64,000 nucleotides of DNA from Bacteroidota bacterium (GTDB taxonomy: Bacteria > Bacteroidota > Ignavibacteria > Ignavibacteriales > Ignavibacteriaceae), in assembly GCA_022564295.1 (NCBI GenBank), contig JADFLR010000003.1:1-64000 (forward strand), given 5' to 3'. A program made the translations under genes and the position numbers. Below, piece by piece: positions 1 through 64,000 of the stretch (positions within the stretch are counted from its first letter, which is position 1; each line of letters starts with the position of its first letter). The notes beneath the pieces are model-generated. The model was not told the origin of the DNA. It made no database searches and saw only the letters and a program-made list of their open reading frames with translations.

Positions 1-1
1 T

Positions 2-493
2 GTGCAGTTATGCACTGCCGTAATGCATTACGGTTTTAGAATAATTGATGACCTCGTTGAAGGATTAACAAACTGGATGGAATCGAAAGGATTTTTATCT
101 ATTGATGATTTCAAAGGTAAAGCTTTAGAACAAATTGAAGACTTCGGTAATTTTAATCTCTTGCATAAAACCGTTGCACGAATAGATCAATCAACTTGTA
201 TTCACTGTAATTTGTGTTATGTTGCCTGCGAAGATGGTGCTCATCAGTGTATAGATTTAACTCCAGAAAACGGAAACTATAAAACCGAAGTAAGAGAAGA
301 AGATTGCGTTGGTTGTTGTCTGTGTTCATTAGTTTGTCCTGTTGAGGGATGTATAGAAATGGTACGAGTTGATGATGAGTCTGAATCAAAATCGTGGAAT
401 GAATTGATGGCTGATTTTGAGAAGGAAGGTAAGGAGCCAAGCTGGCAAAATCTTGAAGATTTTAAAAAGAAACATGGAATCGTGATTCATTAG
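2..493 (+). CDS. preA: NAD-dependent dihydropyrimidine dehydrogenase subunit PreA, C-terminal part (5' truncated)
   Basis: The gene enters from the left edge, so its start is outside the window. The visible 163 residues begin with the conserved TIM-barrel end VQLCTAVMHYG and finish with two 4Fe-4S clusters of the CxxCxxC...C type (CIHCNLC and CVGCCLC), as in the C-terminal ferredoxin domain of PreA. PreA with PreT reduces uracil and thymine to their 5,6-dihydro forms. The next two plus-strand genes are dihydropyrimidinase and an NCS1 permease, which supports a reductive pyrimidine-degradation locus. PreT is not seen and may lie upstream. The product assignment is strong; the direction of the reaction in vivo is inferred. 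Confidence 0.88.
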   Translation: MQLCTAVMHYGFRIIDDLVEGLTNWMESKGFLSIDDFKGKALEQIEDFGNFNLLHKTVARIDQSTCIHCNLCYVACEDGAHQCIDLTPENGNYKTEVREEDCVGCCLCSLVCPVEGCIEMVRVDDESESKSWNELMADFEKEGKEPSWQNLEDFKKKHGIVIH

Positions 494-548
494 TAATATC
501 TTATTTCCATACCGCCATAGTTATTAAGCATGATTATGTTAGAGAACA

Positions 549-623
549 GTCATCCCGAACTTGTTTCGGGATTAATCAATTTATGTAAGTTTTTAGTAAG
601 ATGCTGAAACAAGTTCAGCATGA
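549..623. repeat. Pair of dispersed hairpin-type repeats
   Basis: Two short inverted repeats lie 30 bases apart: CCCGAACTTGTTTCGGG at 554-570 and TGCTGAAACAAGTTCAGCA at 602-620. They share the core GAAACAAGTTC in opposite orientation. A similar-looking element containing CTTCGACAAGCTCAG lies near 29.1 kb. They overlap the upstream in-frame ATG of the hydantoinase frame, which argues for the later start at 662. Function is unknown; I treat them as REP-like intergenic repeats. Confidence 0.5.
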
Positions 624-661
624 TCACAATAAGAATATTACAACAAATTAAGGGTGAAATT

Positions 662-2050
662 ATGTCAACATTAATAAAAAACGGTCGCATCATTACTGCT
701 GAACAAGATTATACAGCAGACATCTACATCGAAAAAGATAAAGTAACACTCATTGGGGAGAATTTAAAAAATCAAGCCGATAAAGTGATTGATGCAAAAA
801 AAAAATACGTAATTCCCGGAGGCATTGATGTTCACACTCATCTTGATATGCCGTTTGGAGGAACAACTTCAATTGATGATTTTGAATCCGGGACAAAAGC
901 CGCTGCATTTGGCGGTACTACGTGCCTTATAGATTTTGCAATCCAGGCAAAGGGAACACGAATTAGAGATGCGCTTGATATTTGGTGGGGAAAATCTCAA
1001 GGTAAAGCCACTATTGATTATGGACTGCATATGATTATAACCGACCTGCCGGATGCACATATGGAGGATTTGAGTGATATGGTAAATGAGGGTGTAACAA
1101 GTTTTAAACTCTTTATGGCTTATCCCGATGTGCTGATGGTAGATGATGCAACTATTTATAAGACTATGAAACATACATCAAAAACAGGTGCGCTGGTTTG
1201 TATGCATGCTGAAAACGGAAGTGTAATAGATCTTATTGTGCAGAAAGCACTTGCCGAAGGAAAAACAGCACCAATTTATCATGCACTTACCCGCCCTACT
1301 ACTGCTGAAGGTGAAGCAGTGAACAGAGCAATAGCCCTTGCTGAAATGGCGGGAGCTCCGGTTTACATTGTTCACCTTTCATCGAACGATGCACTTGAGA
1401 AAGTTGCCGAAGCAAGAGACAGGGGCTTGCCTGTTTATGCTGAAACTTGTCCCCAGTATCTTTTTCTTTCTTTGGATGATATGGGCAAAGACGGCTTTGA
1501 AGATGCCAAACTTGTATTCACTCCGCCGCTACGGGAAAAATGGCACCAGGATAAGTTGTGGGCAGGACTTCAAAAAAATACTTTGCAGATAGTCTCAACA
1601 GATCATTGTCCGTTCTGTTTTAAAGAGCAGAAAGAACTGGGCATTGATGACTTCACAAAAATTCCAAACGGAGGACCGGGTATTGAACATCGTTTGCAAT
1701 TGCTTTTTCAAGGTGGAGTAAACGAAGGGAGGATTTCAGTTAACAGATGGGTTGAGCTAACTTCAACTTCTCCGGCAAAAATGTTTGGACTATATCCGCG
1801 CAAAGGCACTATTGCAGTTGGTTCCGATGCCGATATTGTTATCTGGGATCCGGAATTCGAGCACACGTTATCTGTTCATACTCATCATATGCGCGTAGAC
1901 TATTCTATGTTTGAAGGAAAGAAAATAAAAGGTAATGCTGAGACAGTACTTTCCCGCGGTGAAGTAATTGTAGAGAATGAAAAATTCCTGGGTAATACCG
2001 GAAGAGGAAATTTTTTGAAAAGAGATACTTACGCCGGTGCGTGGGGGTAA
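662..2050 (+). CDS. hydA: Dihydropyrimidinase / D-hydantoinase
   Basis: Cyclic amidohydrolase that opens 5,6-dihydrouracil or dihydrothymine to the N-carbamoyl-beta-amino acid, the second step of reductive pyrimidine breakdown. The 462-residue protein has the expected length and the binuclear metal motifs: HTH at residues 58-60 within GGIDVHTHLD, the carbamylated lysine in TSFKLFMAYP, later histidines in MHAENG and YIVHLSS, and the aspartate in STDHCPF. I chose the ATG at 662 because it follows AGGGTGA at a good distance; an upstream in-frame ATG at 620 lies in a repeat. The gene sits between preA and an NCS1 permease. A phenylhydantoinase or allantoinase role is less likely but not excluded. 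Confidence 0.9.
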   Translation: MSTLIKNGRIITAEQDYTADIYIEKDKVTLIGENLKNQADKVIDAKKKYVIPGGIDVHTHLDMPFGGTTSIDDFESGTKAAAFGGTTCLIDFAIQAKGTRIRDALDIWWGKSQGKATIDYGLHMIITDLPDAHMEDLSDMVNEGVTSFKLFMAYPDVLMVDDATIYKTMKHTSKTGALVCMHAENGSVIDLIVQKALAEGKTAPIYHALTRPTTAEGEAVNRAIALAEMAGAPVYIVHLSSNDALEKVAEARDRGLPVYAETCPQYLFLSLDDMGKDGFEDAKLVFTPPLREKWHQDKLWAGLQKNTLQIVSTDHCPFCFKEQKELGIDDFTKIPNGGPGIEHRLQLLFQGGVNEGRISVNRWVELTSTSPAKMFGLYPRKGTIAVGSDADIVIWDPEFEHTLSVHTHHMRVDYSMFEGKKIKGNAETVLSRGEVIVENEKFLGNTGRGNFLKRDTYAGAWG

Positions 2051-2070
2051 ATGATTATTATATTTCTATT

Positions 2071-2227
2071 TGGGCTAAAGCCCATTTTCTCAGTTATTAT
2101 TATTCTCCCACGACTTAAAAGTCGTGGCTATTCAAAACCAACTATCAAATTAAATTATAATGAATTGCCTCGTCCTTTAGGACAGGGAGCATAGGATTTC
2201 TAGTAACTAATTCGGGTTTTAACCCAA
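2071..2227. repeat. Cluster of four spaced hairpin repeats
   Basis: Four inverted repeats follow each other in 157 bases: TGGGCTAAAGCCCA (2071), CCACGACTTAAAAGTCGTGG (2108), a CGTCC/GGACaG arm pair around 2168-2187, and TTCGGGTTTTAACCCAA (2211). Each has a short TTTA- or TTAA-like loop. The block fills most of the gap between the hydantoinase and permease genes. The regular spacing suggests one composite dispersed repeat unit rather than a terminator. Function is unknown. Confidence 0.55.
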
Positions 2228-2280
2228 CAACTTATCAATTTATTATCGATCAAAAAGTAATACTATTTAGAAGGAATTAA

Positions 2281-3705
2281 ATGAGCCACTTTATTGATAC
2301 CGAGCTTATAGAAACCGACGTCACTTCCATTGCAGACCAAAAATTAATTAATAGAGATTTATCTCCCACAAAAATTTCCGAACGCTCCTGGGGAACTTAC
2401 GCCATCGCTGCGCTCTGGATTGGAATGAGTGTAAATATTCCTACTTATATGTTGGCAAGCGGATTAATTGCCGGAGGTATGAATTGGTGGCAGGCATTGA
2501 TGACAATAGGACTTGGCAATTTAATTGTATTGATCCCGATGGTTTTAAATGCACACGCCGGAACAAAATACGGTATCCCCTTCCCCGTTCTTGCGAGGGC
2601 TTCATTCGGAACAAAGGGTTCTAATATACCCGCACTCCTTCGCGCTATTGTTGCTTGCGGATGGTTTGGTATTCAAACTTGGATTGGGGGACAAGCAATT
2701 AATTCGTTAATAATTATAATTCTTCCTGAATGGGCTGTTTTTTCGTGGGGTCCCGGAATTGGCTTTATGCTTTTTTGGGCAATGAATGTTTACTTTATTG
2801 TTAAAGGAATTGAATCAATAAAATGGCTTGAATCTTACGGCGCACCGTTTTTGCTTTTAGTCGGTTTGGGATTACTTACCTGGGCTTATGTTAACGCAGG
2901 CGGGTTTGGTCCAATTTTAAGCCAGCCAAGTAAATTTACAACTACCGGTGAGTTTTGGAAATTCTTCATTCCATCATTAACGGGGATGGTTGGATTTTGG
3001 GCAACACTTTCACTAAACATTCCTGATTTCACACGATATGCAAAGAGCCAGAAATCTCAAATGATTGGACAAGCATTGGGTCTACCACCTGCAATGATTT
3101 TATTTTCTTTTATCGGTATAGCTGTTACATCTGCAACAGTAATTATTTTTGGCGAAGCAATTTGGGATCCTGTTGCACTCCTATCAAGGTTTGAAAGCTC
3201 TGTTGTTGTTGCAATATCATTATTTTCACTTATCATCGCAACTTTAACTACAAACATTGCTGCAAATGTTGTATCACCCGCAAACGATTTTGCCAACTTA
3301 TCACCGAAGCATATCAATTTTGTAAAAGGAGGTTTGATAACTGCAGTAGTTGGAATAATGATGATGCCGTGGAAACTTCTCTCAGATTACAGCGCTTATA
3401 TTTTCGGATGGCTTATCGGCTACTCAAGTTTTCTTGGACCAATTGCCGGTATTTTAATTTGCGATTATTTCATCATCAGAAAAAGAAAACTAAACGCAAA
3501 AGATCTCTACGATCCCAAAGGAGATTATACTTACAATAAAGGCTTTAATTTAAAAGCAGTGTATGCACTTGTTGCCGGAGTATTTATAGCTTTAATTGGA
3601 TTAATTATTCCTGAAGTAAGTTTTTTATATGATTATGCATGGTTTGTTGGCTTTGCAGTTGCGTTTATACTTTATTGGATTTTGATGGAGAAACATAATA
3701 AATGA
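2281..3705 (+). CDS. NCS1-family nucleobase/hydantoin:cation symporter
   Basis: Inner-membrane transporter of 474 residues with about 12 hydrophobic segments. NCS1 signatures are visible: the N-terminal DLSPT...RSWGTYAIAALW stretch, GWFGIQTWIGGQAIN (the Mhp1-like substrate-site helix with conserved Trp and Gln), a GFWATLSLNIPDFTRYAK helix region and NIAANVVSPANDFANL. The family imports hydantoins, uracil, allantoin or cytosine with Na+ or H+. Placement directly after preA and the hydantoinase suggests uptake of a pyrimidine or hydantoin. The exact substrate cannot be read from the sequence. An AGAAGGAAT ribosome-binding region precedes the ATG. Confidence 0.88.
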   Translation: MSHFIDTELIETDVTSIADQKLINRDLSPTKISERSWGTYAIAALWIGMSVNIPTYMLASGLIAGGMNWWQALMTIGLGNLIVLIPMVLNAHAGTKYGIPFPVLARASFGTKGSNIPALLRAIVACGWFGIQTWIGGQAINSLIIIILPEWAVFSWGPGIGFMLFWAMNVYFIVKGIESIKWLESYGAPFLLLVGLGLLTWAYVNAGGFGPILSQPSKFTTTGEFWKFFIPSLTGMVGFWATLSLNIPDFTRYAKSQKSQMIGQALGLPPAMILFSFIGIAVTSATVIIFGEAIWDPVALLSRFESSVVVAISLFSLIIATLTTNIAANVVSPANDFANLSPKHINFVKGGLITAVVGIMMMPWKLLSDYSAYIFGWLIGYSSFLGPIAGILICDYFIIRKRKLNAKDLYDPKGDYTYNKGFNLKAVYALVAGVFIALIGLIIPEVSFLYDYAWFVGFAVAFILYWILMEKHNK

Positions 3706-3765
3706 TTTAATGATTCCAACCCAATTTCCTATGAAAAAATTTAATAATCTAATTTTGCTGTTAAG

Positions 3766-3796
3766 ACAAAAAAAGTGTGTTGAATACACCTTTTAA
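3766..3796. terminator. Possible bidirectional terminator
   Basis: An A-rich arm, GTGT, a short loop, ACACC and a T-rich arm form an imperfect hairpin flanked by A and T tracts on both sides. It lies in the 99-base gap between the convergent permease and macroglobulin genes, where a shared terminator is expected. The stem has one bulge. Confidence 0.4.
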
Positions 3797-3804
3797 AAAT
3801 GTAA

Positions 3805-6800
3805 CTATTCAACTTTAACTCTCACACCCTCCGAATGACTTGCAAACTCTGGGGCGTACATACACTGCATTGTTGTAATGCCGTTTGAGAAATCTCCCTT
3901 ATGGGTTACCCTTAGAGGATACTCAAATACATACGTTCCCTTTGGTAATCTATCCATAAAGAAGTTTGTAGCAGCATCGCGTGTGTTTTCGTAATAGTAC
4001 AAGCCATCCTGGTACTTATGAGTTGAAAGGACATTAATAGGTTCAAATCCGGAAGCACGCATATCTTTCAGGTGAACAAATTCCATATCCCTGTCAACTC
4101 TTATTTCAATCCTTACTTTTATCAAATCACCCGGTTTTAGTTTTGTATCATCTGTTACAGGAGTTATTTTCTTACCCGTATCAGAATCAAGTTCAAGGAA
4201 TAACTGCTTCTTAATACTAAGCGGGGTTTCGCTCGGTGTTATCTTATCGAGCTGTTCATAATACTGCCAGTAGAGTGAGCCCCACGCAACAACGTTGTTA
4301 TTATTGGTTACGGTAACTTCTCCCATCTCAGGTTTTATTTCTTCGCCTTTCCAGGATGTTTTAAAGTAGCCCGTTCCGGCTTCAATATGAATTTCCGGAT
4401 TGTTGTAAAGATCAATCAATTGCCCGCCAATTTTTATATCAGGCAATTTGGAATCAGCAAGCCAGTTTGTACCTCTTAAAAGAAGTGCGTAGCATGCTTC
4501 GGCTGTTGCTTTGGTTGTTTTCCAATCCTGTACTTGTTTTTGTTTTAACAGCCATACCTTCAATAAATCAACAGATTCCTGGTCTTTAGAAATTTCATCA
4601 ATTGCTTCAATGAGCAAGGCTTGTGTTTCAATGGGTGCCTGATACCACCACCATCCCCATTCCTCCTTAAAGTACATTCCCATCTCGTCATTAAATACTG
4701 CATTCTCAATTATCGATTTGATTATACTTTTTGCTGTCTTAGCATCATACATCCTGTAAAGTGCAAGCGCTATCATAGCCTGCATATATTTATTGTTGCT
4801 CAGCCAGTATGTTTGTGCCTGCCATTTCCAGTAATCGAATGCTTCTTTATGTTTTTCATCAACAGGAATATCGAGGTAGTAGCTTCTTCCGTAAAGATAC
4901 TGCGCCTGTATGTAACCGATATGTTTCTTCTTCATATTTACACCGCTTCTCTTTAGGCGTTCATAATCTTCATACATTCTTACATCGGTATAGAGAACTG
5001 CCTTCGTCAGCATCTCCCAGGTTCTGCTATTCTCCCTTATATCTTTTATACCAAGTCGTTCAAGATGTCCCATTCCAACAACAATGTATTGTGTAATGAA
5101 CCTGTTTTCAGGTAATCCCGCGAACCAGGGCCATCCGCCATTTGAATACTGATTTTCTTGCAGTTGACGTTCTGCTCTTTCCAGTTCATTCGCCATTCTG
5201 GTAAGATCAAACAGAAGTCCTACTCTTCGTTTTCGTTCAGATTCATCCAGTGCATCCAGAACCCACGGTGTTTCTTCCAGCAATGCGTACTTTAATTCCT
5301 GGTTCTTCTCAAGATTTGAAAGAAGAGCATCTTTATCAATTTCTTTCCACTTATCAAAAACAGCTTTGATCTTGGGACTTGAGTTTGCTATATGTGTAGC
5401 AATACTGTTGGCATAAAAACGGTTGAAAATCTGCTCACTGCACTCATAAGGAAATTCCATCATATACGGTAATGCCTGTATTGCATACCAAGCAGGATTT
5501 GCAGTGAATTCAAGTGTAAGATTGTAATTCTGTAATGTTGATGAATTATTATTCATCAGCTTATCGAGTATAAAGGTTTTTGTCTGGTTCCCCATTATAG
5601 GAAGCGGAAGAGTTTCAGTAACGAGCATTCTGTTTAAAAGAACAGGAAGTGCATTTTCTTCACCATCACTAAACTTCCCTGATTTTGCAATTACCCTGTA
5701 AACAATCGCATCAGCTTTTCCTAAAGGAACTTTTAATCTCCAGCTTAATCCTGCGCTAAGATTCTTTTCAACAGTGAATGATTTTACGTTATCCATGTTC
5801 TCAAACAAACCGTCTATCGGTTTCATCGTGAATGCATCAAATAATTGCAATGTAGCAGAACCGGATAGTGAATGATCTGAAAGGTTGCTCACCTTTGCCG
5901 TGAAGTAAATCTCATCCCCTTCTCTTAAAAATCTCGGAGGATTTGGCTGTATCATCAAATCTTTTTGTGTAACTGTTTCGCTATAAACAATGCCGCTCTT
6001 AAGATCTTTTGTAAAGGCAAAGCCCATAAACTTCCATCGTGTTAAAGCTTCCGGTGCAGTGAAAGAAATTACTATCTCGCCGTGCTCGTTTGTTCTTAAT
6101 TCAGGATAGAAGAAAGCAGTTTCATTTAGATTTTTTCTGATGGGCACATCTTCGAAGGAAGTTTCTGCAATATTATTTTTTTCTAACGGAGAAGCTGTTT
6201 TATAACTATCTTTTTTATTCTTTCCACCTACTAAGTCACGACTAATCTCATTAGATTCTTTTTCTTCCATAACAACAGATTGCAAGGACATATCATCGAC
6301 ATAACCCTCACTTCGCATTTTATAATATCTGCCATTGCTGTATCCATATCCATAAAAATAAAACCCAAAGGTGTTGATGTATGGATAATATAAATATGGC
6401 CGTGTAAGATAATTATTCCATCCTTCTTCATAATAGTTTGAACTGAGAATCTGGAATGAGTTATCTGTTGTCCAGTTCAATCGTGAATGATAATACGGAT
6501 AAACATTAAAGCCCCAATAGTTTGCAGCAAATGCATCGAGGGAAGCATCGTACATCGAAGCAAGCAGCTCCGCAGCTAATGCATCTCCGTTTGGTCCTGT
6601 AATTTTTAACTTCCATTCTTCGTCAGTTCCGGGAAGAATTTTATTTCTGAAAGTTTCGAATGTAATATTAAGATACTTGTTTGTCCACGGAACAGAAATG
6701 ACGTTTGTTAAAGTATGGTTTTGATTATTAACAGTTAGAGTTACATGCACAACCACGTTTCCGCGGTAATATTCTTTAATCGGTATCTCTATCTTTTTCT

Positions 6801-9800
6801 GTTCATCATCTAAAGTGATCCATTCTTTTTTAATTATTTTTGCATCGTATTCAAGTTCGTAAAGTACTTTCACACCTTCCTCAGCAGAACCGATATAAAG
6901 TTTTGCAATTTCTCCCGGCTCGTAGCTTCTAGGCTCAATATATATCCAGCTTGCCTCTCTTAACGGCGTTTTATCTGAGTCAGGATCAAATAAAGTAAAA
7001 TATTTTATAAGCTCAACCGGGGTTCCGTTTTTATCTTTTGTCCTAAGTGTAACCACATACTTACCTGGATCCCAATTATTTTGATCTCCAAAAGTTATAA
7101 ATGAACTATCTGTTGTTGTAAAGCTTGTTTTAAAAACCACTTTTTCTTTTTCCCAATTGAAGAATTGATTTTCTTCATCATAAACATCATGAGCAAAGCT
7201 TTCATAAAAATCTTCTTCTGTTAAAAGAAATTTATCAGGTATTGTCCACAATCTGTTTCTAAAAATCCTCGATGGTGATTTTAGTCTATATACATTAATA
7301 GAAACCTTTGCGGATTCAAACTGCCCATTCAGGTTTGTAGTTGAAACTGAATAGTTTGCAATTGAATCACTTCTGATTATTTGAGGAAGATTAACACTGG
7401 CTACCAAAGCAACATAACCAGCACTCACATAAGTCTGCGCAGAATGTGTCTCACCCGTTACATCCACAACATCTGCGTAAACAGTGTAATTAAAAACAGG
7501 GTTCGTTTCCCTTGGAATTGAAAGATCAGGAATAAGATCGAATTCAACTTTAAATTTTCCCTCCTTATCAGTTCTGGTTACGCCGTTTGTGATTTCCATT
7601 TGAGTGTTATTTCCCCAGTACCAGTTATAATAACTTCTGAACCAATAGTAGTAATAAGGGAAGGAAACATTTCGTACAACACGATATTTAACATCTACGT
7701 CATTCAGGTTTGCACCGGAGTAAGTTTTGGCATATCCGCTTGCGGTTACTTCATCATTTAATGAATAACTTCCTTTAACCGGTTCAAACTTAACTTCGAA
7801 TTTAGGACGTTTATATTCTTCAACCCTGAAGTATTGAGAACCGACCTCATTCATTATATAATACTGTCCACCAATCTTACCAAAGGGAATTGTAAACTGT
7901 CCGTTAAATGTTCCGTATTCATTCGTTGTTAAAGTAACATCTGATATCTTCTGGCTGTTTGCATCATAAAAAGTAACAGTTGTTTTTTTATCAGTAATTA
8001 TTTCGTGATATTTCTTTCCATCTGTATCAATCATCAGTCCTTTGAAATAAACAACCTGTCCGGGTCTGTAAATCGCCCTGTCGAGATAAAAGAAGGTTGT
8101 TGTTCGTCTTCCTAAATTATCATCATAATAGTAGGAGTAATAATTTTGTGATTCGAAACGATCATCATCATCAGTAAAAACGACTTTGTAGTTATTGTAT
8201 TGATTTTCCTCTTTTTTAAACTCAAATAAACCTTCATTGTTTGTTTTACCGCTGGCTAATTCAAAGAATTGATATTCCCTGTCGTCCGGGACGTATTTCT
8301 GTACAAACACTTCAACATCGATACCTGAAAGTGGATGACCTGTTTCCCTGTGTAATGCATAAAACTGAACAGCATTCTCTCCCATTTCTCTTCTTACATA
8401 ACTAATATTCGAAACCCAGGTTTTTCCATATCCAACTGCATTTTTTATGTAACTGAAATTTTTATCAGTCGCAACAAGAATCAGGTACCGCCCGTATGGT
8501 AGTGCAGGCAGTTTTATTTCCACACTATGATTCTGGTAATCTGTATCATCGGGAAGATTGAGAGACCACTCCCTGGTCGGTTTCTGCTTAACATAAAGTT
8601 GAATAAGCTGTTGCGCATTTAAATTCTTTTCCTTTTTCTCTAAAGATTCATTCCATGGAATCACTCTTATAAAAACCTTGTTAACATTTTTATAAGATAT
8701 TAGTGAACGGAATGGCTTGTTTGGAATGTTTCCGTATTCGGTTTGAAATCTTAAACTCTTTTGTAATATCGTATTCTGCAGCCATCGGCATTCCTGTGCA
8801 CCAAAAGTATCGGGAAACTTTTCAATTGCGGTGTTGCAGATTTCAAGAGCTTTTTTAATTTCCCATTTATGTATGTCAGATACAGATGCGTTATACTTTA
8901 CTCCTTCATCGTAATAATATTTTGCTTTGTTGAACGATATGAGAGAAGAATATGGAACATCGCTATACTGTTCTTCCAGTTTTATAATAGCAGAAATGTA
9001 TGAGCTGTTTTTTGCTGTGTTAACACTGTTCCTTCTTACAAAATTTAACCTCGCAAGATCAACATCTATCAACGCATCTTTTTCATCATCATCAAGATGA
9101 AATTCGATAAGTTTTTGAAAAAGATTTATTGCATAAAATTTTAATGAGAGAGAATCTTTAGTCGTGTAATTGTTATCAACAAAATCTTCCGCTGAAGAAA
9201 AATCATCAGGATTGTTCAATTCAAATTTGTAAACAGGATCCGTTACGGAAGCTTCATCATTTATATAAAATGAGAGCGCATTATGTGCAAGCAGATCAAA
9301 CAAAGATGGGCGCAGGTAAGCTTGTGCAGAGTGATTGTAATATAAAATATCCTCAAATTCTTTAATGGATATTAACTTTAAGCTATCACTTTTTTCTAAT
9401 GATGCATGATAATTTTTTACAATTTCCCTTATAAGATGGGGAAGATCCCATGTTTGAAAATCATTGTTATCAAAATTTATTGTTTCAGTTCGTTGCTGAA
9501 ACCTGTAACGGTTATTCTGATAATACTGCCAGTAAGTATTCGCGAGAATTGATTTTAAGATGGCATTAGCAGGAAAAGAAGAACTGTCTATTTCCTCTGT
9601 AATATCATTAATTATTTTTATGTGGCTGTTCTCTTCAGTGTAGTTTGTAAATCTTAATTTATAGTATAGTGATTTTATGATCTGTGGTTGGTTGTTTTCT
9701 TCTTTAGCCATTTTATATATATCTTCAACTATTCCCAGCGCCGAACGTGTGAGCCCTTCATTTACAAGGGAATCTACTTTGTGCCACGCGGCTTTGTAAT

Positions 9801-9927
9801 CATCACCAAAATTATAATGTATCACTTCAGTATGATTAAATATTTTTATATCAGGAACAAGACCGATGAATGAATATAATAAAACCGCAATAGGAATAAG
9901 TAAGAAGAATCTTTTTTTATTTTTCAT
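3805..9927 (-). CDS. Large bacterial alpha-2-macroglobulin family protein with thioester
   Basis: A 2040-residue envelope protein. Residues 7-24 form an N-terminal hydrophobic signal or anchor with no lipobox cysteine. The first roughly 450 residues are helical and repeat-like. The MG2 signature YRPGQVVYFKG follows near residue 620, and the macroglobulin core (LRTNEHGEIVISFTAPEALT) is near residue 1280. The thioester motif is CSEQ with Cys at residue 1496, followed by the alpha/alpha-toroid thioester domain and the receptor-like C-terminus. Bacterial homologues trap proteases at the cell surface or in the periplasm. Many bacterial copies sit beside pbpC; this one stands alone. Partial MG2-type surface roles are an alternative. 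The family call is firm, the target protease unknown. Confidence 0.88.
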   Translation of the reverse strand: MKNKKRFFLLIPIAVLLYSFIGLVPDIKIFNHTEVIHYNFGDDYKAAWHKVDSLVNEGLTRSALGIVEDIYKMAKEENNQPQIIKSLYYKLRFTNYTEENSHIKIINDITEEIDSSSFPANAILKSILANTYWQYYQNNRYRFQQRTETINFDNNDFQTWDLPHLIREIVKNYHASLEKSDSLKLISIKEFEDILYYNHSAQAYLRPSLFDLLAHNALSFYINDEASVTDPVYKFELNNPDDFSSAEDFVDNNYTTKDSLSLKFYAINLFQKLIEFHLDDDEKDALIDVDLARLNFVRRNSVNTAKNSSYISAIIKLEEQYSDVPYSSLISFNKAKYYYDEGVKYNASVSDIHKWEIKKALEICNTAIEKFPDTFGAQECRWLQNTILQKSLRFQTEYGNIPNKPFRSLISYKNVNKVFIRVIPWNESLEKKEKNLNAQQLIQLYVKQKPTREWSLNLPDDTDYQNHSVEIKLPALPYGRYLILVATDKNFSYIKNAVGYGKTWVSNISYVRREMGENAVQFYALHRETGHPLSGIDVEVFVQKYVPDDREYQFFELASGKTNNEGLFEFKKEENQYNNYKVVFTDDDDRFESQNYYSYYYDDNLGRRTTTFFYLDRAIYRPGQVVYFKGLMIDTDGKKYHEIITDKKTTVTFYDANSQKISDVTLTTNEYGTFNGQFTIPFGKIGGQYYIMNEVGSQYFRVEEYKRPKFEVKFEPVKGSYSLNDEVTASGYAKTYSGANLNDVDVKYRVVRNVSFPYYYYWFRSYYNWYWGNNTQMEITNGVTRTDKEGKFKVEFDLIPDLSIPRETNPVFNYTVYADVVDVTGETHSAQTYVSAGYVALVASVNLPQIIRSDSIANYSVSTTNLNGQFESAKVSINVYRLKSPSRIFRNRLWTIPDKFLLTEEDFYESFAHDVYDEENQFFNWEKEKVVFKTSFTTTDSSFITFGDQNNWDPGKYVVTLRTKDKNGTPVELIKYFTLFDPDSDKTPLREASWIYIEPRSYEPGEIAKLYIGSAEEGVKVLYELEYDAKIIKKEWITLDDEQKKIEIPIKEYYRGNVVVHVTLTVNNQNHTLTNVISVPWTNKYLNITFETFRNKILPGTDEEWKLKITGPNGDALAAELLASMYDASLDAFAANYWGFNVYPYYHSRLNWTTDNSFQILSSNYYEEGWNNYLTRPYLYYPYINTFGFYFYGYGYSNGRYYKMRSEGYVDDMSLQSVVMEEKESNEISRDLVGGKNKKDSYKTASPLEKNNIAETSFEDVPIRKNLNETAFFYPELRTNEHGEIVISFTAPEALTRWKFMGFAFTKDLKSGIVYSETVTQKDLMIQPNPPRFLREGDEIYFTAKVSNLSDHSLSGSATLQLFDAFTMKPIDGLFENMDNVKSFTVEKNLSAGLSWRLKVPLGKADAIVYRVIAKSGKFSDGEENALPVLLNRMLVTETLPLPIMGNQTKTFILDKLMNNNSSTLQNYNLTLEFTANPAWYAIQALPYMMEFPYECSEQIFNRFYANSIATHIANSSPKIKAVFDKWKEIDKDALLSNLEKNQELKYALLEETPWVLDALDESERKRRVGLLFDLTRMANELERAERQLQENQYSNGGWPWFAGLPENRFITQYIVVGMGHLERLGIKDIRENSRTWEMLTKAVLYTDVRMYEDYERLKRSGVNMKKKHIGYIQAQYLYGRSYYLDIPVDEKHKEAFDYWKWQAQTYWLSNNKYMQAMIALALYRMYDAKTAKSIIKSIIENAVFNDEMGMYFKEEWGWWWYQAPIETQALLIEAIDEISKDQESVDLLKVWLLKQKQVQDWKTTKATAEACYALLLRGTNWLADSKLPDIKIGGQLIDLYNNPEIHIEAGTGYFKTSWKGEEIKPEMGEVTVTNNNNVVAWGSLYWQYYEQLDKITPSETPLSIKKQLFLELDSDTGKKITPVTDDTKLKPGDLIKVRIEIRVDRDMEFVHLKDMRASGFEPINVLSTHKYQDGLYYYENTRDAATNFFMDRLPKGTYVFEYPLRVTHKGDFSNGITTMQCMYAPEFASHSEGVRVKVE

Positions 9928-10213
9928 GCTAAGAACCCTTTGTTAATTTAATGTGTCATTTATCCTGAATAGCAACCCTTCCTATATAACACAAGTGATT
10001 TTACTTTCTATACTAGATTTGGTTCCCTAATAATATATTTTTATTTAGATATTCTTAAATATGACATGCTTAATAGTAATAAAATCAAGCACTATCCGGT
10101 AAATATTCGAAATCCCAATTGTGCGATTTTTCTTACTATTACTTATTTCACTTCTTTTAATTATTCTCAGTAATTTAATTACGTATAAAAAATAATTAAC
10201 AATTACTAATATA

Positions 10214-10627
10214 ATGCCAAATATCCTCTCTAATATTTCAACAAAACAAAAATGGGCTCTGATTTTATTACTGCTCATTACCCCAATTGGTTTTTACACT
10301 AAATTTTATACAGGTCCTGGCGCAAACTGGATAAACGATTCCCTCGGCGGTGTATTCTATGAAATATTCTGGTGTCTTTTAGTTTTCTTATTCTTTATAA
10401 AAGCAAAAGCGTGGGTGATAGCCACTTCGGTTTTTATAGTTACCTGTTTTTTAGAAGTACTTCAATTATGGCATCCTGAATTCCTGGAGATTATCAGAAG
10501 TTACTTTATTGGCAGGACAGTTCTTGGAACTTCTTTCAATTTGTATGATTTTATTTATTATTTTATCGGAAGCGGAATTGGATATTTAATCTTAACCCTC
10601 TTACAAAAGTTAAAAAATAAAATTTAA
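10214..10627 (+). CDS. DUF2809 family membrane protein
   Basis: A 137-residue protein with about four hydrophobic segments. Conserved DUF2809 features are visible: YTGPGANWINDSLGGVFYEIFW, LEVLQLWHPEFLE and FIGRTVLGTSFNLYDFIYY. Its biochemical function is not known. The start ATG is the first in frame. It is followed after 27 bases by the cytosine deaminase gene, so the two may be cotranscribed; no functional link is evident. Confidence 0.75.
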   Translation: MPNILSNISTKQKWALILLLLITPIGFYTKFYTGPGANWINDSLGGVFYEIFWCLLVFLFFIKAKAWVIATSVFIVTCFLEVLQLWHPEFLEIIRSYFIGRTVLGTSFNLYDFIYYFIGSGIGYLILTLLQKLKNKI

Positions 10628-10654
10628 CTCGAGATAAAATTATGAAAGTAATCA

Positions 10655-11092
10655 ATGGATAAATTTTTATTGGCATCTATTAACGAAGCTAAAAAAGGAT
10701 TAGAAGAAGGCGGAATACCCATCGGTTCTGTATTAGTAATTGATGAAGAGATTGTGGGACACGGTCACAACCGCCGTGTACAGAATGGCAGTTCAATTCT
10801 TCACGCTGAAATGGACTGCATAGAAAATGCCGGAAGATTAAAAGCTTCCGATTATAAAAAAGCAACTCTCTACTCTACTCTTTCGCCTTGCGATATGTGC
10901 AGCGGTATTGCTTTGTTGTATAAAATTCCTAAAATTGTAATTGGTGAAAATAAAACTTTTCTGGGACCGGAAGAATATCTTCGTACACGTGGTGTTGAGT
11001 TACTAATATTAAATGATAATGATTGTATTAAACTTATGGGAGAATTTATAAAAGCGAACCCCGAATTATGGAATGAGGATATTGGTGAATGA
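10655..11092 (+). CDS. Cytosine deaminase, yeast Fcy1-type
   Basis: A 145-residue zinc hydrolase of the CDA/deaminase fold. Zinc and catalytic motifs are HAE (residues 49-51 in LHAEMDCIE) and PCDMC (PCxxC). The flanking sequence (GRL, TLYSTLSPCDMCSG, VIGENKTF, YLRTRGVE, and the C-terminus NPELWNEDIGE) strongly resembles fungal cytosine deaminase Fcy1, not the amidohydrolase-type bacterial CodA. It would convert cytosine to uracil, feeding salvage or the nearby reductive pyrimidine pathway. Related substrates such as 5-methylcytosine or isocytosine are possible. The start is ATG 27 bases after the DUF2809 stop. Confidence 0.82.
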   Translation: MDKFLLASINEAKKGLEEGGIPIGSVLVIDEEIVGHGHNRRVQNGSSILHAEMDCIENAGRLKASDYKKATLYSTLSPCDMCSGIALLYKIPKIVIGENKTFLGPEEYLRTRGVELLILNDNDCIKLMGEFIKANPELWNEDIGE

Positions 11093-11298
11093 ATTTAGCA
11101 AGAATTTTTAGTAGGCAAAGTTCCAGCTCATCCATCTATTTCTTCCTAAGAGAATGAATTAGAAAGAGTTCAAAATTATTACGGGTATTCCTGAAAGAAG
11201 ATCTATTAAATAAACAGATACTTTATTTTTTCCAAAATTAATGTTAACTTAAATTTAGTATTGGGTTTAACAACTAAACATTTTCGAGAGGTACGGAT

Positions 11299-11649
11299 AT
11301 GGCGTTTACAATAACACAACTATGTACGGATTGCAAAGATATTTCTTGTACCCAGGTTTGTCCTGTAGATTGTATTTATGAATATACCGGAGATGACCCT
11401 TCGATACCAAAAAATATGCTATTAATTGATCCGGATGAATGTATAGACTGCAATGCATGTGTACCGGAATGCCCATGGGAAGCAATATTTGAAAATGAGG
11501 AAGTTCCCGATGTTTTCAAAGATGATATTGAACTCAATGCAAAAATTATGGATCAACCGAGGATCGTACCGGAAAGACCTGCAGATATGACTAATCCTAC
11601 GCCGGAAGAAGTCCAGACAAATAAAGAGAAGTATGGTTATGCAGATTAA
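11299..11649 (+). CDS. Two-cluster 4Fe-4S ferredoxin
   Basis: A 116-residue soluble electron carrier. The first cluster region contains [14 protein letters not shown] and the second [12 protein letters not shown]. This is the 4Fe-4S dicluster arrangement, with a C-terminal acidic tail of about 45 residues like that of FdxA-type ferredoxins. It is preceded by GAGAGGTACGG before the ATG, a good ribosome-binding site. It stands alone between the deaminase and the minus-strand alanine racemase. Electron donor and acceptor are unknown; with a B12-dependent ribonucleotide reductase and PreA in the window there are several possible partners. Confidence 0.85.
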
Positions 11650-11785
11650 AATTAACTCACTCTGAGTAGCCCCTCAAACAAAAGTATATATTGGCAAGTA
11701 TTTCACAATAAACAATTCCTGCAGTGCCGAAGAAGTAATCTCATACGCCAGAGCAATTGTTCGCCGGGGATTGGATCAGTAGGTA

Positions 11786-12937
11786 CTATTCGTTATATAC
11801 TCTTGGAACCCTTGTATTAATGTTCGTAAGAATTTCATAAGGATTGGTTCCCGCCCAATCAGCCAACTCTTGGCAGGTAATAATGTTCGCCCCATCATCG
11901 CCTAAAAGAATTACCACATCTCCGTTGTATGCACTATCATTATCTATATTAATAACTATTTGATCCATGGAAATTGTCCCTATAACAGGATATCTTTTTC
12001 CTCTTATTAAAACTTCCGCTTTGTGAGACATACTCCTTAAATACCCATCACCATATCCAACGGGAATTGTGACTGCTCTAATATTATGATCAGTTGTAAA
12101 AGTTGAATCATAACCAACTGGATGATTTGGCATGATCACTTTGAAATAAACTACCAGAGATTTCCATGTTAATGCTGGTTTAATTTCAACTGTTTTGTTT
12201 ACTTCTTTCGTTGGATAAATGCCGAATAACATAATACCTGGTCTTACCATATCGAAATTAGCTTCAGGTAATTGCAGTAATGCGCCGGAGTTAGAAAAGT
12301 GCCGATATGGTGTTTCGATTGATCGCTTTTCAAAAAAACTCAACACTTCTTTAAAACGTTCCAACTGCAGTTTTGCATAAGTAAGATCAGCAGCATCTGA
12401 ATTTGCAAAGTGAGAATATATTCCTTCAACCTCTATATTTTTACATTTGTATGCAGCATCAAGAAATTTCTCAGCATTATAATAATGCACACCGATACGT
12501 TCCATGCCGGTATCAATCTTTAAATGTACTATTGCTTTTACTTTCATCTGCCCGGCTGTGTCATTAATCTGATTGAGCTTATCAATTGATGATGCGGTAA
12601 TTGCAAGATTATGTTTTAAGAACAATGGAACTTGATTTCCCCAAACTCCGCCCAAAACAAGGATAGGTATGTTAATCCCCTTTTCCCTTAAAAGAATTCC
12701 TTCCTCAACCACCGCCACACCTAAATAATCTGCATTCAGTTCTTCAAAAAACCGAGCAATTCTTAACAAGCCATGTCCGTAAGCATTTGCTTTAAGTATC
12801 GGCATAATTTTACAACTGCCAACATGCTCTTTAATTTTTTGATAGTTTTCTTTAATCGCATTTAAATCCACTTCAACTCTTGTAGGGCGGATAATTTCTG
12901 TTTCACTTATTGTAGGATGATTTATTTGCTGGCTCAT
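11786..12937 (-). CDS. alr: Alanine racemase
   Basis: PLP-dependent racemase that makes D-alanine for peptidoglycan; 383 residues, normal for the family. The PLP lysine is K49 in PILKANAYGHG, the second catalytic tyrosine lies in VGYDSTF, and the PLP-binding C-terminal barrel stretch RPGIMLFGIYP and GYGDGYLR are present. The N-terminus has a short extension before RVEVDLNAIKENY. It is monocistronic, convergent with the ferredoxin and divergent from the beta-propeller gene. The start is the only ATG before the conserved barrel. Confidence 0.93.
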   Translation of the reverse strand: MSQQINHPTISETEIIRPTRVEVDLNAIKENYQKIKEHVGSCKIMPILKANAYGHGLLRIARFFEELNADYLGVAVVEEGILLREKGINIPILVLGGVWGNQVPLFLKHNLAITASSIDKLNQINDTAGQMKVKAIVHLKIDTGMERIGVHYYNAEKFLDAAYKCKNIEVEGIYSHFANSDAADLTYAKLQLERFKEVLSFFEKRSIETPYRHFSNSGALLQLPEANFDMVRPGIMLFGIYPTKEVNKTVEIKPALTWKSLVVYFKVIMPNHPVGYDSTFTTDHNIRAVTIPVGYGDGYLRSMSHKAEVLIRGKRYPVIGTISMDQIVINIDNDSAYNGDVVILLGDDGANIITCQELADWAGTNPYEILTNINTRVPRVYNE

Positions 12938-13121
12938 TTAATTTCTATTAGTTGAGAATCAGATTTAACACAAAGATAAAGTTTTATTAAAGAAATGAGA
13001 AGTAGAATAATTGACCATTAACTTAAATTTCCTTATCAATAAAATAATCCTTTTATCATTTCTTTTTTCATTTTAACTTAACAATTTGGTAACTATAATA
13101 AAATTTTCAATCGAGGATATA

Positions 13122-14168
13122 ATGAAAACTATATTTTTATTTCTTTTCATTTTTAGTATTGCAAACTTAGCTCAAACGGATGCATTAATTGTACTGAATA
13201 AAGACGAAGCATCTACATGGATAATTAATCCGAAAACTTCAGATGTTCTTGCTAAAATCAATGTTGGAAACGGACCACACGAAGGAGCGGTTTCGCCGGA
13301 TGGCAAGATTGCTGTTGTATGCAACTACGGAGCTAATAGAATTGGCGGTGATCGACTTTCTGTTATTAGTATAATTAATAGAAAGCTAATTAAAACGATT
13401 GATATCTCTCCTTACACCTGGCCCCACGGAATTAATTTCTTGGAGGATGGCAAACACGTTTTGGTAACTTCAGAATCAAAAGGAAAACTTCTGAAAATTA
13501 ATATTGAATCGGCAGAAATCGTTACTGTATTTGATATCGAAATGGATCTGCATATGGTTGAACTTTCAAGCAATGATAAGTTTGCTTTTACTACTTCAAT
13601 CAGACACGGAAAATTAACGAGAGTTGACCTGAAAAACTCTGAAATAATAAGCGTTAATACCGGCAGTGGAACTGAAGCCATTGGAGTTCATCCAACAAAG
13701 GATGAGGTTTGGGTGGGGAATAATCAGGAAAATCAAATCAGTATTGTTAATGCAGAAACGATGATAGTAATCGGAAATGTTGAATGTGGATTACAACCGA
13801 TAAGGTTAACCTTCACTGTTGATGGAAAGTATGTACTCGTTTCAAATATTCTTTCCGGTGATCTTGCTGTTATTGATTCAGAAAAAAGAGAAGTTGTAAA
13901 AAGAATTTCACTCGGCGGATTTGTACTAAGAGAAGAAGATTGGAAAGGCAAAACGGACGAAGAGCTTCAACCGTATGTTCAAGAAATTGAAAACGAAGGT
14001 GCACGCCCGATTGGTGTAATTGTGGGTCCGGACAATAAATTTGCTTACGTGGCAAATAACGGACTCGATCACATTGCTGTTATTGATTTAAGTATTTGGG
14101 AAATTGTAAAACGTATTCCAACAGGCAAAGGGCCTGATGGAATGGCATTTTCAAGAATTAGAGAATAA
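13122..14168 (+). CDS. Secreted YncE-like beta-propeller protein
   Basis: A 348-residue protein with an N-terminal signal peptide (MKTIFLFLFIFSIANLAQ) and about six repeats of the YVTN/surface-layer propeller kind, e.g. ISIINRKLIKTIDISPYTWPHG, VVNA-like INIESAEIVTVF, KREVVKRISLGG and LSIWEIVKRIPTGKGPDG. Such proteins act in the periplasm or outside the cell, often as ligand- or metal-binding scaffolds; the ligand here is not known. I chose ATG 13122, which follows GAGGAT and begins the signal peptide; an in-frame TTG at 13086 adds 12 residues with no signal logic. A transketolase-end relic begins right after its stop. Confidence 0.8.
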   Translation: MKTIFLFLFIFSIANLAQTDALIVLNKDEASTWIINPKTSDVLAKINVGNGPHEGAVSPDGKIAVVCNYGANRIGGDRLSVISIINRKLIKTIDISPYTWPHGINFLEDGKHVLVTSESKGKLLKINIESAEIVTVFDIEMDLHMVELSSNDKFAFTTSIRHGKLTRVDLKNSEIISVNTGSGTEAIGVHPTKDEVWVGNNQENQISIVNAETMIVIGNVECGLQPIRLTFTVDGKYVLVSNILSGDLAVIDSEKREVVKRISLGGFVLREEDWKGKTDEELQPYVQEIENEGARPIGVIVGPDNKFAYVANNGLDHIAVIDLSIWEIVKRIPTGKGPDGMAFSRIRE

Positions 14169-14210
14169 TTACTTAGGTGCACATCTGTTATATTTCCGCT
14201 CTATCTTATC
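14169..14210 (-). pseudogene. Relic resembling the 3' end of the transketolase gene (copy 1)
   Basis: Read on the minus strand this 42-base stretch gives a 13-residue tail, DKIERKYNRCAPK, then a stop. It aligns with the true transketolase C-terminus EKIEQKYTEDAPQ encoded near 22.7 kb. At the nucleotide level AAGATAGAGC and the AGAAGTA-like core are shared, with a small frameshift in the middle. It is the most diverged of four such relics. It starts one base after the stop of the beta-propeller gene. Confidence 0.45.
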
Positions 14211-14383
14211 CAGACAAAAAAATCCACTCCCTCACTCCACAAGTTTTAGAATGATTTGCCAGCACAGATATTATTAAATTATTTTTTGAATGTTTTGTAA
14301 ATAATAGTTATTATATTGTGCTAAAAAATTATTGTCACCTCGTAAACTTCTCTGGCAATATATTAAAATAAATTCAATTTAAT

Positions 14384-16972
14384 ATGGAATTATTAGAACG
14401 AAAAGATTCTTTAGATCAGCTTTCTCAACTTGTAACAGATGTTACTGCCGGTGTAGGGAAAACTGTTCTTCTTTCAGGTGAAGCCGGTATTGGAAAAACA
14501 TCTCTGATAAAATACTTCACAAATGATTTAAACTCTGATACTGAAATTCTATGGAGTGGCTGTGATGCCTTGTTTACACCAAGACCATTGGGACCTCTAT
14601 ATGACATAGCATATCAAATAAAGTCAAATCTAATTGAGATGCTTGAAAATGAAGAGAAGAGAGTCTCTATTTTTTCTGAATTTCTGAGTTATTTGGTAAA
14701 AACATCTAATTTGAAAGTGATTGTGATTGAAGATATTCATTGGGCAGATGAAGCAACTTTAGATCTTATAAAATTCCTGGCGCGGAGAATAAACAGAACA
14801 AAATCCATCCTGATTTTGAGTTACAGGGATGAAGAAATTGATCAGGATCATCCTCTTCATTCAATACTGGGAGACTTACCCAACTCTGAAACCACCCGGA
14901 TCCATCTTTATCCTTTATCAGAACTTGCAGTAGATACATTAATGAAGAACGCCGGAGTTAAAAACGATAACCTGTATGAAAGAACAGGTGGTAATCCATT
15001 TTATATAACCGAAGTATTAGCGAATAAAATTGATGGACTCCCCTCAAGTATTAAAGAAGCCGTAATTGCACGTACATCAAAATTATCTACCGATACTATG
15101 GAACTCCTGGAAATTATTTCTGTGATTCCATCAAAAATTGAGATAGAGTTACTAAGAAAATTATTCAACAATGTTGAAGACCACATAGATCATTGTATAA
15201 ATAAGGCAATTCTAATTACTGAAAAAGGCTTAGTATCATTCAGGCACGAGCTTGCCAGGTTAGCAATAATGAATTCAATCCCTGAGATGAAGAGAATTCA
15301 ACTTCATCAAAAGGTTTTAAACTGCCTGTTAGAATATAACAATCAGCAAGCTCTGCTTGCGCACATCGTCCATCATGCCAGCCAGGCGGCAGATAAGAAT
15401 GCGATTATAAAATATGCGCCTCTGGCAGCCAAACAAGCTTCTTTGCTGGGCTCACATCGTGAAGCAGCCGCAAATTATCTGACAGCCATTGAGTATTCTG
15501 AAAATCTTTCCGTAGAAAAGAAGTTAGAATTATATAACGGAAGATATTATGAATGTTACCTGACCGGACAAATTGAAGAAGCAATAAAAGCCTGCAAGGT
15601 AATCCAGGAAATATTAACTGATCAAGCTGACCCCCTTCAATTAGGTGAAAATTACAGAAGACTATCGAGATTAATGTGGTTCTCCAGTAATTTTACAAAG
15701 GGTGAGAAATATATTTTAAAGGCGATTGAGATACTTGAAAAGCTTCCACTAAGTCATCAGCTTGCAATGTCATATAGCAATTTATCTCAGGTCTGTATGA
15801 ACCAGGATAAACCAAATTTATCATTGGAATGGGCAGAAAAAGCAATTAAACTTGCCAGAAAGTTGAATGATCCTGAGGTTGAAATTCATGCGCTCAATAA
15901 TATTGGCTGTGCTAAAATGGATACCTATGACTATGCAGGCAAACCTAGCTTAATAAGGAGCCTGAGTCTGGCTCTGCAAAAAGGATTTGATGATCAAGCC
16001 TCAAGAGCTTATATGAATTTGGGCTTAATTAATCTGTCCAGCAGGAATTTAGAAGCTGCCCATCAGAATTTTAGTGATGGAAGTGAACACTGTCGTGAAA
16101 AAAATCTGGATACTTACAAACTCAGCATGATGGGAGGAATTTCCAAAATATACTTAGATCGTGGTCACTGGGATGAGGCAGTTGAAAAAGCAGAAGTCGT
16201 TTTAAAACAAAAGGATGTTAATTATTTTGATAAAATTACTGCATTCGCTGTGATTGGAACAGTTAGAGCACGCCGCAATGATCCCGGGGCTTTAATTGCT
16301 CTCGATAAAGCGCTATCTTCGCCATTGCAATCAGGCGATTGCACCTTCATAGCAAAAATGGCAAAAGCAGAAACTTACTGGTTATTGAATAAACTCGATC
16401 TAATTATTGAAGAAATTGAAGCTGATTATTTGCATTTCTTAGAAAACTATAATCCCTGGAAAGTTGGCGAATTAGCTTTCTGGCTTTGGAGAGGTGGGAA
16501 ATTATCTAAACCACCAGATAATATTGCAAAACCATATTCATTACAAATAAATGGTGACTGGCAAGGTGCTGCCGATGAATGGAAAAAACTTGGCTGCCCT
16601 TATGAAGAAGCTTTGGCTCTTGCTGATGGGAATGAGGATAGTAAAAGAAAAGCACTAAGCATATTGGAATCACTCGGCGCCACTGCAACAGTGAATCTCT
16701 TAAAGCATCAGATGAGAGAGAGCGGTATAAAAAAGATACCAAAAGGACCAAGACAATCAACAAAAGAAAATCCCTCGGGGTTAACCGGACGACAAATGGA
16801 AGTATTAAAGTTATTAACCAAAGGATTATCAAATTCAGAAATTGCAATTAAATTATTTATTTCACCAAAAACAGTTGATCACCATATTTCAGCAATCCTA
16901 TCAAAACTAAACCTTCATTCAAGAACAGAAGCTGCAACATTTGCTCAATCAAGTGGAATGATTATAAAATAG
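14384..16972 (+). CDS. Large LuxR-family ATPase transcriptional regulator (MalT/LAL-like)
   Basis: An 862-residue regulator. An AAA/STAND-type ATPase occupies the N-terminus, with Walker [10 protein letters not shown] at residues 32-40 and Walker [11 protein letters not shown] near residues 112-122. A long helical TPR-like repeat region (about 330-730) follows, and a LuxR-type helix-turn-helix ([15 protein letters not shown]...[13 protein letters not shown]) is at residues 798-862. Such proteins are ATP- and ligand-gated activators. The DUF4242 genes and repeat lipoprotein start about 110 bases downstream on the same strand and are plausible targets, which is inference only. No operator is recognised. 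Confidence 0.85.
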
Positions 16973-17079
16973 GGAAGTGAATATCATAAAATAGGGAATA
17001 CCCCCGATTCCCTTCTCTCCTCGATTCTCCATATTAGCACAAAGAAAAACATTTAATTAATATCAATAATTGAAGTTAT

Positions 17080-17349
17080 ATGCCGCGTTATTTGATTGAA
17101 CGTACATTTGGTGAAGGATTAGAAATTTTAGACAATTCTAAAGGTGTTGATGAGTGTCTGAAAATAGTAAGTAATAACCTTTATGATGAGGTAACGTGGG
17201 TTCATTCTTATGTAAGTGATGATAAATCAAAATCCTTCTGTATTTACGATGCTCCCTCTCCTGAAGCGGTACGAAGAGCAGCAAGAAGGAATAATCTGCC
17301 AATTGACAAAATAACCGAAGTACGTGTTTTAGATCCATACTTCTATTAA
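17080..17349 (+). CDS. DUF4242 small protein, cytoplasmic form
   Basis: An 89-residue protein matching the DUF4242 pattern: RYLIERTF at the start, WVHSYVSDDKSKSFCIYDAPSPEAVRRAA in the middle and EVRVLDPYFY at the end. Family members include a nickel-binding actinobacterial protein with a ferredoxin-like fold; a metal-binding role here is inference. It lacks a signal peptide, unlike its two paralogues at 17386 and 21571. It is followed after 36 bases by the secreted paralogue. A 3' fragment of a copy of this gene survives at 21450-21515. Confidence 0.72.
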   Translation: MPRYLIERTFGEGLEILDNSKGVDECLKIVSNNLYDEVTWVHSYVSDDKSKSFCIYDAPSPEAVRRAARRNNLPIDKITEVRVLDPYFY

Positions 17350-17385
17350 TAACCTTAATTCATTAATAATTTATCGGAGGATAAA

Positions 17386-17760
17386 ATGAAAAAATTCTTC
17401 TTAATTCTTGTCTCTTTTGTAATGGCTTCTGTGTTTGTGATGGACATTCACGCGCAGGATAAAACTTCAGAGCAAAACAAGATTGTGATAAAACGTTATC
17501 TGGTGGAACGCACATTCCCCGACGGGCTTAACATACCTGTAAATACAGAGGGAAGTGAAATTTGCATGACGGTGGTTTCTACTAATGCTGAAGATAACGT
17601 TACCTGGATTCATTCTTATGTAACCATGGACAAGAAAAAAACTTTCTGCATTTATGATGCCCCATCACCGGATGCAATAAGAAAAGCAGCCGATAAGAAT
17701 GGGCTTCCTGTGGATAATATCGTGGAAGTCAGTGTTCTTGATCCATATTTTTACAAATAA
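17386..17760 (+). CDS. DUF4242 protein with signal peptide
   Basis: A 124-residue exported paralogue of the preceding gene. Residues 1-23 form a signal peptide ending near IHAQD, followed by the DUF4242 core (KRYLVERTFPDGLNIP, WIHSYVTMDKKKTFCIYDAPSPDA, VLDPYFYK). A GGAGG ribosome-binding site lies just upstream of the ATG. It is nearly identical to the protein encoded at 21571-21948, showing a recent duplication. Function is unknown; envelope metal or ligand binding is possible. Confidence 0.72.
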   Translation: MKKFFLILVSFVMASVFVMDIHAQDKTSEQNKIVIKRYLVERTFPDGLNIPVNTEGSEICMTVVSTNAEDNVTWIHSYVTMDKKKTFCIYDAPSPDAIRKAADKNGLPVDNIVEVSVLDPYFYK

Positions 17761-17779
17761 CAAATCATTGGAGGTCAAA

Positions 17780-19063
17780 ATGAAAAGCAAATTTTTATTA
17801 TTGTTTTCTATAATAATTGCCGGGTTAATAATTGTTGGATGTGATACTGAAGATCCAATAGTTCCTCCCCCTCCTGATCCGCTTGAAGGAGAACTTGCGA
17901 AAGTGAGATCAGCTACAGAAAAATACCAGAACATGGATAAAACATTAAGTGATGGATATGAAGATATTGATTTATTTGCACCCAATCAGGGATGGCATTA
18001 CCTTAATGCTGGACTATTGGATGAAATTTTTGATATGGAAAAACCTGAAATTCTTGTTTATGCACCCGGACCAAACGGCGGCTTAATACTTGTCGCTGTT
18101 GAATATGCAGTCCCCGTAACGTTATCTCCCGATGCGCCAACTGGATTCACAGGTGAGGATGATGTGTGGCACATTAATACAGATTTTGGATTGTGGGTTT
18201 TACATACATGGGTTTGGTCTGATAACCCGGATGGAATGTTTAATGATACCAATCCTCTTGTAACACAAAATCAGCTTGATGCAGAACTTGCGAAAGTAAG
18301 ATCAGCCACAGAAAGATACCAGAATATGGATAACGCACTAAGTGATGAATATGAAGATATTGATTTATTTGCAGCTAATCAGGGATGGCATTATCTTAAT
18401 GCGGGACTTTTGGATGAAATTTTTGATATGGATAAACCTGAAATACTCGTCTATGCACCTGGTTCAAACGGTGGTTTAATACTTGTCGCTGTTGAATATG
18501 CAGTTCCAGTCGCGTTATCTCCTAATGCACCCGAAGGATTCACCGGTGAGGATGATGTGTGGCACATTAATACAGATTTTGGATTGTGGGTTTTACATAC
18601 CTGGGTTTGGTCTGATAACCCGGATGGGATGTTTAATGGTACCAATCCTCTTGTAGCACAAAATCAGCTTGAGGCAGAACTTGCGAAAGTGAGATCAGTT
18701 ACGGAAAGATACAAGGACTTGAATAATGCACTAGCTGATGAATATGAAGATATTGAATTATTCGCACCTAATCAGGGCTGGCATTATCTTAAAGCAGGGC
18801 TGTTGGATGAAATTTTTGATTTGAATAAACCTGAAATACTTGTCTATGCACCCGATTCAAATGGCGGCTTAATGCTTGTCGCTGTTGAATATGCAGTCCC
18901 CGTAAATTTATCTCCCGATGCGCCCGAAGGATTCACCGGTGAGGAAGATGTGTGGCACATTAATGAAGATTTTGGATTGTGGGTTTTACATACCTGGGTT
19001 TGGTATGATAACCCGGATGGGATGTTTAATGATACAAATCCTCGTGTGCCAACGGAGCCATAA
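17780..19063 (+). CDS. Lipoprotein with three tandem 131-residue repeats
   Basis: A 427-residue lipoprotein. The start ATG at 17780 follows GGAGGTCAAA; the frame runs further upstream but without initiation signals. A lipobox (LIIVGC) places Cys near residue 21. The rest is three copies of one domain: ELAKVRS, GWHYLNAGLLDEIFD, PEILVYAP, NGGLILVAVEYAVP, and LHTWVWSDNPDGMFN. The WVWxxNPxGMF motif is familiar from single-domain secreted proteins of unknown function. The copies differ at only a few positions, so the expansion is recent. It likely sits at the outer membrane or surface, in one plus-strand group with the DUF4242 genes. Confidence 0.75.
   Translation: MKSKFLLLFSIIIAGLIIVGCDTEDPIVPPPPDPLEGELAKVRSATEKYQNMDKTLSDGYEDIDLFAPNQGWHYLNAGLLDEIFDMEKPEILVYAPGPNGGLILVAVEYAVPVTLSPDAPTGFTGEDDVWHINTDFGLWVLHTWVWSDNPDGMFNDTNPLVTQNQLDAELAKVRSATERYQNMDNALSDEYEDIDLFAANQGWHYLNAGLLDEIFDMDKPEILVYAPGSNGGLILVAVEYAVPVALSPNAPEGFTGEDDVWHINTDFGLWVLHTWVWSDNPDGMFNGTNPLVAQNQLEAELAKVRSVTERYKDLNNALADEYEDIELFAPNQGWHYLKAGLLDEIFDLNKPEILVYAPDSNGGLMLVAVEYAVPVNLSPDAPEGFTGEEDVWHINEDFGLWVLHTWVWYDNPDGMFNDTNPRVPTEP
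17891..19063 (+). repeat. Three in-frame tandem repeats of 393 bp
   Basis: The marker GAACTTGCGAAAGT starts at 17891, 18284 and 18677, exactly 393 bases apart each time. Units 1 and 2 are the most alike; unit 3 carries more changes and lacks the linker to a fourth copy. The period is a multiple of three, so reading frame is kept. Such long, similar repeats could also mislead short-read assembly, so the copy number deserves a check. Confidence 0.9.
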
Positions 19064-19108
19064 TCCTTTGGGCAGGAATTGCCTATTAAACTAGTATCAG
19101 TACGTCTG

Positions 19109-19149
19109 CAACCCATACCTTGTAAAAGAGGTGTGGGTTGTATATTTTA
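19109..19149 (+). terminator. Rho-independent terminator after the repeat lipoprotein gene
   Basis: A 12-bp stem (CAACCCATACCT paired with AGGTGTGGGTTG, one T-G wobble) with an 8-base loop is followed by TATATTTT. It lies 46 bases after the lipoprotein stop on the same strand. The gap to the next gene at 19382 otherwise holds only a transketolase-end relic and AT-rich sequence. Confidence 0.7.
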
Positions 19150-19156
19150 AAATAGT

Positions 19157-19203
19157 TGAATCGACATACATTACTGCGGCGTAACATCTGTGTACTTCTG
19201 AAC
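19157..19203 (-). pseudogene. Relic of the transketolase 3' end (copy 2)
   Basis: On the minus strand this reads QKYTDVTPQ and stop, matching the transketolase tail QKYTEDAPQ. The similarity continues past the stop codon into the 3' flank: both copies have ATCGACATA followed by TACTGCGG or CACTGCGG. It is therefore a copied gene end, not a chance coding match. No upstream transketolase sequence is attached. Confidence 0.6.
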
Positions 19204-19381
19204 TATTTTTTTTCTTTATTTTTATTAACTCTTGAAATTCTTTGGGTTAAAGATTTTCTTTTATGTTTACTACAAATCACAGAGTCATAAATATTTATTT
19301 GCTTTTCTAACGCTGAATGAGGATATTATTATAATAAGATCCCATTCTATCAAGTAGTAAAAATATTTAACTCTTTAAATA

Positions 19382-20236
19382 ATGTTATATGCGTATCGGA
19401 AATTGAATCTCTCATTTATAAATAAAATCCCATTAAAAACATTTATCAAAAAGGTTAAAATTAGACCTCTGATGATTTCGAGTATCATCATATTGTTTCT
19501 AACTTTTCATCGCTGTACTGAGGTTTTAATCGATAACAGTCTGGAACCAAAAGCCGGATTTTGTTTAACCTTCGATGACGATTATATAGAAGATTGGTAT
19601 AGCATTAATGATATGCTTTTATTAAATAATGTAAAAGCAACATTCTTTGTGTCTGAAATTTATAATTTATCAACTGATCAAATTGAATTATTAACAGAAT
19701 TGAAAACATCTGGTCATGAAATTGGATCCCATGGATGGAATCATACAAATGCAGTTGAATATTTAAATAACCATACACTGGAAGAATATTACCGGTATGA
19801 AATTCAGCCTGCAATTGAATATATGGAAGGGATTGGATTGAAACCTGAATCTTTTGCGTATCCATTCGGCAGAAGCTCTGATTCGCTTGATAAATTTCTA
19901 TTTCAGTATTTTAACATATTAAGACATGTTACAGTCGAACAATTACAACTTTCATCTAAGGAAGTTGATGAGATCTACTATAAATTTAACGGTACAAGGT
20001 ATGCTACCGGACTTGGCATTGATGTAAATTATAAAATAAGTCAGGAAATGCTCAAGAAAGTGTTAATCAGAGCAAAAACCAATGATGAAGTTGTGGTTTT
20101 GTTTTCTCATCGTCCAGTTGATTCATCCCCTCAACAGTATGAAACTAATAAAACATACCTGGACTCATTGCTCAAATTGGCAAATGAATTGAATTTAAAA
20201 AGCTACAGATTTTCGGAACTATTAGATTACAAATAA
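19382..20236 (+). CDS. Membrane-anchored polysaccharide deacetylase (NodB domain)
   Basis: A 284-residue protein with an N-terminal hydrophobic segment (about residues 31-45), then a NodB domain: the metal and catalytic motif LTFDDDY, the HEIGSHGWNH histidine motif, and the YPFG motif. The C-terminal helix ends in SYRFSELLDY. It would remove N-acetyl groups from a cell-wall or capsular polysaccharide outside the cytoplasmic membrane. An internal ATG at 19472 would give a shorter lipoprotein-like form (MISSIIILFLTFHRC), which is a reasonable alternative start. A SAM methyltransferase gene follows after 70 bases. Confidence 0.78.
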   Translation: MLYAYRKLNLSFINKIPLKTFIKKVKIRPLMISSIIILFLTFHRCTEVLIDNSLEPKAGFCLTFDDDYIEDWYSINDMLLLNNVKATFFVSEIYNLSTDQIELLTELKTSGHEIGSHGWNHTNAVEYLNNHTLEEYYRYEIQPAIEYMEGIGLKPESFAYPFGRSSDSLDKFLFQYFNILRHVTVEQLQLSSKEVDEIYYKFNGTRYATGLGIDVNYKISQEMLKKVLIRAKTNDEVVVLFSHRPVDSSPQQYETNKTYLDSLLKLANELNLKSYRFSELLDYK

Positions 20237-20306
20237 TTTAGACAGATGTGCTATTGGTTACAGGGAAACATTTTTTATTACAAATTTAGAATAAAATTCT
20301 CTTCAA

Positions 20307-21056
20307 ATGGAACCTAACTCTTTAATAGAAAAAATATTTAATTCAATGCAGGTTCAGGATGATCAGGGAAATGTATTTAAACTCTCGGGAAATATTGACA
20401 GGACAGAAGGTGATTATATTTATGACATAATCAAACAGAATAAGGATATTTCGAAAACATTAGAAATTGGTTGTGGTTATGGATTATCTTCATTATTTAT
20501 TTGTTCCGCTTTACAAAAACGTGATAATGCAAAACACACCATTATTGATCCGTTTCAATACAAAGAATATTATGGAATAGGCATTACTAATTTAAAAAGA
20601 ACCGGCTGTACTTTTTTTGAGCTGATAGAAGAACCATCGGAATATGCACTCGCGAAATTAACTCAAACACAAACCGAAGCATTAGATTTGATTTTTATTG
20701 ATGGATGGCACACGTTCGATCATATTATGCTCGATTTGTTTTATTCAAACAGGCTACTGAAAATTGGGGGATATCTGATTATTGATGATTGTAGACTTCC
20801 TTCCATTGCAAAAGCAATTTCATACTTTTCCAAATATCCTGCTTATAAAATTCACTCGCAGACAAATAATTCAAATCTATCCTTCAGAGCGATTTTAACA
20901 AAGTATATTAGCAGAACTATTCCTGAGGTATTTATTGCAAGTTTATTACCACTCAAATTATCACGGTTTTTAAACCGTGTTAAATTTTCTTCAATGATAA
21001 CACTTATAAAACTAAAAAACGATGAAAGAGGTTCGAGATGGTACAGTGATTTTTAA
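20307..21056 (+). CDS. Class I SAM-dependent methyltransferase
   Basis: A 249-residue protein with motif I LEIGCGYGLSSLF near residues 52-64 and the Methyltransf_24-like region LIFIDGWHTFDHIMLDL followed by GGYLIIDD. The C-terminal 50 residues are basic. Family members methylate small molecules or sugars; some act in glycan or polyketide pathways. Lying next to a polysaccharide deacetylase, a glycan-modifying role is possible but only inferred. A transketolase-end relic follows the stop codon within about 10 bases. Confidence 0.75.
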   Translation: MEPNSLIEKIFNSMQVQDDQGNVFKLSGNIDRTEGDYIYDIIKQNKDISKTLEIGCGYGLSSLFICSALQKRDNAKHTIIDPFQYKEYYGIGITNLKRTGCTFFELIEEPSEYALAKLTQTQTEALDLIFIDGWHTFDHIMLDLFYSNRLLKIGGYLIIDDCRLPSIAKAISYFSKYPAYKIHSQTNNSNLSFRAILTKYISRTIPEVFIASLLPLKLSRFLNRVKFSSMITLIKLKNDERGSRWYSDF

Positions 21057-21064
21057 TATAATTG

Positions 21065-21099
21065 AATTATCACTGCGGCGCATCTTCTGTGTATTTCTC
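21065..21099 (-). pseudogene. Relic of the transketolase 3' end (copy 3)
   Basis: On the minus strand it reads EKYTEDAPQ then stop, identical over KYTEDAPQ to the real transketolase C-terminus. Preceding in-frame sequence (SGQAWLM) does not match transketolase, so only about 30 bases of gene end were copied. The core GCATCTTCTGTGTATTTCT is shared with copy 4 and nearly so with the real gene end. Confidence 0.65.
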
Positions 21100-21449
21100 C
21101 ATTAACCATGCCTGTCCGCTAAGTAGTTTTTTCTTTATCATTAATAACTTTAACTACTAATACTTTTTGTTGCTATATTGAATCTGATTACTGCAGAATA
21201 CTTTTAAAATATCATGGTTTATGATAACAGTAAATAAAGTCCTCCTTAAGTAAGGATGTATTTATTCTCTGAATTAATGAGGGACTTAAAGTTGACAAGC
21301 TTGATGGGATTGATATACTATTGGAACGAGTTGAATGAATAAAATAACAGCTCCTATTTGCTGCATAATTAAATATTGAATGTACAATATAAGTTAGTTA
21401 TTATTTTAAATAAATTAACTTCTGTCCTCTTGCATTCACCTAAATCGAT

Positions 21450-21515
21450 AAGAATGAATTGCTAAAAGATAATATTATAGAAGTACGTGTTTTATATCCA
21501 TACTTCTATTTATAA
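21450..21515 (+). pseudogene. 3' fragment of a DUF4242 gene
   Basis: In frame this gives a 21-residue tail including EVRVLYPYFY and a stop, matching the end of the DUF4242 protein encoded at 17080-17349 (EVRVLDPYFY). The upstream part of that copy is gone. It stands before the DUF4242 gene at 21571 just as the intact gene at 17080 stands before the one at 17386, so the gene pair was duplicated and the first member decayed. The rest of the 514-base gap (21057-21570) has no gene that I can support. Confidence 0.75.
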
Positions 21516-21570
21516 TATTCATTTATTATATTAATGACATTCATTTATTAATAACCAATTTGAGGATAAA

Positions 21571-21948
21571 ATGAAAAACTTATTTTTAATTCTTGTCTCT
21601 TTTGCAATGGCTTCACTGTTCGTAACGAATATTTACGCCCAGGATGAAACAACCACAAAAGAAAATAAAATTGTGATTAAACGTTATCTTGTTGAACGCA
21701 GTTTTCCCGATGGAATTAATATACCCGTAAATGCAGAGGGAAGTGAAATTTGCCTGACGGTGGTTTCTAACAATGCCGAAGATAATGTTACCTGGATTCA
21801 TTCATATGTAACTATGGACAAGAAAAAAACTTTCTGCATTTATGATGCCCCATCACCGGATGCAATACGAAAAGCAGCCGAAAAGAATGGTCTGCCTGTG
21901 GATAATATCGTAGAAGTCAGTGTTCTTGATCCTTATTTTTATAGATAA
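21571..21948 (+). CDS. DUF4242 protein with signal peptide, second copy
   Basis: A 125-residue protein nearly identical to the one at 17386: signal peptide (MKNLFLILVSFAMASLFVTN), then KRYLVERSFPDGINIP, WIHSYVTMDKKKTFCIYDAPSPDA, and VLDPYFYR. The upstream bases (TTGAGGATAAAATG) are also alike. Most differences are conservative, indicating selection after duplication. Function is unknown; the cysteine in FCIYDAP and nearby acidic residues are conserved in all three paralogues. Confidence 0.72.
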   Translation: MKNLFLILVSFAMASLFVTNIYAQDETTTKENKIVIKRYLVERSFPDGINIPVNAEGSEICLTVVSNNAEDNVTWIHSYVTMDKKKTFCIYDAPSPDAIRKAAEKNGLPVDNIVEVSVLDPYFYR

Positions 21949-22036
21949 ATATCTTTAATTACACTGTAATGATGTTTAAAGGTAGAGACGCACCTGCCTG
22001 CCGGTAGGCAAGGTCGCAACCAGTTTGTCGTCATGA

Positions 22037-22062
22037 CAGGTGCATCTTCTGTGTATTTTTGC
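22037..22062 (-). pseudogene. Relic of the transketolase 3' end (copy 4)
   Basis: Reads QKYTEDAP on the minus strand and then runs on without the Gln-stop. The match is about 25 bases around GCATCTTCTGTGTATTT. It lies between the second DUF4242 gene and the minus-strand lipoprotein gene. A small palindromic repeat (TGCCTGCCGGTAGGCA) sits about 40 bases upstream and recurs in related form near 47570. Confidence 0.55.
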
Positions 22063-22069
22063 TTTATTA

Positions 22070-22660
22070 TTATTTCTCACAATGAATTTTTGTTACCTCC
22101 ACCCAACTATTTCCTTCATCAAAAGTCCATTCCTGTTTCCAATCAAACTCATTAGGTTTAATATTGTAAAACGTATTACGCACTCTCCTGCCCTTTGCAT
22201 TTGTGCCATCCATAATTACTTTATCGCCATCGTTAATTGCAGTAAATGTTGCAAGCTTTCTGTTTGTTTTGTCTATCCACGACATATACCAACGATTTTC
22301 ATCAGCGTTATATATACGAATATTAGTACCCACTACTTGCTGCTGATTTAATGAATCCATAGTTATCCAATCATCCTGTAAAGCATGACCATCAAGGATG
22401 TAATACCATCGCCATAGTGATGATTTTTTTTGATCAGACCAGCTTCCATCCTGTTGACGAATGGATTGCCTGGCAGCCCATAAACCAGCAAATTGCCCCA
22501 GTAACTGTGTTTCAATTGGTGCATCGGGATTTAGTTGCCCAAAATCAAATTTATTTACTTCTGCTGTTCCATTCTTAGAATCATCCTCCTGAGTTCTGCA
22601 ACTTAAAAAAATTATGGAAGCAACTATTATCAGAAGATAAATGTTGTTAATAAAGTTCAT
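22070..22660 (-). CDS. Lipoprotein, lipocalin-like (DUF1579-type)
   Basis: A 196-residue protein with a type II signal sequence (IVASIIFLSC, Cys about residue 21). The mature part has the pattern of DUF1579-like proteins: FAGLWAARQSIRQQDGSW, WRWYYILDGHALQDDW, GTNIRIYNADENRWYMSWID, and NEFDWKQEWTFDEG. These form small beta-barrels; ligand and function are unknown. It is read on the minus strand like transketolase, about 47 bases downstream of that gene, and ends near a transketolase-end relic. Confidence 0.68.
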   Translation of the reverse strand: MNFINNIYLLIIVASIIFLSCRTQEDDSKNGTAEVNKFDFGQLNPDAPIETQLLGQFAGLWAARQSIRQQDGSWSDQKKSSLWRWYYILDGHALQDDWITMDSLNQQQVVGTNIRIYNADENRWYMSWIDKTNRKLATFTAINDGDKVIMDGTNAKGRRVRNTFYNIKPNEFDWKQEWTFDEGNSWVEVTKIHCEK

Positions 22661-22706
22661 GAGAATTAACCAATGTTATTTTTCAAAATAATTTAATCGA
22701 CATATG

Positions 22707-24677
22707 TCACTGCGGAGCATCTTCTGTGTACTTCTGCTCTATCTTCTCTTTCTCTTCAATATCTTCCACACCTGATATTCTCTGTGCAAGTGATTTACCG
22801 TCAAGCTTGTGATATGCAAGCACCTCCCAGGGTGTACCGCATTCGGGATATTCTTTTAATCCAAGATTTGTAAACAATTTTCCTTCAAGAATGTTTAATT
22901 CATTCATTACATTTAACAATCTATCTCCCAATCCACCAACAGCAGAATGGTCTTCGAGTACAAATATTTTTTCCTGGTCTTTCACAATTTCTTTCAGCCA
23001 TTCTTTATTAATTTTATTTAACCAGGGCATATTAATTACTTTTAAACTAAAGCCGATCTTTTTCAAATAATCTGCAGCTAACAAAGCTTCGTGCAGCATA
23101 ACAGGTCCGTAACTGAATAGTAGTGCATCGTTTCCTGCTGTTAATTCAGCACCAATACCAAGTCTGAATTTATATTCATCCGGTAGTTTAATTTTTTCAG
23201 GTGAAGGACCTATCACTAATCTTAGCACACAATTTTCTTCAGCATCATTTACGCAATATTCTGTTGCCCATTTTGTCTCTTCTGCATTACACGGCTGGAT
23301 AATTGTTACATTCGGCAATGCACCGAATAAAGAAATATCTCTCACACTTTGATGTGATTTGCCCGGTCCTGCAGGAATCATTCCTGCAAACTGACAGGTG
23401 TAAATAACTTTTGTTCGTTCGCTTGCGTTGTTATAAATCTGTTCATTAGCTCTTGCAGCAAGAAAGCTTGCAAAGGTGCTTACAACGGGAACGAGTCCCA
23501 TTCTTGCTAATCCACCCGCCATCGAAACCATGTCCTGCTCAGCAATACCGTTTTCAATGAATCTGTCCGGATACATTTTTTCAAACTTTCTTAATTTACA
23601 ATCAGCGGAAAGATCGCCATCGAGAACAATTAAATTATCATTATACTTAGCAATTTCACAAAGAGCATCGCCGTAAGCTTCTGTAACAAATTCTTTCTTA
23701 CCCTTAGATGAAGTTTTAACTTCGGGTTCGTTCACAGGAATTTGTATTTTATCAATCTTTAATTCTTCTGCAAGTCTGTTGATCTTTTCGATTAATTCTG
23801 AGAGTCCCGCCACATAACTTTCATCATCCGGTGCACCGGAATGCCATTTGTATAAAGTTTTTCCTTCAAATGTTTCTGTTTCCGGTCGTTCCATAAACGA
23901 AACGCCTTTGCCTTTTACTGTATCTGCGATGATCATTTTAGGTTTACCAGTAACATTTTTTAAATCAGTAAAAGTCTTTTTTAATTCATCGTAATCGTGA
24001 CCATCGATTCTTACTACATGCCATCCGAACGCCGAAACTTTTTGTACAACATCCTCAATATTATTTACATCTTTAACAAGCATATCGGTTTGATATTTAT
24101 TATGATCCATAATGACAGTAAGATTGCCAATTTTCTGATGAGCAGAAGCTTGCAGTGATTCATAAATCTGCCCTTCCTGAAATTCACCGTCACCTGTTAG
24201 AACATAAACGTGTCCTTTATTCTTTTTATAAGTCTTCGCCCAAGCCATTCCCTTTCCTTTTGATATTCCCATTCCCAATGAACCTGTGCTTGCTTCAATC
24301 CCGGGAATGCGAACTTCGGGATGACCATCCAATCCATATAATCTTCTGAGCATTAAAAGTTTTTCTTCGGGAATAATTCCGAGTGTATAAAAGAGTGAAT
24401 AAAGTCCGGGAACATCGTGTCCTTTTGATGAAAAGTAAATATCGCGATTGGGAGAATCGAGACCGACTTCAAAAATGTTTAATTCATTTAGGTAGAGGAA
24501 TGTGATAATATCCATTGCACTTAACGATGAACCGAGGTGACCGGAACCTGCTTTTTTTACCGCAACGAGAGTGTTATACCGGCACATGTCAGCATACAAT
24601 TGCATCTTCGCTGCCCAGTCACCATCAATATTCTTTATACGATCAAACTCAGATTTTTTAATTATTTTATAAGTCAT
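22707..24677 (-). CDS. tkt: Transketolase
   Basis: A full-length 656-residue TPP enzyme that transfers two-carbon units between sugar phosphates. The N-terminal part has SGHLGSSLSAMDI, GSLGMGISKGKGMA and the TPP/metal motif GDGEFQEGQIYESL. The middle has the pyrimidine-domain Glu in ENGIAEQDMV, with the C-terminal domain (LEDHSAVGGLGDRL) following. It ends in QKYTEDAPQ. The divergent AhpD-like gene starts 140 bases away. Pieces of its 3' end are scattered over 8 kb downstream. Some homologues of this type are split into two genes; here they are fused. Confidence 0.9.
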   Translation of the reverse strand: MTYKIIKKSEFDRIKNIDGDWAAKMQLYADMCRYNTLVAVKKAGSGHLGSSLSAMDIITFLYLNELNIFEVGLDSPNRDIYFSSKGHDVPGLYSLFYTLGIIPEEKLLMLRRLYGLDGHPEVRIPGIEASTGSLGMGISKGKGMAWAKTYKKNKGHVYVLTGDGEFQEGQIYESLQASAHQKIGNLTVIMDHNKYQTDMLVKDVNNIEDVVQKVSAFGWHVVRIDGHDYDELKKTFTDLKNVTGKPKMIIADTVKGKGVSFMERPETETFEGKTLYKWHSGAPDDESYVAGLSELIEKINRLAEELKIDKIQIPVNEPEVKTSSKGKKEFVTEAYGDALCEIAKYNDNLIVLDGDLSADCKLRKFEKMYPDRFIENGIAEQDMVSMAGGLARMGLVPVVSTFASFLAARANEQIYNNASERTKVIYTCQFAGMIPAGPGKSHQSVRDISLFGALPNVTIIQPCNAEETKWATEYCVNDAEENCVLRLVIGPSPEKIKLPDEYKFRLGIGAELTAGNDALLFSYGPVMLHEALLAADYLKKIGFSLKVINMPWLNKINKEWLKEIVKDQEKIFVLEDHSAVGGLGDRLLNVMNELNILEGKLFTNLGLKEYPECGTPWEVLAYHKLDGKSLAQRISGVEDIEEKEKIEQKYTEDAPQ

Positions 24678-24816
24678 TTATTCTCCAACTTTAAACTTTT
24701 TCTTTTATATATTAACAATGATTTGAAATGATGAACAAAAATAGCACAATGGGATGAGAATAAGTAATCACAATTTCATAAATTGTTCAACTATAAAAAT
24801 AAATTTTGAGTTAAAT

Positions 24817-25422
24817 ATGACCTGGATAAAAACAATCTCATATGAAAATGCCAAAGGCAAGCTTCTGGAACTTTACGACCGAATAAAAGGACCTGAAAAT
24901 AATGTTGATAATGTAATGATCGCACACAGTTTGCGACCACACTCAATGGAAGGACATATGGCTTTGTATAAATATGTTCTGCATCATCCCAAAAATAAAA
25001 TTCCCAATTGGTTCCTGGAAGCTGCGGGTGTGTACACGAGCATTTTAAACAATTGTGATTATTGTATTGAGCATCATTTTGCAGGTATGAGTCGTTTGTT
25101 AAAAAATGATGAACATGCAAAGAAAATTCACTCGGCGTTAGAGACACAAAATCTATCCAAAATATTCAACGCTAAAGAATGTATGGCGCTTTATTATGTA
25201 AGAATGCTCACTAAATACCCGATGAATATTACAGAAGATGATTTAGAAAAATTGCGCAGCGTAGGATGGGATGATGGTGAAATACTTGAGCTGAACCAGG
25301 TTACATCCTACTTCAACTATGTGAACAGAATGGTGCTTGGATTGGGTATAAATACTGATGGCGATATACTTGGGCTCTCACCAAATGACTCTGAAGACCT
25401 GAACAACTGGCAGCATAAATAA
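24817..25422 (+). CDS. AhpD-like / carboxymuconolactone decarboxylase family protein
   Basis: A 201-residue helical protein with the redox motif NCDYCIEHH (CxxC followed by His), as in peroxidase-related AhpD proteins. The likely start is ATG 24817 (MTWIKTISYENAKG), where family similarity begins; an upstream ATG at 24754 would add 21 residues of poor coding character. It may reduce peroxides through the CxxC pair. The gene is divergent from transketolase and followed by a DNA glycosylase gene 65 bases on, so both could belong to oxidative or alkylation stress response (inference). Confidence 0.78.
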   Translation: MTWIKTISYENAKGKLLELYDRIKGPENNVDNVMIAHSLRPHSMEGHMALYKYVLHHPKNKIPNWFLEAAGVYTSILNNCDYCIEHHFAGMSRLLKNDEHAKKIHSALETQNLSKIFNAKECMALYYVRMLTKYPMNITEDDLEKLRSVGWDDGEILELNQVTSYFNYVNRMVLGLGINTDGDILGLSPNDSEDLNNWQHK

Positions 25423-25487
25423 AAGTTCATATCACATTATCTAAGATAGCATAAGTATTACACAACAATTAATTAAAACTGATTAAT

Positions 25488-26108
25488 GTGACTGACTACC
25501 TAAACAACCAGAGACTTTCAAAAGCAGTAAAGTGCCTTTCAAAAAAAGATAAAGATCTTGCTACTCTTTATGAGGCGGATAGTGTACCTCCTCTTTGGGC
25601 AAGACGACCGGGGTTTACAACATTAATTAAAATAATCCTTGAACAGCAGGTTTCTCTTGCATCGGCTAAAGCAGTATACAGAAAACTTGAAAGAAATATT
25701 AAACCTTTTACCCCAATACGATTTGAAGAATTGGGAATTGCCTATCTTAAATCATTGGGGATTACACGTCAAAAATCTTCTTATTGTATTAATATAGCTG
25801 CAGCAATCTTAGATGATAAATTGGATCTTAAATCCTTAAACAATATGAATGATGATGATGCGAAAGAAATGCTGAAGCGGATAAAGGGAATCGGTTCCTG
25901 GACGGCAGACATTTATCTTTTAATGGCTTTACGCAGACCCGATATATGGCCATCGGGAGATATTGCTTTGGCAAGTTCTATGCGGAAAATAAAAAGACTT
26001 CGATCTTATCCTACTTATGAGAAACAAATTAAAATTGCAGAAAAGTGGCAGCCATATAGATCAGTAGCAGCAAGAATGCTCTGGCAGCATTACATTAAAA
26101 ATAATTAA
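25488..26108 (+). CDS. DNA-3-methyladenine glycosylase II-like (HhH-GPD)
   Basis: A 206-residue DNA repair glycosylase. The helix-hairpin-helix and catalytic region reads LKRIKGIGSWTADIYLLMALRRPDIWPSGDIAL, with the conserved Asp of the GPD loop in PSGDIAL. ILEQQVSLASAKAVYRKL is the usual N-terminal signature. It removes alkylated purines to start base excision repair. It is shorter than E. coli AlkA and lacks its N-terminal domain, like many AlkA-type enzymes. The start is GTG at 25488; no good in-frame ATG precedes the conserved part. Confidence 0.85.
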   Translation: MTDYLNNQRLSKAVKCLSKKDKDLATLYEADSVPPLWARRPGFTTLIKIILEQQVSLASAKAVYRKLERNIKPFTPIRFEELGIAYLKSLGITRQKSSYCINIAAAILDDKLDLKSLNNMNDDDAKEMLKRIKGIGSWTADIYLLMALRRPDIWPSGDIALASSMRKIKRLRSYPTYEKQIKIAEKWQPYRSVAARMLWQHYIKNN

Positions 26109-26134
26109 TATAAGGTTACACAATTGTTATAAGG

Positions 26135-28108
26135 TTAAAATAAATCATCAACAATGAGTAGATCTGCTTCGAATTTTAGGAAGAATGCAAATTTTGACTT
26201 TCGACCTACCGGATGAGTCTGGTTTCTTCTATCAAATATATTTGTAAGAATAAGATTAATACTGAACCTTCTTTCCCAAAAATACTTTAATAATGCAACC
26301 TTAACTGTAAATAAACTATTAAGTTTCGACGAATAAAGTCCGCCGCTACTTTCATCTATATTTTTATAATCAATCCATATTGTTGAGCTAGTGTAATTCA
26401 AATAACCGAATATTGAGAAACTTTCAATTGGTGTATATATTATATTATAACTTAATCTACTCTCTGGAATACTTTGCCAGACTGCTTTAAATAAAGCATC
26501 GCTACTAATTGAGGTGGTAAAATTATAAAATATTGTGTGTCTGGTTTTTGAGGAGATATTATGTTTAATTGAAATACCACCACCAATTGTGTTTCCATTC
26601 TGCTTTGTGTAGACTACTGTAGGGGAGTGAAAAGAACCATCAGTGAAATCATATAAATAATCTCGGTGCTCAACATACACGTCTTTTAAATTTCTATAAA
26701 ATCCTTTCAGTTTTAGAAAAAATTTCCCATTTATTTCCGAATTATAGATTATATCAAATGTTATCTTTTTCCCACCTTCGAGATTGCCTTGAATAGTGTA
26801 ATCGATATTGTTTTTATCTAATATGTCATATCCTCTATCAACCCAATACCAGAAGTTCTGGCTCTCCTCGAGTAGACTTTTTGTGTACGACAAAAAAATT
26901 AAAATATTATTTTGATTATTAATTTTAAATTCATTTGCTAAGTAAACTTTATAAGCAGTTTTATCATTATTCCCGGTTAAGAATAAACCTGCATTTTGTT
27001 TGATAAATTCATTGTAATTGAAACTTATCAAACTGTAAAACTTGCCCAGGAAAAAAGAATTATTGATAGTTAATGATTCATTCTCTGCAGTGTATTTGTT
27101 TATTCCTACACCTAAGGTTAAAGTTATATCCTTTAGAAATATGTTTGACTGAAGGTTCCCATATATATTTTCATATCCCCAATCAAAATCAAAGTCAAAA
27201 ACATTTTCAATTTTTGTTATATTATTTTTAGAGTATTTTATTTTATAGCTCAAATCATAATTATCCTGGAATTGAAATTCACCTGTCGCCCCAATGTGTA
27301 AATATTTGTTCTTCAGAGGAATCTCTCTTCCGAATGGTCTAAAGAAATAATAATCTTTGATTTCACTTTTAGTTACGTAAACTTCATTTCTTGTATCTGT
27401 AGTAATATATCCAGCCTTCAATGATGGCGCGTTTAGTTTTAATCTCGGTATATCACCAATGTTAGGAGCTATGGATTGAATTCTTTTTCTATAGGCGGGC
27501 GAGGTGAGTGATTCTGTATTGCTCTTATAACTTAAAATTGAATAGAAAAAATCTTTTTTAAAACCGAGTGATGCCGAATAATTTGTGCCTTGGTTATCTA
27601 CATTGGGTGTATTATCGCCAGTGTAACGAAAGGGTCCGGGATCTCCGGTTTCGCTGCCTACCTGTATTTTCCCTTTCACAGTTATTCCGTCTTCCGGAAT
27701 AATTGAATGAATGTGCATAAGCCCACTACTTATAAACTCGCCTTCGATTATCTGAGGGACAGTGTAGATCTCTATATAATCTATGTTACTAAGTGTAACA
27801 GGAATATTGTTGATGTTTCCATCTTCAAAAATACTATAGTCCATCCTCTGTCCGTCGAGCATTATTTTCCATAATTGATGCTGGTAGCTATCAAGTCCAT
27901 TAATGCTAACTGAATGATCATATCCATTTATTGTTGAATAACTGATATTATTAATTAATGAAAAAATATCTGAAATCCTTGTGATGCCTGATTTCTTTAT
28001 ATCTTCGGAGGTTATTATCTGCCTGTCAATTAAATACAAGTTATTGTTCTGCGCTAAAACAGAAGAGATGAGGAGTAAAAAGAATTTGAACAACAGTAGT
28101 TTTTTCAT
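26135..28108 (-). CDS. TonB-dependent receptor-like outer membrane protein
   Basis: A 657-residue outer-membrane protein with signal peptide (residues 1-19, ending VLAQ). A plug domain follows (DRQIITSEDIKKSGITRISDIF, GLDSYQHQLWKIMLDGQ, NIDYIEIYTVP), then a beta-barrel with alternating aromatic strands to the C-terminus. It has no carboxypeptidase-like N-terminal domain and no clear TonB box, so it may be a small receptor or a colicin-I-receptor-like barrel. The next gene downstream in genome order (28113) lies upstream in transcription, only four bases away, and encodes a second barrel protein. Substrate unknown. Confidence 0.75.
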   Translation of the reverse strand: MKKLLLFKFFLLLISSVLAQNNNLYLIDRQIITSEDIKKSGITRISDIFSLINNISYSTINGYDHSVSINGLDSYQHQLWKIMLDGQRMDYSIFEDGNINNIPVTLSNIDYIEIYTVPQIIEGEFISSGLMHIHSIIPEDGITVKGKIQVGSETGDPGPFRYTGDNTPNVDNQGTNYSASLGFKKDFFYSILSYKSNTESLTSPAYRKRIQSIAPNIGDIPRLKLNAPSLKAGYITTDTRNEVYVTKSEIKDYYFFRPFGREIPLKNKYLHIGATGEFQFQDNYDLSYKIKYSKNNITKIENVFDFDFDWGYENIYGNLQSNIFLKDITLTLGVGINKYTAENESLTINNSFFLGKFYSLISFNYNEFIKQNAGLFLTGNNDKTAYKVYLANEFKINNQNNILIFLSYTKSLLEESQNFWYWVDRGYDILDKNNIDYTIQGNLEGGKKITFDIIYNSEINGKFFLKLKGFYRNLKDVYVEHRDYLYDFTDGSFHSPTVVYTKQNGNTIGGGISIKHNISSKTRHTIFYNFTTSISSDALFKAVWQSIPESRLSYNIIYTPIESFSIFGYLNYTSSTIWIDYKNIDESSGGLYSSKLNSLFTVKVALLKYFWERRFSINLILTNIFDRRNQTHPVGRKSKFAFFLKFEADLLIVDDLF

Positions 28109-28112
28109 AACG

Positions 28113-28718
28113 TCAATTTAAAAAGGCTCTTAACCAATCCGGGGCAGTGAATGAATAATCAATACCGGCAGATACGTAAAGTAAATCTATCTTTATGTTT
28201 GTGAAAATTCTAAGATAACTTCCCTCGATATTTAGATTCGCATTTTTAAGTATTTGGAATGATAATCTTACCATAAATTCTATTCCTAACTCACTTTCAC
28301 TCACTAGTCCTTCCTCAATATCTTCATCTTCAAAGTCCATTTGAAAACTGCCAATATTTAAACTACTATATAATTTTAACAATCTAAGAGTCTTAAATTC
28401 CACTCCCCATCCTGCATAAACAAACCAGGAAGAGAATTCAGGAATGTTCAAATCCTTTGTTTTGAAATTCATTATTCTTAATCCAAATTGCGTTCTCCCG
28501 AAATAAAATGGTGTCTCAAAAAATCCTTTAATCCCACCTGACGGATGCCATGTATTATGAAAAATATTTCGATTAAAGTTGTTTGTATATTCAAGCCCGA
28601 TTTTAATTTTTTCGAAAGGAGATTCTTCTACCATAAACACGGACTGTGAATAAGAAATGTTTTTGTGAAGAAATGCGCTGCATACCAAAATACAGATAAG
28701 TAAAATTTGTGTTCTCAA
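28113..28718 (-). CDS. Exported beta-barrel protein of unknown function
   Basis: A 201-residue protein with a signal peptide (MRTQILLICILVCSAFLHKN) and alternating hydrophobic strands typical of an 8- to 10-stranded outer-membrane barrel (e.g. FGRTQFGLRIMNF, WFVYAGWGVEFKTLRLLKLYSS, VRLSFQILKNANLNIEGSYLR). It ends only four bases before the TonB-receptor-like gene, so the two are translated from one message and may form a pair. I do not recognise a named family. Confidence 0.6.
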   Translation of the reverse strand: MRTQILLICILVCSAFLHKNISYSQSVFMVEESPFEKIKIGLEYTNNFNRNIFHNTWHPSGGIKGFFETPFYFGRTQFGLRIMNFKTKDLNIPEFSSWFVYAGWGVEFKTLRLLKLYSSLNIGSFQMDFEDEDIEEGLVSESELGIEFMVRLSFQILKNANLNIEGSYLRIFTNIKIDLLYVSAGIDYSFTAPDWLRAFLN

Positions 28719-28924
28719 GAAAACGTTGGATCCTTAATTATTTTAAACTGTTATTTTACTGATTTGGAAATTCAAATTATCTTTAGAAGAATATATATTC
28801 TAATATAAAAATCGGCAATCCTAAAGTAATCTTTTCATCCAAAAAATAAACAACTGATATGGAGCAAATAATAATAATTATTAACAATTTAACACTTTAT
28901 TATAGATAAAGACAAAACTGATAT

Positions 28925-29135
28925 TTACGATTCCATCCGTATGGGCATCCCGATACGGCGGGACTGTGTCCGTACAATTTTCAGTTTATGATATTTTAAG
29001 AAATGAATTTGCTGAAACAAAGAAGATGGTGCTCTTGAAATAATTATGTTAGTCTGAGCCTTGCCTGCCCCGCCCTGGCGCTGGGTCGAAGAATGCCTTT
29101 CACACTTCGACAAGCTCAGTGTGACGGCATATAAA
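28925..29135. repeat. Intergenic block with dispersed palindromic repeats
   Basis: The 487-base gap between the barrel gene and trmB holds no gene I can support. It contains several short inverted repeats: GCATCCCGATACGGCGGGA near 28946, a GCCTTGCCTGCCCCGCC stretch near 29059, and CACTTCGACAAGCTCAGTGTG near 29102. The last two are more GC-rich than their surroundings and look like the same general repeat class as those at 549-623. An open frame across it (minus strand, 78 codons) is composed of these repeats and is not believed. Confidence 0.45.
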
Positions 29136-29175
29136 AACGAGGAGGATGTAAAAATCATCAAATGATATACTTATT

Positions 29176-29204
29176 GCCTGCGCTCTTACCAAATGAGTGC
29201 AGGC
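29176..29204. terminator. Hairpin at the 3' end of trmB
   Basis: GCCTGCGCTCTTA and TGAGTGCAGGC form a stem of about 10 bp around a short loop, directly next to the trmB stop codon. On the plus strand it is followed by TTTAATTTT, on the minus strand by a weak AT stretch. It may act as a terminator or mRNA end stabiliser. Confidence 0.4.
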
Positions 29205-29205
29205 T

Positions 29206-29850
29206 TTAATTTTCAAACCCAAAACAGATGTACTTTATTTCTTTCCCCTCTTCCAAATATTGCTTTTCATATTTTGTTTTAATTGTATGATGATGATCAA
29301 AACCTTGTTCGGCATAAAGGTTTGAAGTTGCGAACTGAATTTTGCAATTTTCCTTGTTCAAAATATTTAAAGTATAATTAAATAGCTCTTCATTATCAGT
29401 TTTAAGGTGTCCTTTTGCTTTTTCAGTTACAATGTTTTTATAAATATTTAAAAAATTTTTATCAATAAGTCTTTTAAAACTTTTTCGCGGGTAATGCGGA
29501 TCAGGGAAAGGAATAAATATCTCTTCAACTTTTTCCTTACTAAATATTTCCGCTAACTTCTCCGCACCGCTTATAAGAAACGCAGCATTTTTCAAATTAA
29601 GTTTATTTGCTTCTTCAGCAGCGGCATAAATACGGGCACCTTTATAATCAATCCCAATAAAGTTTCTTTCAGGATACATTTTAGCTAATTCAATCGAGTA
29701 ATCTCCATGTCCACATCCGATCTCTAAAGTAAACGGTTTCCTGTTGCCGAAGTAGTAATTTAACAGCTCTTCAACATTTTCATTCTCCCTACTGAAAACA
29801 TTTGGAAACCTGTATACATCCTTCAATCGTTTTAGTTTTTTTCTGCTCAT
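29206..29850 (-). CDS. trmB: tRNA (guanine-N7-)-methyltransferase
   Basis: SAM-dependent enzyme that makes m7G46 in tRNA. The 214-residue protein has motif I LEIGCGHGDYSIELA, the family motif IPFPDPHYPRKSFKRL (normally PDPWPKKRH), the EANKLNLKNAAF region and a C-terminal HHTIKTKYEKQYLEEG stretch that matches the TrmB T-x-Y/F-E ending. The start ATG gives a basic N-terminal MSRKKLKRL as usual. It is monocistronic. Confidence 0.9.
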   Translation of the reverse strand: MSRKKLKRLKDVYRFPNVFSRENENVEELLNYYFGNRKPFTLEIGCGHGDYSIELAKMYPERNFIGIDYKGARIYAAAEEANKLNLKNAAFLISGAEKLAEIFSKEKVEEIFIPFPDPHYPRKSFKRLIDKNFLNIYKNIVTEKAKGHLKTDNEELFNYTLNILNKENCKIQFATSNLYAEQGFDHHHTIKTKYEKQYLEEGKEIKYICFGFEN

Positions 29851-30051
29851 TAAAATATATGTGGATAATAATTTTGGAAGCTAAAATACTTATTTGATAA
29901 TAATTATCAGATTAATGATTACAGTAATTTATATAAGATTGTTCTATGTGATATTAAAAACACCACATTTAATTCAATTGAAGAAATAGCCAATTGCTCA
30001 TTAATAAAACCCTTTAAAACTTCTTGCTTTACTAATTTTTTCAACTTAAAT

Positions 30052-30059
30052 TATATTTG
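30052..30059 (+). promoter_or_regulatory. Possible Bacteroidota-type -7 promoter box
   Basis: TATATTTG fits the Bacteroidota primary-sigma consensus TAnnTTTG and lies 46 bases before the ACT-domain gene. A TTG at 30024 is somewhat too far for the usual -33 element, so the call rests mainly on the -7 box. The window encodes a matching type of primary sigma factor. Confidence 0.3.
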
Positions 30060-30105
30060 AAGACAATTTATTCTATATTTAATTAATATATCAGAGGAGG
30101 AAATA

Positions 30106-30519
30106 ATGGCAATCAAAATTAGAAAATCGGAGTACTTCTATACTTCTGTTTTAGACCAACCGGGGGAAGCGTATAAATTACTTGAGCAGCTTGAAAGCAT
30201 AGGAGTAGACATCCTGGCATTCACGGCAATACCAATGAGTCCGGAACGCACTCAATTCACAATCTTCCCTGAGGATACAAATAATTTACAGCAAGCAGCG
30301 GAGAAAGCCGGATTCACCATAGACGGTCCTCATCCTGCAATACTTGTACAGGGAGATGACGAGCTTGGAGCATTAACAGGTATTCATAAAAAGCTTTACC
30401 AGGCAAATGTTAATGTTTATGCTTCAAGCGGTGTTACAGATGGTAAAGGAAGTTTTGGTTATGTGCTATATATAAAACCCGAGGAATATGAAAGAGCAGC
30501 ATTGGCTTTAAATATTTGA
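30106..30519 (+). CDS. Tandem ACT-domain protein
   Basis: A 137-residue soluble protein made of two ACT-like halves: residues 1-68 (YTSVLDQPGEAYKLLEQLESIGVDI) and 70-137 (HPAILVQGDDELGALTGIHKKLYQANVNVYA...GYVLYI). ACT domains bind amino acids and regulate enzymes. No enzyme domain is attached, so it probably acts as a stand-alone sensor or binding protein. A strong GAGGAGGAAATA ribosome-binding site precedes the ATG. A broken AraC-type relic follows downstream. Confidence 0.72.
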   Translation: MAIKIRKSEYFYTSVLDQPGEAYKLLEQLESIGVDILAFTAIPMSPERTQFTIFPEDTNNLQQAAEKAGFTIDGPHPAILVQGDDELGALTGIHKKLYQANVNVYASSGVTDGKGSFGYVLYIKPEEYERAALALNI

Positions 30520-30543
30520 TTTTTTCTTTTTAATTGAAATTAT

Positions 30544-30639
30544 AAGCCAATTGAAATTGCAGAGAAAGTTGGTTATTCTTCCGAAGCATCATTTAACGGA
30601 GTATTAAATAACAATTCAGACTCAATCCAGGTAAGATGA
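30544..30639 (+). pseudogene. Relic of an AraC-type helix-turn-helix
   Basis: An open 31-codon stretch with no start reads KPIEIAEKVGYSSEASFNGV and continues to VR and stop. This is the second helix-turn-helix of AraC regulators (IAxxVGYxSxxxFxRxFK), diverged at the end. Nothing matching the rest of an AraC protein is seen upstream. Confidence 0.65.
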
Positions 30640-30768
30640 GAAGAGCATTACCGTTATCATAATTATTAAAGCTATAGGGCACTTTAAATAGTTTAGTATT
30701 TTTCACAATTAAACTTTACTATTAATCCGTTAACTAAAGTTATTCCACTGTTATCCGTGCAAAAAGTT

Positions 30769-31317
30769 ATGAAAAAGAGATTGCTACTTCCTTTGTTTAT
30801 CTTATTACTCTTTGCTCTATTACTTTTTCGGTGCAGTGATTCTATAATTATACCTGAGAACGAAAATAATCTTATCCCCAATCCTTCGTTCGAAGAAAAT
30901 GGTGATTCATCTTTAGCTAATTGGTTTGTTAATATTCCTTCATCTGTTAATTTCACAAACAATACACCACCAAACGGAGGGAATTGGGCAATCACCATCG
31001 ATGTGCTGTGGGGAAGTGGAAATGATGTTATTTCCACCGTCAAAATTCCGGAAGGAATACACATTTATAAATTTTCTTTCTGGTCTAAATTTGACACTAC
31101 TGCTGGCGATGCGGAATTATTATTTATAACAACTGATTCTGTTTATAGTATTAATCGTGTTCAGGTAAATAGTAATGACTGGATGAACTATTCAGTATCA
31201 GATACAATTACTTCAAATTCCAATGATAGCTTAATGGTGAAATTGTCGGGAGGATTTTCACATATCACCCCTGGAAAAACATATTTCGATATCTGCATAC
31301 TCGAACTTTTAGAATAA
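30769..31317 (+). CDS. Lipoprotein with a carbohydrate-binding-module-like domain
   Basis: A 182-residue lipoprotein. Signal sequence MKKRLLLPLFILLLFALLLFRC gives a lipobox ending at Cys near residue 22. The mature part begins NLIPNPSFEENGDSSLANWF and continues as a jelly-roll of the CBM4/9 galactose-binding-like type (NPSFE...W motif is typical). It may bind glycans at the cell surface; no catalytic domain is attached. I use ATG 30769, since the longer frame needs a GTG and adds only four residues. Confidence 0.6.
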   Translation: MKKRLLLPLFILLLFALLLFRCSDSIIIPENENNLIPNPSFEENGDSSLANWFVNIPSSVNFTNNTPPNGGNWAITIDVLWGSGNDVISTVKIPEGIHIYKFSFWSKFDTTAGDAELLFITTDSVYSINRVQVNSNDWMNYSVSDTITSNSNDSLMVKLSGGFSHITPGKTYFDICILELLE

Positions 31318-31372
31318 TTCAACAAATCATTAACTTTACATTTCCATTATTAAATAAACATAAAATGTTTTT

Positions 31373-31816
31373 ATGCACAGAACTACATTAATATTTGTTG
31401 TTCTATTCATTTTCATTTCGTTTACTACTTTTGCCCAGATGACGGAAGAAGAATATAACTCTAAAAAGGAATCACTTACTTTTCAAAAAAAAGAACTGAA
31501 AAGGGAGATTGAAACGCTAAAAACAGAAATCAAAAGTTTTCAAAATCGTATTCCTGAATTAGAACAGGAAATAATAACAGCATTCCGTGAATTATACGTT
31601 CTAAAATACGATGAAGAAATTGAACAGCGTATTGCATCCAAACGAATCTGGAAAGGGATGACTGATGAAATGGTACGAGATGGCTGGGGAGAACCGGATA
31701 AGATTGATAGAAATGTAGAGAAGTGGGGAGTATTTGAACAGTGGAATTACGGTAACATTATTTTCTTTTTCAGGGATGGAAATCTAACAGACTGGGAAGA
31801 AGGAAGGATAGAATAA
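31373..31816 (+). CDS. Exported coiled-coil protein with SmpA/OmlA-like domain
   Basis: A 147-residue protein: signal peptide (residues 1-21, ending TTFAQ), a coiled coil of about 45 residues (QKKELKREIETLKTEIKSF), and a C-terminal SmpA-like fold (IWKGMTDEMVRDGWGEPDKID...WNYGNIIFFFRDGNLTDWEE). SmpA/BamE-type domains mediate protein contacts in the envelope. It is separated by three bases from asparagine synthase, but a functional link is unlikely. A second, altered copy of its 3' end lies at 33556-33652, on the far side of asnB. Confidence 0.65.
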   Translation: MHRTTLIFVVLFIFISFTTFAQMTEEEYNSKKESLTFQKKELKREIETLKTEIKSFQNRIPELEQEIITAFRELYVLKYDEEIEQRIASKRIWKGMTDEMVRDGWGEPDKIDRNVEKWGVFEQWNYGNIIFFFRDGNLTDWEEGRIE

Positions 31817-31819
31817 ATT

Positions 31820-33484
31820 ATGTGTTCAATACTTGCAATACTCGATATAAAATCAGATGTGACTACGCTTCGTAAGCAAGCGTTGCAAATGTCAAAGTTA
31901 CAGCGTCATCGCGGACCTGATTGGTCTGGAATGTATGCGAACGACAAGGTGATAATGGCTCACGAACGTCTCTCTATCGTAGATATTGAACATGGCTCCC
32001 AACCGATATACAGTAAAGATGGTGAACTTGTACTTGCAGTAAACGGAGAAATTTACAATCACAAAGAACTTGAAGATGCCTTAACAATTAAATATTCCTT
32101 TCAGACTAAATCCGACTGTGAAGTTATTAATGCTCTTTACAGGGAAAAAGGTACGGAATTTTTAGATGAGCTTAACGGTATTTTTTCATTTGTATTATAT
32201 GATAATAAATCAAAATCCTATCTTATTGCAAGAGATCACATAGGCATCGTACCATTATATACCGGTTACGATGAGCACGGCAATTTTTATATTGCATCTG
32301 AAATGAAAGCAATAATCAATGTATGCAAAACTATCAAGGAATTTCCACCAGGACATTATCTTTTTAGTAAGGAAGGAAAATTAAAACGTTATTATAAACG
32401 CAGCTGGAATGATTTTTCGAATGTTAAGAACAATAAAACAGACAAAAAATTATTAAAACGTGGATTGGAGGAAGCTGTGCATCGTCAGTTGATGTCAGAT
32501 GTCCCGTATGGTTTACTGCTCTCCGGCGGTTTAGATTCCTCCATTATTGCAGCAATTGTAAAGAAATTTGCTCAACGAAGAATTGAATCAAATGATCTTC
32601 GCGATGCATGGTGGCCCAAACTACATACTTTTGCCATAGGATTAGAAGGCTCACCCGATCTTACAGCCGCACGAGTAGTTGCTGAACATATCGATTCAGT
32701 GCATCACGAATTTAAATTTACTATTCAGGAAGGATTAGATGCACTGAGTGATGTTATATATCATATAGAAACCTACGATGTAACATCAATCAGAGCTTCC
32801 ACACCAATGTATTTAATTGCACGCAAGATAAAATCAATGGGGGTGAAAATGATTTTATCCGGTGAAGGTGCAGATGAAATTTTTGGTGGATATCTATACT
32901 TCCATAAAGCGCCTAATGCAGAAGCGCTGCATATAGAAACAGTACGTAAGCTGCAGCAACTGCACTGGTTCGATTGTTTGAGAGCAAACAAATCAATGGC
33001 ATCCTGGGGAGTAGAAGCCAGGGTTCCGTTTTTAGATAAAGAATTTATTGATATTGCAATGAATATAAATCCGGCAGATAAATTAGTGACAAACGGTAAG
33101 ATGGAAAAACAATTACTCCGGGAAGCATTTTCCGATTACTTGCCAGAGAGTGTATTGTGGAGACAAAAAGAACAATTTTCAGACGGAGTTGGATATAACT
33201 GGATTGATACATTAAAAAAAGTATCTGAAGAGGAGATAACCGACAGCGAGATGGAAAATGCGCATTTTAAATTTCCTATTAACACGCCGCAATCAAAGGA
33301 AGCGTATTACTTCAGGCAAATATTCGCTGAACACTTCCCTACCGATTCTGCAGCTTCTTGTGTTCCTGGAGGACCTTCAGTAGCATGCAGCACTCCTGAG
33401 GCACTGGCTTGGGATAAATCACTAAATAATGTGATCGATCCCTCCGGCAGGGCTGTGCAAAATGTTCATAAAGAAAGCTATTAA
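31820..33484 (+). CDS. asnB: Asparagine synthase (glutamine-hydrolysing), class B
   Basis: A 554-residue AsnB of the E. coli type. The glutaminase nucleophile is Cys2 (MCSILAI), followed by RHRGPDWSG and HERLSIVD. The synthetase domain carries the PP-loop LLSGGLDSSIIAAI and LSGEGADEIFGGY, and WGVEARVPFLDKEF. The C-terminus shows the family ending AWDKSLNNVIDPSGRA. It makes asparagine from aspartate, glutamine and ATP. The gene is flanked on both sides by copies of the 3' end of the SmpA-like gene, as if it had been inserted there. Confidence 0.93.
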   Translation: MCSILAILDIKSDVTTLRKQALQMSKLQRHRGPDWSGMYANDKVIMAHERLSIVDIEHGSQPIYSKDGELVLAVNGEIYNHKELEDALTIKYSFQTKSDCEVINALYREKGTEFLDELNGIFSFVLYDNKSKSYLIARDHIGIVPLYTGYDEHGNFYIASEMKAIINVCKTIKEFPPGHYLFSKEGKLKRYYKRSWNDFSNVKNNKTDKKLLKRGLEEAVHRQLMSDVPYGLLLSGGLDSSIIAAIVKKFAQRRIESNDLRDAWWPKLHTFAIGLEGSPDLTAARVVAEHIDSVHHEFKFTIQEGLDALSDVIYHIETYDVTSIRASTPMYLIARKIKSMGVKMILSGEGADEIFGGYLYFHKAPNAEALHIETVRKLQQLHWFDCLRANKSMASWGVEARVPFLDKEFIDIAMNINPADKLVTNGKMEKQLLREAFSDYLPESVLWRQKEQFSDGVGYNWIDTLKKVSEEEITDSEMENAHFKFPINTPQSKEAYYFRQIFAEHFPTDSAASCVPGGPSVACSTPEALAWDKSLNNVIDPSGRAVQNVHKESY

Positions 33485-33508
33485 CCGGTTTATTTTCTAA
33501 CAAATATC

Positions 33509-33652
33509 AAGTAATTGAAGAATTTATTGGGGGAGTAAATCCTAAAACGGAAGTGGGAAGTATTTAAACAGTGGAATAACGGTAACATTACTTTCTTTTT
33601 CAGAGACGGAAAATTGACTGATTGGGAAGAACAGTCGCAACAGAATAAATAA
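33509..33652 (+). pseudogene. Chimeric relic of cupin and SmpA-like gene fragments
   Basis: The first part (33509-33565) matches the cupin gene at 35451-35511 (AAGTAATTGAAGAATTTAT; VIEEFIG..N.KTEV). The second part (33556-33652) matches the 3' end of the SmpA-like gene (F.QWN.GNI.FFFRDG.LTDWEE, then stop). The switch happens at a short sequence found in both parents, close to GAAGTGGxxAGTATT. The two fragments are in different frames. No start is present. Confidence 0.8.
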
Positions 33653-33739
33653 CAGTTGATTTTCTTTACTTAATTTATCAATTTGATATATGAATCATTT
33701 CTTGCTTCTATACCGCAAATAAGATTACTTCAATAATAA

Positions 33740-35356
33740 ATGCTGGGAAAAAATAAAACGGTTCTGTTTCTCTTTATCAGTGTAGCTGCAGTTTTTATAA
33801 TCCATGCGCTCTATCTATCTACCATTGCTGAAGATGCGTTTATAAGTTTTCGCTATGCAAAAAATTTGGCGGCAGGTAACGGTCTTGTTTGGAATGCAGG
33901 AGAAACACCGGTTGAAGGATATACTAATTTTTTATGGATACTTATCTCTTCCATCATTTTGTCTGCTGGTTTAAATCTTCTAATATCCTCACAAGTAATA
34001 GGATTATTTGCAAGTACAATTTTATTGATATATGTATATCTCTTCTGTAAAAGGATTTTAGGATTCAATAAATACACTTCAATTTTACCCTCTTTATTTT
34101 TAGCTTTTTCGGGTCCATTCGCAACGTGGGCAACAAGCGGGATGGAAACAAATTTTTTCACATTATTTGTGTTTGCAAGCTTTTACCATTTAATATTCTA
34201 CTGGCAATATCAAAAAACAGGTTCGATAATTTTTTCTTTATTTCTGATTATGATTGCAACATTAACAAGACCTGAGGGATTTGGAATTTTTTTAATTCTT
34301 GTATCATTTCATTTATACCATCAGTTTAAAGAAACAAAATCTAAAGGAATTCACAGCAGTATAATTTTCATTTTGATCTTCTATATTTTTCCGATACTTA
34401 TCTACTTTTTCTGGCGTTACTCTTACTTCGGTTATATTCTCCCTCTAACATTTTATGCAAAAACCGGTGGGACTGTTTATCAATGGTTACGAGGATTAAA
34501 ATATTTATTTTTCTTTTCGTTTCATTTTTTAGTACCATTAATTCCGATTGTTCTCGTATATCTTTTTATTAAAATTGATCACATTAAGTTATCTGGGATC
34601 TTTAAAACAAAAAAGAGTAATACAGAGATCAATATCTTCAGTTTTAAATTATGCACAATACTTTGTCTACTTTATACTTTTTATATTGTCCTTGTCGGAG
34701 GAGATTACATGACTATGTACAGGTTTTTCGTTCCAATATTACCATTTATTTATTTGTTAATTGGTATAGTTTTAAACTCAATAATCAAATATTCATTCAA
34801 CACGAATAAACAAAAATTATTAACCTCAACATTAATACTGGTTGCTTTAGGTGGAACCGTTCTACAATCAACCCCGTTAGAAAAAATTCTCTTTGTAAAA
34901 CCGTCTATTACACATGGCGAATACCAGGGAGTGCTCACAGAAAGATGGAATACAAACCGACTCACTCTTATCGGACATTTTTTTAATAAGTACAAAAATA
35001 GTGAGGAAGAATCACTTGCAACAGATGCTATTGGTGCAATATCATTTTATTCAAACATGAAAATTTACGGGCTGCATGGTTTGGTTGATCCTTACATAGC
35101 CAGAAAAGAAACGAAAATTATAGGCAAAGGATTTCCGGGACATGAGAAATTTGCTTTGATCTATATTTTATCCAAGCAGCCAAAATATTTTATGTTCAGT
35201 CGTGAACTTACTGAAGAGCCGCTCAGCTATCCAATATATTCTGTGGAAGTAAATAAAGTATTGAAATCTGAGTATAGAGTGGTATCAAAATGGCTTGAAG
35301 ATAAGCAAAATAATGAAGCAGGTTACTTTACCTTTTTAGAACGAATCGATCAATAA
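33740..35356 (+). CDS. GT-C family membrane glycosyltransferase
   Basis: A 538-residue protein with about 10-12 transmembrane segments. The first periplasmic loop has EDAFISFRYAKNLAAGNGLVW and PVEGYTNFLW, the acidic-residue and loop pattern of ArnT/AftB-like lipid-linked sugar transferases; TSGMETNFFTLF and TRPEGFGIFL are also family features. The C-terminal 130 residues are soluble and probably extracytoplasmic. Acceptor and donor are unknown. It starts 88 bases after the chimeric relic and ends 15 bases before the cupin gene. Confidence 0.78.
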   Translation: MLGKNKTVLFLFISVAAVFIIHALYLSTIAEDAFISFRYAKNLAAGNGLVWNAGETPVEGYTNFLWILISSIILSAGLNLLISSQVIGLFASTILLIYVYLFCKRILGFNKYTSILPSLFLAFSGPFATWATSGMETNFFTLFVFASFYHLIFYWQYQKTGSIIFSLFLIMIATLTRPEGFGIFLILVSFHLYHQFKETKSKGIHSSIIFILIFYIFPILIYFFWRYSYFGYILPLTFYAKTGGTVYQWLRGLKYLFFFSFHFLVPLIPIVLVYLFIKIDHIKLSGIFKTKKSNTEINIFSFKLCTILCLLYTFYIVLVGGDYMTMYRFFVPILPFIYLLIGIVLNSIIKYSFNTNKQKLLTSTLILVALGGTVLQSTPLEKILFVKPSITHGEYQGVLTERWNTNRLTLIGHFFNKYKNSEEESLATDAIGAISFYSNMKIYGLHGLVDPYIARKETKIIGKGFPGHEKFALIYILSKQPKYFMFSRELTEEPLSYPIYSVEVNKVLKSEYRVVSKWLEDKQNNEAGYFTFLERIDQ

Positions 35357-35371
35357 AATTGGAAATACAAA

Positions 35372-35761
35372 ATGGTAACATTTATTAAATCTCCTTCCAT
35401 AATTGAAGCTGCGGGGAACCCGTCAGGGCCGGACCTCGACGGCAAACCCAAAGTAATTGAAGAATTTATCGGCAGAGTAAATTCTAAAACGGAAGTGGTA
35501 AGTATTGCAAAAATGAAAAGTCCCGCCGGTTGGATTGAGCCAGGGCAAACTCCGGTATTCGATGAATACACAATAGTTTTAAAAGGAACATTGCGGGTTG
35601 AATCAAAAGGTAAAACAACTGATGTAAAACAAGGTGAGGCTATCATTGCACATAAGGGAGAATGGGTAAGGTACAGTTCTCCCCTGCCTGAAGGCGCAGA
35701 ATATATTGCTGTCTGTCTTCCCGCATTTTCTCCTGAAATTGTACATCGGAATAAAGAATAA
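35372..35761 (+). CDS. Cupin-domain protein
   Basis: A 129-residue single-domain cupin. The second cupin motif is visible as GTLRVESKGKTTDVKQGEAIIAHKG, with barrel strands around PVFDEYTIVLKG. Metal ligands are not the canonical HxH (it reads FDEYT), so metal binding is uncertain. Related stand-alone cupins occur in ethanolamine and sugar metabolism or as anti-sigma partners. The gene lies 15 bases after the glycosyltransferase and probably shares its transcript. A fragment of it is duplicated at 33509-33565. Confidence 0.7.
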   Translation: MVTFIKSPSIIEAAGNPSGPDLDGKPKVIEEFIGRVNSKTEVVSIAKMKSPAGWIEPGQTPVFDEYTIVLKGTLRVESKGKTTDVKQGEAIIAHKGEWVRYSSPLPEGAEYIAVCLPAFSPEIVHRNKE

Positions 35762-35958
35762 AATATAACAACAGATATTCCAATTAAAAACTGGATTTAT
35801 GATATTTTTGCATTTGAAGTCGTTTTTAAAGATTATATTAAGGCAATCACATTAGTAAAACCAAACATATTATGTAGATTTTAATCCGCTCCATTTTTTG
35901 CAAAATTGTTTCAAACCTTCAAGTACAAATAATATTACTTGATGAATTCCTGCCTTTT

Positions 35959-36160
35959 ATTCCAACCAATTCAGCACAATATTTGGAATGCAAAAATGAT
36001 GATGTCTGATCATCTCCTCCCATAATCTGATCACTCCTGTCTTGTGCAGAAGCCTCCTATAGTGGTCAGATTAGGCAGTCGGGTAAAATTGGTAATACTG
36101 TAGAAGTCCTCCTCACTTTATTCTCATTACTAATGAACCCGGCTGTCTGTTTTTATTTTC
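35959..36160 (+). ncRNA. Candidate structured small RNA with C-rich loops and terminator
   Basis: The 421-base gap after the cupin gene has a run of hairpins. Stem one: ATTCCAA/TTGGAAT near 35960-35990. Stem two: TCTGATCACT (36026) with AGTGGTCAGA (36061), 10 bp. Stem three: GGCAGTCGGGT (36074) with ACCCGGCTGTC (36137), extended by ATTGGTAAT (36088) with ATTACTAAT (36126). TGTTTTTATTTT follows. The non-Watson-Crick pairs are G-U only if the plus strand is transcribed. CCTCC, complementary to the Shine-Dalgarno core, occurs three times (near 36016, 36053, 36109), twice in loops that share TGyAGAAG. The 5' end and promoter are unknown. An extended terminator of the cupin gene is an alternative. 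Confidence 0.5.
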
Positions 36161-36182
36161 ATTCAACTCCTCAATAACAAAT

Positions 36183-36914
36183 CTACTTTGTTTTATTGCT
36201 TTCAGTTTCAAATAATTCATCCGGAAGACCTTGATTGACTTTATAGTTCGTATAGGTTATGTAAACCTTTCCCGTTGTACTATTTGATATTTTGTTACTA
36301 TCGTCATCATCATCCAACTGCCCATCCATTCCTCGCGGGAACATCATTCTGTCAACAGAAAATGTAAATTCCATTTGGGAAGGCAGTTCATAATGATCAT
36401 CACTTTTCTCATAAGTAAAATCGATTGTGAATGTTCCGGTTGGTTTCTTTGTTGATTCCACCCGGATGATCAAATTCCTGGTTTGATCGATCCAAAATGT
36501 GCTGAGAATAATATCGCCATCATTCCCCAATGGAATAATTTTTACAACAGATGTGGGAATATCTCGTATTGTATCTTCCCGCTCGTATAATGCTGTGTAT
36601 TTACCGCTTATCAAACCCAAAGGTGAAAAATCCAAACCCTGCCTTGGTAAAAGTGCAAATTTCTTTGACTCAACATGAATTTTATTCGGCTGCTTAAAAT
36701 AAAGTTTAGCTTCCGAATCAGGAACTTTTAAAAAATCCACATCAATTTTTACATGAATATCAACTTCATAATCCTCAATCTTTTTAAAAGCTTCTTTAAC
36801 TCCGTCTAATATTTCATCCGGGTCCTTACTCTGCGGAGAAAATTCACTCATAGTAATAAAGATCATCAAAGACAGTAAAACAAATTTTAGTTTTCTCATA
36901 CTTATCATCTGCAT
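36183..36914 (-). CDS. Exported LolA-like outer-membrane lipoprotein-sorting family protein
   Basis: A 243-residue secreted protein (alternative start ATG at 36899, MRKLKFVLLSLMIF, which begins the signal peptide cleanly). The mature part follows the LolA/LppX pattern: an early helix (DEILDGVKEAFKKIEDYEVDI), strands such as SEAKLYFKQPNKIHVES, and FWIDQTRNLIIRVE. An acidic run (QLDDDDDSN) sits near the end. It could carry lipids or lipoproteins across the periplasm. It is the last gene of a three-gene unit with an ABC exporter, two bases after the permease, so it may serve that transporter. Confidence 0.65.
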   Translation of the reverse strand: MQMISMRKLKFVLLSLMIFITMSEFSPQSKDPDEILDGVKEAFKKIEDYEVDIHVKIDVDFLKVPDSEAKLYFKQPNKIHVESKKFALLPRQGLDFSPLGLISGKYTALYEREDTIRDIPTSVVKIIPLGNDGDIILSTFWIDQTRNLIIRVESTKKPTGTFTIDFTYEKSDDHYELPSQMEFTFSVDRMMFPRGMDGQLDDDDDSNKISNSTTGKVYITYTNYKVNQGLPDELFETESNKTK

Positions 36915-36916
36915 TT

Positions 36917-37759
36917 TTAAGATAAAATATCCTTTCTTTTAAAAATAAATGCTGTAACACCGTATAATAAAACTATATGACCCAACAATATCAACATTGC
37001 ATTTAATAACTTCGAAGTATTAATAGGATCACTAAAAATAAGGCGCCAGGAAAGAATATAATTTGTAAAAAGATATGGTTTGATTGAACTGAAAACGTCA
37101 ATATTAATTGCTGAAACAATTACAAAAACAATTATCACTGCCATGGTTGCTACAATGGGTCCAATTGCATTTTCAACAAGCGATGAAAAGAAAAAAGCCA
37201 GACTGCAGACAACAGACATTCCTAAAGCAGCAAATCCATAAGCCAAAAGAAAACGCCAAAGCACATCGTTTCTATCAAATATTATTACCGTGCTGGATTT
37301 GATAACAATTAGCTCGCCATACCCAAATAGAATTGCGCCTATTCCCAGGCTAACAATTGCAAGCCAAAGAATTAAAGAGAACGTATAAATACTTCCTGCT
37401 ATAAATTTTGAACTAAGGACCTGCAATCGAGATACAGGTCTGGTAAGCAAAATCCTGTATGTTCCTGCGGTTGATTCCCCTGCAAGTAAATCTCCCGCAA
37501 CAAGTGCTATAAGAAACGGGATATGAACTGTAAGCATATTCAGTATCAAATATGATATAAAAAATCCGTTTAATAAATTACCAACGAACAAGAAGGAATC
37601 TTGCAAATTACGTGTCATAAAATCAAGCGATTTTTGACCTTCGAAATACATGGCAGTTTGTATTATTGCAACAAGCAGCCCGATTGCAATAAAGCCGATA
37701 TATGTCCTCCACTTTTTGAAGATCTTGTACAATTCTATTTTAATTAATTCTGTCATCAT
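36917..37759 (-). CDS. ABC-2 type transporter permease
   Basis: A 280-residue membrane protein with six hydrophobic segments and the ABC-2 layout: short cytoplasmic N-terminus (MTELIKIELYKIFKKWRTYIG), first helix, then AGDLLAGESTAGTYRILLTRPVSR (the typical coupling loop) and four further helices. It overlaps the ATPase gene by four bases. Together they form an exporter; whether it acts on a drug, lipid or gliding-type substrate is not visible. Similar ABC-2 pairs in Bacteroidota serve antibiotic resistance or gliding. Confidence 0.83.
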   Translation of the reverse strand: MMTELIKIELYKIFKKWRTYIGFIAIGLLVAIIQTAMYFEGQKSLDFMTRNLQDSFLFVGNLLNGFFISYLILNMLTVHIPFLIALVAGDLLAGESTAGTYRILLTRPVSRLQVLSSKFIAGSIYTFSLILWLAIVSLGIGAILFGYGELIVIKSSTVIIFDRNDVLWRFLLAYGFAALGMSVVCSLAFFFSSLVENAIGPIVATMAVIIVFVIVSAINIDVFSSIKPYLFTNYILSWRLIFSDPINTSKLLNAMLILLGHIVLLYGVTAFIFKRKDILS

Positions 37760-38679
37760 ACGGTATCTACCGTTATCTTTAGGAAGTATTCTTCAAGTGA
37801 TTTGGTTGGAATAACCGCACTAACTAAAATATCATTCTCTACAAAGTACTTATTTAATACTGCTATCTCTTCAGATGAGAGGTTAAAAATCAGTTTATTG
37901 TTTGTTATAGATTCTATTTTATTATCCCAACGAGATTGGCTTATTAAATGTTTTGCAGAATCTAAGTCATCCACTTCAAAAGTAACTTTTAGCCCTGCAG
38001 AGTTAAGCAAATCCTGAACATGTCCTTCAACCACAGTTTTGCCTTTGTTAATTATTATCATCCTGTTTGCAATCTGCTCGACTTCCGAAAGTAAGTGTGA
38101 AGAAAGAAATATTGTTTTATTCTTCTCATCGCGCAGATGAATTATTAGATCACGTATTTCTTTCATTCCCTGCGGATCTAAACCTGTTGTAGGTTCATCC
38201 AGAATTATCAAATCAGGATCGTGCATAAGAGCTTGTGCAATTCCCAATCTTTGTTTCATTCCGTGTGAGTAAGTTTTTACTTTACTTGCTCTTCTCTCTT
38301 TCAGCCCGACAGTTTCAAGGATTTCCATAATTCTGTTTGATGATACATCTTTGCCTGAAATACGGCTTAAAATCTCGAGGTTTTTATAAGCAGATAAATA
38401 ATTGTAGAAATCCGGTTTCTCCACAATAGCCCCAACGTCCCTTAATATAAGGGCTCTCTCCTCATTTAAAGGTTTACCAAATAGCCTTATAGTTCCCGCG
38501 TTCGGATGAATAAGAGTAAGCAGCATTCTTATTGTGGTACTCTTTCCAGCACCGTTTGGTCCTAAAAACCCAAAGATATCTCCTTTATATACATTCAGGG
38601 AGAGTTCATCTACAGCTTTTACATCCTTGAACTTTTTAGTTAAGCCCTTAATTTCAATTATTTTTTCTTCGGTATTCAT
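37756..38679 (-). CDS. ABC transporter ATP-binding protein
   Basis: A 307-residue ATPase for the adjacent ABC-2 permease. Walker A is GPNGAGKSTT (about residues 38-47), the signature is SHGMKQRLGIAQAL, and Walker B is LIILDEPTTGLDPQG, followed by the switch His in FLSSHLLSE. A C-terminal extension of 90 residues is of the kind seen in drug/lipid exporters (DrrA/CcmA-like). First gene of the minus-strand unit. Confidence 0.9.
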   Translation of the reverse strand: MNTEEKIIEIKGLTKKFKDVKAVDELSLNVYKGDIFGFLGPNGAGKSTTIRMLLTLIHPNAGTIRLFGKPLNEERALILRDVGAIVEKPDFYNYLSAYKNLEILSRISGKDVSSNRIMEILETVGLKERRASKVKTYSHGMKQRLGIAQALMHDPDLIILDEPTTGLDPQGMKEIRDLIIHLRDEKNKTIFLSSHLLSEVEQIANRMIIINKGKTVVEGHVQDLLNSAGLKVTFEVDDLDSAKHLISQSRWDNKIESITNNKLIFNLSSEEIAVLNKYFVENDILVSAVIPTKSLEEYFLKITVDTV

Positions 38680-39155
38680 TCCATCTAATTCAAATGATTG
38701 TCATCTGTTTCGAAATAATCTGAGCGTGTTTTGTAAAAATTTTAAGTGATAATATAATGCATTGAATAGCTTAAAGCGACTTTAATTTTTTTTTAACATT
38801 TGACGGATATTTCAGGGTAAAAAAATCCAACAAGGAAAAAAAATTTTGTAAATTTTTCTTCGTTTTCTAACTAAAATTAAGTCTTCAGAATTTCATAAAA
38901 GATTTAATTTGTTTTTGTTTAAAATTATTCTAAAGTTAGTCTTGTTATTAAGTGGGTCGAAAAAATATTTTTACTTTTTGTGGCTATCAATTTCATGTTA
39001 ATATTTTTTTTCATAACTTCCTTCAGACCCCGGTCATGAATGAAAATTTTTAAGATCAAATAATTTAAGCGTGGGAAATTGAACCCTTCAAAATTTTATA
39101 AGTGTATAACTATTAATTATTTGTGAAACTATGAACCAAAACTTAGGAGAATTGA
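38680..39155 (+). other. AT-rich intergenic leader of nrdJ
   Basis: A 476-base gap between two divergent units, so it must hold both promoters. It is very AT-rich with long T and A runs. I searched for a cobalamin riboswitch B12-box and for NrdR boxes, either of which would fit a B12-dependent reductase, and saw neither by eye. An AGGAGAATTGAATG start region precedes nrdJ. No gene or clear hairpin is supported. Confidence 0.4.
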
Positions 39156-42100
39156 ATGCAAATCACTAGACTATTTACAAAAGCAGGAGATGATCCTTTA
39201 GCATCCTTAAAATTTGTTAAAACCACTTCAGAAATAAAGAACCCGGATGGCTCCTTAGTATTTAGAATGGAAGACGTAATGGTTCCGGAGGGCTGGTCGC
39301 AGGTAGCTATTGATATTATAGCGCAAAAGTATTTCAGAAAAGCAGGAGTTCCTAAGTTACTAGTGCGGTTAGATGAAGAAGGTATTCCTGAATGGCTTCA
39401 ACCATCTGTTCCCGATGAAGAAAAACTAAGTCAGCTGCCTGAAGAAGACAGACTTACTTCTGAAATGGATTCAAGGCAGGTTTTTCATCGTTTAGCTGGT
39501 AACTGGACTTACTGGGGATGGAAAGCGAATTACTTCGATACTGAAGAAGATGCACTGGCATACTATGATGAAATGAAATATATGCTTGCCAATCAAATGG
39601 CTGCACCCAACAGTCCTCAATGGTTTAACACCGGCTTAAACTGGGCTTATGGTATCTCCGGTCCTTCACAAGGTCATTACTATGTAGATCATGAAACGGG
39701 CGAATTAACTCAATCATCGGATGCTTATACACACCCGCAGCCGCACGCTTGTTTTATCCAGTCAATAAATGATGATTTGGTTAACGAAGGCGGCATAATG
39801 GACCTTTGGGTTAGAGAGGCAAGACTTTTTAAATACGGTTCAGGAACAGGTTCTAACTTTTCGAATATTAGAGGTGCAGATGAAACTTTAAGCGGTGGAG
39901 GAAAATCATCCGGATTGATGTCGTTCTTGAAAATTGGTGACCGTTCAGCGGGCGCTATTAAATCCGGCGGAACGACACGAAGAGCAGCTAAAATGGTTAC
40001 TCTGGATTTGGACCATCCGGATATAGAAGAATACATAAACTGGAAAGTTATTGAAGAACAAAAAGTTGCTGCACTGGTTGTAGGTTCCAACCTTGCAAAT
40101 TATCACCTTAACTCTATTATGAAAGCGTGTTACGCTGAACATCCGGAGAACGATAGATTTAACAAAAAAGAAAACAAGAAATTAAAACGTGCAATTATAG
40201 AAGCAAGAAAAGCAATGATTCCCTACAATTACATCGACAGGGTTATTCACCTTGCAAAACTTGGATTCAAATCAATTGAATTTCCTGTGTACGATGTTGA
40301 TTGGACTTCTGAAGCATACACAACTGTTTCGGGACAAAATTCCAATAACTCAATACGCGTTACAAATAAGTATATGAATGCAGTTATTGATGACGGAGAA
40401 TGGAATCTCTATTGGCGCATAGAAAAGAAAAAAGCCTTAGAGGAAGGAAGAGAACCAAAACCTTGCAAAACCTTAAACGCAAGAGATCTTTGGGATCAAA
40501 TTTCATATTCTGCATGGTCTAGCGCTGATCCGGGTATTCAATTTCACACAACAATTAATGAGTGGCATACCTGCCCGGAAGATGGTGAAATTAAAGCTTC
40601 CAACCCTTGCAGTGAGTATATGTTTTTAGACGATACTGCTTGCAATCTTGCTTCGCTTAACCTGGTTAAATTTTATAATACGAAAACACGTAAATTTAAT
40701 ATTAATGCCTATAGGCACGCATCAAAATTATGGACGATTGCTCTTGAGATAAGTGTTCTTATGGCACAGTTCCCAAGTAAAGAAATCGCAATGAAGAGTT
40801 ATAACTTCAGAACCCTCGGATTAGGGTACGCAAATCTTGGGTCTCTTCTTATGCTTCAGGGAATTCCTTACGACAGTAACGGAGCTTTTGCAATTTGCGG
40901 TGCCCTAACCGCCATTATGCATATGACTGCGTATTCTACATCGGCTGAAATGGCTGGCGAGCTTGGACCTTTCCCAAAATATGAAATAAATAAAAAACAT
41001 ATGCTGAAGGTTATAAGAAACCACCGCAGAGCAGCTTATAATGTGCCAAATGAAGAGTACGAGGGACTATCTATCTATCCAATGGGTATCAATCCACAAC
41101 ATTGCCCTTCAGACCTGCTGAAAGCAGCAAGAGAAGATTCTGACAGAACCCTTGAATTGGGAGAAAGATATGGTTTTAGAAATGCACAGGTAACCGTAAT
41201 TGCCCCTACAGGAACAATTGGATTATTAATGGATTGCGATACAACAGGCGTTGAACCTGATTTTGCTTTAGTGAAATTTAAAAAACTTGCCGGTGGCGGA
41301 TACTTTAAAATTATAAATCAATCTATTCCACCTGCATTAGAAAGTCTTGGTTACAATAAAGATCAGATAAATGAAATAGTAAAATATGGCAAAGGACAGG
41401 GAACTTTAAACGGATGTCCTTACATCAATCCCGAATCACTTAAAGCAAAGGGATTTACTGACGAAGCTATCGTAAAAATTGAAAAAATGCTTCCGGGTGT
41501 ATTTGAAATTGGTTTTGCATTTAACAAGTTTACTTTGGGTGCAGATTTTCTGATAAAAAAACTTGGATTCACAAACGAATTAATCGATTCATTCAGTTTT
41601 GATCTTTTGAGTGAATTAGGATTTTCGAAACAGGAAATTGCATCGGCAAACGATTATGTTTGTGGAACAATGACGATTGAAGGTGCACCTTTTCTTAAAC
41701 ATGAACATTATCCTGTATTTGACTGCGCGAATAAATGCGGAAAGAAAGGCACCCGGTTTATTCGTCCTCTTGCTCATATTATGATGATGGCATATTCGCA
41801 GCCCTTTATTTCAGGAGCTATATCAAAAACAATCAACTTCCCTAATTCTGCTTCCATTGATGATGTAAAAGATGCTTATATGCAAAGCTGGAAATTCGGT
41901 ATTAAAGCAAATGCATTGTACCGTGATGGTTCAAAACTATCTCAACCATTAAACTCTGTAAGTGATGATGATATTGAAAGTTTGATGGAAGACAAGGAAA
42001 AGAATGATATTGTTAAAGTAGCCGAAAAAATCATTCATCGCTACATTGCTAAAAGAAGAAGATTGCCGGATAGAAGAACAGGTTACACTCAGAAAGCAAA

Positions 42101-42755
42101 GATAGATGGTCAGTCTGTTTACATACGAACGGGAGAATATGATAATGGACAGATTGGAGAGATATTTATTGATATGCATCGCGAAGGCGCTGCCTTTAGA
42201 AGTTTGCTGAACTGTTTTGCAATTTCTATTTCTCTTGGATTACAGCATGGTGTTCCGCTGGAAGAGTTTATTGATGCTTTTGTTTTCACAAGGTTTGAAC
42301 CAAGCGGAATTGTTGCGGGAAATGAAAGAATTAAAATGGCAACTTCGGTTATAGATTATATTTTCAGAGAGTTAGCAGTTAATTATTTAGGCAGAAACGA
42401 TCTCGCACACGTTGAACCCGAAGAGATTACATCTAAAGCTTCAGCCGGAATTGTAAAAAAACTTAGCGAAGAGGTTCAACCTGATTATGTTGACGAAGAA
42501 GTTGTAAGTGAAAGATTGGTTGAATTAGATAAAGATACAGATTCACCTTATAATTATAATCTTGCTACCAACACTACCTTAGACCAGCAGAAAGTTGTTG
42601 CAAATGAAAAAGTAGCTATGAATTCTAAGGTTATGAAAGCAAGGCAGCAAGGATATACGGGAGATATTTGTACAGAATGCCAAAGTATGACTATGGTTAG
42701 GAACGGTACATGTCTTAAATGTATGACTTGCGGTTCAACTTCCGGCTGTAGTTAA
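39156..42755 (+). CDS. nrdJ: Adenosylcobalamin-dependent ribonucleotide reductase (class II)
   Basis: A 1199-residue enzyme that reduces ribonucleotides using coenzyme B12, independent of oxygen. Visible features: [19 protein letters not shown], a PHACFIQS cysteine, [13 protein letters not shown], the active-site region [21 protein letters not shown], and the phosphate loop [21 protein letters not shown]-terminal zinc-binding tail follows ([10 protein letters not shown]...[13 protein letters not shown]). No ATP-cone is visible at the N-terminus. It is preceded by a good AGGAGA site. It marks the left border of the accessory island that starts at 42.8 kb. No other reductase class is in the window. 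Confidence 0.94.
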
Positions 42756-42820
42756 ATTTTTTATAAGGTGGGGATTCAGGGAAGAGAACCAAAAACAAAT
42801 GGATAGATTTATCTGTTGTT

Positions 42821-44242
42821 ATGGATTCTTTACGGGGTTACTCTTTTCTATTAAATAAAAGCAATAAAAACAATTACTATACAATACGTAATGAGTATGT
42901 CGGGACGTTAGGTTTTATATTAAGAACCGCTAAAAACTTTATGAGAAATGGAAAAAAAATAGGATTAAGTTTATCAGGAGGTGGATATAGGGCTGCAGCC
43001 TATCATCTTGGCACATTGAAAAAACTGAACGAAATGAAGATTCTAGAGGATATAGACATTATATCTTCAGTTTCAGGTGGCTCAATTACTAGTGCGGTTT
43101 ATGGTCTGAATGGTGATAATTTTCCTTATTTCGAGAAAGCCTTAATAAAGGGAGTTATGTCAAGTGTAATCAAAGGCATTATATTTTCGCCTAGATTCCT
43201 TTTAGTTGCATTCTTCATATTTCTATTTATCGGTTTAATGATTGCCTTTCTTTTCACTAATTATGCTTGGATTTCATTTATTTTGCTGGTTACAATAATA
43301 TTTACTCTAATTAAATTCCAATTTTTTCTTCTCCCAATCAGTAGACTTAATGAAGACCTCTATAATAAATTCTTTTTTAAAGGAAAGGTATTGAATGACT
43401 TTAATAATAATTCTCTAATAGCTATAAATGCAACAAATTTAGAAACAGGTCGACTTTTTACGTTCTCTAAAAATAAAATGAGTGATTCTTCATATGCATA
43501 TCCAAGGGACAAGGGTGAGCCAATTACATTTAAGAATAAACAATTCCCTGTTTCAAAAGCTGTTGCGGCTTCAACATGTGTCCCTTTTGCTTTTACACCA
43601 ATCAGTATAGATAAAATATTTTACACCAATGAAAATGATTTTGATAGAGTTAATCCAAAATTAATCGATGGTGGTGTTTATGATAATCAAGGAATCCATA
43701 AAATTACTCAAGAAGGTAGTTCATATGAATGTGATATAATTATTACCAGTGATGCAGGGAATATAATGCCGTATCAAAGTAGATTTCAGAATACTATACA
43801 ATTGTTGATAAGGACAAGTGAAATCTTTATGAATCGAATCAAGAATTTTCAGATGATAAAGAATGTATATGAGAATTCAAGATCAAATAAAAAAGAAATA
43901 GCTTATTTTTCTTTAGGATGGGATTTGCAAAATTGTATTCCAGGGTTTATTTCTAATTTGAAAAACGGAGCAATTATAGACTCAGTAATTTCAGCACATA
44001 ATATTTCAAAAGAAGAAATTAATAATTCTGAATGGGATTCAATCACTGAGAAATTAAAAAACAATATAGGGTATGATAATATTATCGCACAAAGCCCAAG
44101 TAAAGAAGAACTTTCTATTGCAAGGTCTATTAAAACTAGCTTAAAAACTCTAAAAGAAAATGAAATTAGTGCTTTGATTAAACATTCCTACTGTATTACT
44201 GAATTGCAAATAAAACTTTATTGTCCAACCATAATAGAATGA
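42821..44242 (+). CDS. Patatin-like phospholipase with internal membrane hairpin
   Basis: A 473-residue protein of the patatin/CapV/RssA lipase fold. The oxyanion-hole motif is LSLSGGGYRAAAYHLG (about residues 48-63); the nucleophile is Ser85 in SSVSGGS, with Ser in place of the first Gly of GxSxG. The catalytic Asp is D283 in LIDGGVYDNQG. Unusually, two hydrophobic segments (about residues 125-145 and 149-170) lie inside the catalytic domain between nucleophile and Asp. It should hydrolyse membrane lipids from a membrane-bound position. The start is uncertain (ATG 42941 is an alternative). A metallo-beta-lactamase-fold gene follows after three bases and a TIR gene after that. Confidence 0.82.
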   Translation: MDSLRGYSFLLNKSNKNNYYTIRNEYVGTLGFILRTAKNFMRNGKKIGLSLSGGGYRAAAYHLGTLKKLNEMKILEDIDIISSVSGGSITSAVYGLNGDNFPYFEKALIKGVMSSVIKGIIFSPRFLLVAFFIFLFIGLMIAFLFTNYAWISFILLVTIIFTLIKFQFFLLPISRLNEDLYNKFFFKGKVLNDFNNNSLIAINATNLETGRLFTFSKNKMSDSSYAYPRDKGEPITFKNKQFPVSKAVAASTCVPFAFTPISIDKIFYTNENDFDRVNPKLIDGGVYDNQGIHKITQEGSSYECDIIITSDAGNIMPYQSRFQNTIQLLIRTSEIFMNRIKNFQMIKNVYENSRSNKKEIAYFSLGWDLQNCIPGFISNLKNGAIIDSVISAHNISKEEINNSEWDSITEKLKNNIGYDNIIAQSPSKEELSIARSIKTSLKTLKENEISALIKHSYCITELQIKLYCPTIIE

Positions 44243-44245
44243 ATC

Positions 44246-45235
44246 ATGAACGTTATAAAATATGAAATTGACATGCTTAATGTTAAAGCAGCTGATGCAA
44301 TTTTAATTAGATGCTTTAATGAAAAAAATTGGGAATATATTATTCTCATTGATGCAGGGAATAAATCAGACGGAGAAATAATTAAAAAACATATTAAGAA
44401 ATATTACAAACAAAATTATATTGATTTAGCTATTTGCACTCATCCGGACAATGACCATATTGGTGGATTTGACTATTTGTTAGACAATATAAAGATTGAT
44501 GAATTTTGGATACATGACCCAAGCAAGCATATTTCATTAAGTGATGTTAGAAATAAAATCAGTGAAGCATCTTTAACAAAAAGTTTAAAATATATCACTG
44601 AAACCTTAGACAATAATGTAAATATAATTGACAAAATAGATAGGCTGGAAATTACTAGAAAAGAACCCTTTAATGGTTTAAAACATCATTCCTTGCCGAT
44701 TTATGTTTTAGGACCTTCTATTGAATATTATGAAGAATTATTAAAATTTTTTAAAGATGTTGATTTGCTATTTGAACAAGAAGCGATTTTTGAAAAAAGT
44801 TTACTTGATGATATTTCAATAACGGCTCTTTCCGAAACATTAGATGAAGAAGATGACAAATCAGCAGAAAATAATAGCAGTGCTGTGTTTTTGTTTTATC
44901 CAAATGACAAAAAATATTTATTTGCTGGAGATGCTGGCCCATTATCGTTAAATAAAATTATAGAAAAATATTCCAGCTACACTCAAAATTTACATTGGTT
45001 AAAAGTTCCGCATCATGGGAGTAAAAAAAGCCTGTCGTCTGATTTAATTTCCCATTTTTCGCCAAAAGTCTCTTATATTTCAGGTAATGGCAAGGGTAAA
45101 TATCCTAGCCAAGCTGTTGTAAATGTTTTAAAAAAGGTCGGTTCAGATGTTTATTCAACTCATAAAGGTGGTTCAAAATGGCATCAGGTGAATTCTTCAC
45201 CAAGAGATGATTATTCGACAGCAATAAAATTATAA
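44246..45235 (+). CDS. ComEC-type metallo-beta-lactamase-fold hydrolase
   Basis: A 329-residue soluble enzyme. The metal motif is THPDNDHIGG, so H66-x-D68-x-D70-H71 replaces the usual HxHxDH. Later motifs are FAGDAG (metal Asp), KVPHHGSKKSLS and YPSQAVVNVL, all as in the C-terminal domain of ComEC/Rec2 and its stand-alone relatives. There is no membrane domain. Relatives cleave DNA or other phosphodiesters; the substrate here is not known. It is three bases after the patatin gene and 25 before the TIR gene, hence part of one operon, and may be the processing or signal-degrading enzyme of that set (inference). Confidence 0.8.
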   Translation: MNVIKYEIDMLNVKAADAILIRCFNEKNWEYIILIDAGNKSDGEIIKKHIKKYYKQNYIDLAICTHPDNDHIGGFDYLLDNIKIDEFWIHDPSKHISLSDVRNKISEASLTKSLKYITETLDNNVNIIDKIDRLEITRKEPFNGLKHHSLPIYVLGPSIEYYEELLKFFKDVDLLFEQEAIFEKSLLDDISITALSETLDEEDDKSAENNSSAVFLFYPNDKKYLFAGDAGPLSLNKIIEKYSSYTQNLHWLKVPHHGSKKSLSSDLISHFSPKVSYISGNGKGKYPSQAVVNVLKKVGSDVYSTHKGGSKWHQVNSSPRDDYSTAIKL

Positions 45236-45260
45236 AAACACGAAAGCCCAACAATGTAAA

Positions 45261-46118
45261 ATGAGTATTGAAAGCATAGCAAATCAAATAGCAAACGTTG
45301 ACCGTGAAATAAATACCATCGAAAGAAGTATTCAAACCATTGACAGTAATATCAGTCGCAAACAAAAAGAAGCAAACAATTTTCTTTCAAAAATTTCGAG
45401 AGAGAAGGATTTAAATCGAGTCATAACATATCAAAAAGACCTGACCAGAAAAAATGATGAAATAAGTAAACTTGAAAAAGATAAAAACAACAAATCAAAA
45501 TCTATAGCCGATAAACAAAAAAAGAGACTCGACCTTCAATCTAAACTGAACAGAGAAGGACAAAAAGAACGGGATAAAGTTAAAAAGGAGCAAAAAGATA
45601 TATTGACTTTACAACAGCAGATAACAAGGGAAATGGAAAGACAGAAAATGCAATCGCTTCAATCCATTGATATGTTAAAACCCAAACAATATCAGCAAAG
45701 TAATTATGATGTGTTTATTTCTCATGCTTCAGAAGACAAAGTAGATTTTGTAAGACCATTTGCCAATTGCCTCAAAGAAAGTGGTCTGAATGTTTGGTAT
45801 GATGAATTTGAATTACAAATTGGAGATAGCCTTAGGCGAGCAATAGATAACGGGCTAAAAAACTCTCGTTACGGAATAGTCGTGCTTTCCGAAGCATTTT
45901 TCAGCAAGGAATGGCCACAAATGGAATTAGACGGTCTTTTTGCCCGTGAAGTAAATGGAGAAAAAGTCATTCTTCCCATTTGGCATAAAATCAGTAAAAA
46001 CGAAGTGTTGAAATACAGTCCCATCATTGCGGATATGTTGGCTATAAATACTTCTAGCTTTACAATAAAAGAAATCGCACAGAAAATTTCAGACAGAGTA
46101 TTACAACAACATAACTAA
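45261..46118 (+). CDS. Coiled-coil TIR-domain protein
   Basis: A 285-residue protein. Residues 1-135 are a long, highly charged coiled coil (IERSIQTIDSNISRKQKEAN; repeated K/E/Q heptads). The TIR domain starts at Tyr149 (YDVFISHASEDK) and includes GLNVWYDEFELQIGDSLRRAID and WPQMELDGLFARE, where E222 is at the position of the NADase glutamate. Bacterial TIR proteins cleave NAD+ or make cyclic ADP-ribose signals, commonly in phage defence. The coiled coil suggests oligomerisation as the activation step. Its neighbours are a patatin and an MBL-fold enzyme upstream, and a 46-residue ORF 12 bases downstream. Confidence 0.85.
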   Translation: MSIESIANQIANVDREINTIERSIQTIDSNISRKQKEANNFLSKISREKDLNRVITYQKDLTRKNDEISKLEKDKNNKSKSIADKQKKRLDLQSKLNREGQKERDKVKKEQKDILTLQQQITREMERQKMQSLQSIDMLKPKQYQQSNYDVFISHASEDKVDFVRPFANCLKESGLNVWYDEFELQIGDSLRRAIDNGLKNSRYGIVVLSEAFFSKEWPQMELDGLFAREVNGEKVILPIWHKISKNEVLKYSPIIADMLAINTSSFTIKEIAQKISDRVLQQHN

Positions 46119-46130
46119 AAGGCTAAAATT

Positions 46131-46271
46131 ATGGCAAAGAAAACAGGCCCGGTAAAACCACACAAAAGGTCAACTCCATCACCGACACCAAGAAAAAATC
46201 CTGACGCACCAAAGCCAGGACCTAAAACAGTACCTGTAAAACCACATAAACGGACACCTCCTTCAAACTAA
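46131..46271 (+). CDS. Small Pro/Lys-rich protein downstream of the TIR gene
   Basis: A 46-codon ORF starting ATGGCAAAGAAAACAGGC 12 bases after the TIR stop, with AAAAGG seven bases upstream as a possible ribosome-binding site. The protein is very basic and proline-rich, with the heptad PVKPHKR near both ends and PTPRKNPDAPKPGPK between. No fold is expected; it may bind nucleic acid or the TIR coiled coil. Coding status is supported by position, start signal and internal repeat, but not by any family I know. Confidence 0.5.
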   Translation: MAKKTGPVKPHKRSTPSPTPRKNPDAPKPGPKTVPVKPHKRTPPSN

Positions 46272-46420
46272 ATTGGATAAGGTGTAACACAAAATAAATA
46301 TGCCGATCCGTTGATCCATACACATTGGCAAGTCACTAAAAGACACCATACAAACCTAAACTAGCCAAAGGACTTAGCTGCACTAACGCACAGACTGTCT
46401 GAGGAATATAATGCACGGAT

Positions 46421-46555
46421 ACACAACAATGTGTATAAATCATTGGCCATTGTGTGGTTAAATTAAAAATATGAATATTAAATAACTATATCAGTGGTTT
46501 GATACTGAGGTGCTTCGAAATACCTAACGCCTCATACACAAACCGGCACCAACTA
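46421..46555. other. Partial attC-like site after the TIR module
   Basis: ACACAACAATGTGTATAAATCATTGGCC (shown here only as ACACAACAATG plus TGTATAAAT and ATTGGCC) at 46422-46450 resembles the left arm of the palindrome at 47239. ACCTAACGCCTCATACAC near 46524 could be the right arm. It lies 150 bases after the small ORF. Canonical GTTRRRY integron core sites are not matched exactly, and no integrase gene is in the window, so integron origin is only a suggestion. The rest of this 533-base gap is a repeat copy (46562) and unassigned AT-rich sequence. Confidence 0.3.
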
Positions 46556-46561
46556 TTATCT

Positions 46562-46765
46562 CATTTCTCCAGGCGGCTTTTTTTATCTAAAAAGTTCCTC
46601 CCGACATAATCTACATATCACGTTAAAAACTTTTTGGGATAAAGAAGTGCTTTAATTATTTTAGAAAAGTGTAAAGAAGAAAAAAGCACATTCATTTTAC
46701 AAGTGGATTAACTTAATAAACGAAAAATAATATAACTTATAGTCCCGCTATACGCAATGCGTGTA
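46562..46765 (+). repeat. Long direct repeat, copy A (upstream of SRPBCC gene)
   Basis: About 200 bases that recur at 47385-47575. Shared landmarks in order: CATTTCTCCA, GCGG plus a T-run, GTTAAAAACTTTTTGGGAT, AAAGAAGTGCTTTAATTATT, CACATTCATTTTACAAGT, and TATAGTCCCG. Between the T-run and GTTAAAAAC, copy A contains a relic of the nlpC gene end (46590-46612). After it comes a perfect 14-bp palindrome ATGTTGTACAACAT at 46771. Confidence 0.8.
46588..46613 (-). pseudogene. Relic of the nlpC gene 3' end
   Basis: On the minus strand TCGGGAGGAACTTTTTAG reads SGGTF and stop, identical to the last five residues of the NlpC/P60 protein at 49878; the nucleotides differ at one of 18 positions. The T-run beyond the stop is shared too. 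The match fades within about 30 bases. Confidence 0.6.
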
Positions 46766-46804
46766 TTGAGATGTTGTACAACATAGAACAAAAAGGAAAA
46801 CATT

Positions 46805-47236
46805 ATGAAGGAAATAAGAGCTGAGATTCAAATAGCATCGACAATAGACAAAGTTTGGGCGATTTTAATGGATTTACCGAATTGGCCAAATTGGAATCCA
46901 ATTGTCAACAGAATTGAAGGCAATTTGCAAGTTGGTAGTGAATTATCAATTACCATGTGTGATTCTAAAGGTAAAAATGGAAAGAGTTATAAGGCCATAA
47001 TTACTTCGCTGGATGAAAAAAATAAATTTAGTTTCATCGCTACGATGATGGGTAAATTTATGTTCTCAGCGGATAGAATCATTGAATTGGAAGATTCTGA
47101 AGGAGGTACTCTATTGATTCAAAGAGAGATCTATACAGGAATAATGGTTTTGATGTTTTGGGGGAAATTAAGCACGCAAGCAAAGGCAATGTTAAATTCA
47201 ATGAATGAAGCTTTAAAGAAAAAAGCAGAAAACTAA
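46805..47236 (+). CDS. SRPBCC-family (START/polyketide-cyclase-like) protein
   Basis: A 143-residue protein of the helix-grip fold: EIRAEIQIASTIDKVWAILMDLPNWPNWNP is the classical SRPBCC opening, then SELSITMC and a C-terminal helix (LSTQAKAMLNSMNEALKKKAE). It binds hydrophobic small molecules in a deep pocket; substrate unknown. It stands as a single-gene module, with repeat copy A upstream, a long palindrome two bases after its stop and repeat copy B after that. Confidence 0.78.
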   Translation: MKEIRAEIQIASTIDKVWAILMDLPNWPNWNPIVNRIEGNLQVGSELSITMCDSKGKNGKSYKAIITSLDEKNKFSFIATMMGKFMFSADRIIELEDSEGGTLLIQREIYTGIMVLMFWGKLSTQAKAMLNSMNEALKKKAEN

Positions 47237-47238
47237 AA

Positions 47239-47370
47239 AACGTTGCACAACAATGTATAAAAATAATAGCCGAGACAGTATTAAATTCAAGGGTTGTAGC
47301 CAGCTTCAACTTTATCGTAGATTGAAAGTGAATTGCTCCGCAATCGGCTACTATTCTTATACTTAACGTT
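47239..47370. repeat. Long imperfect palindrome, attC-like
   Basis: Left arm 47239-47273 (AACGTT...ATGTATAA and AATAATAGCCGA) pairs with right arm 47344-47370 (TCGGCTACTATTC, TTATACTT, AACGTT). The left arm has eight extra bases (GCACAACA), and the 70-base loop contains smaller dyads. It begins two bases after the SRPBCC stop. Size, arm lengths and an asymmetric extra segment resemble integron attC sites, though the GTTRRRY core is not canonical. A terminator is less likely because no T-tract follows. Confidence 0.5.
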
Positions 47371-47384
47371 ACCAACCCTTAAAC

Positions 47385-47575
47385 CATTTCTCCAAGCGGA
47401 TTTTTTATTACCTGGTCACCTAATATTTCCTGTTAAAAACTTTTTGGGATAAAGAAGTGCTTTAATTATTTTAGCAAAGTGTAAGGAAGAAAAAAAACTG
47501 CACATTCATTTTACAAGTAGAATAACTAATTAAACGTATAATAGTATAACATATAGTCCCGGTATACTTGCCTAC
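47385..47575 (+). repeat. Long direct repeat, copy B
   Basis: Second copy of the element at 46562, offset by about 815 bases, with the same order of landmarks (CATTTCTCCA, GTTAAAAACTTTTTGGGAT, AAAGAAGTGCTTTAATTATT, CACATTCATTTTACAAGT, TATAGTCCCG). The nlpC-end relic of copy A is not recognisable here. It carries a GC-rich palindrome (TTGCCTACCGGCAGGTAGGCA region near 47568-47587) absent from copy A. Confidence 0.8.
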
Positions 47576-47620
47576 CGGCAGGTAGGCACAATGTGAGTAT
47601 TGGAATGTTGCACAATTTTT

Positions 47621-47806
47621 ATGAAAAAATAATTCAACATAATATTAATCAATCTGATTTTTCTTTTAATCGGAATAGTTTTGTTTATCTTACCATTAAA
47701 TGTTCAATTAGAAGTTTTCAACAAACTGGGGAGACAGAACTATATTAAAATACAAATTCTAGGTACAAATCCTAGAGGTGTTACAAAAAATTATTGTGTT
47801 AATTAA
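47621..47806 (+). pseudogene. Small membrane-protein gene with an early in-frame stop
   Basis: ATG AAA AAA is followed by TAA at 47630 and then an open frame of 57 codons to a TAA at 47804. The open part begins with a hydrophobic stretch (IILINLIFLLIGIVLFILPL) and then a polar tail (LEVFNKLGRQNYIK). A single-base change in the A-rich run or at the stop would restore a 61-residue membrane-anchored protein. I recognise no family. It could also be chance. Confidence 0.4.
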
Positions 47807-47825
47807 TTATTAAACGAGTTAATTT

Positions 47826-48032
47826 ATGGAAGAAACAAAAAAAACTTGTAAAAATTGCGGTACTAAGATTGAAAGAATTAATTTTACTGCGATTATGACT
47901 GAACAATGGGTATGGAACGGTGAAACTTGGGAATGCTGTGCCCATAATTCTCTCATTAGGGATTCGCAACATAATGTTTATTGTACTGAATGTGATGCAA
48001 TAATTGGAATAGGTAGAGATTTTGGTTTCTAA
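47826..48032 (+). CDS. Small zinc-ribbon protein
   Basis: A 68-residue protein with two cysteine pairs, CKNC at residues 8-11 and CTEC near residues 53-56, plus a CC pair (ECCAHN) in the middle; this is a zinc-ribbon arrangement. It is followed after two bases by an HNH endonuclease gene, so the two are translationally coupled. It may be a subunit or regulator of the nuclease. No family name recognised. Confidence 0.55.
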   Translation: MEETKKTCKNCGTKIERINFTAIMTEQWVWNGETWECCAHNSLIRDSQHNVYCTECDAIIGIGRDFGF

Positions 48033-48034
48033 AT

Positions 48035-48886
48035 ATGGCAAAACAAATCAAATCACCGAGCCTAATAAACTATAATTACTGCACTATAAAAATAACCCGC
48101 AGTAGACTTGAATATGGATTATTAGCGATTCCAACCAGTATTTTAAATCTGTTTCCTAAAGAGAGTAACGAATTACTAATATACTTTGATGGCTCCAAAA
48201 TATTAAGTAAAAAAAGTTTTGTAATTTCCGAAAAGAACCGTGAAGCTCGTGTATATGGATTATCTGAATGGTATAAGAAAAATAAACTAGTAGAAGATGA
48301 CGAAATTGTTATTCAATTACTAGATCGAAAAGATAATGTATATGGATTCATCACGGAGAAGAAATTCATTGATGTCAACAATAAAATTCAAAAAAAGTTT
48401 GATGAGTCTTCAAATGGAAAAAAAGCTGAATCAAATCTTATTTCACTTTCAGAATGGAATAAGACTGATTTAGAACAAGCAGCTCTTAGAGAGTTATATA
48501 GATTATCAAAAGAAGAAACTCAAGAAAGAAAACAAAGACAAAGAAAAAATACTAAATCGAAAGACGCAGTCCCACCACAACTAAGAATAACATTAGATCA
48601 AATATATAGAGGTGTTTGTCAAGTTTGTGAGTTTTGGTTTTTAAAAAAAGATATGCGTCCCTACTTTGAAATTCATCATCTAGATGTTTCTTTAGGGAAT
48701 CATCCAAAAAATCTTATCATAGTATGTGCAAATTGTCATCGTCAATTTGAATTTGCTGATGTAGAAAAAGAGTACAACGACGATGGTTGGTTAGTAGAGG
48801 TTTTCTTTAATCAAAATTCTTTTTTAGTTAACCAAGCTATACTTGAATTAAACGCAAAAGATTTTATCAAAACTACATACTCATAA
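48035..48886 (+). CDS. HNH endonuclease
   Basis: A 283-residue protein. The C-terminal HNH domain is complete: CQVC, then YFEIHHLDVS, the Asn of KNLIIVCANCHRQFE, with two CxxC zinc pairs and the HH catalytic pair, around residues 195-245. The N-terminal 110 residues (ARVYGLSEWYKKNKLVEDDEI) form a separate module of unknown type, possibly DNA-binding; a charged linker (ERKQRQRKNTKSKD) joins them. Free-standing HNH nucleases of this type occur in restriction and other defence settings. Two bases separate it from the zinc-ribbon gene. Confidence 0.78.
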   Translation: MAKQIKSPSLINYNYCTIKITRSRLEYGLLAIPTSILNLFPKESNELLIYFDGSKILSKKSFVISEKNREARVYGLSEWYKKNKLVEDDEIVIQLLDRKDNVYGFITEKKFIDVNNKIQKKFDESSNGKKAESNLISLSEWNKTDLEQAALRELYRLSKEETQERKQRQRKNTKSKDAVPPQLRITLDQIYRGVCQVCEFWFLKKDMRPYFEIHHLDVSLGNHPKNLIIVCANCHRQFEFADVEKEYNDDGWLVEVFFNQNSFLVNQAILELNAKDFIKTTYS

Positions 48887-48945
48887 ACGAATTCAAGTGA
48901 ACAAATGACAGTAATAAACCCAACTTTAAACAAAACGAAACCAAA

Positions 48946-49371
48946 ATGAAAAACACAATGCCAAAGGTAACAGGAATTGGAGGAATTTTCTTCCGCTCGA
49001 AAAATCCAAAAGAAACAAGGGAATGGTATGGTAAAAACTTAGGACTTGCCATAGATGATTATGGTTCTGCTTTCGAGTTCAGAAACGCAAACAGACCTGA
49101 TGAAATAAATTATCTCAGATGGAGTCCGTTTGAAGAAGGGACAGATTATTTCAAACCTTCCAAAAAAGAGTTTATGATTAATTATCGAGTACAAAATATT
49201 GAAGGATTGGTAAAAAAGCTTAAGGAAAATGGTGTGACCATAGTGGACGAAATCGAAGAATTTGAATATGGTAAATTTGTTCATATTCTCGACCCCGAAG
49301 GAAACAAAATTGAACTATGGGAACCTATTGACAGCTTTTTCACCCAAATGGGTGGAGAAACAACCAAATAG
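48946..49371 (+). CDS. VOC-family (glyoxalase/dioxygenase-like) protein
   Basis: A 141-residue protein with the VOC fold: GIFFRSKNPKETREWYGKNLGLAID opens the first module and VHILDPEGNKIELWEP closes the second, with the metal Glu in KIELWEP. It could be a lyase or a resistance protein that sequesters a small molecule; substrate unknown. It is another single-gene module of the island, 60 bases after the HNH gene. Confidence 0.8.
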   Translation: MKNTMPKVTGIGGIFFRSKNPKETREWYGKNLGLAIDDYGSAFEFRNANRPDEINYLRWSPFEEGTDYFKPSKKEFMINYRVQNIEGLVKKLKENGVTIVDEIEEFEYGKFVHILDPEGNKIELWEPIDSFFTQMGGETTK

Positions 49372-49464
49372 TAAGAGTAATAAGGTGAAAAACTACCCCT
49401 ACACTGGTAACTGATGCGCATTTTTAGGAAAGACTAAAATATTAATGAACTAAAAGCAATAATT

Positions 49465-49818
49465 ATGAAGAAATCAAAAAATGAAAAAGTACAAAAATTT
49501 CTTGATGAAATCATAATGATTGACGGTGAGAAATTTATCACCTTGAATGCAATGCGTGAAATTGTCTTTAGTACCTATCCGAAAACTGATGAAAGAATAA
49601 TGTATGGCGGTATTATGTTTTCACTAAATAATGAAGATTTTGGTGGTTTATTTGTAAGAAAAAACCATATTTCTTTAGAATTTTCAAAAGGATTTATAAT
49701 GAAAGACCCTAATGAATTACTTGAAGGAAGTGGAAAATTTCGCAGACATTTAAAAATTAAATCCAAAGAAGATGTTAGGAACAAAGATGTGGATTTCTTT
49801 ATAAAACAGGCTGTATAG
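49465..49818 (+). CDS. DUF1801 family protein
   Basis: A 117-residue protein of the YdhG/DUF1801 type: AMREIVFSTYPKTDERIMYGGIMF, GGLFVRKNHISLEFSKGF, and LEGSGKFRRHLKIKS. The fold is known, the function is not. It is the last plus-strand gene of the island and runs up to the convergent nlpC gene. A sequence TTGCTAACAATGTATAAACG at 49849, between its stop and nlpC, matches the left arm of the attC-like palindromes. Confidence 0.75.
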   Translation: MKKSKNEKVQKFLDEIIMIDGEKFITLNAMREIVFSTYPKTDERIMYGGIMFSLNNEDFGGLFVRKNHISLEFSKGFIMKDPNELLEGSGKFRRHLKIKSKEDVRNKDVDFFIKQAV

Positions 49819-49877
49819 TACACCAGAATTAATGGAAAAAATAACTGTTGCTAACAATGTATAAACGATTTTTTTTA

Positions 49878-50549
49878 CTAAAAAGTGCCTCCCGATTTTA
49901 CTCGTCTGCCACCCATAAACCTGGTTTTGTAATAAGAATGATTAATTGAAGAAATAGTCACTCCTTTTTTTGTGCTGGCATGTGCAAATAGATTATCACC
50001 TATATAAATTCCCACGTGCCCCGGTCGTACATTTTCTCTCGTATTGAAGAACACAAGATCACCGAATCTTAGTTCCTCCACATCGCTAATACCTTCACCT
50101 TGCTTATATTGTTCTCTTGCTGAGCGAAACAGATTAACAGAAAGTGTATTCTTATAAATGCTCTGAGTAAATGCTGAACAATCGATGCCCGATTTTGAAT
50201 TACCGCCGTACTGATAAGGAACGTTGATATATTTTATTATCTCCATTAACATTTTCTCTTTAGGAGTACCGGTTTCAAAATTATTTTCATCGGGATCTAA
50301 ATTATATTTGTCTAACATTACACCAATGTCTACAGCATCGTCATCAGGCAAATCACCCGAATCCTCACTTACATAGGTAGATTCATTATTATCATCTTCG
50401 GATGAAAATCTTACAGAAGTGTTATTAGTTTCAGAATCATCAGATTTGTTGCCGTAACGGGAGGTGCCTGAAGAAGAACTGCATCCATAATAAAGGAATA
50501 TAAATGATGCACTTAAAATCAAATATGTTACTCGATATAATACATTCAC
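49878..50549 (-). CDS. NlpC/P60 cell-wall peptidase lipoprotein
   Basis: A 223-residue lipoprotein: lipobox ILSASFIFLYYGC (Cys about residue 23), a low-complexity Ser/Asp-rich linker to about residue 85, then an NlpC/P60 domain with catalytic Cys in GIDCSAFTQSIY, His in RPGHVGIYIG and a third polar residue in LFAHAS. It hydrolyses D-Glu to diamino-acid bonds in peptidoglycan peptides. It begins three bases after the sigma-factor stop, so it ends the long core-gene unit. Part of its 3' end is copied at 46588. Confidence 0.85.
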   Translation of the reverse strand: MNVLYRVTYLILSASFIFLYYGCSSSSGTSRYGNKSDDSETNNTSVRFSSEDDNNESTYVSEDSGDLPDDDAVDIGVMLDKYNLDPDENNFETGTPKEKMLMEIIKYINVPYQYGGNSKSGIDCSAFTQSIYKNTLSVNLFRSAREQYKQGEGISDVEELRFGDLVFFNTRENVRPGHVGIYIGDNLFAHASTKKGVTISSINHSYYKTRFMGGRRVKSGGTF

Positions 50550-50552
50550 AAA

Positions 50553-51407
50553 TTAACCTAAATAAGTTCTCAAGTGTTTGCTTTTGGAGGCATGCCTGAG
50601 CCGTCGTATTGCTTTCTCTTTAATCTGCCTTACTCTTTCACGGGTCAAATTAAATTTTTCTCCAATTTCTTCCAAAGTCATTGCGTGTTCAGTTTCTAAG
50701 CCGTAATATAACCTAAGTACTTCAGCTTCTCTTTCGGGTAATGTTGATAATGCTGAGGCAATTTCAGTTTTTAGTGATTCTGACAGAAGCATATTATCAG
50801 GAGACGGTTGTTCATCATTTTTAATCACATCCAACAAACGGTTCTCTTCACCTGAAGAAAATGGTGCATCAACGGAGACATGTTTGCTCGATATTTTTAG
50901 TGTATCGGTTACTTCTTTTACATCCATATCAAGTTCTTCTGCCAATTCATCTGCACTTGGTTCTCTTTCAAATTCCTGCTCAAGATTACTGTAAGCCCTT
51001 CCAATTTTACTTAGTGCGCCTACCCTGTTTAAAGGTAAACGAACGATGCGTGATTGCTCTGCAAGTGCTTGTAAAATGGACTGGCGTATCCACCAAACAG
51101 CATAGGAAATAAATTTAAAGCCGCGTGTTTCATCAAATCTTTTTCCAGCTTTAATAAGCCCAAGGTTACCTTCATTTATTAAATCACCCAGCGAGAGTCC
51201 CTGGTTTTGATATTGTTTGGCAACACTTACAACAAACCGCAGATTGGCTTTCGTAAGTTTTTCCAGTGCCTTTTTATCACCTTCTTTAATTTTAATTGCC
51301 AATTCAATTTCTTCCTCAGCCGTAAGAAGATCTACCTTACCAATTTCCTGAAGATATTTATCTAACGACTGGCTTTCACGATATGTAAACTGTTTGAATA
51401 TTTTCAC
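50553..51407 (-). CDS. rpoD: Primary RNA polymerase sigma factor, Bacteroidota type
   Basis: A 284-residue sigma-70 factor without region 1.1 and its long spacer. Region 1.2/2 reads [20 protein letters not shown] and [29 protein letters not shown], with a complete region 3, and region 4 has [27 protein letters not shown]. Length and sequence match the housekeeping sigma of Bacteroidota, which reads TTTG/TAnnTTTG promoters. Neighbouring EutN genes lie upstream in transcription. An alternative-sigma role is unlikely given complete conservation in regions 2 and 4. Confidence 0.92.
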
Positions 51408-51419
51408 AATAATACTATT

Positions 51420-51689
51420 TTACTTTTCGCTGTGAATTGTATCAACTATACCAACGATTGACGCATCAACGGGCGCCATATCTACAGGCAAAGGTATAAC
51501 AGCTTCCGAAGCTGTTATGTAAAAGATTATCTCTCCCGGTCCGGCTCCAACTGTATCTACGGCAATTATTGGTTCATCAGTTTTTTTATACTCTGCATTC
51601 ATCGGTTGAACAAACATCAGTTTTAAACTGTTCAGTGCCGGATACTTTTTTGTAGCCCAAACATTTCCTATTACTTTACCTAAAAACAA
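51420..51689 (-). CDS. EutN/CcmL-type microcompartment vertex protein, copy 1
   Basis: An 89-residue BMC-P pentamer protein: MFLGKVIGNVWATKKYPALNS, VQPMN, and AVDTVGAGPGEIIFY are the family hallmarks. Five copies cap the vertices of a protein shell. It ends 12 bases before rpoD. The second copy is upstream at 51801. It lacks the usual GSSAR after the GAGxGE motif (reads ITASEAV), so its pore-side loop differs. No hexameric shell gene is in the window. Confidence 0.85.
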   Translation of the reverse strand: MFLGKVIGNVWATKKYPALNSLKLMFVQPMNAEYKKTDEPIIAVDTVGAGPGEIIFYITASEAVIPLPVDMAPVDASIVGIVDTIHSEK

Positions 51690-51800
51690 TTTTTATTCCA
51701 CTAATAATTTTTATTTAAATGCTCTTAAAACAATATTACTCACCAAAATGAACAAACTCTCTTTCTGATTTTTACAGGATAATTCAGATAAAAGTAAAAT

Positions 51801-52100
51801 CTACGCATCAGCATTATCTTCTAAAAGCTGCTTTATCGAAATATCGAGCTTGTCTACTATTGCCATAATTACCGCATCAATAGGTTTATCCTGCGTAAAA
51901 TGTGTTTGCCTTGATGAACTACCCGTAGCAACTAAGACAACTTCTCCCTCCCCTGCACCAACGCTGTCAACAGCAATTACAAAATCACTCTTCTCATTTA
52001 AATCCAAATCTAATTTTCTAACGATAAGAAATTTTGCGCCGACAAGTTTTTCATCTTTTTTTGTTGACCAAACTGTTCCGATTACTTTACCTAAAAACAA
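51801..52100 (-). CDS. EutN/CcmL-type microcompartment vertex protein, copy 2
   Basis: A 99-residue BMC-P protein: MFLGKVIGTVWSTKKDEKLVG, AVDSVGAGEGEVVLVATGSSSRQT, with a C-terminal helix ending KQLLEDNADA. It keeps the canonical GSSSRQT stretch that copy 1 lacks. The two copies are 111 bases apart and only about half identical by eye, so they are probably not redundant. Phosphopentomutase lies 166 bases upstream in the same direction. Confidence 0.87.
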   Translation of the reverse strand: MFLGKVIGTVWSTKKDEKLVGAKFLIVRKLDLDLNEKSDFVIAVDSVGAGEGEVVLVATGSSSRQTHFTQDKPIDAVIMAIVDKLDISIKQLLEDNADA

Positions 52101-52266
52101 TTGTACCTCTAAATTTTTTGTAATAAATATTTAAATTATTTTTATCTTATTATTTTATCAACTTGTAATATCTCTTACTATCTAAGATAATGCAACATAC
52201 ATCCAATTTACAAGTGAAGATTTTCGGTCTTTAAATTTCTTTTACAAATGATTTAAAAACATTTTA

Positions 52267-53430
52267 TTATTCATTTAGGAAACTTTTTCCTTTTAGTTTA
52301 TTCTTAACATTAAAGAAATCTGCAACCGTTTTACCAACATCCGAAAAAGTAGCCCTAATACCTAAGTTTTTTCCTTCATTATTTTTAACGTAATAAAGTA
52401 ATGGAACATATTCTCTGCTATGATCGGTGCTTGGCGTTGTCGGATCATTGCCATGATCAGCAGTTATAATCAGTTTGTCTGTTTCATCAATTCCTTCAAG
52501 AAATGCTGGGAGAAAATCATCAAACTCTTTTAGTTTATTTGCAAATCCTACGGGATCGTTTCTATGACCGTAGAAAACATCAAAATCAACTAAATTTATA
52601 AAAATAAAACTATTGAAACTTTTTTTAGTGTATTCCATTAGTTTTCTGCATCCTTCTTCATTGCTTTTAGATTCTACATTGAACTTTATTCCGCTGTGAT
52701 TGAACAGATCATTTATTTTTCCAATTGCTATTGTATCAATGTAGCTATCGTAAAGAACATTTAAAATAGTTTTATCAATAGGATCGAGAGAAAAATCTTT
52801 TCTATTGGTTGTACGGTTAAAATTTCCAGCTTCGCCGATAAACGGGCGAGCAATAACTCTTCCAACGATAAGCGGCGGAACTAATATTTCATTTCGAACT
52901 ATCGAACAAATTTCATACAAACGAGTGAGAGGAATTATATCTTGGTGCGCAGCAATTTGAAATACAGAATCGGCAGAAGTGTAGACTATTGGGAAACCGG
53001 TTTTTATATGTTCTTCGCCTAATTCTTTTATTATCTCAGTTCCTGATGCAGCTTTGTTACCAAGAAAACCTTTCAACCCGGTTTTAAATAGAAAATCGTT
53101 CACTAAACTTTCAGGGAAACCATCGGGGAAATATGAAAAATCAGTGTCGACGTATAAACCTCCTAATTCCCAATGTCCTGTAATTGAATCTTTGCCCTTC
53201 GATATTTCTTTTAACTTACCGAACGATGCAAATGGTTTTTTCTGCGGGTTAATTCCCTTTATCGGTTTAATGTTCCCCAACCCCATTTTTTCTAAATTTG
53301 GTAGATTCAATCCCCCTAAAGCTTTGGCAATATTGCATAATGTATCGCTTCCTTCATCACCATAGTTTGCGGCATCTGATAATTCACCGATACCAACACC
53401 ATCAAGTATTATTAGAAAGAAATTATTCAT
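52267..53430 (-). CDS. deoB: Phosphopentomutase
   Basis: A 387-residue alkaline-phosphatase-superfamily enzyme interconverting (deoxy)ribose 1- and 5-phosphate. Metal motifs: ILDGVGIGELSDA at the N-terminus, with the DEGSDTLCN threonine and IITADHGNDPTTPSTDHSREYVP near the C-terminus; the ISKGKDSITGHWELGG loop is also present. In nucleoside breakdown it feeds deoxyribose 5-phosphate to an aldolase, giving acetaldehyde, a typical microcompartment substrate; two shell-vertex genes follow it. Confidence 0.92.
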   Translation of the reverse strand: MNNFFLIILDGVGIGELSDAANYGDEGSDTLCNIAKALGGLNLPNLEKMGLGNIKPIKGINPQKKPFASFGKLKEISKGKDSITGHWELGGLYVDTDFSYFPDGFPESLVNDFLFKTGLKGFLGNKAASGTEIIKELGEEHIKTGFPIVYTSADSVFQIAAHQDIIPLTRLYEICSIVRNEILVPPLIVGRVIARPFIGEAGNFNRTTNRKDFSLDPIDKTILNVLYDSYIDTIAIGKINDLFNHSGIKFNVESKSNEEGCRKLMEYTKKSFNSFIFINLVDFDVFYGHRNDPVGFANKLKEFDDFLPAFLEGIDETDKLIITADHGNDPTTPSTDHSREYVPLLYYVKNNEGKNLGIRATFSDVGKTVADFFNVKNKLKGKSFLNE

Positions 53431-53469
53431 AATTGATTAGCAGGAAAGTTGATTCATAGCGGAGGAAAA

Positions 53470-55320
53470 TTAATTTATATTCTGAACTGAGTTGCCACCT
53501 TTTTCTATAGCTTTTTGCAATGCAAGATTGGCTTTTTCAATAACAGCAATCGCATCAACTTTTTTTGTTGTTGACGCTATACCAATTGATATAGTATAAG
53601 TTGATTGTTTTGAAACTATAGCTATCGGTTTTCTTGCAATTTTTATTCTTAGTTTTTCTGCCCAAACAAATACTTTTTTCGAATCGGAATTAAAGAAGTA
53701 AACGGCAAAGATTTTTTCTTCCAGTCTGCCGAATAAATTTAGCGGAGTCATTTCCTTAGCAATTGTTTTTGCAACTGTCATCAACACTTTTGGTAAAGGA
53801 TCACCGTCAAACAATGATTCCTGTTCAAGAAAATCATCTATTCTTATTAAAGCTACAGCACCTTGAACCCTTAATTCTTTTGCTTTAAAAAGATCAGCAC
53901 TCAATCGTTCTTTAAAAGTTTTTTCGTTTAATGATCTCGTTTCCAAATCAACAGCAGTTAAACTTTCCAGCAATTTTCTTGTACTATAAGAGTAAATGAT
54001 ATAAGAAAAAATATTAAACGAATTTTTTAAAAACTGTACGTCCTGGTTTGTGTAAGCATTCTTCTTAAGATGTTCAAAACAGATTACACCGTAAATTTGT
54101 TTGTTATAAATAAGTGGTATTGCTAAAAACGATCCGTCAAAACTCAGGTCCTCGGATTTTGAAAATCTTGTGTAATTTCCCGCGGCGGTATCATCAATCT
54201 TTACAGGCAGTCCTGTTCTAATTGATTTACCTACAACGGTTCCCCGAAGATCAATTTCCAAACTTTCGCCAATATATTTTAGAGAGGTGTTATTAACCAC
54301 TTTTTTTGTTACAAAACATTTTTCAACCGGTTGATAATAAACAAAAACAAAAGCATCCCAGGCAACCATAGTTTCCGCAGAAATGTGCATCAGGCGGAAG
54401 AGTTCAATTTCATCTTCGTAATTATTTTCAGGCGCTATAAATTTCATTATGCCTTTCATTCTTTGCTGAGTAAGAGTATCGGAATGCCTCTCTTCAAATA
54501 TTGAAATTATCATAGTTATAACACGAACAAACCTGCCGAGCGCATAAATTGTTTCAATACCAAAAGCATCTTCATCTTTTGAATCAACAGCAATAATTGC
54601 AATGAGAGTTTTATCGTAAAACAACGGAACACCAACGAAGCTTCTGATGGATTGCGCAGTGGAATAGTAACGTATCACATCGGTTTCGGCAGCCGAAGGA
54701 ATTTCGCTTAACAATTCAGGTTCGCCGCTTTGAACAATTTTACTTAGAATATCATCTTCAATATCAAATTTTCTACGTGTTATATCTTCTGAAACTGAAA
54801 CATATTTTTCAACCGTAAGCTTTTCTTTTTTTTGGTTATACCAGAAGAATATAGCTGTATGCGCATTGTAAGCTTCTTTAATAACCGTGAGCATTTTCTC
54901 AAGCACAAAAGTAAATTGTTCATCATGCCCAACACCTTTTGGTAATTGTTCATAAGCAATTTCTTCAAACTTTTCTTTAAGATCGGGTGGTATTAATGTG
55001 GTTTTTGTTTGAGAAAAATCAGGTGTGTAAGTTTCATCAGTAATTACTTCAACATCTTTTGTTTTTGAGACTATTTTAAAAGATTCTTCGTACTCTGATG
55101 GCGAAGCAGAAAAACTTTCGAGGTCTTCATCTTCTTCGCTGATAGAATAACCACCTTGAAACCTTACAGAGTCTCTCAAAAATATAATGAATGCAACATA
55201 AATTATTATCAGGATGATAGTAATAACACGTATTAACAGATCATCTGTAATAAACAATATTACTGCCAATATTGGCACTAATAGGAAAATAAGAATTCGC
55301 TTTTTTTGTCTGCGATCCAC
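53470..55320 (-). CDS. Membrane protein with two GAF domains and a degenerate GGDEF domain
   Basis: A 616-residue signalling protein. Two transmembrane helices span residues 9-50 (ILIFLLVPILAVILFITDD and a following helix). A first GAF domain covers about 140-280 (IFFWYNQKKEKL, FVGVPLFYDKTLIAIIAVDS) and a second about 290-435 (FLAIPLIYNKQIYGVICFEH). The C-terminal domain has GGDEF-domain secondary structure, but the GGDEF signature is replaced by RLEEKIF. It should therefore not make c-di-GMP and may bind a nucleotide or partner. It lies between engB and deoB on the same strand. Confidence 0.78.
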   Translation of the reverse strand: MDRRQKKRILIFLLVPILAVILFITDDLLIRVITIILIIIYVAFIIFLRDSVRFQGGYSISEEDEDLESFSASPSEYEESFKIVSKTKDVEVITDETYTPDFSQTKTTLIPPDLKEKFEEIAYEQLPKGVGHDEQFTFVLEKMLTVIKEAYNAHTAIFFWYNQKKEKLTVEKYVSVSEDITRRKFDIEDDILSKIVQSGEPELLSEIPSAAETDVIRYYSTAQSIRSFVGVPLFYDKTLIAIIAVDSKDEDAFGIETIYALGRFVRVITMIISIFEERHSDTLTQQRMKGIMKFIAPENNYEDEIELFRLMHISAETMVAWDAFVFVYYQPVEKCFVTKKVVNNTSLKYIGESLEIDLRGTVVGKSIRTGLPVKIDDTAAGNYTRFSKSEDLSFDGSFLAIPLIYNKQIYGVICFEHLKKNAYTNQDVQFLKNSFNIFSYIIYSYSTRKLLESLTAVDLETRSLNEKTFKERLSADLFKAKELRVQGAVALIRIDDFLEQESLFDGDPLPKVLMTVAKTIAKEMTPLNLFGRLEEKIFAVYFFNSDSKKVFVWAEKLRIKIARKPIAIVSKQSTYTISIGIASTTKKVDAIAVIEKANLALQKAIEKGGNSVQNIN

Positions 55321-55404
55321 TGGCGGTAAAATTAATATGGTAAAACTTAATAAACAGGTTTAATTTACAAATCTTTGATATAAACAATCAAAAATAAGTG
55401 TAAG

Positions 55405-55995
55405 TTATTTCAAATAAAATAGTTTTGATAGCCGTTTTGTAATTTCTTTTTTCCCCCTACCCTTAACTGCTGAATAAAAGAAAAGGTTTTCATCGAGAAT
55501 AAGTTCAGGAAATGTGTTAGAAATATTTGTGACCGCCACCTTAAATTCTGATTGCTTCAATTTATCAGCTTTATTCAACAAAACTATATAAGGTATTTGT
55601 GCATAGATCAGCAACTCATTTAACTGGATATCTAACTGGCTTGGATTATGTCTGCTGTCGATTAAATGAATTGCCAGTTCCAGATTTTGTGAGTTGAGAA
55701 TAAATTCAGAGATCAACTTTCCCCAAAATTCTCTTTCTTTTTTACTCACTTTCGCATAGCCATAACCCGGAAGATCAACAAGATAAAAAGTATCATCAAT
55801 ATTGTAATAATTTATCGAACGTGTTTTGCCAGGGTAAGAGCTTACACGTGCAATATCTTTTCTGTTAAATAAATTATTTATGAACGTAGATTTACCAACA
55901 TTTGACCTTCCACAAAGTATAACTTCCGGAAGATTCTTTTTCGGAAGATCGCTAAGATTAAAAACTGACCGTTCAAAGTTTATTTTTGTGAACAT
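55405..55995 (-). CDS. engB: Ribosome biogenesis GTPase EngB/YsxC
   Basis: A 196-residue TRAFAC GTPase that assists assembly of the 50S subunit. G1 is GRSNVGKSTFIN, G3 is LVDLPGYGYAKVSK, G4 is LNKADKL and G5 near FYSAVKG. The PGKTRSINYYN switch-I region is typical. Length is normal. It follows the rplQ terminator by only a few bases, so it may have its own promoter or depend on readthrough. Confidence 0.93.
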   Translation of the reverse strand: MFTKINFERSVFNLSDLPKKNLPEVILCGRSNVGKSTFINNLFNRKDIARVSSYPGKTRSINYYNIDDTFYLVDLPGYGYAKVSKKEREFWGKLISEFILNSQNLELAIHLIDSRHNPSQLDIQLNELLIYAQIPYIVLLNKADKLKQSEFKVAVTNISNTFPELILDENLFFYSAVKGRGKKEITKRLSKLFYLK

Positions 55996-55998
55996 AAT

Positions 55999-56029
55999 AA
56001 AAAAGAGTAACCGGAAAAACCGATTACTC
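55999..56029 (-). terminator. Terminator of the ribosomal-protein operon
   Basis: On the minus strand GAGTAATCGG, a five-T loop and CCGGTTACTC form a 10-bp stem (one U-G pair) followed by TTTTTTATT. It lies 27 bases after the rplQ stop and immediately before the engB start. Confidence 0.85.
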
Positions 56030-56055
56030 TCGTTGTATAAATTTATTTTATTAAA

Positions 56056-56544
56056 TTATTTTTCTTTAGCCGATTCTTCAACAAATTGTGCGTCCTCAAT
56101 TGCTTCTGAATCCTCGGCTTCCTTCTTTTCTTTGGCTTTTATTCCTTTTTCTTCTTTTCTTTCCTCGGCTTTTGCAGTAAGGATATCATTATAATCAACC
56201 AATTCTATTATAGCCATTTGAGCTGCATCGCCTAACCTGTTGCCAAGTTTTACAACTCTTGTATATCCACCCGGTCTGTCACCAATTTTCGGAACGATCT
56301 CAGCAAATAATTCTTTTACTGTTTCTTTATCTTTAATAACATTCATTACTTGTTTGTGCGCATGAAGATCGCCTTTTTTTGCTTTGGTAATTAACTTTTC
56401 AACAAACCCACGTGTTTCTTTAGCTTTTGCCAAAGTGGTTTTAATTCTTTTATGCTTAAGCAGTGCAGTAGCCAAAGCTGTTAATGTAGCTTTCCTATGG
56501 CTCGCTGTTCTTCCTAACTTTCTGCCTTTTACTCGATGTCTCAT
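56056..56544 (-). CDS. rplQ: 50S ribosomal protein L17
   Basis: A 162-residue L17: [21 protein letters not shown] and the [21 protein letters not shown] core, then [21 protein letters not shown]. The last 45 residues are a highly charged Lys/Glu/Ala extension beyond the bacterial L17 core, as often seen in this phylum. Last gene of the operon before the terminator. Confidence 0.95.
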
Positions 56545-56564
56545 TTAAAAACCTTTAGCGATAA

Positions 56565-57560
56565 TTAATTAGTTTCAGTTTCTTGTTTAATATATTTATC
56601 TACATCCATACCGAAATCCAAACCCATTTCTTCCACAATATCCATCAACTCCGCGAGTGATTTACGACCAAAATTTCTAAACTTAAGCATTTCCGCTTCA
56701 TCTTTACGAACAAGATCACCTAATATTGAAATATTAGCTGCTTTCAAACAATTATGAGATCTTACACTTAATTCAAGTTCTTCAACATTTGTAAGTAACA
56801 TTTTGCGTATTCTGTCTGCTTCTGTATCCTTTGTGCTTTCTTGCTGTTCTTCTTCCTGTTCGAGATCAAAGTTAATGAACAACTGAATGTGATCTCTCAA
56901 AACTTTTGCAGCTTGAGTTAATGCATCATCAGGTGTTATAGAACCATCCGTTGTTATTTCAAAGGTTAGTTTTTCAAAATCGTTTTTATCACCAATTCTA
57001 ACATTTTCAACATCAAACTTAACAACTTTTATTGGAGTGAAAATTGAATCTATCGGGATTATACCAATAGTTTGATCTGGAACTATATTTTCATTCGCTG
57101 GAACATAGCCGGTTCCTTTTCCAATTCTAAGCTCAACATCGAACTTAGCATTTTTATTTAACGTTGCTATATGAAGATCCGGATTAAGGATCTCTACTTC
57201 GTTACTTACTTTTTGAATGTCTTCGGCAGTCCATTTACTCTCTCCATTAAACGACAGTAATATTTTTTCAGGCTTATTTGCAAGTAATTTTATTCTTACC
57301 TGTTTTAGGTTTAGAATAATTTCGGTTACATCTTCAACTGAACCTTCGATTGATGTGAATTCGTGTAATACACCGCTAAATTTAACAGAAGTAATAGCTG
57401 CCCCCGATAAGGAGGACAACAATACACGACGAATTGAGTTACCTAATGTAACACCATATCCTCTTTCCAATGGTTCGAGAGAAAATTTACCAAAAGTATT
57501 TGTGTAACTAGTTTCATCAAGAACTACTGTATCGGGCATCTTTAAATATGATATACTCAT
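56565..57560 (-). CDS. rpoA: DNA-directed RNA polymerase alpha subunit
   Basis: A 331-residue alpha subunit. N-terminal dimerisation domain: FSLEPLERGYGVTLGNSIRRVLLSSLSGAAI; DALTQAAKVLRDHI ends it. An acidic linker (EQEEEQQESTKD) leads to the C-terminal DNA-binding domain (ELELSVRSHNCLKAANI, KFRNFGRKSLAELMDIV). It follows rpsD, in the order conserved in bacteria. Confidence 0.96.
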   Translation of the reverse strand: MSISYLKMPDTVVLDETSYTNTFGKFSLEPLERGYGVTLGNSIRRVLLSSLSGAAITSVKFSGVLHEFTSIEGSVEDVTEIILNLKQVRIKLLANKPEKILLSFNGESKWTAEDIQKVSNEVEILNPDLHIATLNKNAKFDVELRIGKGTGYVPANENIVPDQTIGIIPIDSIFTPIKVVKFDVENVRIGDKNDFEKLTFEITTDGSITPDDALTQAAKVLRDHIQLFINFDLEQEEEQQESTKDTEADRIRKMLLTNVEELELSVRSHNCLKAANISILGDLVRKDEAEMLKFRNFGRKSLAELMDIVEEMGLDFGMDVDKYIKQETETN

Positions 57561-57592
57561 TTAATGATCCTCTAAATTTAATCCAAAAAAAA

Positions 57593-58219
57593 TTATTTCG
57601 AGTAAAGTTCTACTACTAATTGTTCATTGGCGTTAAGCGGAATATCTTCTCTTTCAGGCACCTGAACAAAGGTACCCAACAAATTAGCTTTATCAACAGT
57701 TAGCCATGAATAAGTACTATCTTTTACTCTTTTAAGAGAGCTGTGAATCGTATCCAGTTTTTTACTCTTATCTCTCAATTTTAATACATCACCGGCTGAA
57801 AGTGAATAGGACGGAATATCAACGAGTCGATCATTAATCATAAAATGTCTGTGTCTTATCAATTGTCTTGCCTGCTTGCGTGAAGCAGCAAAACCTAACC
57901 GGTAAATAACATTATCAAACCTACTTTCGAGTAACTTTACAAGATTCTCACCAGTGATTCCTTTTTGTTTATTTGCTTTATTAAAATAATTTCTAAACTG
58001 TGTTTCTAAAAGACCATAAATTCTTTTAATTTTTTGTTTTTCGCGTAGCTGAATACCATATTCTGAAACTTTAGCACGTCTGTTCAAGCCATGCTCTCCG
58101 GGTGGATAGTTTTTAGTTTCAATTGGGCACTTTTCAGTAAAACATTTCTGACCCTTTAGAAATAACTTCTGTCTTTCTCTTCTACATAATTTACAAACAG
58201 AACCTGTGTATCTTGCCAT
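57593..58219 (-). CDS. rpsD: 30S ribosomal protein S4
   Basis: A 208-residue S4. It keeps the zinc-type N-terminus with four cysteines (CKLCRRER and CFTEKCP), then YGLLETQFRNYF and the S4 RNA-binding domain (LESRFDNVIYRLGFAASRKQARQLIRHRHF). In many bacteria S4 represses this operon; no such site was identified here. Confidence 0.96.
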   Translation of the reverse strand: MARYTGSVCKLCRRERQKLFLKGQKCFTEKCPIETKNYPPGEHGLNRRAKVSEYGIQLREKQKIKRIYGLLETQFRNYFNKANKQKGITGENLVKLLESRFDNVIYRLGFAASRKQARQLIRHRHFMINDRLVDIPSYSLSAGDVLKLRDKSKKLDTIHSSLKRVKDSTYSWLTVDKANLLGTFVQVPEREDIPLNANEQLVVELYSK

Positions 58220-58239
58220 TTAATAATTCTCCGTAAAAA

Positions 58240-58626
58240 TTAAACTCTTCTTCTTTTTGGTGGTCTGCATCCGTTGTGTGGTAAAGGAGTAACATCTTTG
58301 ATAGAAGATATCTCCAAACCTGCAGTATGTAAAGCTCTTATTGCAGCTTCTCTACCGGAGCCAGGACCTTTAACATAAACATCCACTTTTCTTAAACCTA
58401 GAGCATACGCTTCTTTAGCAGCTCCTTCCGCAGAAACCTGGGCAGCAAAGGGTGTGTTTTTTCTTGAACCTTTAAAACCATTTTTCCCAGCAGATGACCA
58501 CGAAATTGTATTACCATATACATCGGTTAACGTAACAATAACATTATTGAATGTAGCTTTAATATGAGCAATACCATTTGCATCTACTTGTGTTTTCTTT
58601 TTACCTCTTCTAATTCCTTTAGCCAA
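58240..58626 (-). CDS. rpsK: 30S ribosomal protein S11
   Basis: A 128-residue S11: [41 protein letters not shown], and [19 protein letters not shown], ending [11 protein letters not shown]. It lies between rpsM and rpsD. Confidence 0.96.
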
Positions 58627-58656
58627 TTCTTTTTCCTCCAGTAAAACAAATATTAA

Positions 58657-59040
58657 TTATTTCTTAGTCGGTGTTTTCTTCTTGCCGGCAACTGTTTTTC
58701 TTCTGCCTTTTCTCGAACGAGCGTTTGTTCTGGTTCGCTGACCTCTAACCGGTAATCCTCGCCGATGACGAATACCCCTGTAGGTTCCTATATCCATCAG
58801 TCTTTTTATGTTCTGCTGAACTTCGGAGCGGAGCGCACCTTCAACTTTATATTTAGCAGTTATCACTGCTCTAATTGCACCAACGTTTTCTTCTGTAAGA
58901 TCTGCAACTTTTATGTTCGGATCTACATTCGCTTTTTCCAGAATATCAGCTGAAATAGCAGGACCAATACCGTAGATGTATTGCAATCCATATAGAATTG
59001 TTTTCTTTTTAGGTAAATCAACACCTGATATACGAGCCAA
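58657..59040 (-). CDS. rpsM: 30S ribosomal protein S13
   Basis: A 127-residue S13: [33 protein letters not shown], and [21 protein letters not shown] with a basic tail. Normal length. Confidence 0.96.
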
Positions 59041-59059
59041 TTAACTTCTCCTTATAATT

Positions 59060-59173
59060 TTAACCTTGACGCTGCTTATGCTTAGGGTTTTTACAGATTA
59101 CTCTCACAACACCTTTGCGTTTAATTACTTTGCAATGTTCACATATCTTTTTAACAGATGCTCTAACTTTCAT
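59060..59173 (-). CDS. rpmJ: 50S ribosomal protein L36
   Basis: A 37-residue L36 ([20 protein letters not shown]... ending NPKHKQRQG) with the zinc ligands CEHC, Cys and His all present, i.e. the C+ type. It is too short for most ORF lists. It sits between infA and rpsM as expected. Confidence 0.95.
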
Positions 59174-59183
59174 AATAACTCCG

Positions 59184-59402
59184 CTATTTATACCTGTAAG
59201 TAATTCTACCTTTTGTTAAATCGTATGGAGACATTTCAACAGAGACTTTGTCTCCTACTAATATTTTTATAAAATGCATTCTCATCTTCCCGGATATATG
59301 TGCCAATATCTGGTGACCATTATCAAGTTTAACCTTAAAGGTTGCATTTGGTAATGTTTCAGTTACAACTCCATCTATTTTTATCGGTCCTTGTTTAGCC
59401 AT
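59184..59402 (-). CDS. infA: Translation initiation factor IF-1
   Basis: A 72-residue S1-fold protein: [40 protein letters not shown] and [20 protein letters not shown]. Start at the ATG that overlaps the map stop codon by one base (TAATG); an in-frame GTG two codons upstream is less likely. The overlap indicates translational coupling with map. Confidence 0.95.
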
Positions 59403-60163
59403 TAACACACAGTTAATATTTCCGGTGAATTATGAGTAATTAAAATTGTATGTTCAAAATGTGCAGATGGCAATCCATCAGCAGTTAAAATCGTCCAGCC
59501 ATCCGAATCGGTAACAACCTTGTAACCTCCGGCATTTACCATCGGTTCAATTGCCAAAGTCATTCCGTTCCTCAATTTGGCTCCTGTTCCTCTTCTGCCA
59601 AAATTTGGGATAGAAGGTTCTTCGTGAAGATACCTTCCAACACCGTGTCCGCATAAATCTCTTACAACAGAAAATTTATTATATTCAACCATTTCCTGTA
59701 CCGAAGCTGAAATGTCGTGCACCCTGTTACCTTCTTTAGCATGAGAAATACCTTCGTATAATGATTTTTCAGTTACTTCAAGCAGTTTACTTTTCTCGGC
59801 TGAAACTTTACCAACTGCGACTGATAGTGCAGCATCGCCGTAAAAATTATTTTTAAGAACACCTACATCCAGAGAAACAATCTCGCCTTCTCTTAATACC
59901 TTGCTGCCAGGTATTCCGTGTACAACTGCATCATCTACAGAGATACAAACCGAACCCGGAAATCCAGGGGCACCGCCTTGCGAATATCCTTTAAATGCCG
60001 GAATCGCATTATTGCTTCTGATATAATCTTCAGCAATTTCATCCAATTCTGAAGTTGCAATGCCAGGCTTAATATTACTCTTCATCAATTGAAGAGTTTC
60101 TGCAACAATCTTACAACTCTCTCTTATTAAGTCAATTTCTTTTTTAGTTTTAATAAAAATCAC
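59402..60163 (-). CDS. map: Methionine aminopeptidase, type I
   Basis: A 253-residue enzyme removing the initiator methionine. Metal ligands are visible: Asp in VSLDVGVL, Asp in FYGDAALS, His in [15 protein letters not shown], Glu in LAIEPMV and Glu in HFEHTIL. No N-terminal zinc-finger extension. Located between secY and infA, as in many Bacteroidota operons. Confidence 0.94.
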
Positions 60164-60172
60164 TAATTCTTT

Positions 60173-61507
60173 TTACCTACGTGCTCGTATCTTTCCTGAT
60201 TTCATAAAACCGTCATAGTGTCTCATCAACAGATGAGATTCAATTTGCTGAAGAGTATCGAGCGCAACTCCAACAAGAATTAACAAACTTGTTCCGCCGA
60301 AAAACTGCGAAAACTGACCAGAGACTCCAAAGCCAGAAATAAATGCCGGCAATATTGCTACTATGGCAAGAAAGATTGAACCCGGTAATGTGATTTTTGT
60401 TAAAATATTATCAATAAATTCAGATGTTTGTTTACCAGGTCTGATGCCCGGAATAAAACCGCCCTGCTTCTTCATATTATCAGCAACATCTTTAGGGTTA
60501 AAAGCAATTGCAGTATAAAAATATGTGAAGAACACAATCATCAAAGCGTAAATTGCTGAATAAACCGGTGATGTATAGACAAAATAACCCGATAATGCTT
60601 GAACAAATTCGTTATCAGGGAAGAACGATAAAACTGTATTTGGAATAAACATTATTGCCTGGGCAAATATAATGGGCATTACCCCAGCCGTATTAACCCT
60701 AAGCGGAATATACTGAGTGACACCACCGAAAACTTTTCTTCCCACAACTCTTTTTGCATATTGAACAGGAATTCTTCTTGTTCCTTGTGTTAAAAGAACT
60801 ACAGAGGCAATAATAAAAAACATAAACACAACAATTATTATCTCTATAACAATAGACCTTTGACCGGCACTTATTAATCTTATTTCATCAAGCAAAGCGT
60901 AAGGTAACACGGCAACGATACCTATAAAAATTATTAAAGATATTCCGTTTCCAATTCCCTTTTCTGTAATTTGCTCACCCATCCACATCATAAAGACTGT
61001 GCCAGCGGTAAGAATTATAATCGTTGAAACAACCCAGTTAATTCCACTAACGGCTTCAGGCACAATAGGTAAACCCTGAACTTCAAGGTTGAGCAATCTT
61101 ACAGTTACACCCCAGGATTGTAAAGCTGAGATTGCAACAGTTCCGTACCTTGTAAGCTGTGTAATCTTCTTTCTTCCGTCTTCACCCTCCTGCTGTAACT
61201 TTTGAAAATAAGGAACCACAGCGCCCATCAACTGAATAATAATTGATGCGGAAATGTAAGGCATAATTCCAAGTGCAAAAATAGCAGCATTGGAAAAAGC
61301 ACCACCAACAAATAAATCATACAATCCAAAAAGAGTATCGGATGAAGTATTTTTCATGCTCTCGGTTAGAAGAGCGGCATCAACACCAGGCAGAGTGACA
61401 TGAGCACCTAGCCGTACAATAAAAAGTAACGCTAAAGTATAAAATATCCTTTGGCGAAGCTCATTTATTTTGAAAATATTCCTAAAAGTATCTGTAAGTC
61501 TAGACAT
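60173..61507 (-). CDS. secY: Protein translocase subunit SecY
   Basis: A 444-residue channel protein with ten transmembrane segments. Markers: LGAHVTLPGVD near the first helix, LGIMPYISASIIIQLM (second helix/plug), RRIPVQYAKRVVGRK (cytoplasmic loop 4), and NPKDVADNMKKQGGFIPGIRPGK (loop 5, ribosome contact). It is cotranscribed with rplO. Confidence 0.95.
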   Translation of the reverse strand: MSRLTDTFRNIFKINELRQRIFYTLALLFIVRLGAHVTLPGVDAALLTESMKNTSSDTLFGLYDLFVGGAFSNAAIFALGIMPYISASIIIQLMGAVVPYFQKLQQEGEDGRKKITQLTRYGTVAISALQSWGVTVRLLNLEVQGLPIVPEAVSGINWVVSTIIILTAGTVFMMWMGEQITEKGIGNGISLIIFIGIVAVLPYALLDEIRLISAGQRSIVIEIIIVVFMFFIIASVVLLTQGTRRIPVQYAKRVVGRKVFGGVTQYIPLRVNTAGVMPIIFAQAIMFIPNTVLSFFPDNEFVQALSGYFVYTSPVYSAIYALMIVFFTYFYTAIAFNPKDVADNMKKQGGFIPGIRPGKQTSEFIDNILTKITLPGSIFLAIVAILPAFISGFGVSGQFSQFFGGTSLLILVGVALDTLQQIESHLLMRHYDGFMKSGKIRARR

Positions 61508-61518
61508 TAAATTCCGTA

Positions 61519-61977
61519 TTAAATCTTTTTAATTGTTCCGCCGGCAGCTTCAATTTTTTCTTTTGCTGTTTCACTGAATGCATCTACTTCCAAATTCACT
61601 TTTACTTTAATTTCTCCTTTAGCTAACACTTTCACCGGTTTTTTAGTGCTCGAAATAAGCCCTAATTTACTTAATGCACCAGCATTAAGAACATCATCAT
61701 TTAATTTTTTTTCGTCAGCAATTCTTTGCAGTGCATTAAGATTTACCAACTGATAATAAACTTTAAAAATATTAGTGAACCCAAATTTTGGGATTCTTCT
61801 TTGCAAAGGCATCTGCCCGCCTTCGAACCAAGCTTTTCTTTTTGCGCCTGACCTTGACATCTGTCCGTTACTTCCTCTGGTAGAGGTTCCGCCTCTTGTT
61901 GAACCTTCACCGCGTCCAACTCTTTTACGGTTTTTTCTTGATCCTTCAGCGTATTTTAAATTGCTTAATTTATCCAT
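61519..61977 (-). CDS. rplO: 50S ribosomal protein L15
   Basis: A 152-residue L15: LSNLKYAEGSRKNRKRVGRG, RGGTSTRGSNGQMSRSGAK, and MPLQRRIPKFGFTN. C-terminal half shows the AKGEIKVKVNLEVDAFS...AAGGTIKKI ending. Confidence 0.95.
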   Translation of the reverse strand: MDKLSNLKYAEGSRKNRKRVGRGEGSTRGGTSTRGSNGQMSRSGAKRKAWFEGGQMPLQRRIPKFGFTNIFKVYYQLVNLNALQRIADEKKLNDDVLNAGALSKLGLISSTKKPVKVLAKGEIKVKVNLEVDAFSETAKEKIEAAGGTIKKI

Positions 61978-61991
61978 TTTTAAAACCTGTA

Positions 61992-62177
61992 CTAATCTTT
62001 AATTTCTTCAACTCTAACTAAATGTGTTACTTTTCTAATCATGCCCCTAATTTGTGGTGTGTCGTTGTGAACTCTTTCCCAATTAGGTCTTCCCAATCCT
62101 AATGCTTCAATTGTTCTTTTTTGATCTTTAGGTCTGTCAATAATACTTCTTGTCTGAATAATCTTAATCTTAGGCAT
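61992..62177 (-). CDS. rpmD: 50S ribosomal protein L30
   Basis: A 61-residue L30: KIIQTRSIIDRPKDQKRTIE, LGLGRPNWERVHNDTPQIRGM, and KVTHLVRVEEI, all family hallmarks, between rpsE and rplO. Confidence 0.94.
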   Translation of the reverse strand: MPKIKIIQTRSIIDRPKDQKRTIEALGLGRPNWERVHNDTPQIRGMIRKVTHLVRVEEIKD

Positions 62178-62188
62178 AAATTCCTCAA

Positions 62189-62707
62189 TTACGAATTAAA
62201 AACTTCTTGAATTGTTAATCCTCTTTTCTGTGCCATTTTTCTTGCATCAATCTGATTTATCAAACCATTTAAAGTTGCTTTAACCTGATTGTGAGGATTA
62301 CTGGAGCCAAGCGATTTAGTAAGAATATCTTGCACCCCGGCAGCTTCTAATACTGCACGAACTCCTCCGCCTGCAATAAGACCCGTTCCTGGTGAAGCAG
62401 GTTTTAGCAATACTCGCCCGGCACCGTATTTACCGATTATTTTATGAGCAAGTGTTCCTTTCACTAAAGAAACTTTAACCTGATTTCTTCTTGCAACATC
62501 GATACCTTTTTTTATAGCATCAGTAACTTCGTTTGCCTTACCCAATCCAACACCCACAGTGCCGTTACCATCACCAACTACAACAATTGCATTAAAACTA
62601 AATCTGCGACCACCTTTTACAACTTTCGCAACTCTGTTTATATGAACAACTTTTTCTTTTAAACCGTCGTTATCAGTTCTCTTTACTGATTTCAATTGTA
62701 TCTCCAA
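62189..62707 (-). CDS. rpsE: 30S ribosomal protein S5
   Basis: A 172-residue S5: [40 protein letters not shown] and the domain II ribosomal fold ([22 protein letters not shown]). Its start codon lies 28 bases after the 3' end of the tRNA-Gln gene, so its mRNA 5' region is created by tRNA processing if the operon is transcribed through. Confidence 0.95.
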
Positions 62708-62735
62708 TACATAAGTTTAATAAAATATAATCTTG

Positions 62736-62806
62736 CTGCCGGAAGAGGATTCGAACCTCTACAGACGCCTCCAAAGGGCGTAGTCCTACCATTAGACGAT
62801 CCGGCA
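62736..62806 (-). tRNA. tRNA-Gln (anticodon UUG)
   Basis: A 71-base cloverleaf on the minus strand. Acceptor arms TGCCGGA and TCCGGCA, D-stem GTCT/GGAC, anticodon arm ACGCC-CTTTGGA-GGCGT with TTG at positions 34-36, and T-arm AGAGG-TTCGAAT-CCTCT. U1-A72 and discriminator G73 are the known identity elements of glutamine tRNA. CCA is not encoded (CAA follows). It lies inside the spc operon, 16 bases after the rplR stop and 28 before rpsE, on the same strand. Confidence 0.93.
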
Positions 62807-62822
62807 CAAATTCCGGAATCAA

Positions 62823-63185
62823 TTAAAATTTCAATCCTCCCTCTCTGGCACCTTCTGCAACTGCCTGAACACGACCGTGGTATCTGTAACCACTCCGATC
62901 AAAAACTACGATTGTAATGTTTTTTCCCGTTGCTTTTTTTGCAATAAGAGTTCCTACAATTTTACTTTTATCAACCTTACTCTTTGCATTCTTAAGTTCA
63001 CTCTGAATTTCTTTAGAGAGAGTTGATGCAGAAGATAAAATGTTACCGGCTGTATCATCAACCAGCTGGGTATAAATATGATTTAGACTGCGATACACCG
63101 ATAATCTTGGTTTATCCGGTGTACCATGAATTTTTTTTCTCATTCTTGTCTTTGATCTTTGACGTGTTGTTATATTTCTTTTCAT
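62823..63185 (-). CDS. rplR: 50S ribosomal protein L18
   Basis: A 120-residue L18: RMRKKIHGTPDKPRLSVYRS, HIYTQLVDD, and VVFDRSGYRYHGRVQAVAEGARE. It is followed by the tRNA-Gln gene. Confidence 0.95.
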   Translation of the reverse strand: MKRNITTRQRSKTRMRKKIHGTPDKPRLSVYRSLNHIYTQLVDDTAGNILSSASTLSKEIQSELKNAKSKVDKSKIVGTLIAKKATGKNITIVVFDRSGYRYHGRVQAVAEGAREGGLKF

Positions 63186-63218
63186 TTTCTATTCTAACTC
63201 AAAACTTTTAATTGTTTA

Positions 63219-63755
63219 TTAACCAGCAGTTTTTCCCGCTTTTCTTTGAATATGTTCATCTGAATATTTAATTCCCTTACCTTTATAAGGTTCGGGTTTT
63301 CTGATTGATCTTATTTTAGCTGCTACCTGCCCAACAAGCTGTTTATCTGCACCTGAAATAACTATTTGATTTTGAGTAGGAACTTCTAAAATTACATCGT
63401 CCGGTGGCATAAAATAAATTGGATGAGAGTAGCCTATATTTAATAATAAGTTTTTACCTTTTAGCTCGGCACGGTATCCGACTCCAACAATATCCAATGT
63501 CTTTTTATAGGGAGTATTAACTCCCGTTACCATATTTTGGATCAATGCTCTTGTAAGACCATGTAATGATTTATTCTGTTTAGTATCATCGGGTCTTGTT
63601 ACAATTATTTCCTTTTCTTTTACTTCAACCGAAATATTTGAACTTAATTTTTGCTGCAATTCACCTTTTGGTCCCTTAACCTTTATCGTATCTCCATCGC
63701 GGGAGATTATTACTCCTTGTGGAACTTCAATTGGCTTCTTACCTATTCTTGACAC
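63219..63755 (-). CDS. rplF: 50S ribosomal protein L6
   Basis: A 178-residue L6: MSRIGKKPIEVPQGVIISRD, IKVKGPKGELQQKLS and the C-terminal GADKQLVGQVAAKIRSIRKPEPYKGKGIKY signature. Normal length. Confidence 0.96.
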   Translation of the reverse strand: MSRIGKKPIEVPQGVIISRDGDTIKVKGPKGELQQKLSSNISVEVKEKEIIVTRPDDTKQNKSLHGLTRALIQNMVTGVNTPYKKTLDIVGVGYRAELKGKNLLLNIGYSHPIYFMPPDDVILEVPTQNQIVISGADKQLVGQVAAKIRSIRKPEPYKGKGIKYSDEHIQRKAGKTAG

Positions 63756-63776
63756 TTTAATTCTCCATTCAAAATT

Positions 63777-64000
63777 TTACCAGATATAACAAACAACTTC
63801 ACCACCAGTATCCTGCCTTCTCGCTTCTTTCTCGGTAAGCAGCCCCTTAGAAGTAGAAATAACTGCAGTACCTAGTCCATTAAGCACTCTCGGTAGTTCG
63901 TCTGATTTTTTATAAATTCTCAAACCTGGTTTACTAATTCTCTTCAAACCGTTGATAGCTGGTGCGCCATCGGTGTACTTAAGGAGAACAGTAATAACAT
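63777..64000 (-). CDS. rpsH: 30S ribosomal protein S8, C-terminal part (5' end outside window)
   Basis: The minus-strand frame from the right edge to the TAA at 63777 gives the S8 C-terminus: [43 protein letters not shown] and GGEVVCYIW. It continues past the window edge. The gene order L6-S8 fits the spc operon. Confidence 0.94.

Follow-up and report, generated by a model that had tools for sequence, protein, structure and literature searches.

A conserved structured RNA with three CCUCC segments in Ignavibacteriaceae

A previously undescribed RNA gene, conserved in Ignavibacteriaceae, was found on the plus strand of the window, the whole 64,000-nt stretch of DNA that was analyzed. Its reality as a structured RNA is well supported, and the existence of a conserved, structured plus-strand RNA at this position is close to certain. 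The predicted transcript has two hairpins and three exposed CCUCC-type segments, resembling anti-Shine-Dalgarno (anti-SD) sequences, which could block ribosome-binding sites of mRNAs (Table 1).

Structure and conservation of the RNA

The consecutive hairpins, the T-tract (36150 to 36159), and the three plus-strand CCTCC motifs (at 36016, 36053, and 36108) reported in a first-pass annotation of the sequence were all recovered at those positions. The stems that it had put at 10 and 20 bp correspond to P1, which measures 10 to 12 bp, and to P2, in which a basal stem of 11 bp and an upper stem of 6 to 7 bp together give about the claimed length.

Table 1. Positions in the window of the predicted RNA, its elements, and the convergent neighboring gene
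Feature	Position	Strand	Basis or conservation
Conserved upstream element TTGATGAATTCCTGCCTTT, ending in the distal promoter-like box CTGCCTTT (35950-35957)	35939-35957	+	Identical or nearly so in both genera
Proximal promoter-like box AATATTTG	35978-35985	+	Conservation 0.89; spacing from distal box exactly 20 nt in 9/10 genomes
Predicted small RNA	35992-36158	+	Start predicted from box position, end from T-tract; fold z -4.49; covariance model matches in 10 genomes
Anti-SD site 1, UCUCCUCCC, single-stranded, 5' of P1	36013-36021	+	97% mean column conservation, 10 sequences
Hairpin P1	36024-36072 (36024-36035 with 36061-36072)	+	All cells (100%) paired in 10 genomes; both sides changed in 4 pairs
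Anti-SD site 2, AGCCUCCU, in P1 loop	36051-36058	+	Invariant in 10/10 sequences
Hairpin P2, terminator stem	36074-36147 (36074-36084 with 36137-36147)	+	99% of cells paired; changes on both sides in 8/11 pairs
Upper stem P2a of P2	36091-36096 with 36126-36131	+	72.7% paired in model alignment, weaker
Anti-SD site 3, GUCCUCCUCACUUU, in apical loop of P2	36106-36119	+	No change within genus g1; genus g9 has GCCCUCACUU
T-tract after P2, intrinsic-terminator-like	36149-36159	+	Sequence
Convergent LolA-like gene, last of ABC-2 operon; neighbor, outside the RNA	36183-36914	-	Pfam LolA_like E 8e-4, below curated cut-off

The plus strand of positions 35959 to 36160 gave a fold of -55.3 kcal/mol with a z score of -4.49, which none of 200 shuffled sequences equaled, and z scores of -3.7 to -5.5 were obtained for four relatives. 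For the minus strand of the region, the z score was -1.10. Among ten sequences, 94.7% of cells were paired and 15 pairs were altered on both sides, in an alignment that was fitted to the model and is therefore biased toward the model structure. None of 500 shuffles attained any of five covariation measures, slid-partner controls reached at most 47.5% paired, and a MAFFT alignment of five sequences, made earlier, showed changes on both sides in six pairs. The conserved structure with compensatory changes expected of a small RNA (sRNA) was thus present; the first-pass annotation had made its reading depend on conservation and covariation of the stems in relatives, and the RNA passed this check. 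Across the ten genomes, P1 and P2 contained 23 G-U wobbles on the plus strand and none on the minus strand (no A-C cells), bearing out the earlier claim that the wobble pairs make sense only for a plus-strand RNA and indicating that the constraint acts on that strand. A few A-C cells occurred in P2a, a shorter helix whose alignment is less certain. A small extra hairpin (GATG..CATC, window positions 36001 to 36017) is possible at the 5' end of the RNA in genus g1; it partly covers the approach to site 1, contains a mismatch in genome G005, and is absent in genus g9.

Sites 1 and 2 were the best-conserved part of the RNA, with conservation of 0.97 for the site 1 core UCUCCUCC and 1.00 for site 2, compared with 0.76 for paired columns and 0.64 for the other unpaired columns. 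The site 1 core is degenerate in G036, which has UCUCUUC instead, and site 3 showed a conservation of 0.81, the motif being CCCUC in genus g9. No other 160-nt stretch of the 64-kb window carried three CCTCC motifs on one strand. The sequence TGyAGAAG, annotated as common to two of the loops, is indeed shared by them in the window, but it is not kept in the third loop of the relatives.

Upstream of the RNA, two promoter-like boxes are arranged as CTGCCTTT-N20-AATATTTG, with conservation of 0.94 for the distal and 0.89 for the proximal box versus 0.53 for the intervening spacer, and an element TTGATGAAWTY ahead of the boxes was likewise conserved. The geometry is similar to that of the Bacteroidota promoter TTTG/TAnnTTTG (PMC7366714), although the boxes here are imperfect. 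The upstream element was also considered as a regulon motif and rejected, as no clear excess of copies was seen elsewhere. At the 3' end, the T-rich tails after P2 were good in the window and in genus g9 (ATTTTTATTT-like) and poor in G001, G002, and G005. A generic scan for sigma-70 promoters and short-loop terminators detected neither at the RNA, as expected from the promoter type and the long terminator loop.

Distribution and genomic setting

By DNA search, the region was found in four of the five other genomes of genus g1, at 74 to 81% identity. A covariance model rebuilt from ten sequences was then applied to 164 genomes of the order and gave strong single copies in five genomes of genus g1 and five of genus g9, with nothing convincing in the rest of this set. 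The RNA was present in 10/10 genomes in which the site is assembled, and the carriers belong to two genera of Ignavibacteriaceae; they include BMS3Abin03, Ignavibacterium sp. bin94, and Ignavibacteriaceae MAG43. In one further genome of each genus (G003 and G038), the contig ends within the LolA-like gene, and these two are therefore not taken as lacking the RNA. Plasmids gave no match, and pattern matches outside Ignavibacteria, together with one viral match, were rejected as lacking covariance-model support. Against Rfam 15, the only match in the window at the gathering threshold was a tRNA elsewhere, and plus-strand positions 36000 to 36158 gave no match even at an E value of 10. A literature search returned no paper linking Ignavibacteriaceae with small RNAs, and the present RNA adds a covariation-supported family for this group.

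The RNA lies tail to tail with the same LolA-like/ABC-2 operon in 9/10 genomes, or in 9/9 of those with the operon on the contig; in G004, the contig breaks within the RNA and the operon side is therefore not visible. The LolA-like gene itself was found in 73 of 80 genomes of the family. The gene on the other side varies by genome, being a cupin, a dienelactone hydrolase, or an AraC-type regulator, and at most loci it is on the same strand as the RNA; in the window it is the cupin, which ends 200 to 230 nt before the RNA. Downstream in the window, no same-strand gene was present within 3 kb, the next plus-strand gene starting at 39156. The RNA is therefore not a 5' leader, and a cis-acting riboswitch or attenuator was ruled out.

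At the syntenic place in genus g10 (loci L089, L090, and L092), a GC-rich terminator hairpin was observed 3' of the LolA-like gene. Its large loop contains CCCUCC in L090 and L092 and CCUC in L089, and TGACTTT...AATATTTT-like boxes are located upstream. The hairpin is possibly a diverged relative of the RNA that lacks P1; the model gives it only an E value of about 1, and these loci were left out of the carrier count.

Shine-Dalgarno use and proposed mode of action

The 16S rRNA ends in CACCTCCTTTCT, and its anti-SD is therefore intact. Among 275 sampled genes, GGAGG preceded the ATG in 11, versus 1 to 3 in shuffles, and AGGAG in 22, versus 4 to 12. The statement in the annotation that several genes of the window use GGAGG held for about three of them, but such genes are few overall. 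SDs in the host genome are real but rare, as they are in Bacteroidota generally (PMC6847099, PMC9976891). With the anti-SD intact and SDs present in few genes, GGAGG would constitute a selective address.

Targets were sought in a 360-kb sample that included the window, and by patterns. Duplex energies of the three sites against 249 start regions were only marginally better than those of shuffles (equaled in 3/40, 3/40, and 10/40 shuffles). The pattern AGGAGGCT before ATG was not enriched over a reversed-pattern control in 12 genomes, an excess of exported or secreted proteins among SD genes was not significant (P of 0.07 to 0.14), and the long complement AGGAGGCTTCT, searched in the genus, matched almost only the sRNA itself. 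Among the best pairings were those with two secreted paralogs, whose leaders contain GGGAGGCAUAUG, and with further exported proteins. Near 209704 and 211021 of G000 contig C44 (L105/L106 region), two neighboring genes for paralogous secreted proteins have the common leader GGGAGGCATATG; it is complementary to sites 1 and 2, which makes these genes possible targets. The best-conserved complement was the khpA leader AUAGGAGGCU, which contains a 10-nt complement of site 2 in several g1 genomes. It was rejected as a target because a similar leader also occurs in genus g5, in which no copy of the RNA was detectable. The leader of this KH-domain gene, AGGAGGCU(CC) before ATG, is conserved in g1 and g9 and similar in g5 (L150, L154, L157, L161, L170, and L183), and its SD is unusually strong for the lineage. 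Another 10-nt complement, GATCAGATTA, is directed at the 5' strand of P1 and lies within the leader AATAGGAGGATCAGATTAATG of a LytTR-type response regulator (G000 C44:206148, minus strand); this complementarity beside an SD may be due to chance.

Blocking of SDs in trans by the CCUCC sites is the likeliest mechanism and, on balance, a probable one. The gene would produce an sRNA of ∼165 nt from its own plus-strand promoter, with transcription predicted to end at the P2 terminator hairpin. The RNA would display its three CCUCC-type segments in a single-stranded stretch and in the loops of P1 and of the terminator. As redundant seeds, like those of LhrC and NfeR1, they would pair with the SD regions (GGAGG/AGGAGG) of the minority of mRNAs in this genome that have one and so deny the 30S subunit access to these mRNAs. 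Their strong conservation fits translation repression at GGAGG. It is doubtful, though conceivable, that the RNA is a dedicated regulator switching off an "SD regulon" as a group in a lineage with mostly SD-less mRNAs. If the CCUCC sites do act on mRNAs, multi-site SD blocking by an sRNA would reach a phylum whose ribosomes largely ignore the SD, there would be a reason for a few genes to keep their SDs, and SD-directed regulation would operate without a detectable Hfq in the genome.

The main rival to SD blocking is that the partner is not the SD region of mRNAs and that a structured non-coding RNA binds a protein or the ribosome through its CCUCC loops, for example as a decoy for an RNA-binding protein or by mimicking the 3' tail of the 16S rRNA. 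A modest chance is given to this explanation. The conservation of structure and loops is silent on the partner, and target complementarity was not above chance in the sample. Hfq was not found in the search, while the KH-domain protein KhpA is present, and in Bacteroidia the CCUCC tail of the 16S rRNA sits in a pocket formed by bS21, bS18, and bS6 (PMC9976891). The conserved seed, however, is the exact complement of the SD, as in characterized SD-blocking sRNAs, and neither a known protein motif of such a kind nor an Rfam match was found. The annotation had also offered a structured 3' end of the cupin transcript as an alternative to an sRNA. More generally, the region could be part of the 3' untranslated region (UTR) of the upstream plus-strand gene, either processed out or serving only to terminate transcription and to insulate the gene from the convergent operon; P2 and the T-tract after it have the form of a terminator, and the same-strand upstream gene at most loci, with the cupin ending 200 to 230 nt before the RNA, would suit such an origin. 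The upstream gene changes among genomes, though, while the RNA and its fixed-spacing boxes stay, which is why an independent sRNA is favored. In addition, P1 and sites 1 and 2, the most conserved parts, would be unneeded in a terminator, and the fixed 20-nt upstream spacing is promoter-like. The 3' UTR explanation is therefore unlikely.

Two further explanations have far less to recommend them. Since the element directly follows the LolA-like stop codon at every locus with that gene on the contig, the functional RNA might lie on the minus strand, where the LolA-like operon would have a 3' UTR with GGAGG motifs. The weak minus-strand fold and the distribution of wobbles led to rejection of this very improbable arrangement, and the T-tracts and boxes are likewise oriented for the plus strand. 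The long inverted repeats might also suggest a small palindrome, mobile or repeated, that is devoid of regulatory function, but with one copy per genome, the same place everywhere, and stems that covary while the loops are held constant, the chance of this is close to negligible.

Relation to known regulatory RNAs

The RNA can be likened to LhrC and NfeR1 in its proposed working, but it is not a member of either family: the motifs, hairpin number, copy number, and lineage differ, in addition to the lack of an Rfam match. LhrC, present in five copies in Listeria monocytogenes, blocks translation by pairing with the SD region and binds its targets without requiring Hfq (PMC4132741); pairing with the SD region was tested both for LhrC and for NfeR1 (PMC10746234). 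Like LhrC1-5 (PMC4132741), the present RNA is small and intergenic, and its three redundant CU-rich sites fall in a stem-loop, a single-stranded stretch, and the terminator loop. While this three-site anatomy was found, the UCCC seed, the multiple copies, and homology to LhrC were not: the seed here is CCUCC, there is a single copy rather than five, the phylum is another one, and there is no match by sequence or model. The single-stranded site lies 5' of P1, so that the order of the sites differs, and function is proven for LhrC1-5 whereas it is predicted here.

In the alphaproteobacterial NfeR1/alpha-r14 (cuckoo) RNAs, three unpaired anti-SD motifs are similarly the best-conserved part, with variable stems, and in NfeR1 these motifs are redundant seeds (PMC10746234). 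There, however, the identical CCUCCUCCC occurs in each of three hairpins, an arrangement that was not found in the present RNA, which has three non-identical CCUCC sites distributed over two hairpins and a single-stranded stretch. C-rich loops as SD-binding seeds are also a feature of RNAIII, RsaE, SprD, and FsrA of Firmicutes (listed in PMC4132741); their structures and hosts are different, and SDs are widespread there as opposed to a small share of genes here.

The autoregulation of rpsU in Bacteroidota (PMC9976891) is comparable in that the SD serves as a regulatory address in an SD-poor lineage. The anti-SD partner in that case is the 16S rRNA of bS21-free ribosomes, a role that would fall to a small RNA in the present system. 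As a target of the present RNA, rpsU was rejected, its SD GAGGUGA matching the 16S rRNA and not the RNA. In all ten searched genomes of g1 and g9 (L197-L207), rpsU (bS21) has an apparent TTG start behind a conserved extended SD, GAGGTGA, to which the 16S tail is exactly complementary. The arrangement agrees with rpsU autoregulation as known from Bacteroidia and Chlorobia, and Ignavibacteria would thereby be added to the groups that have it.
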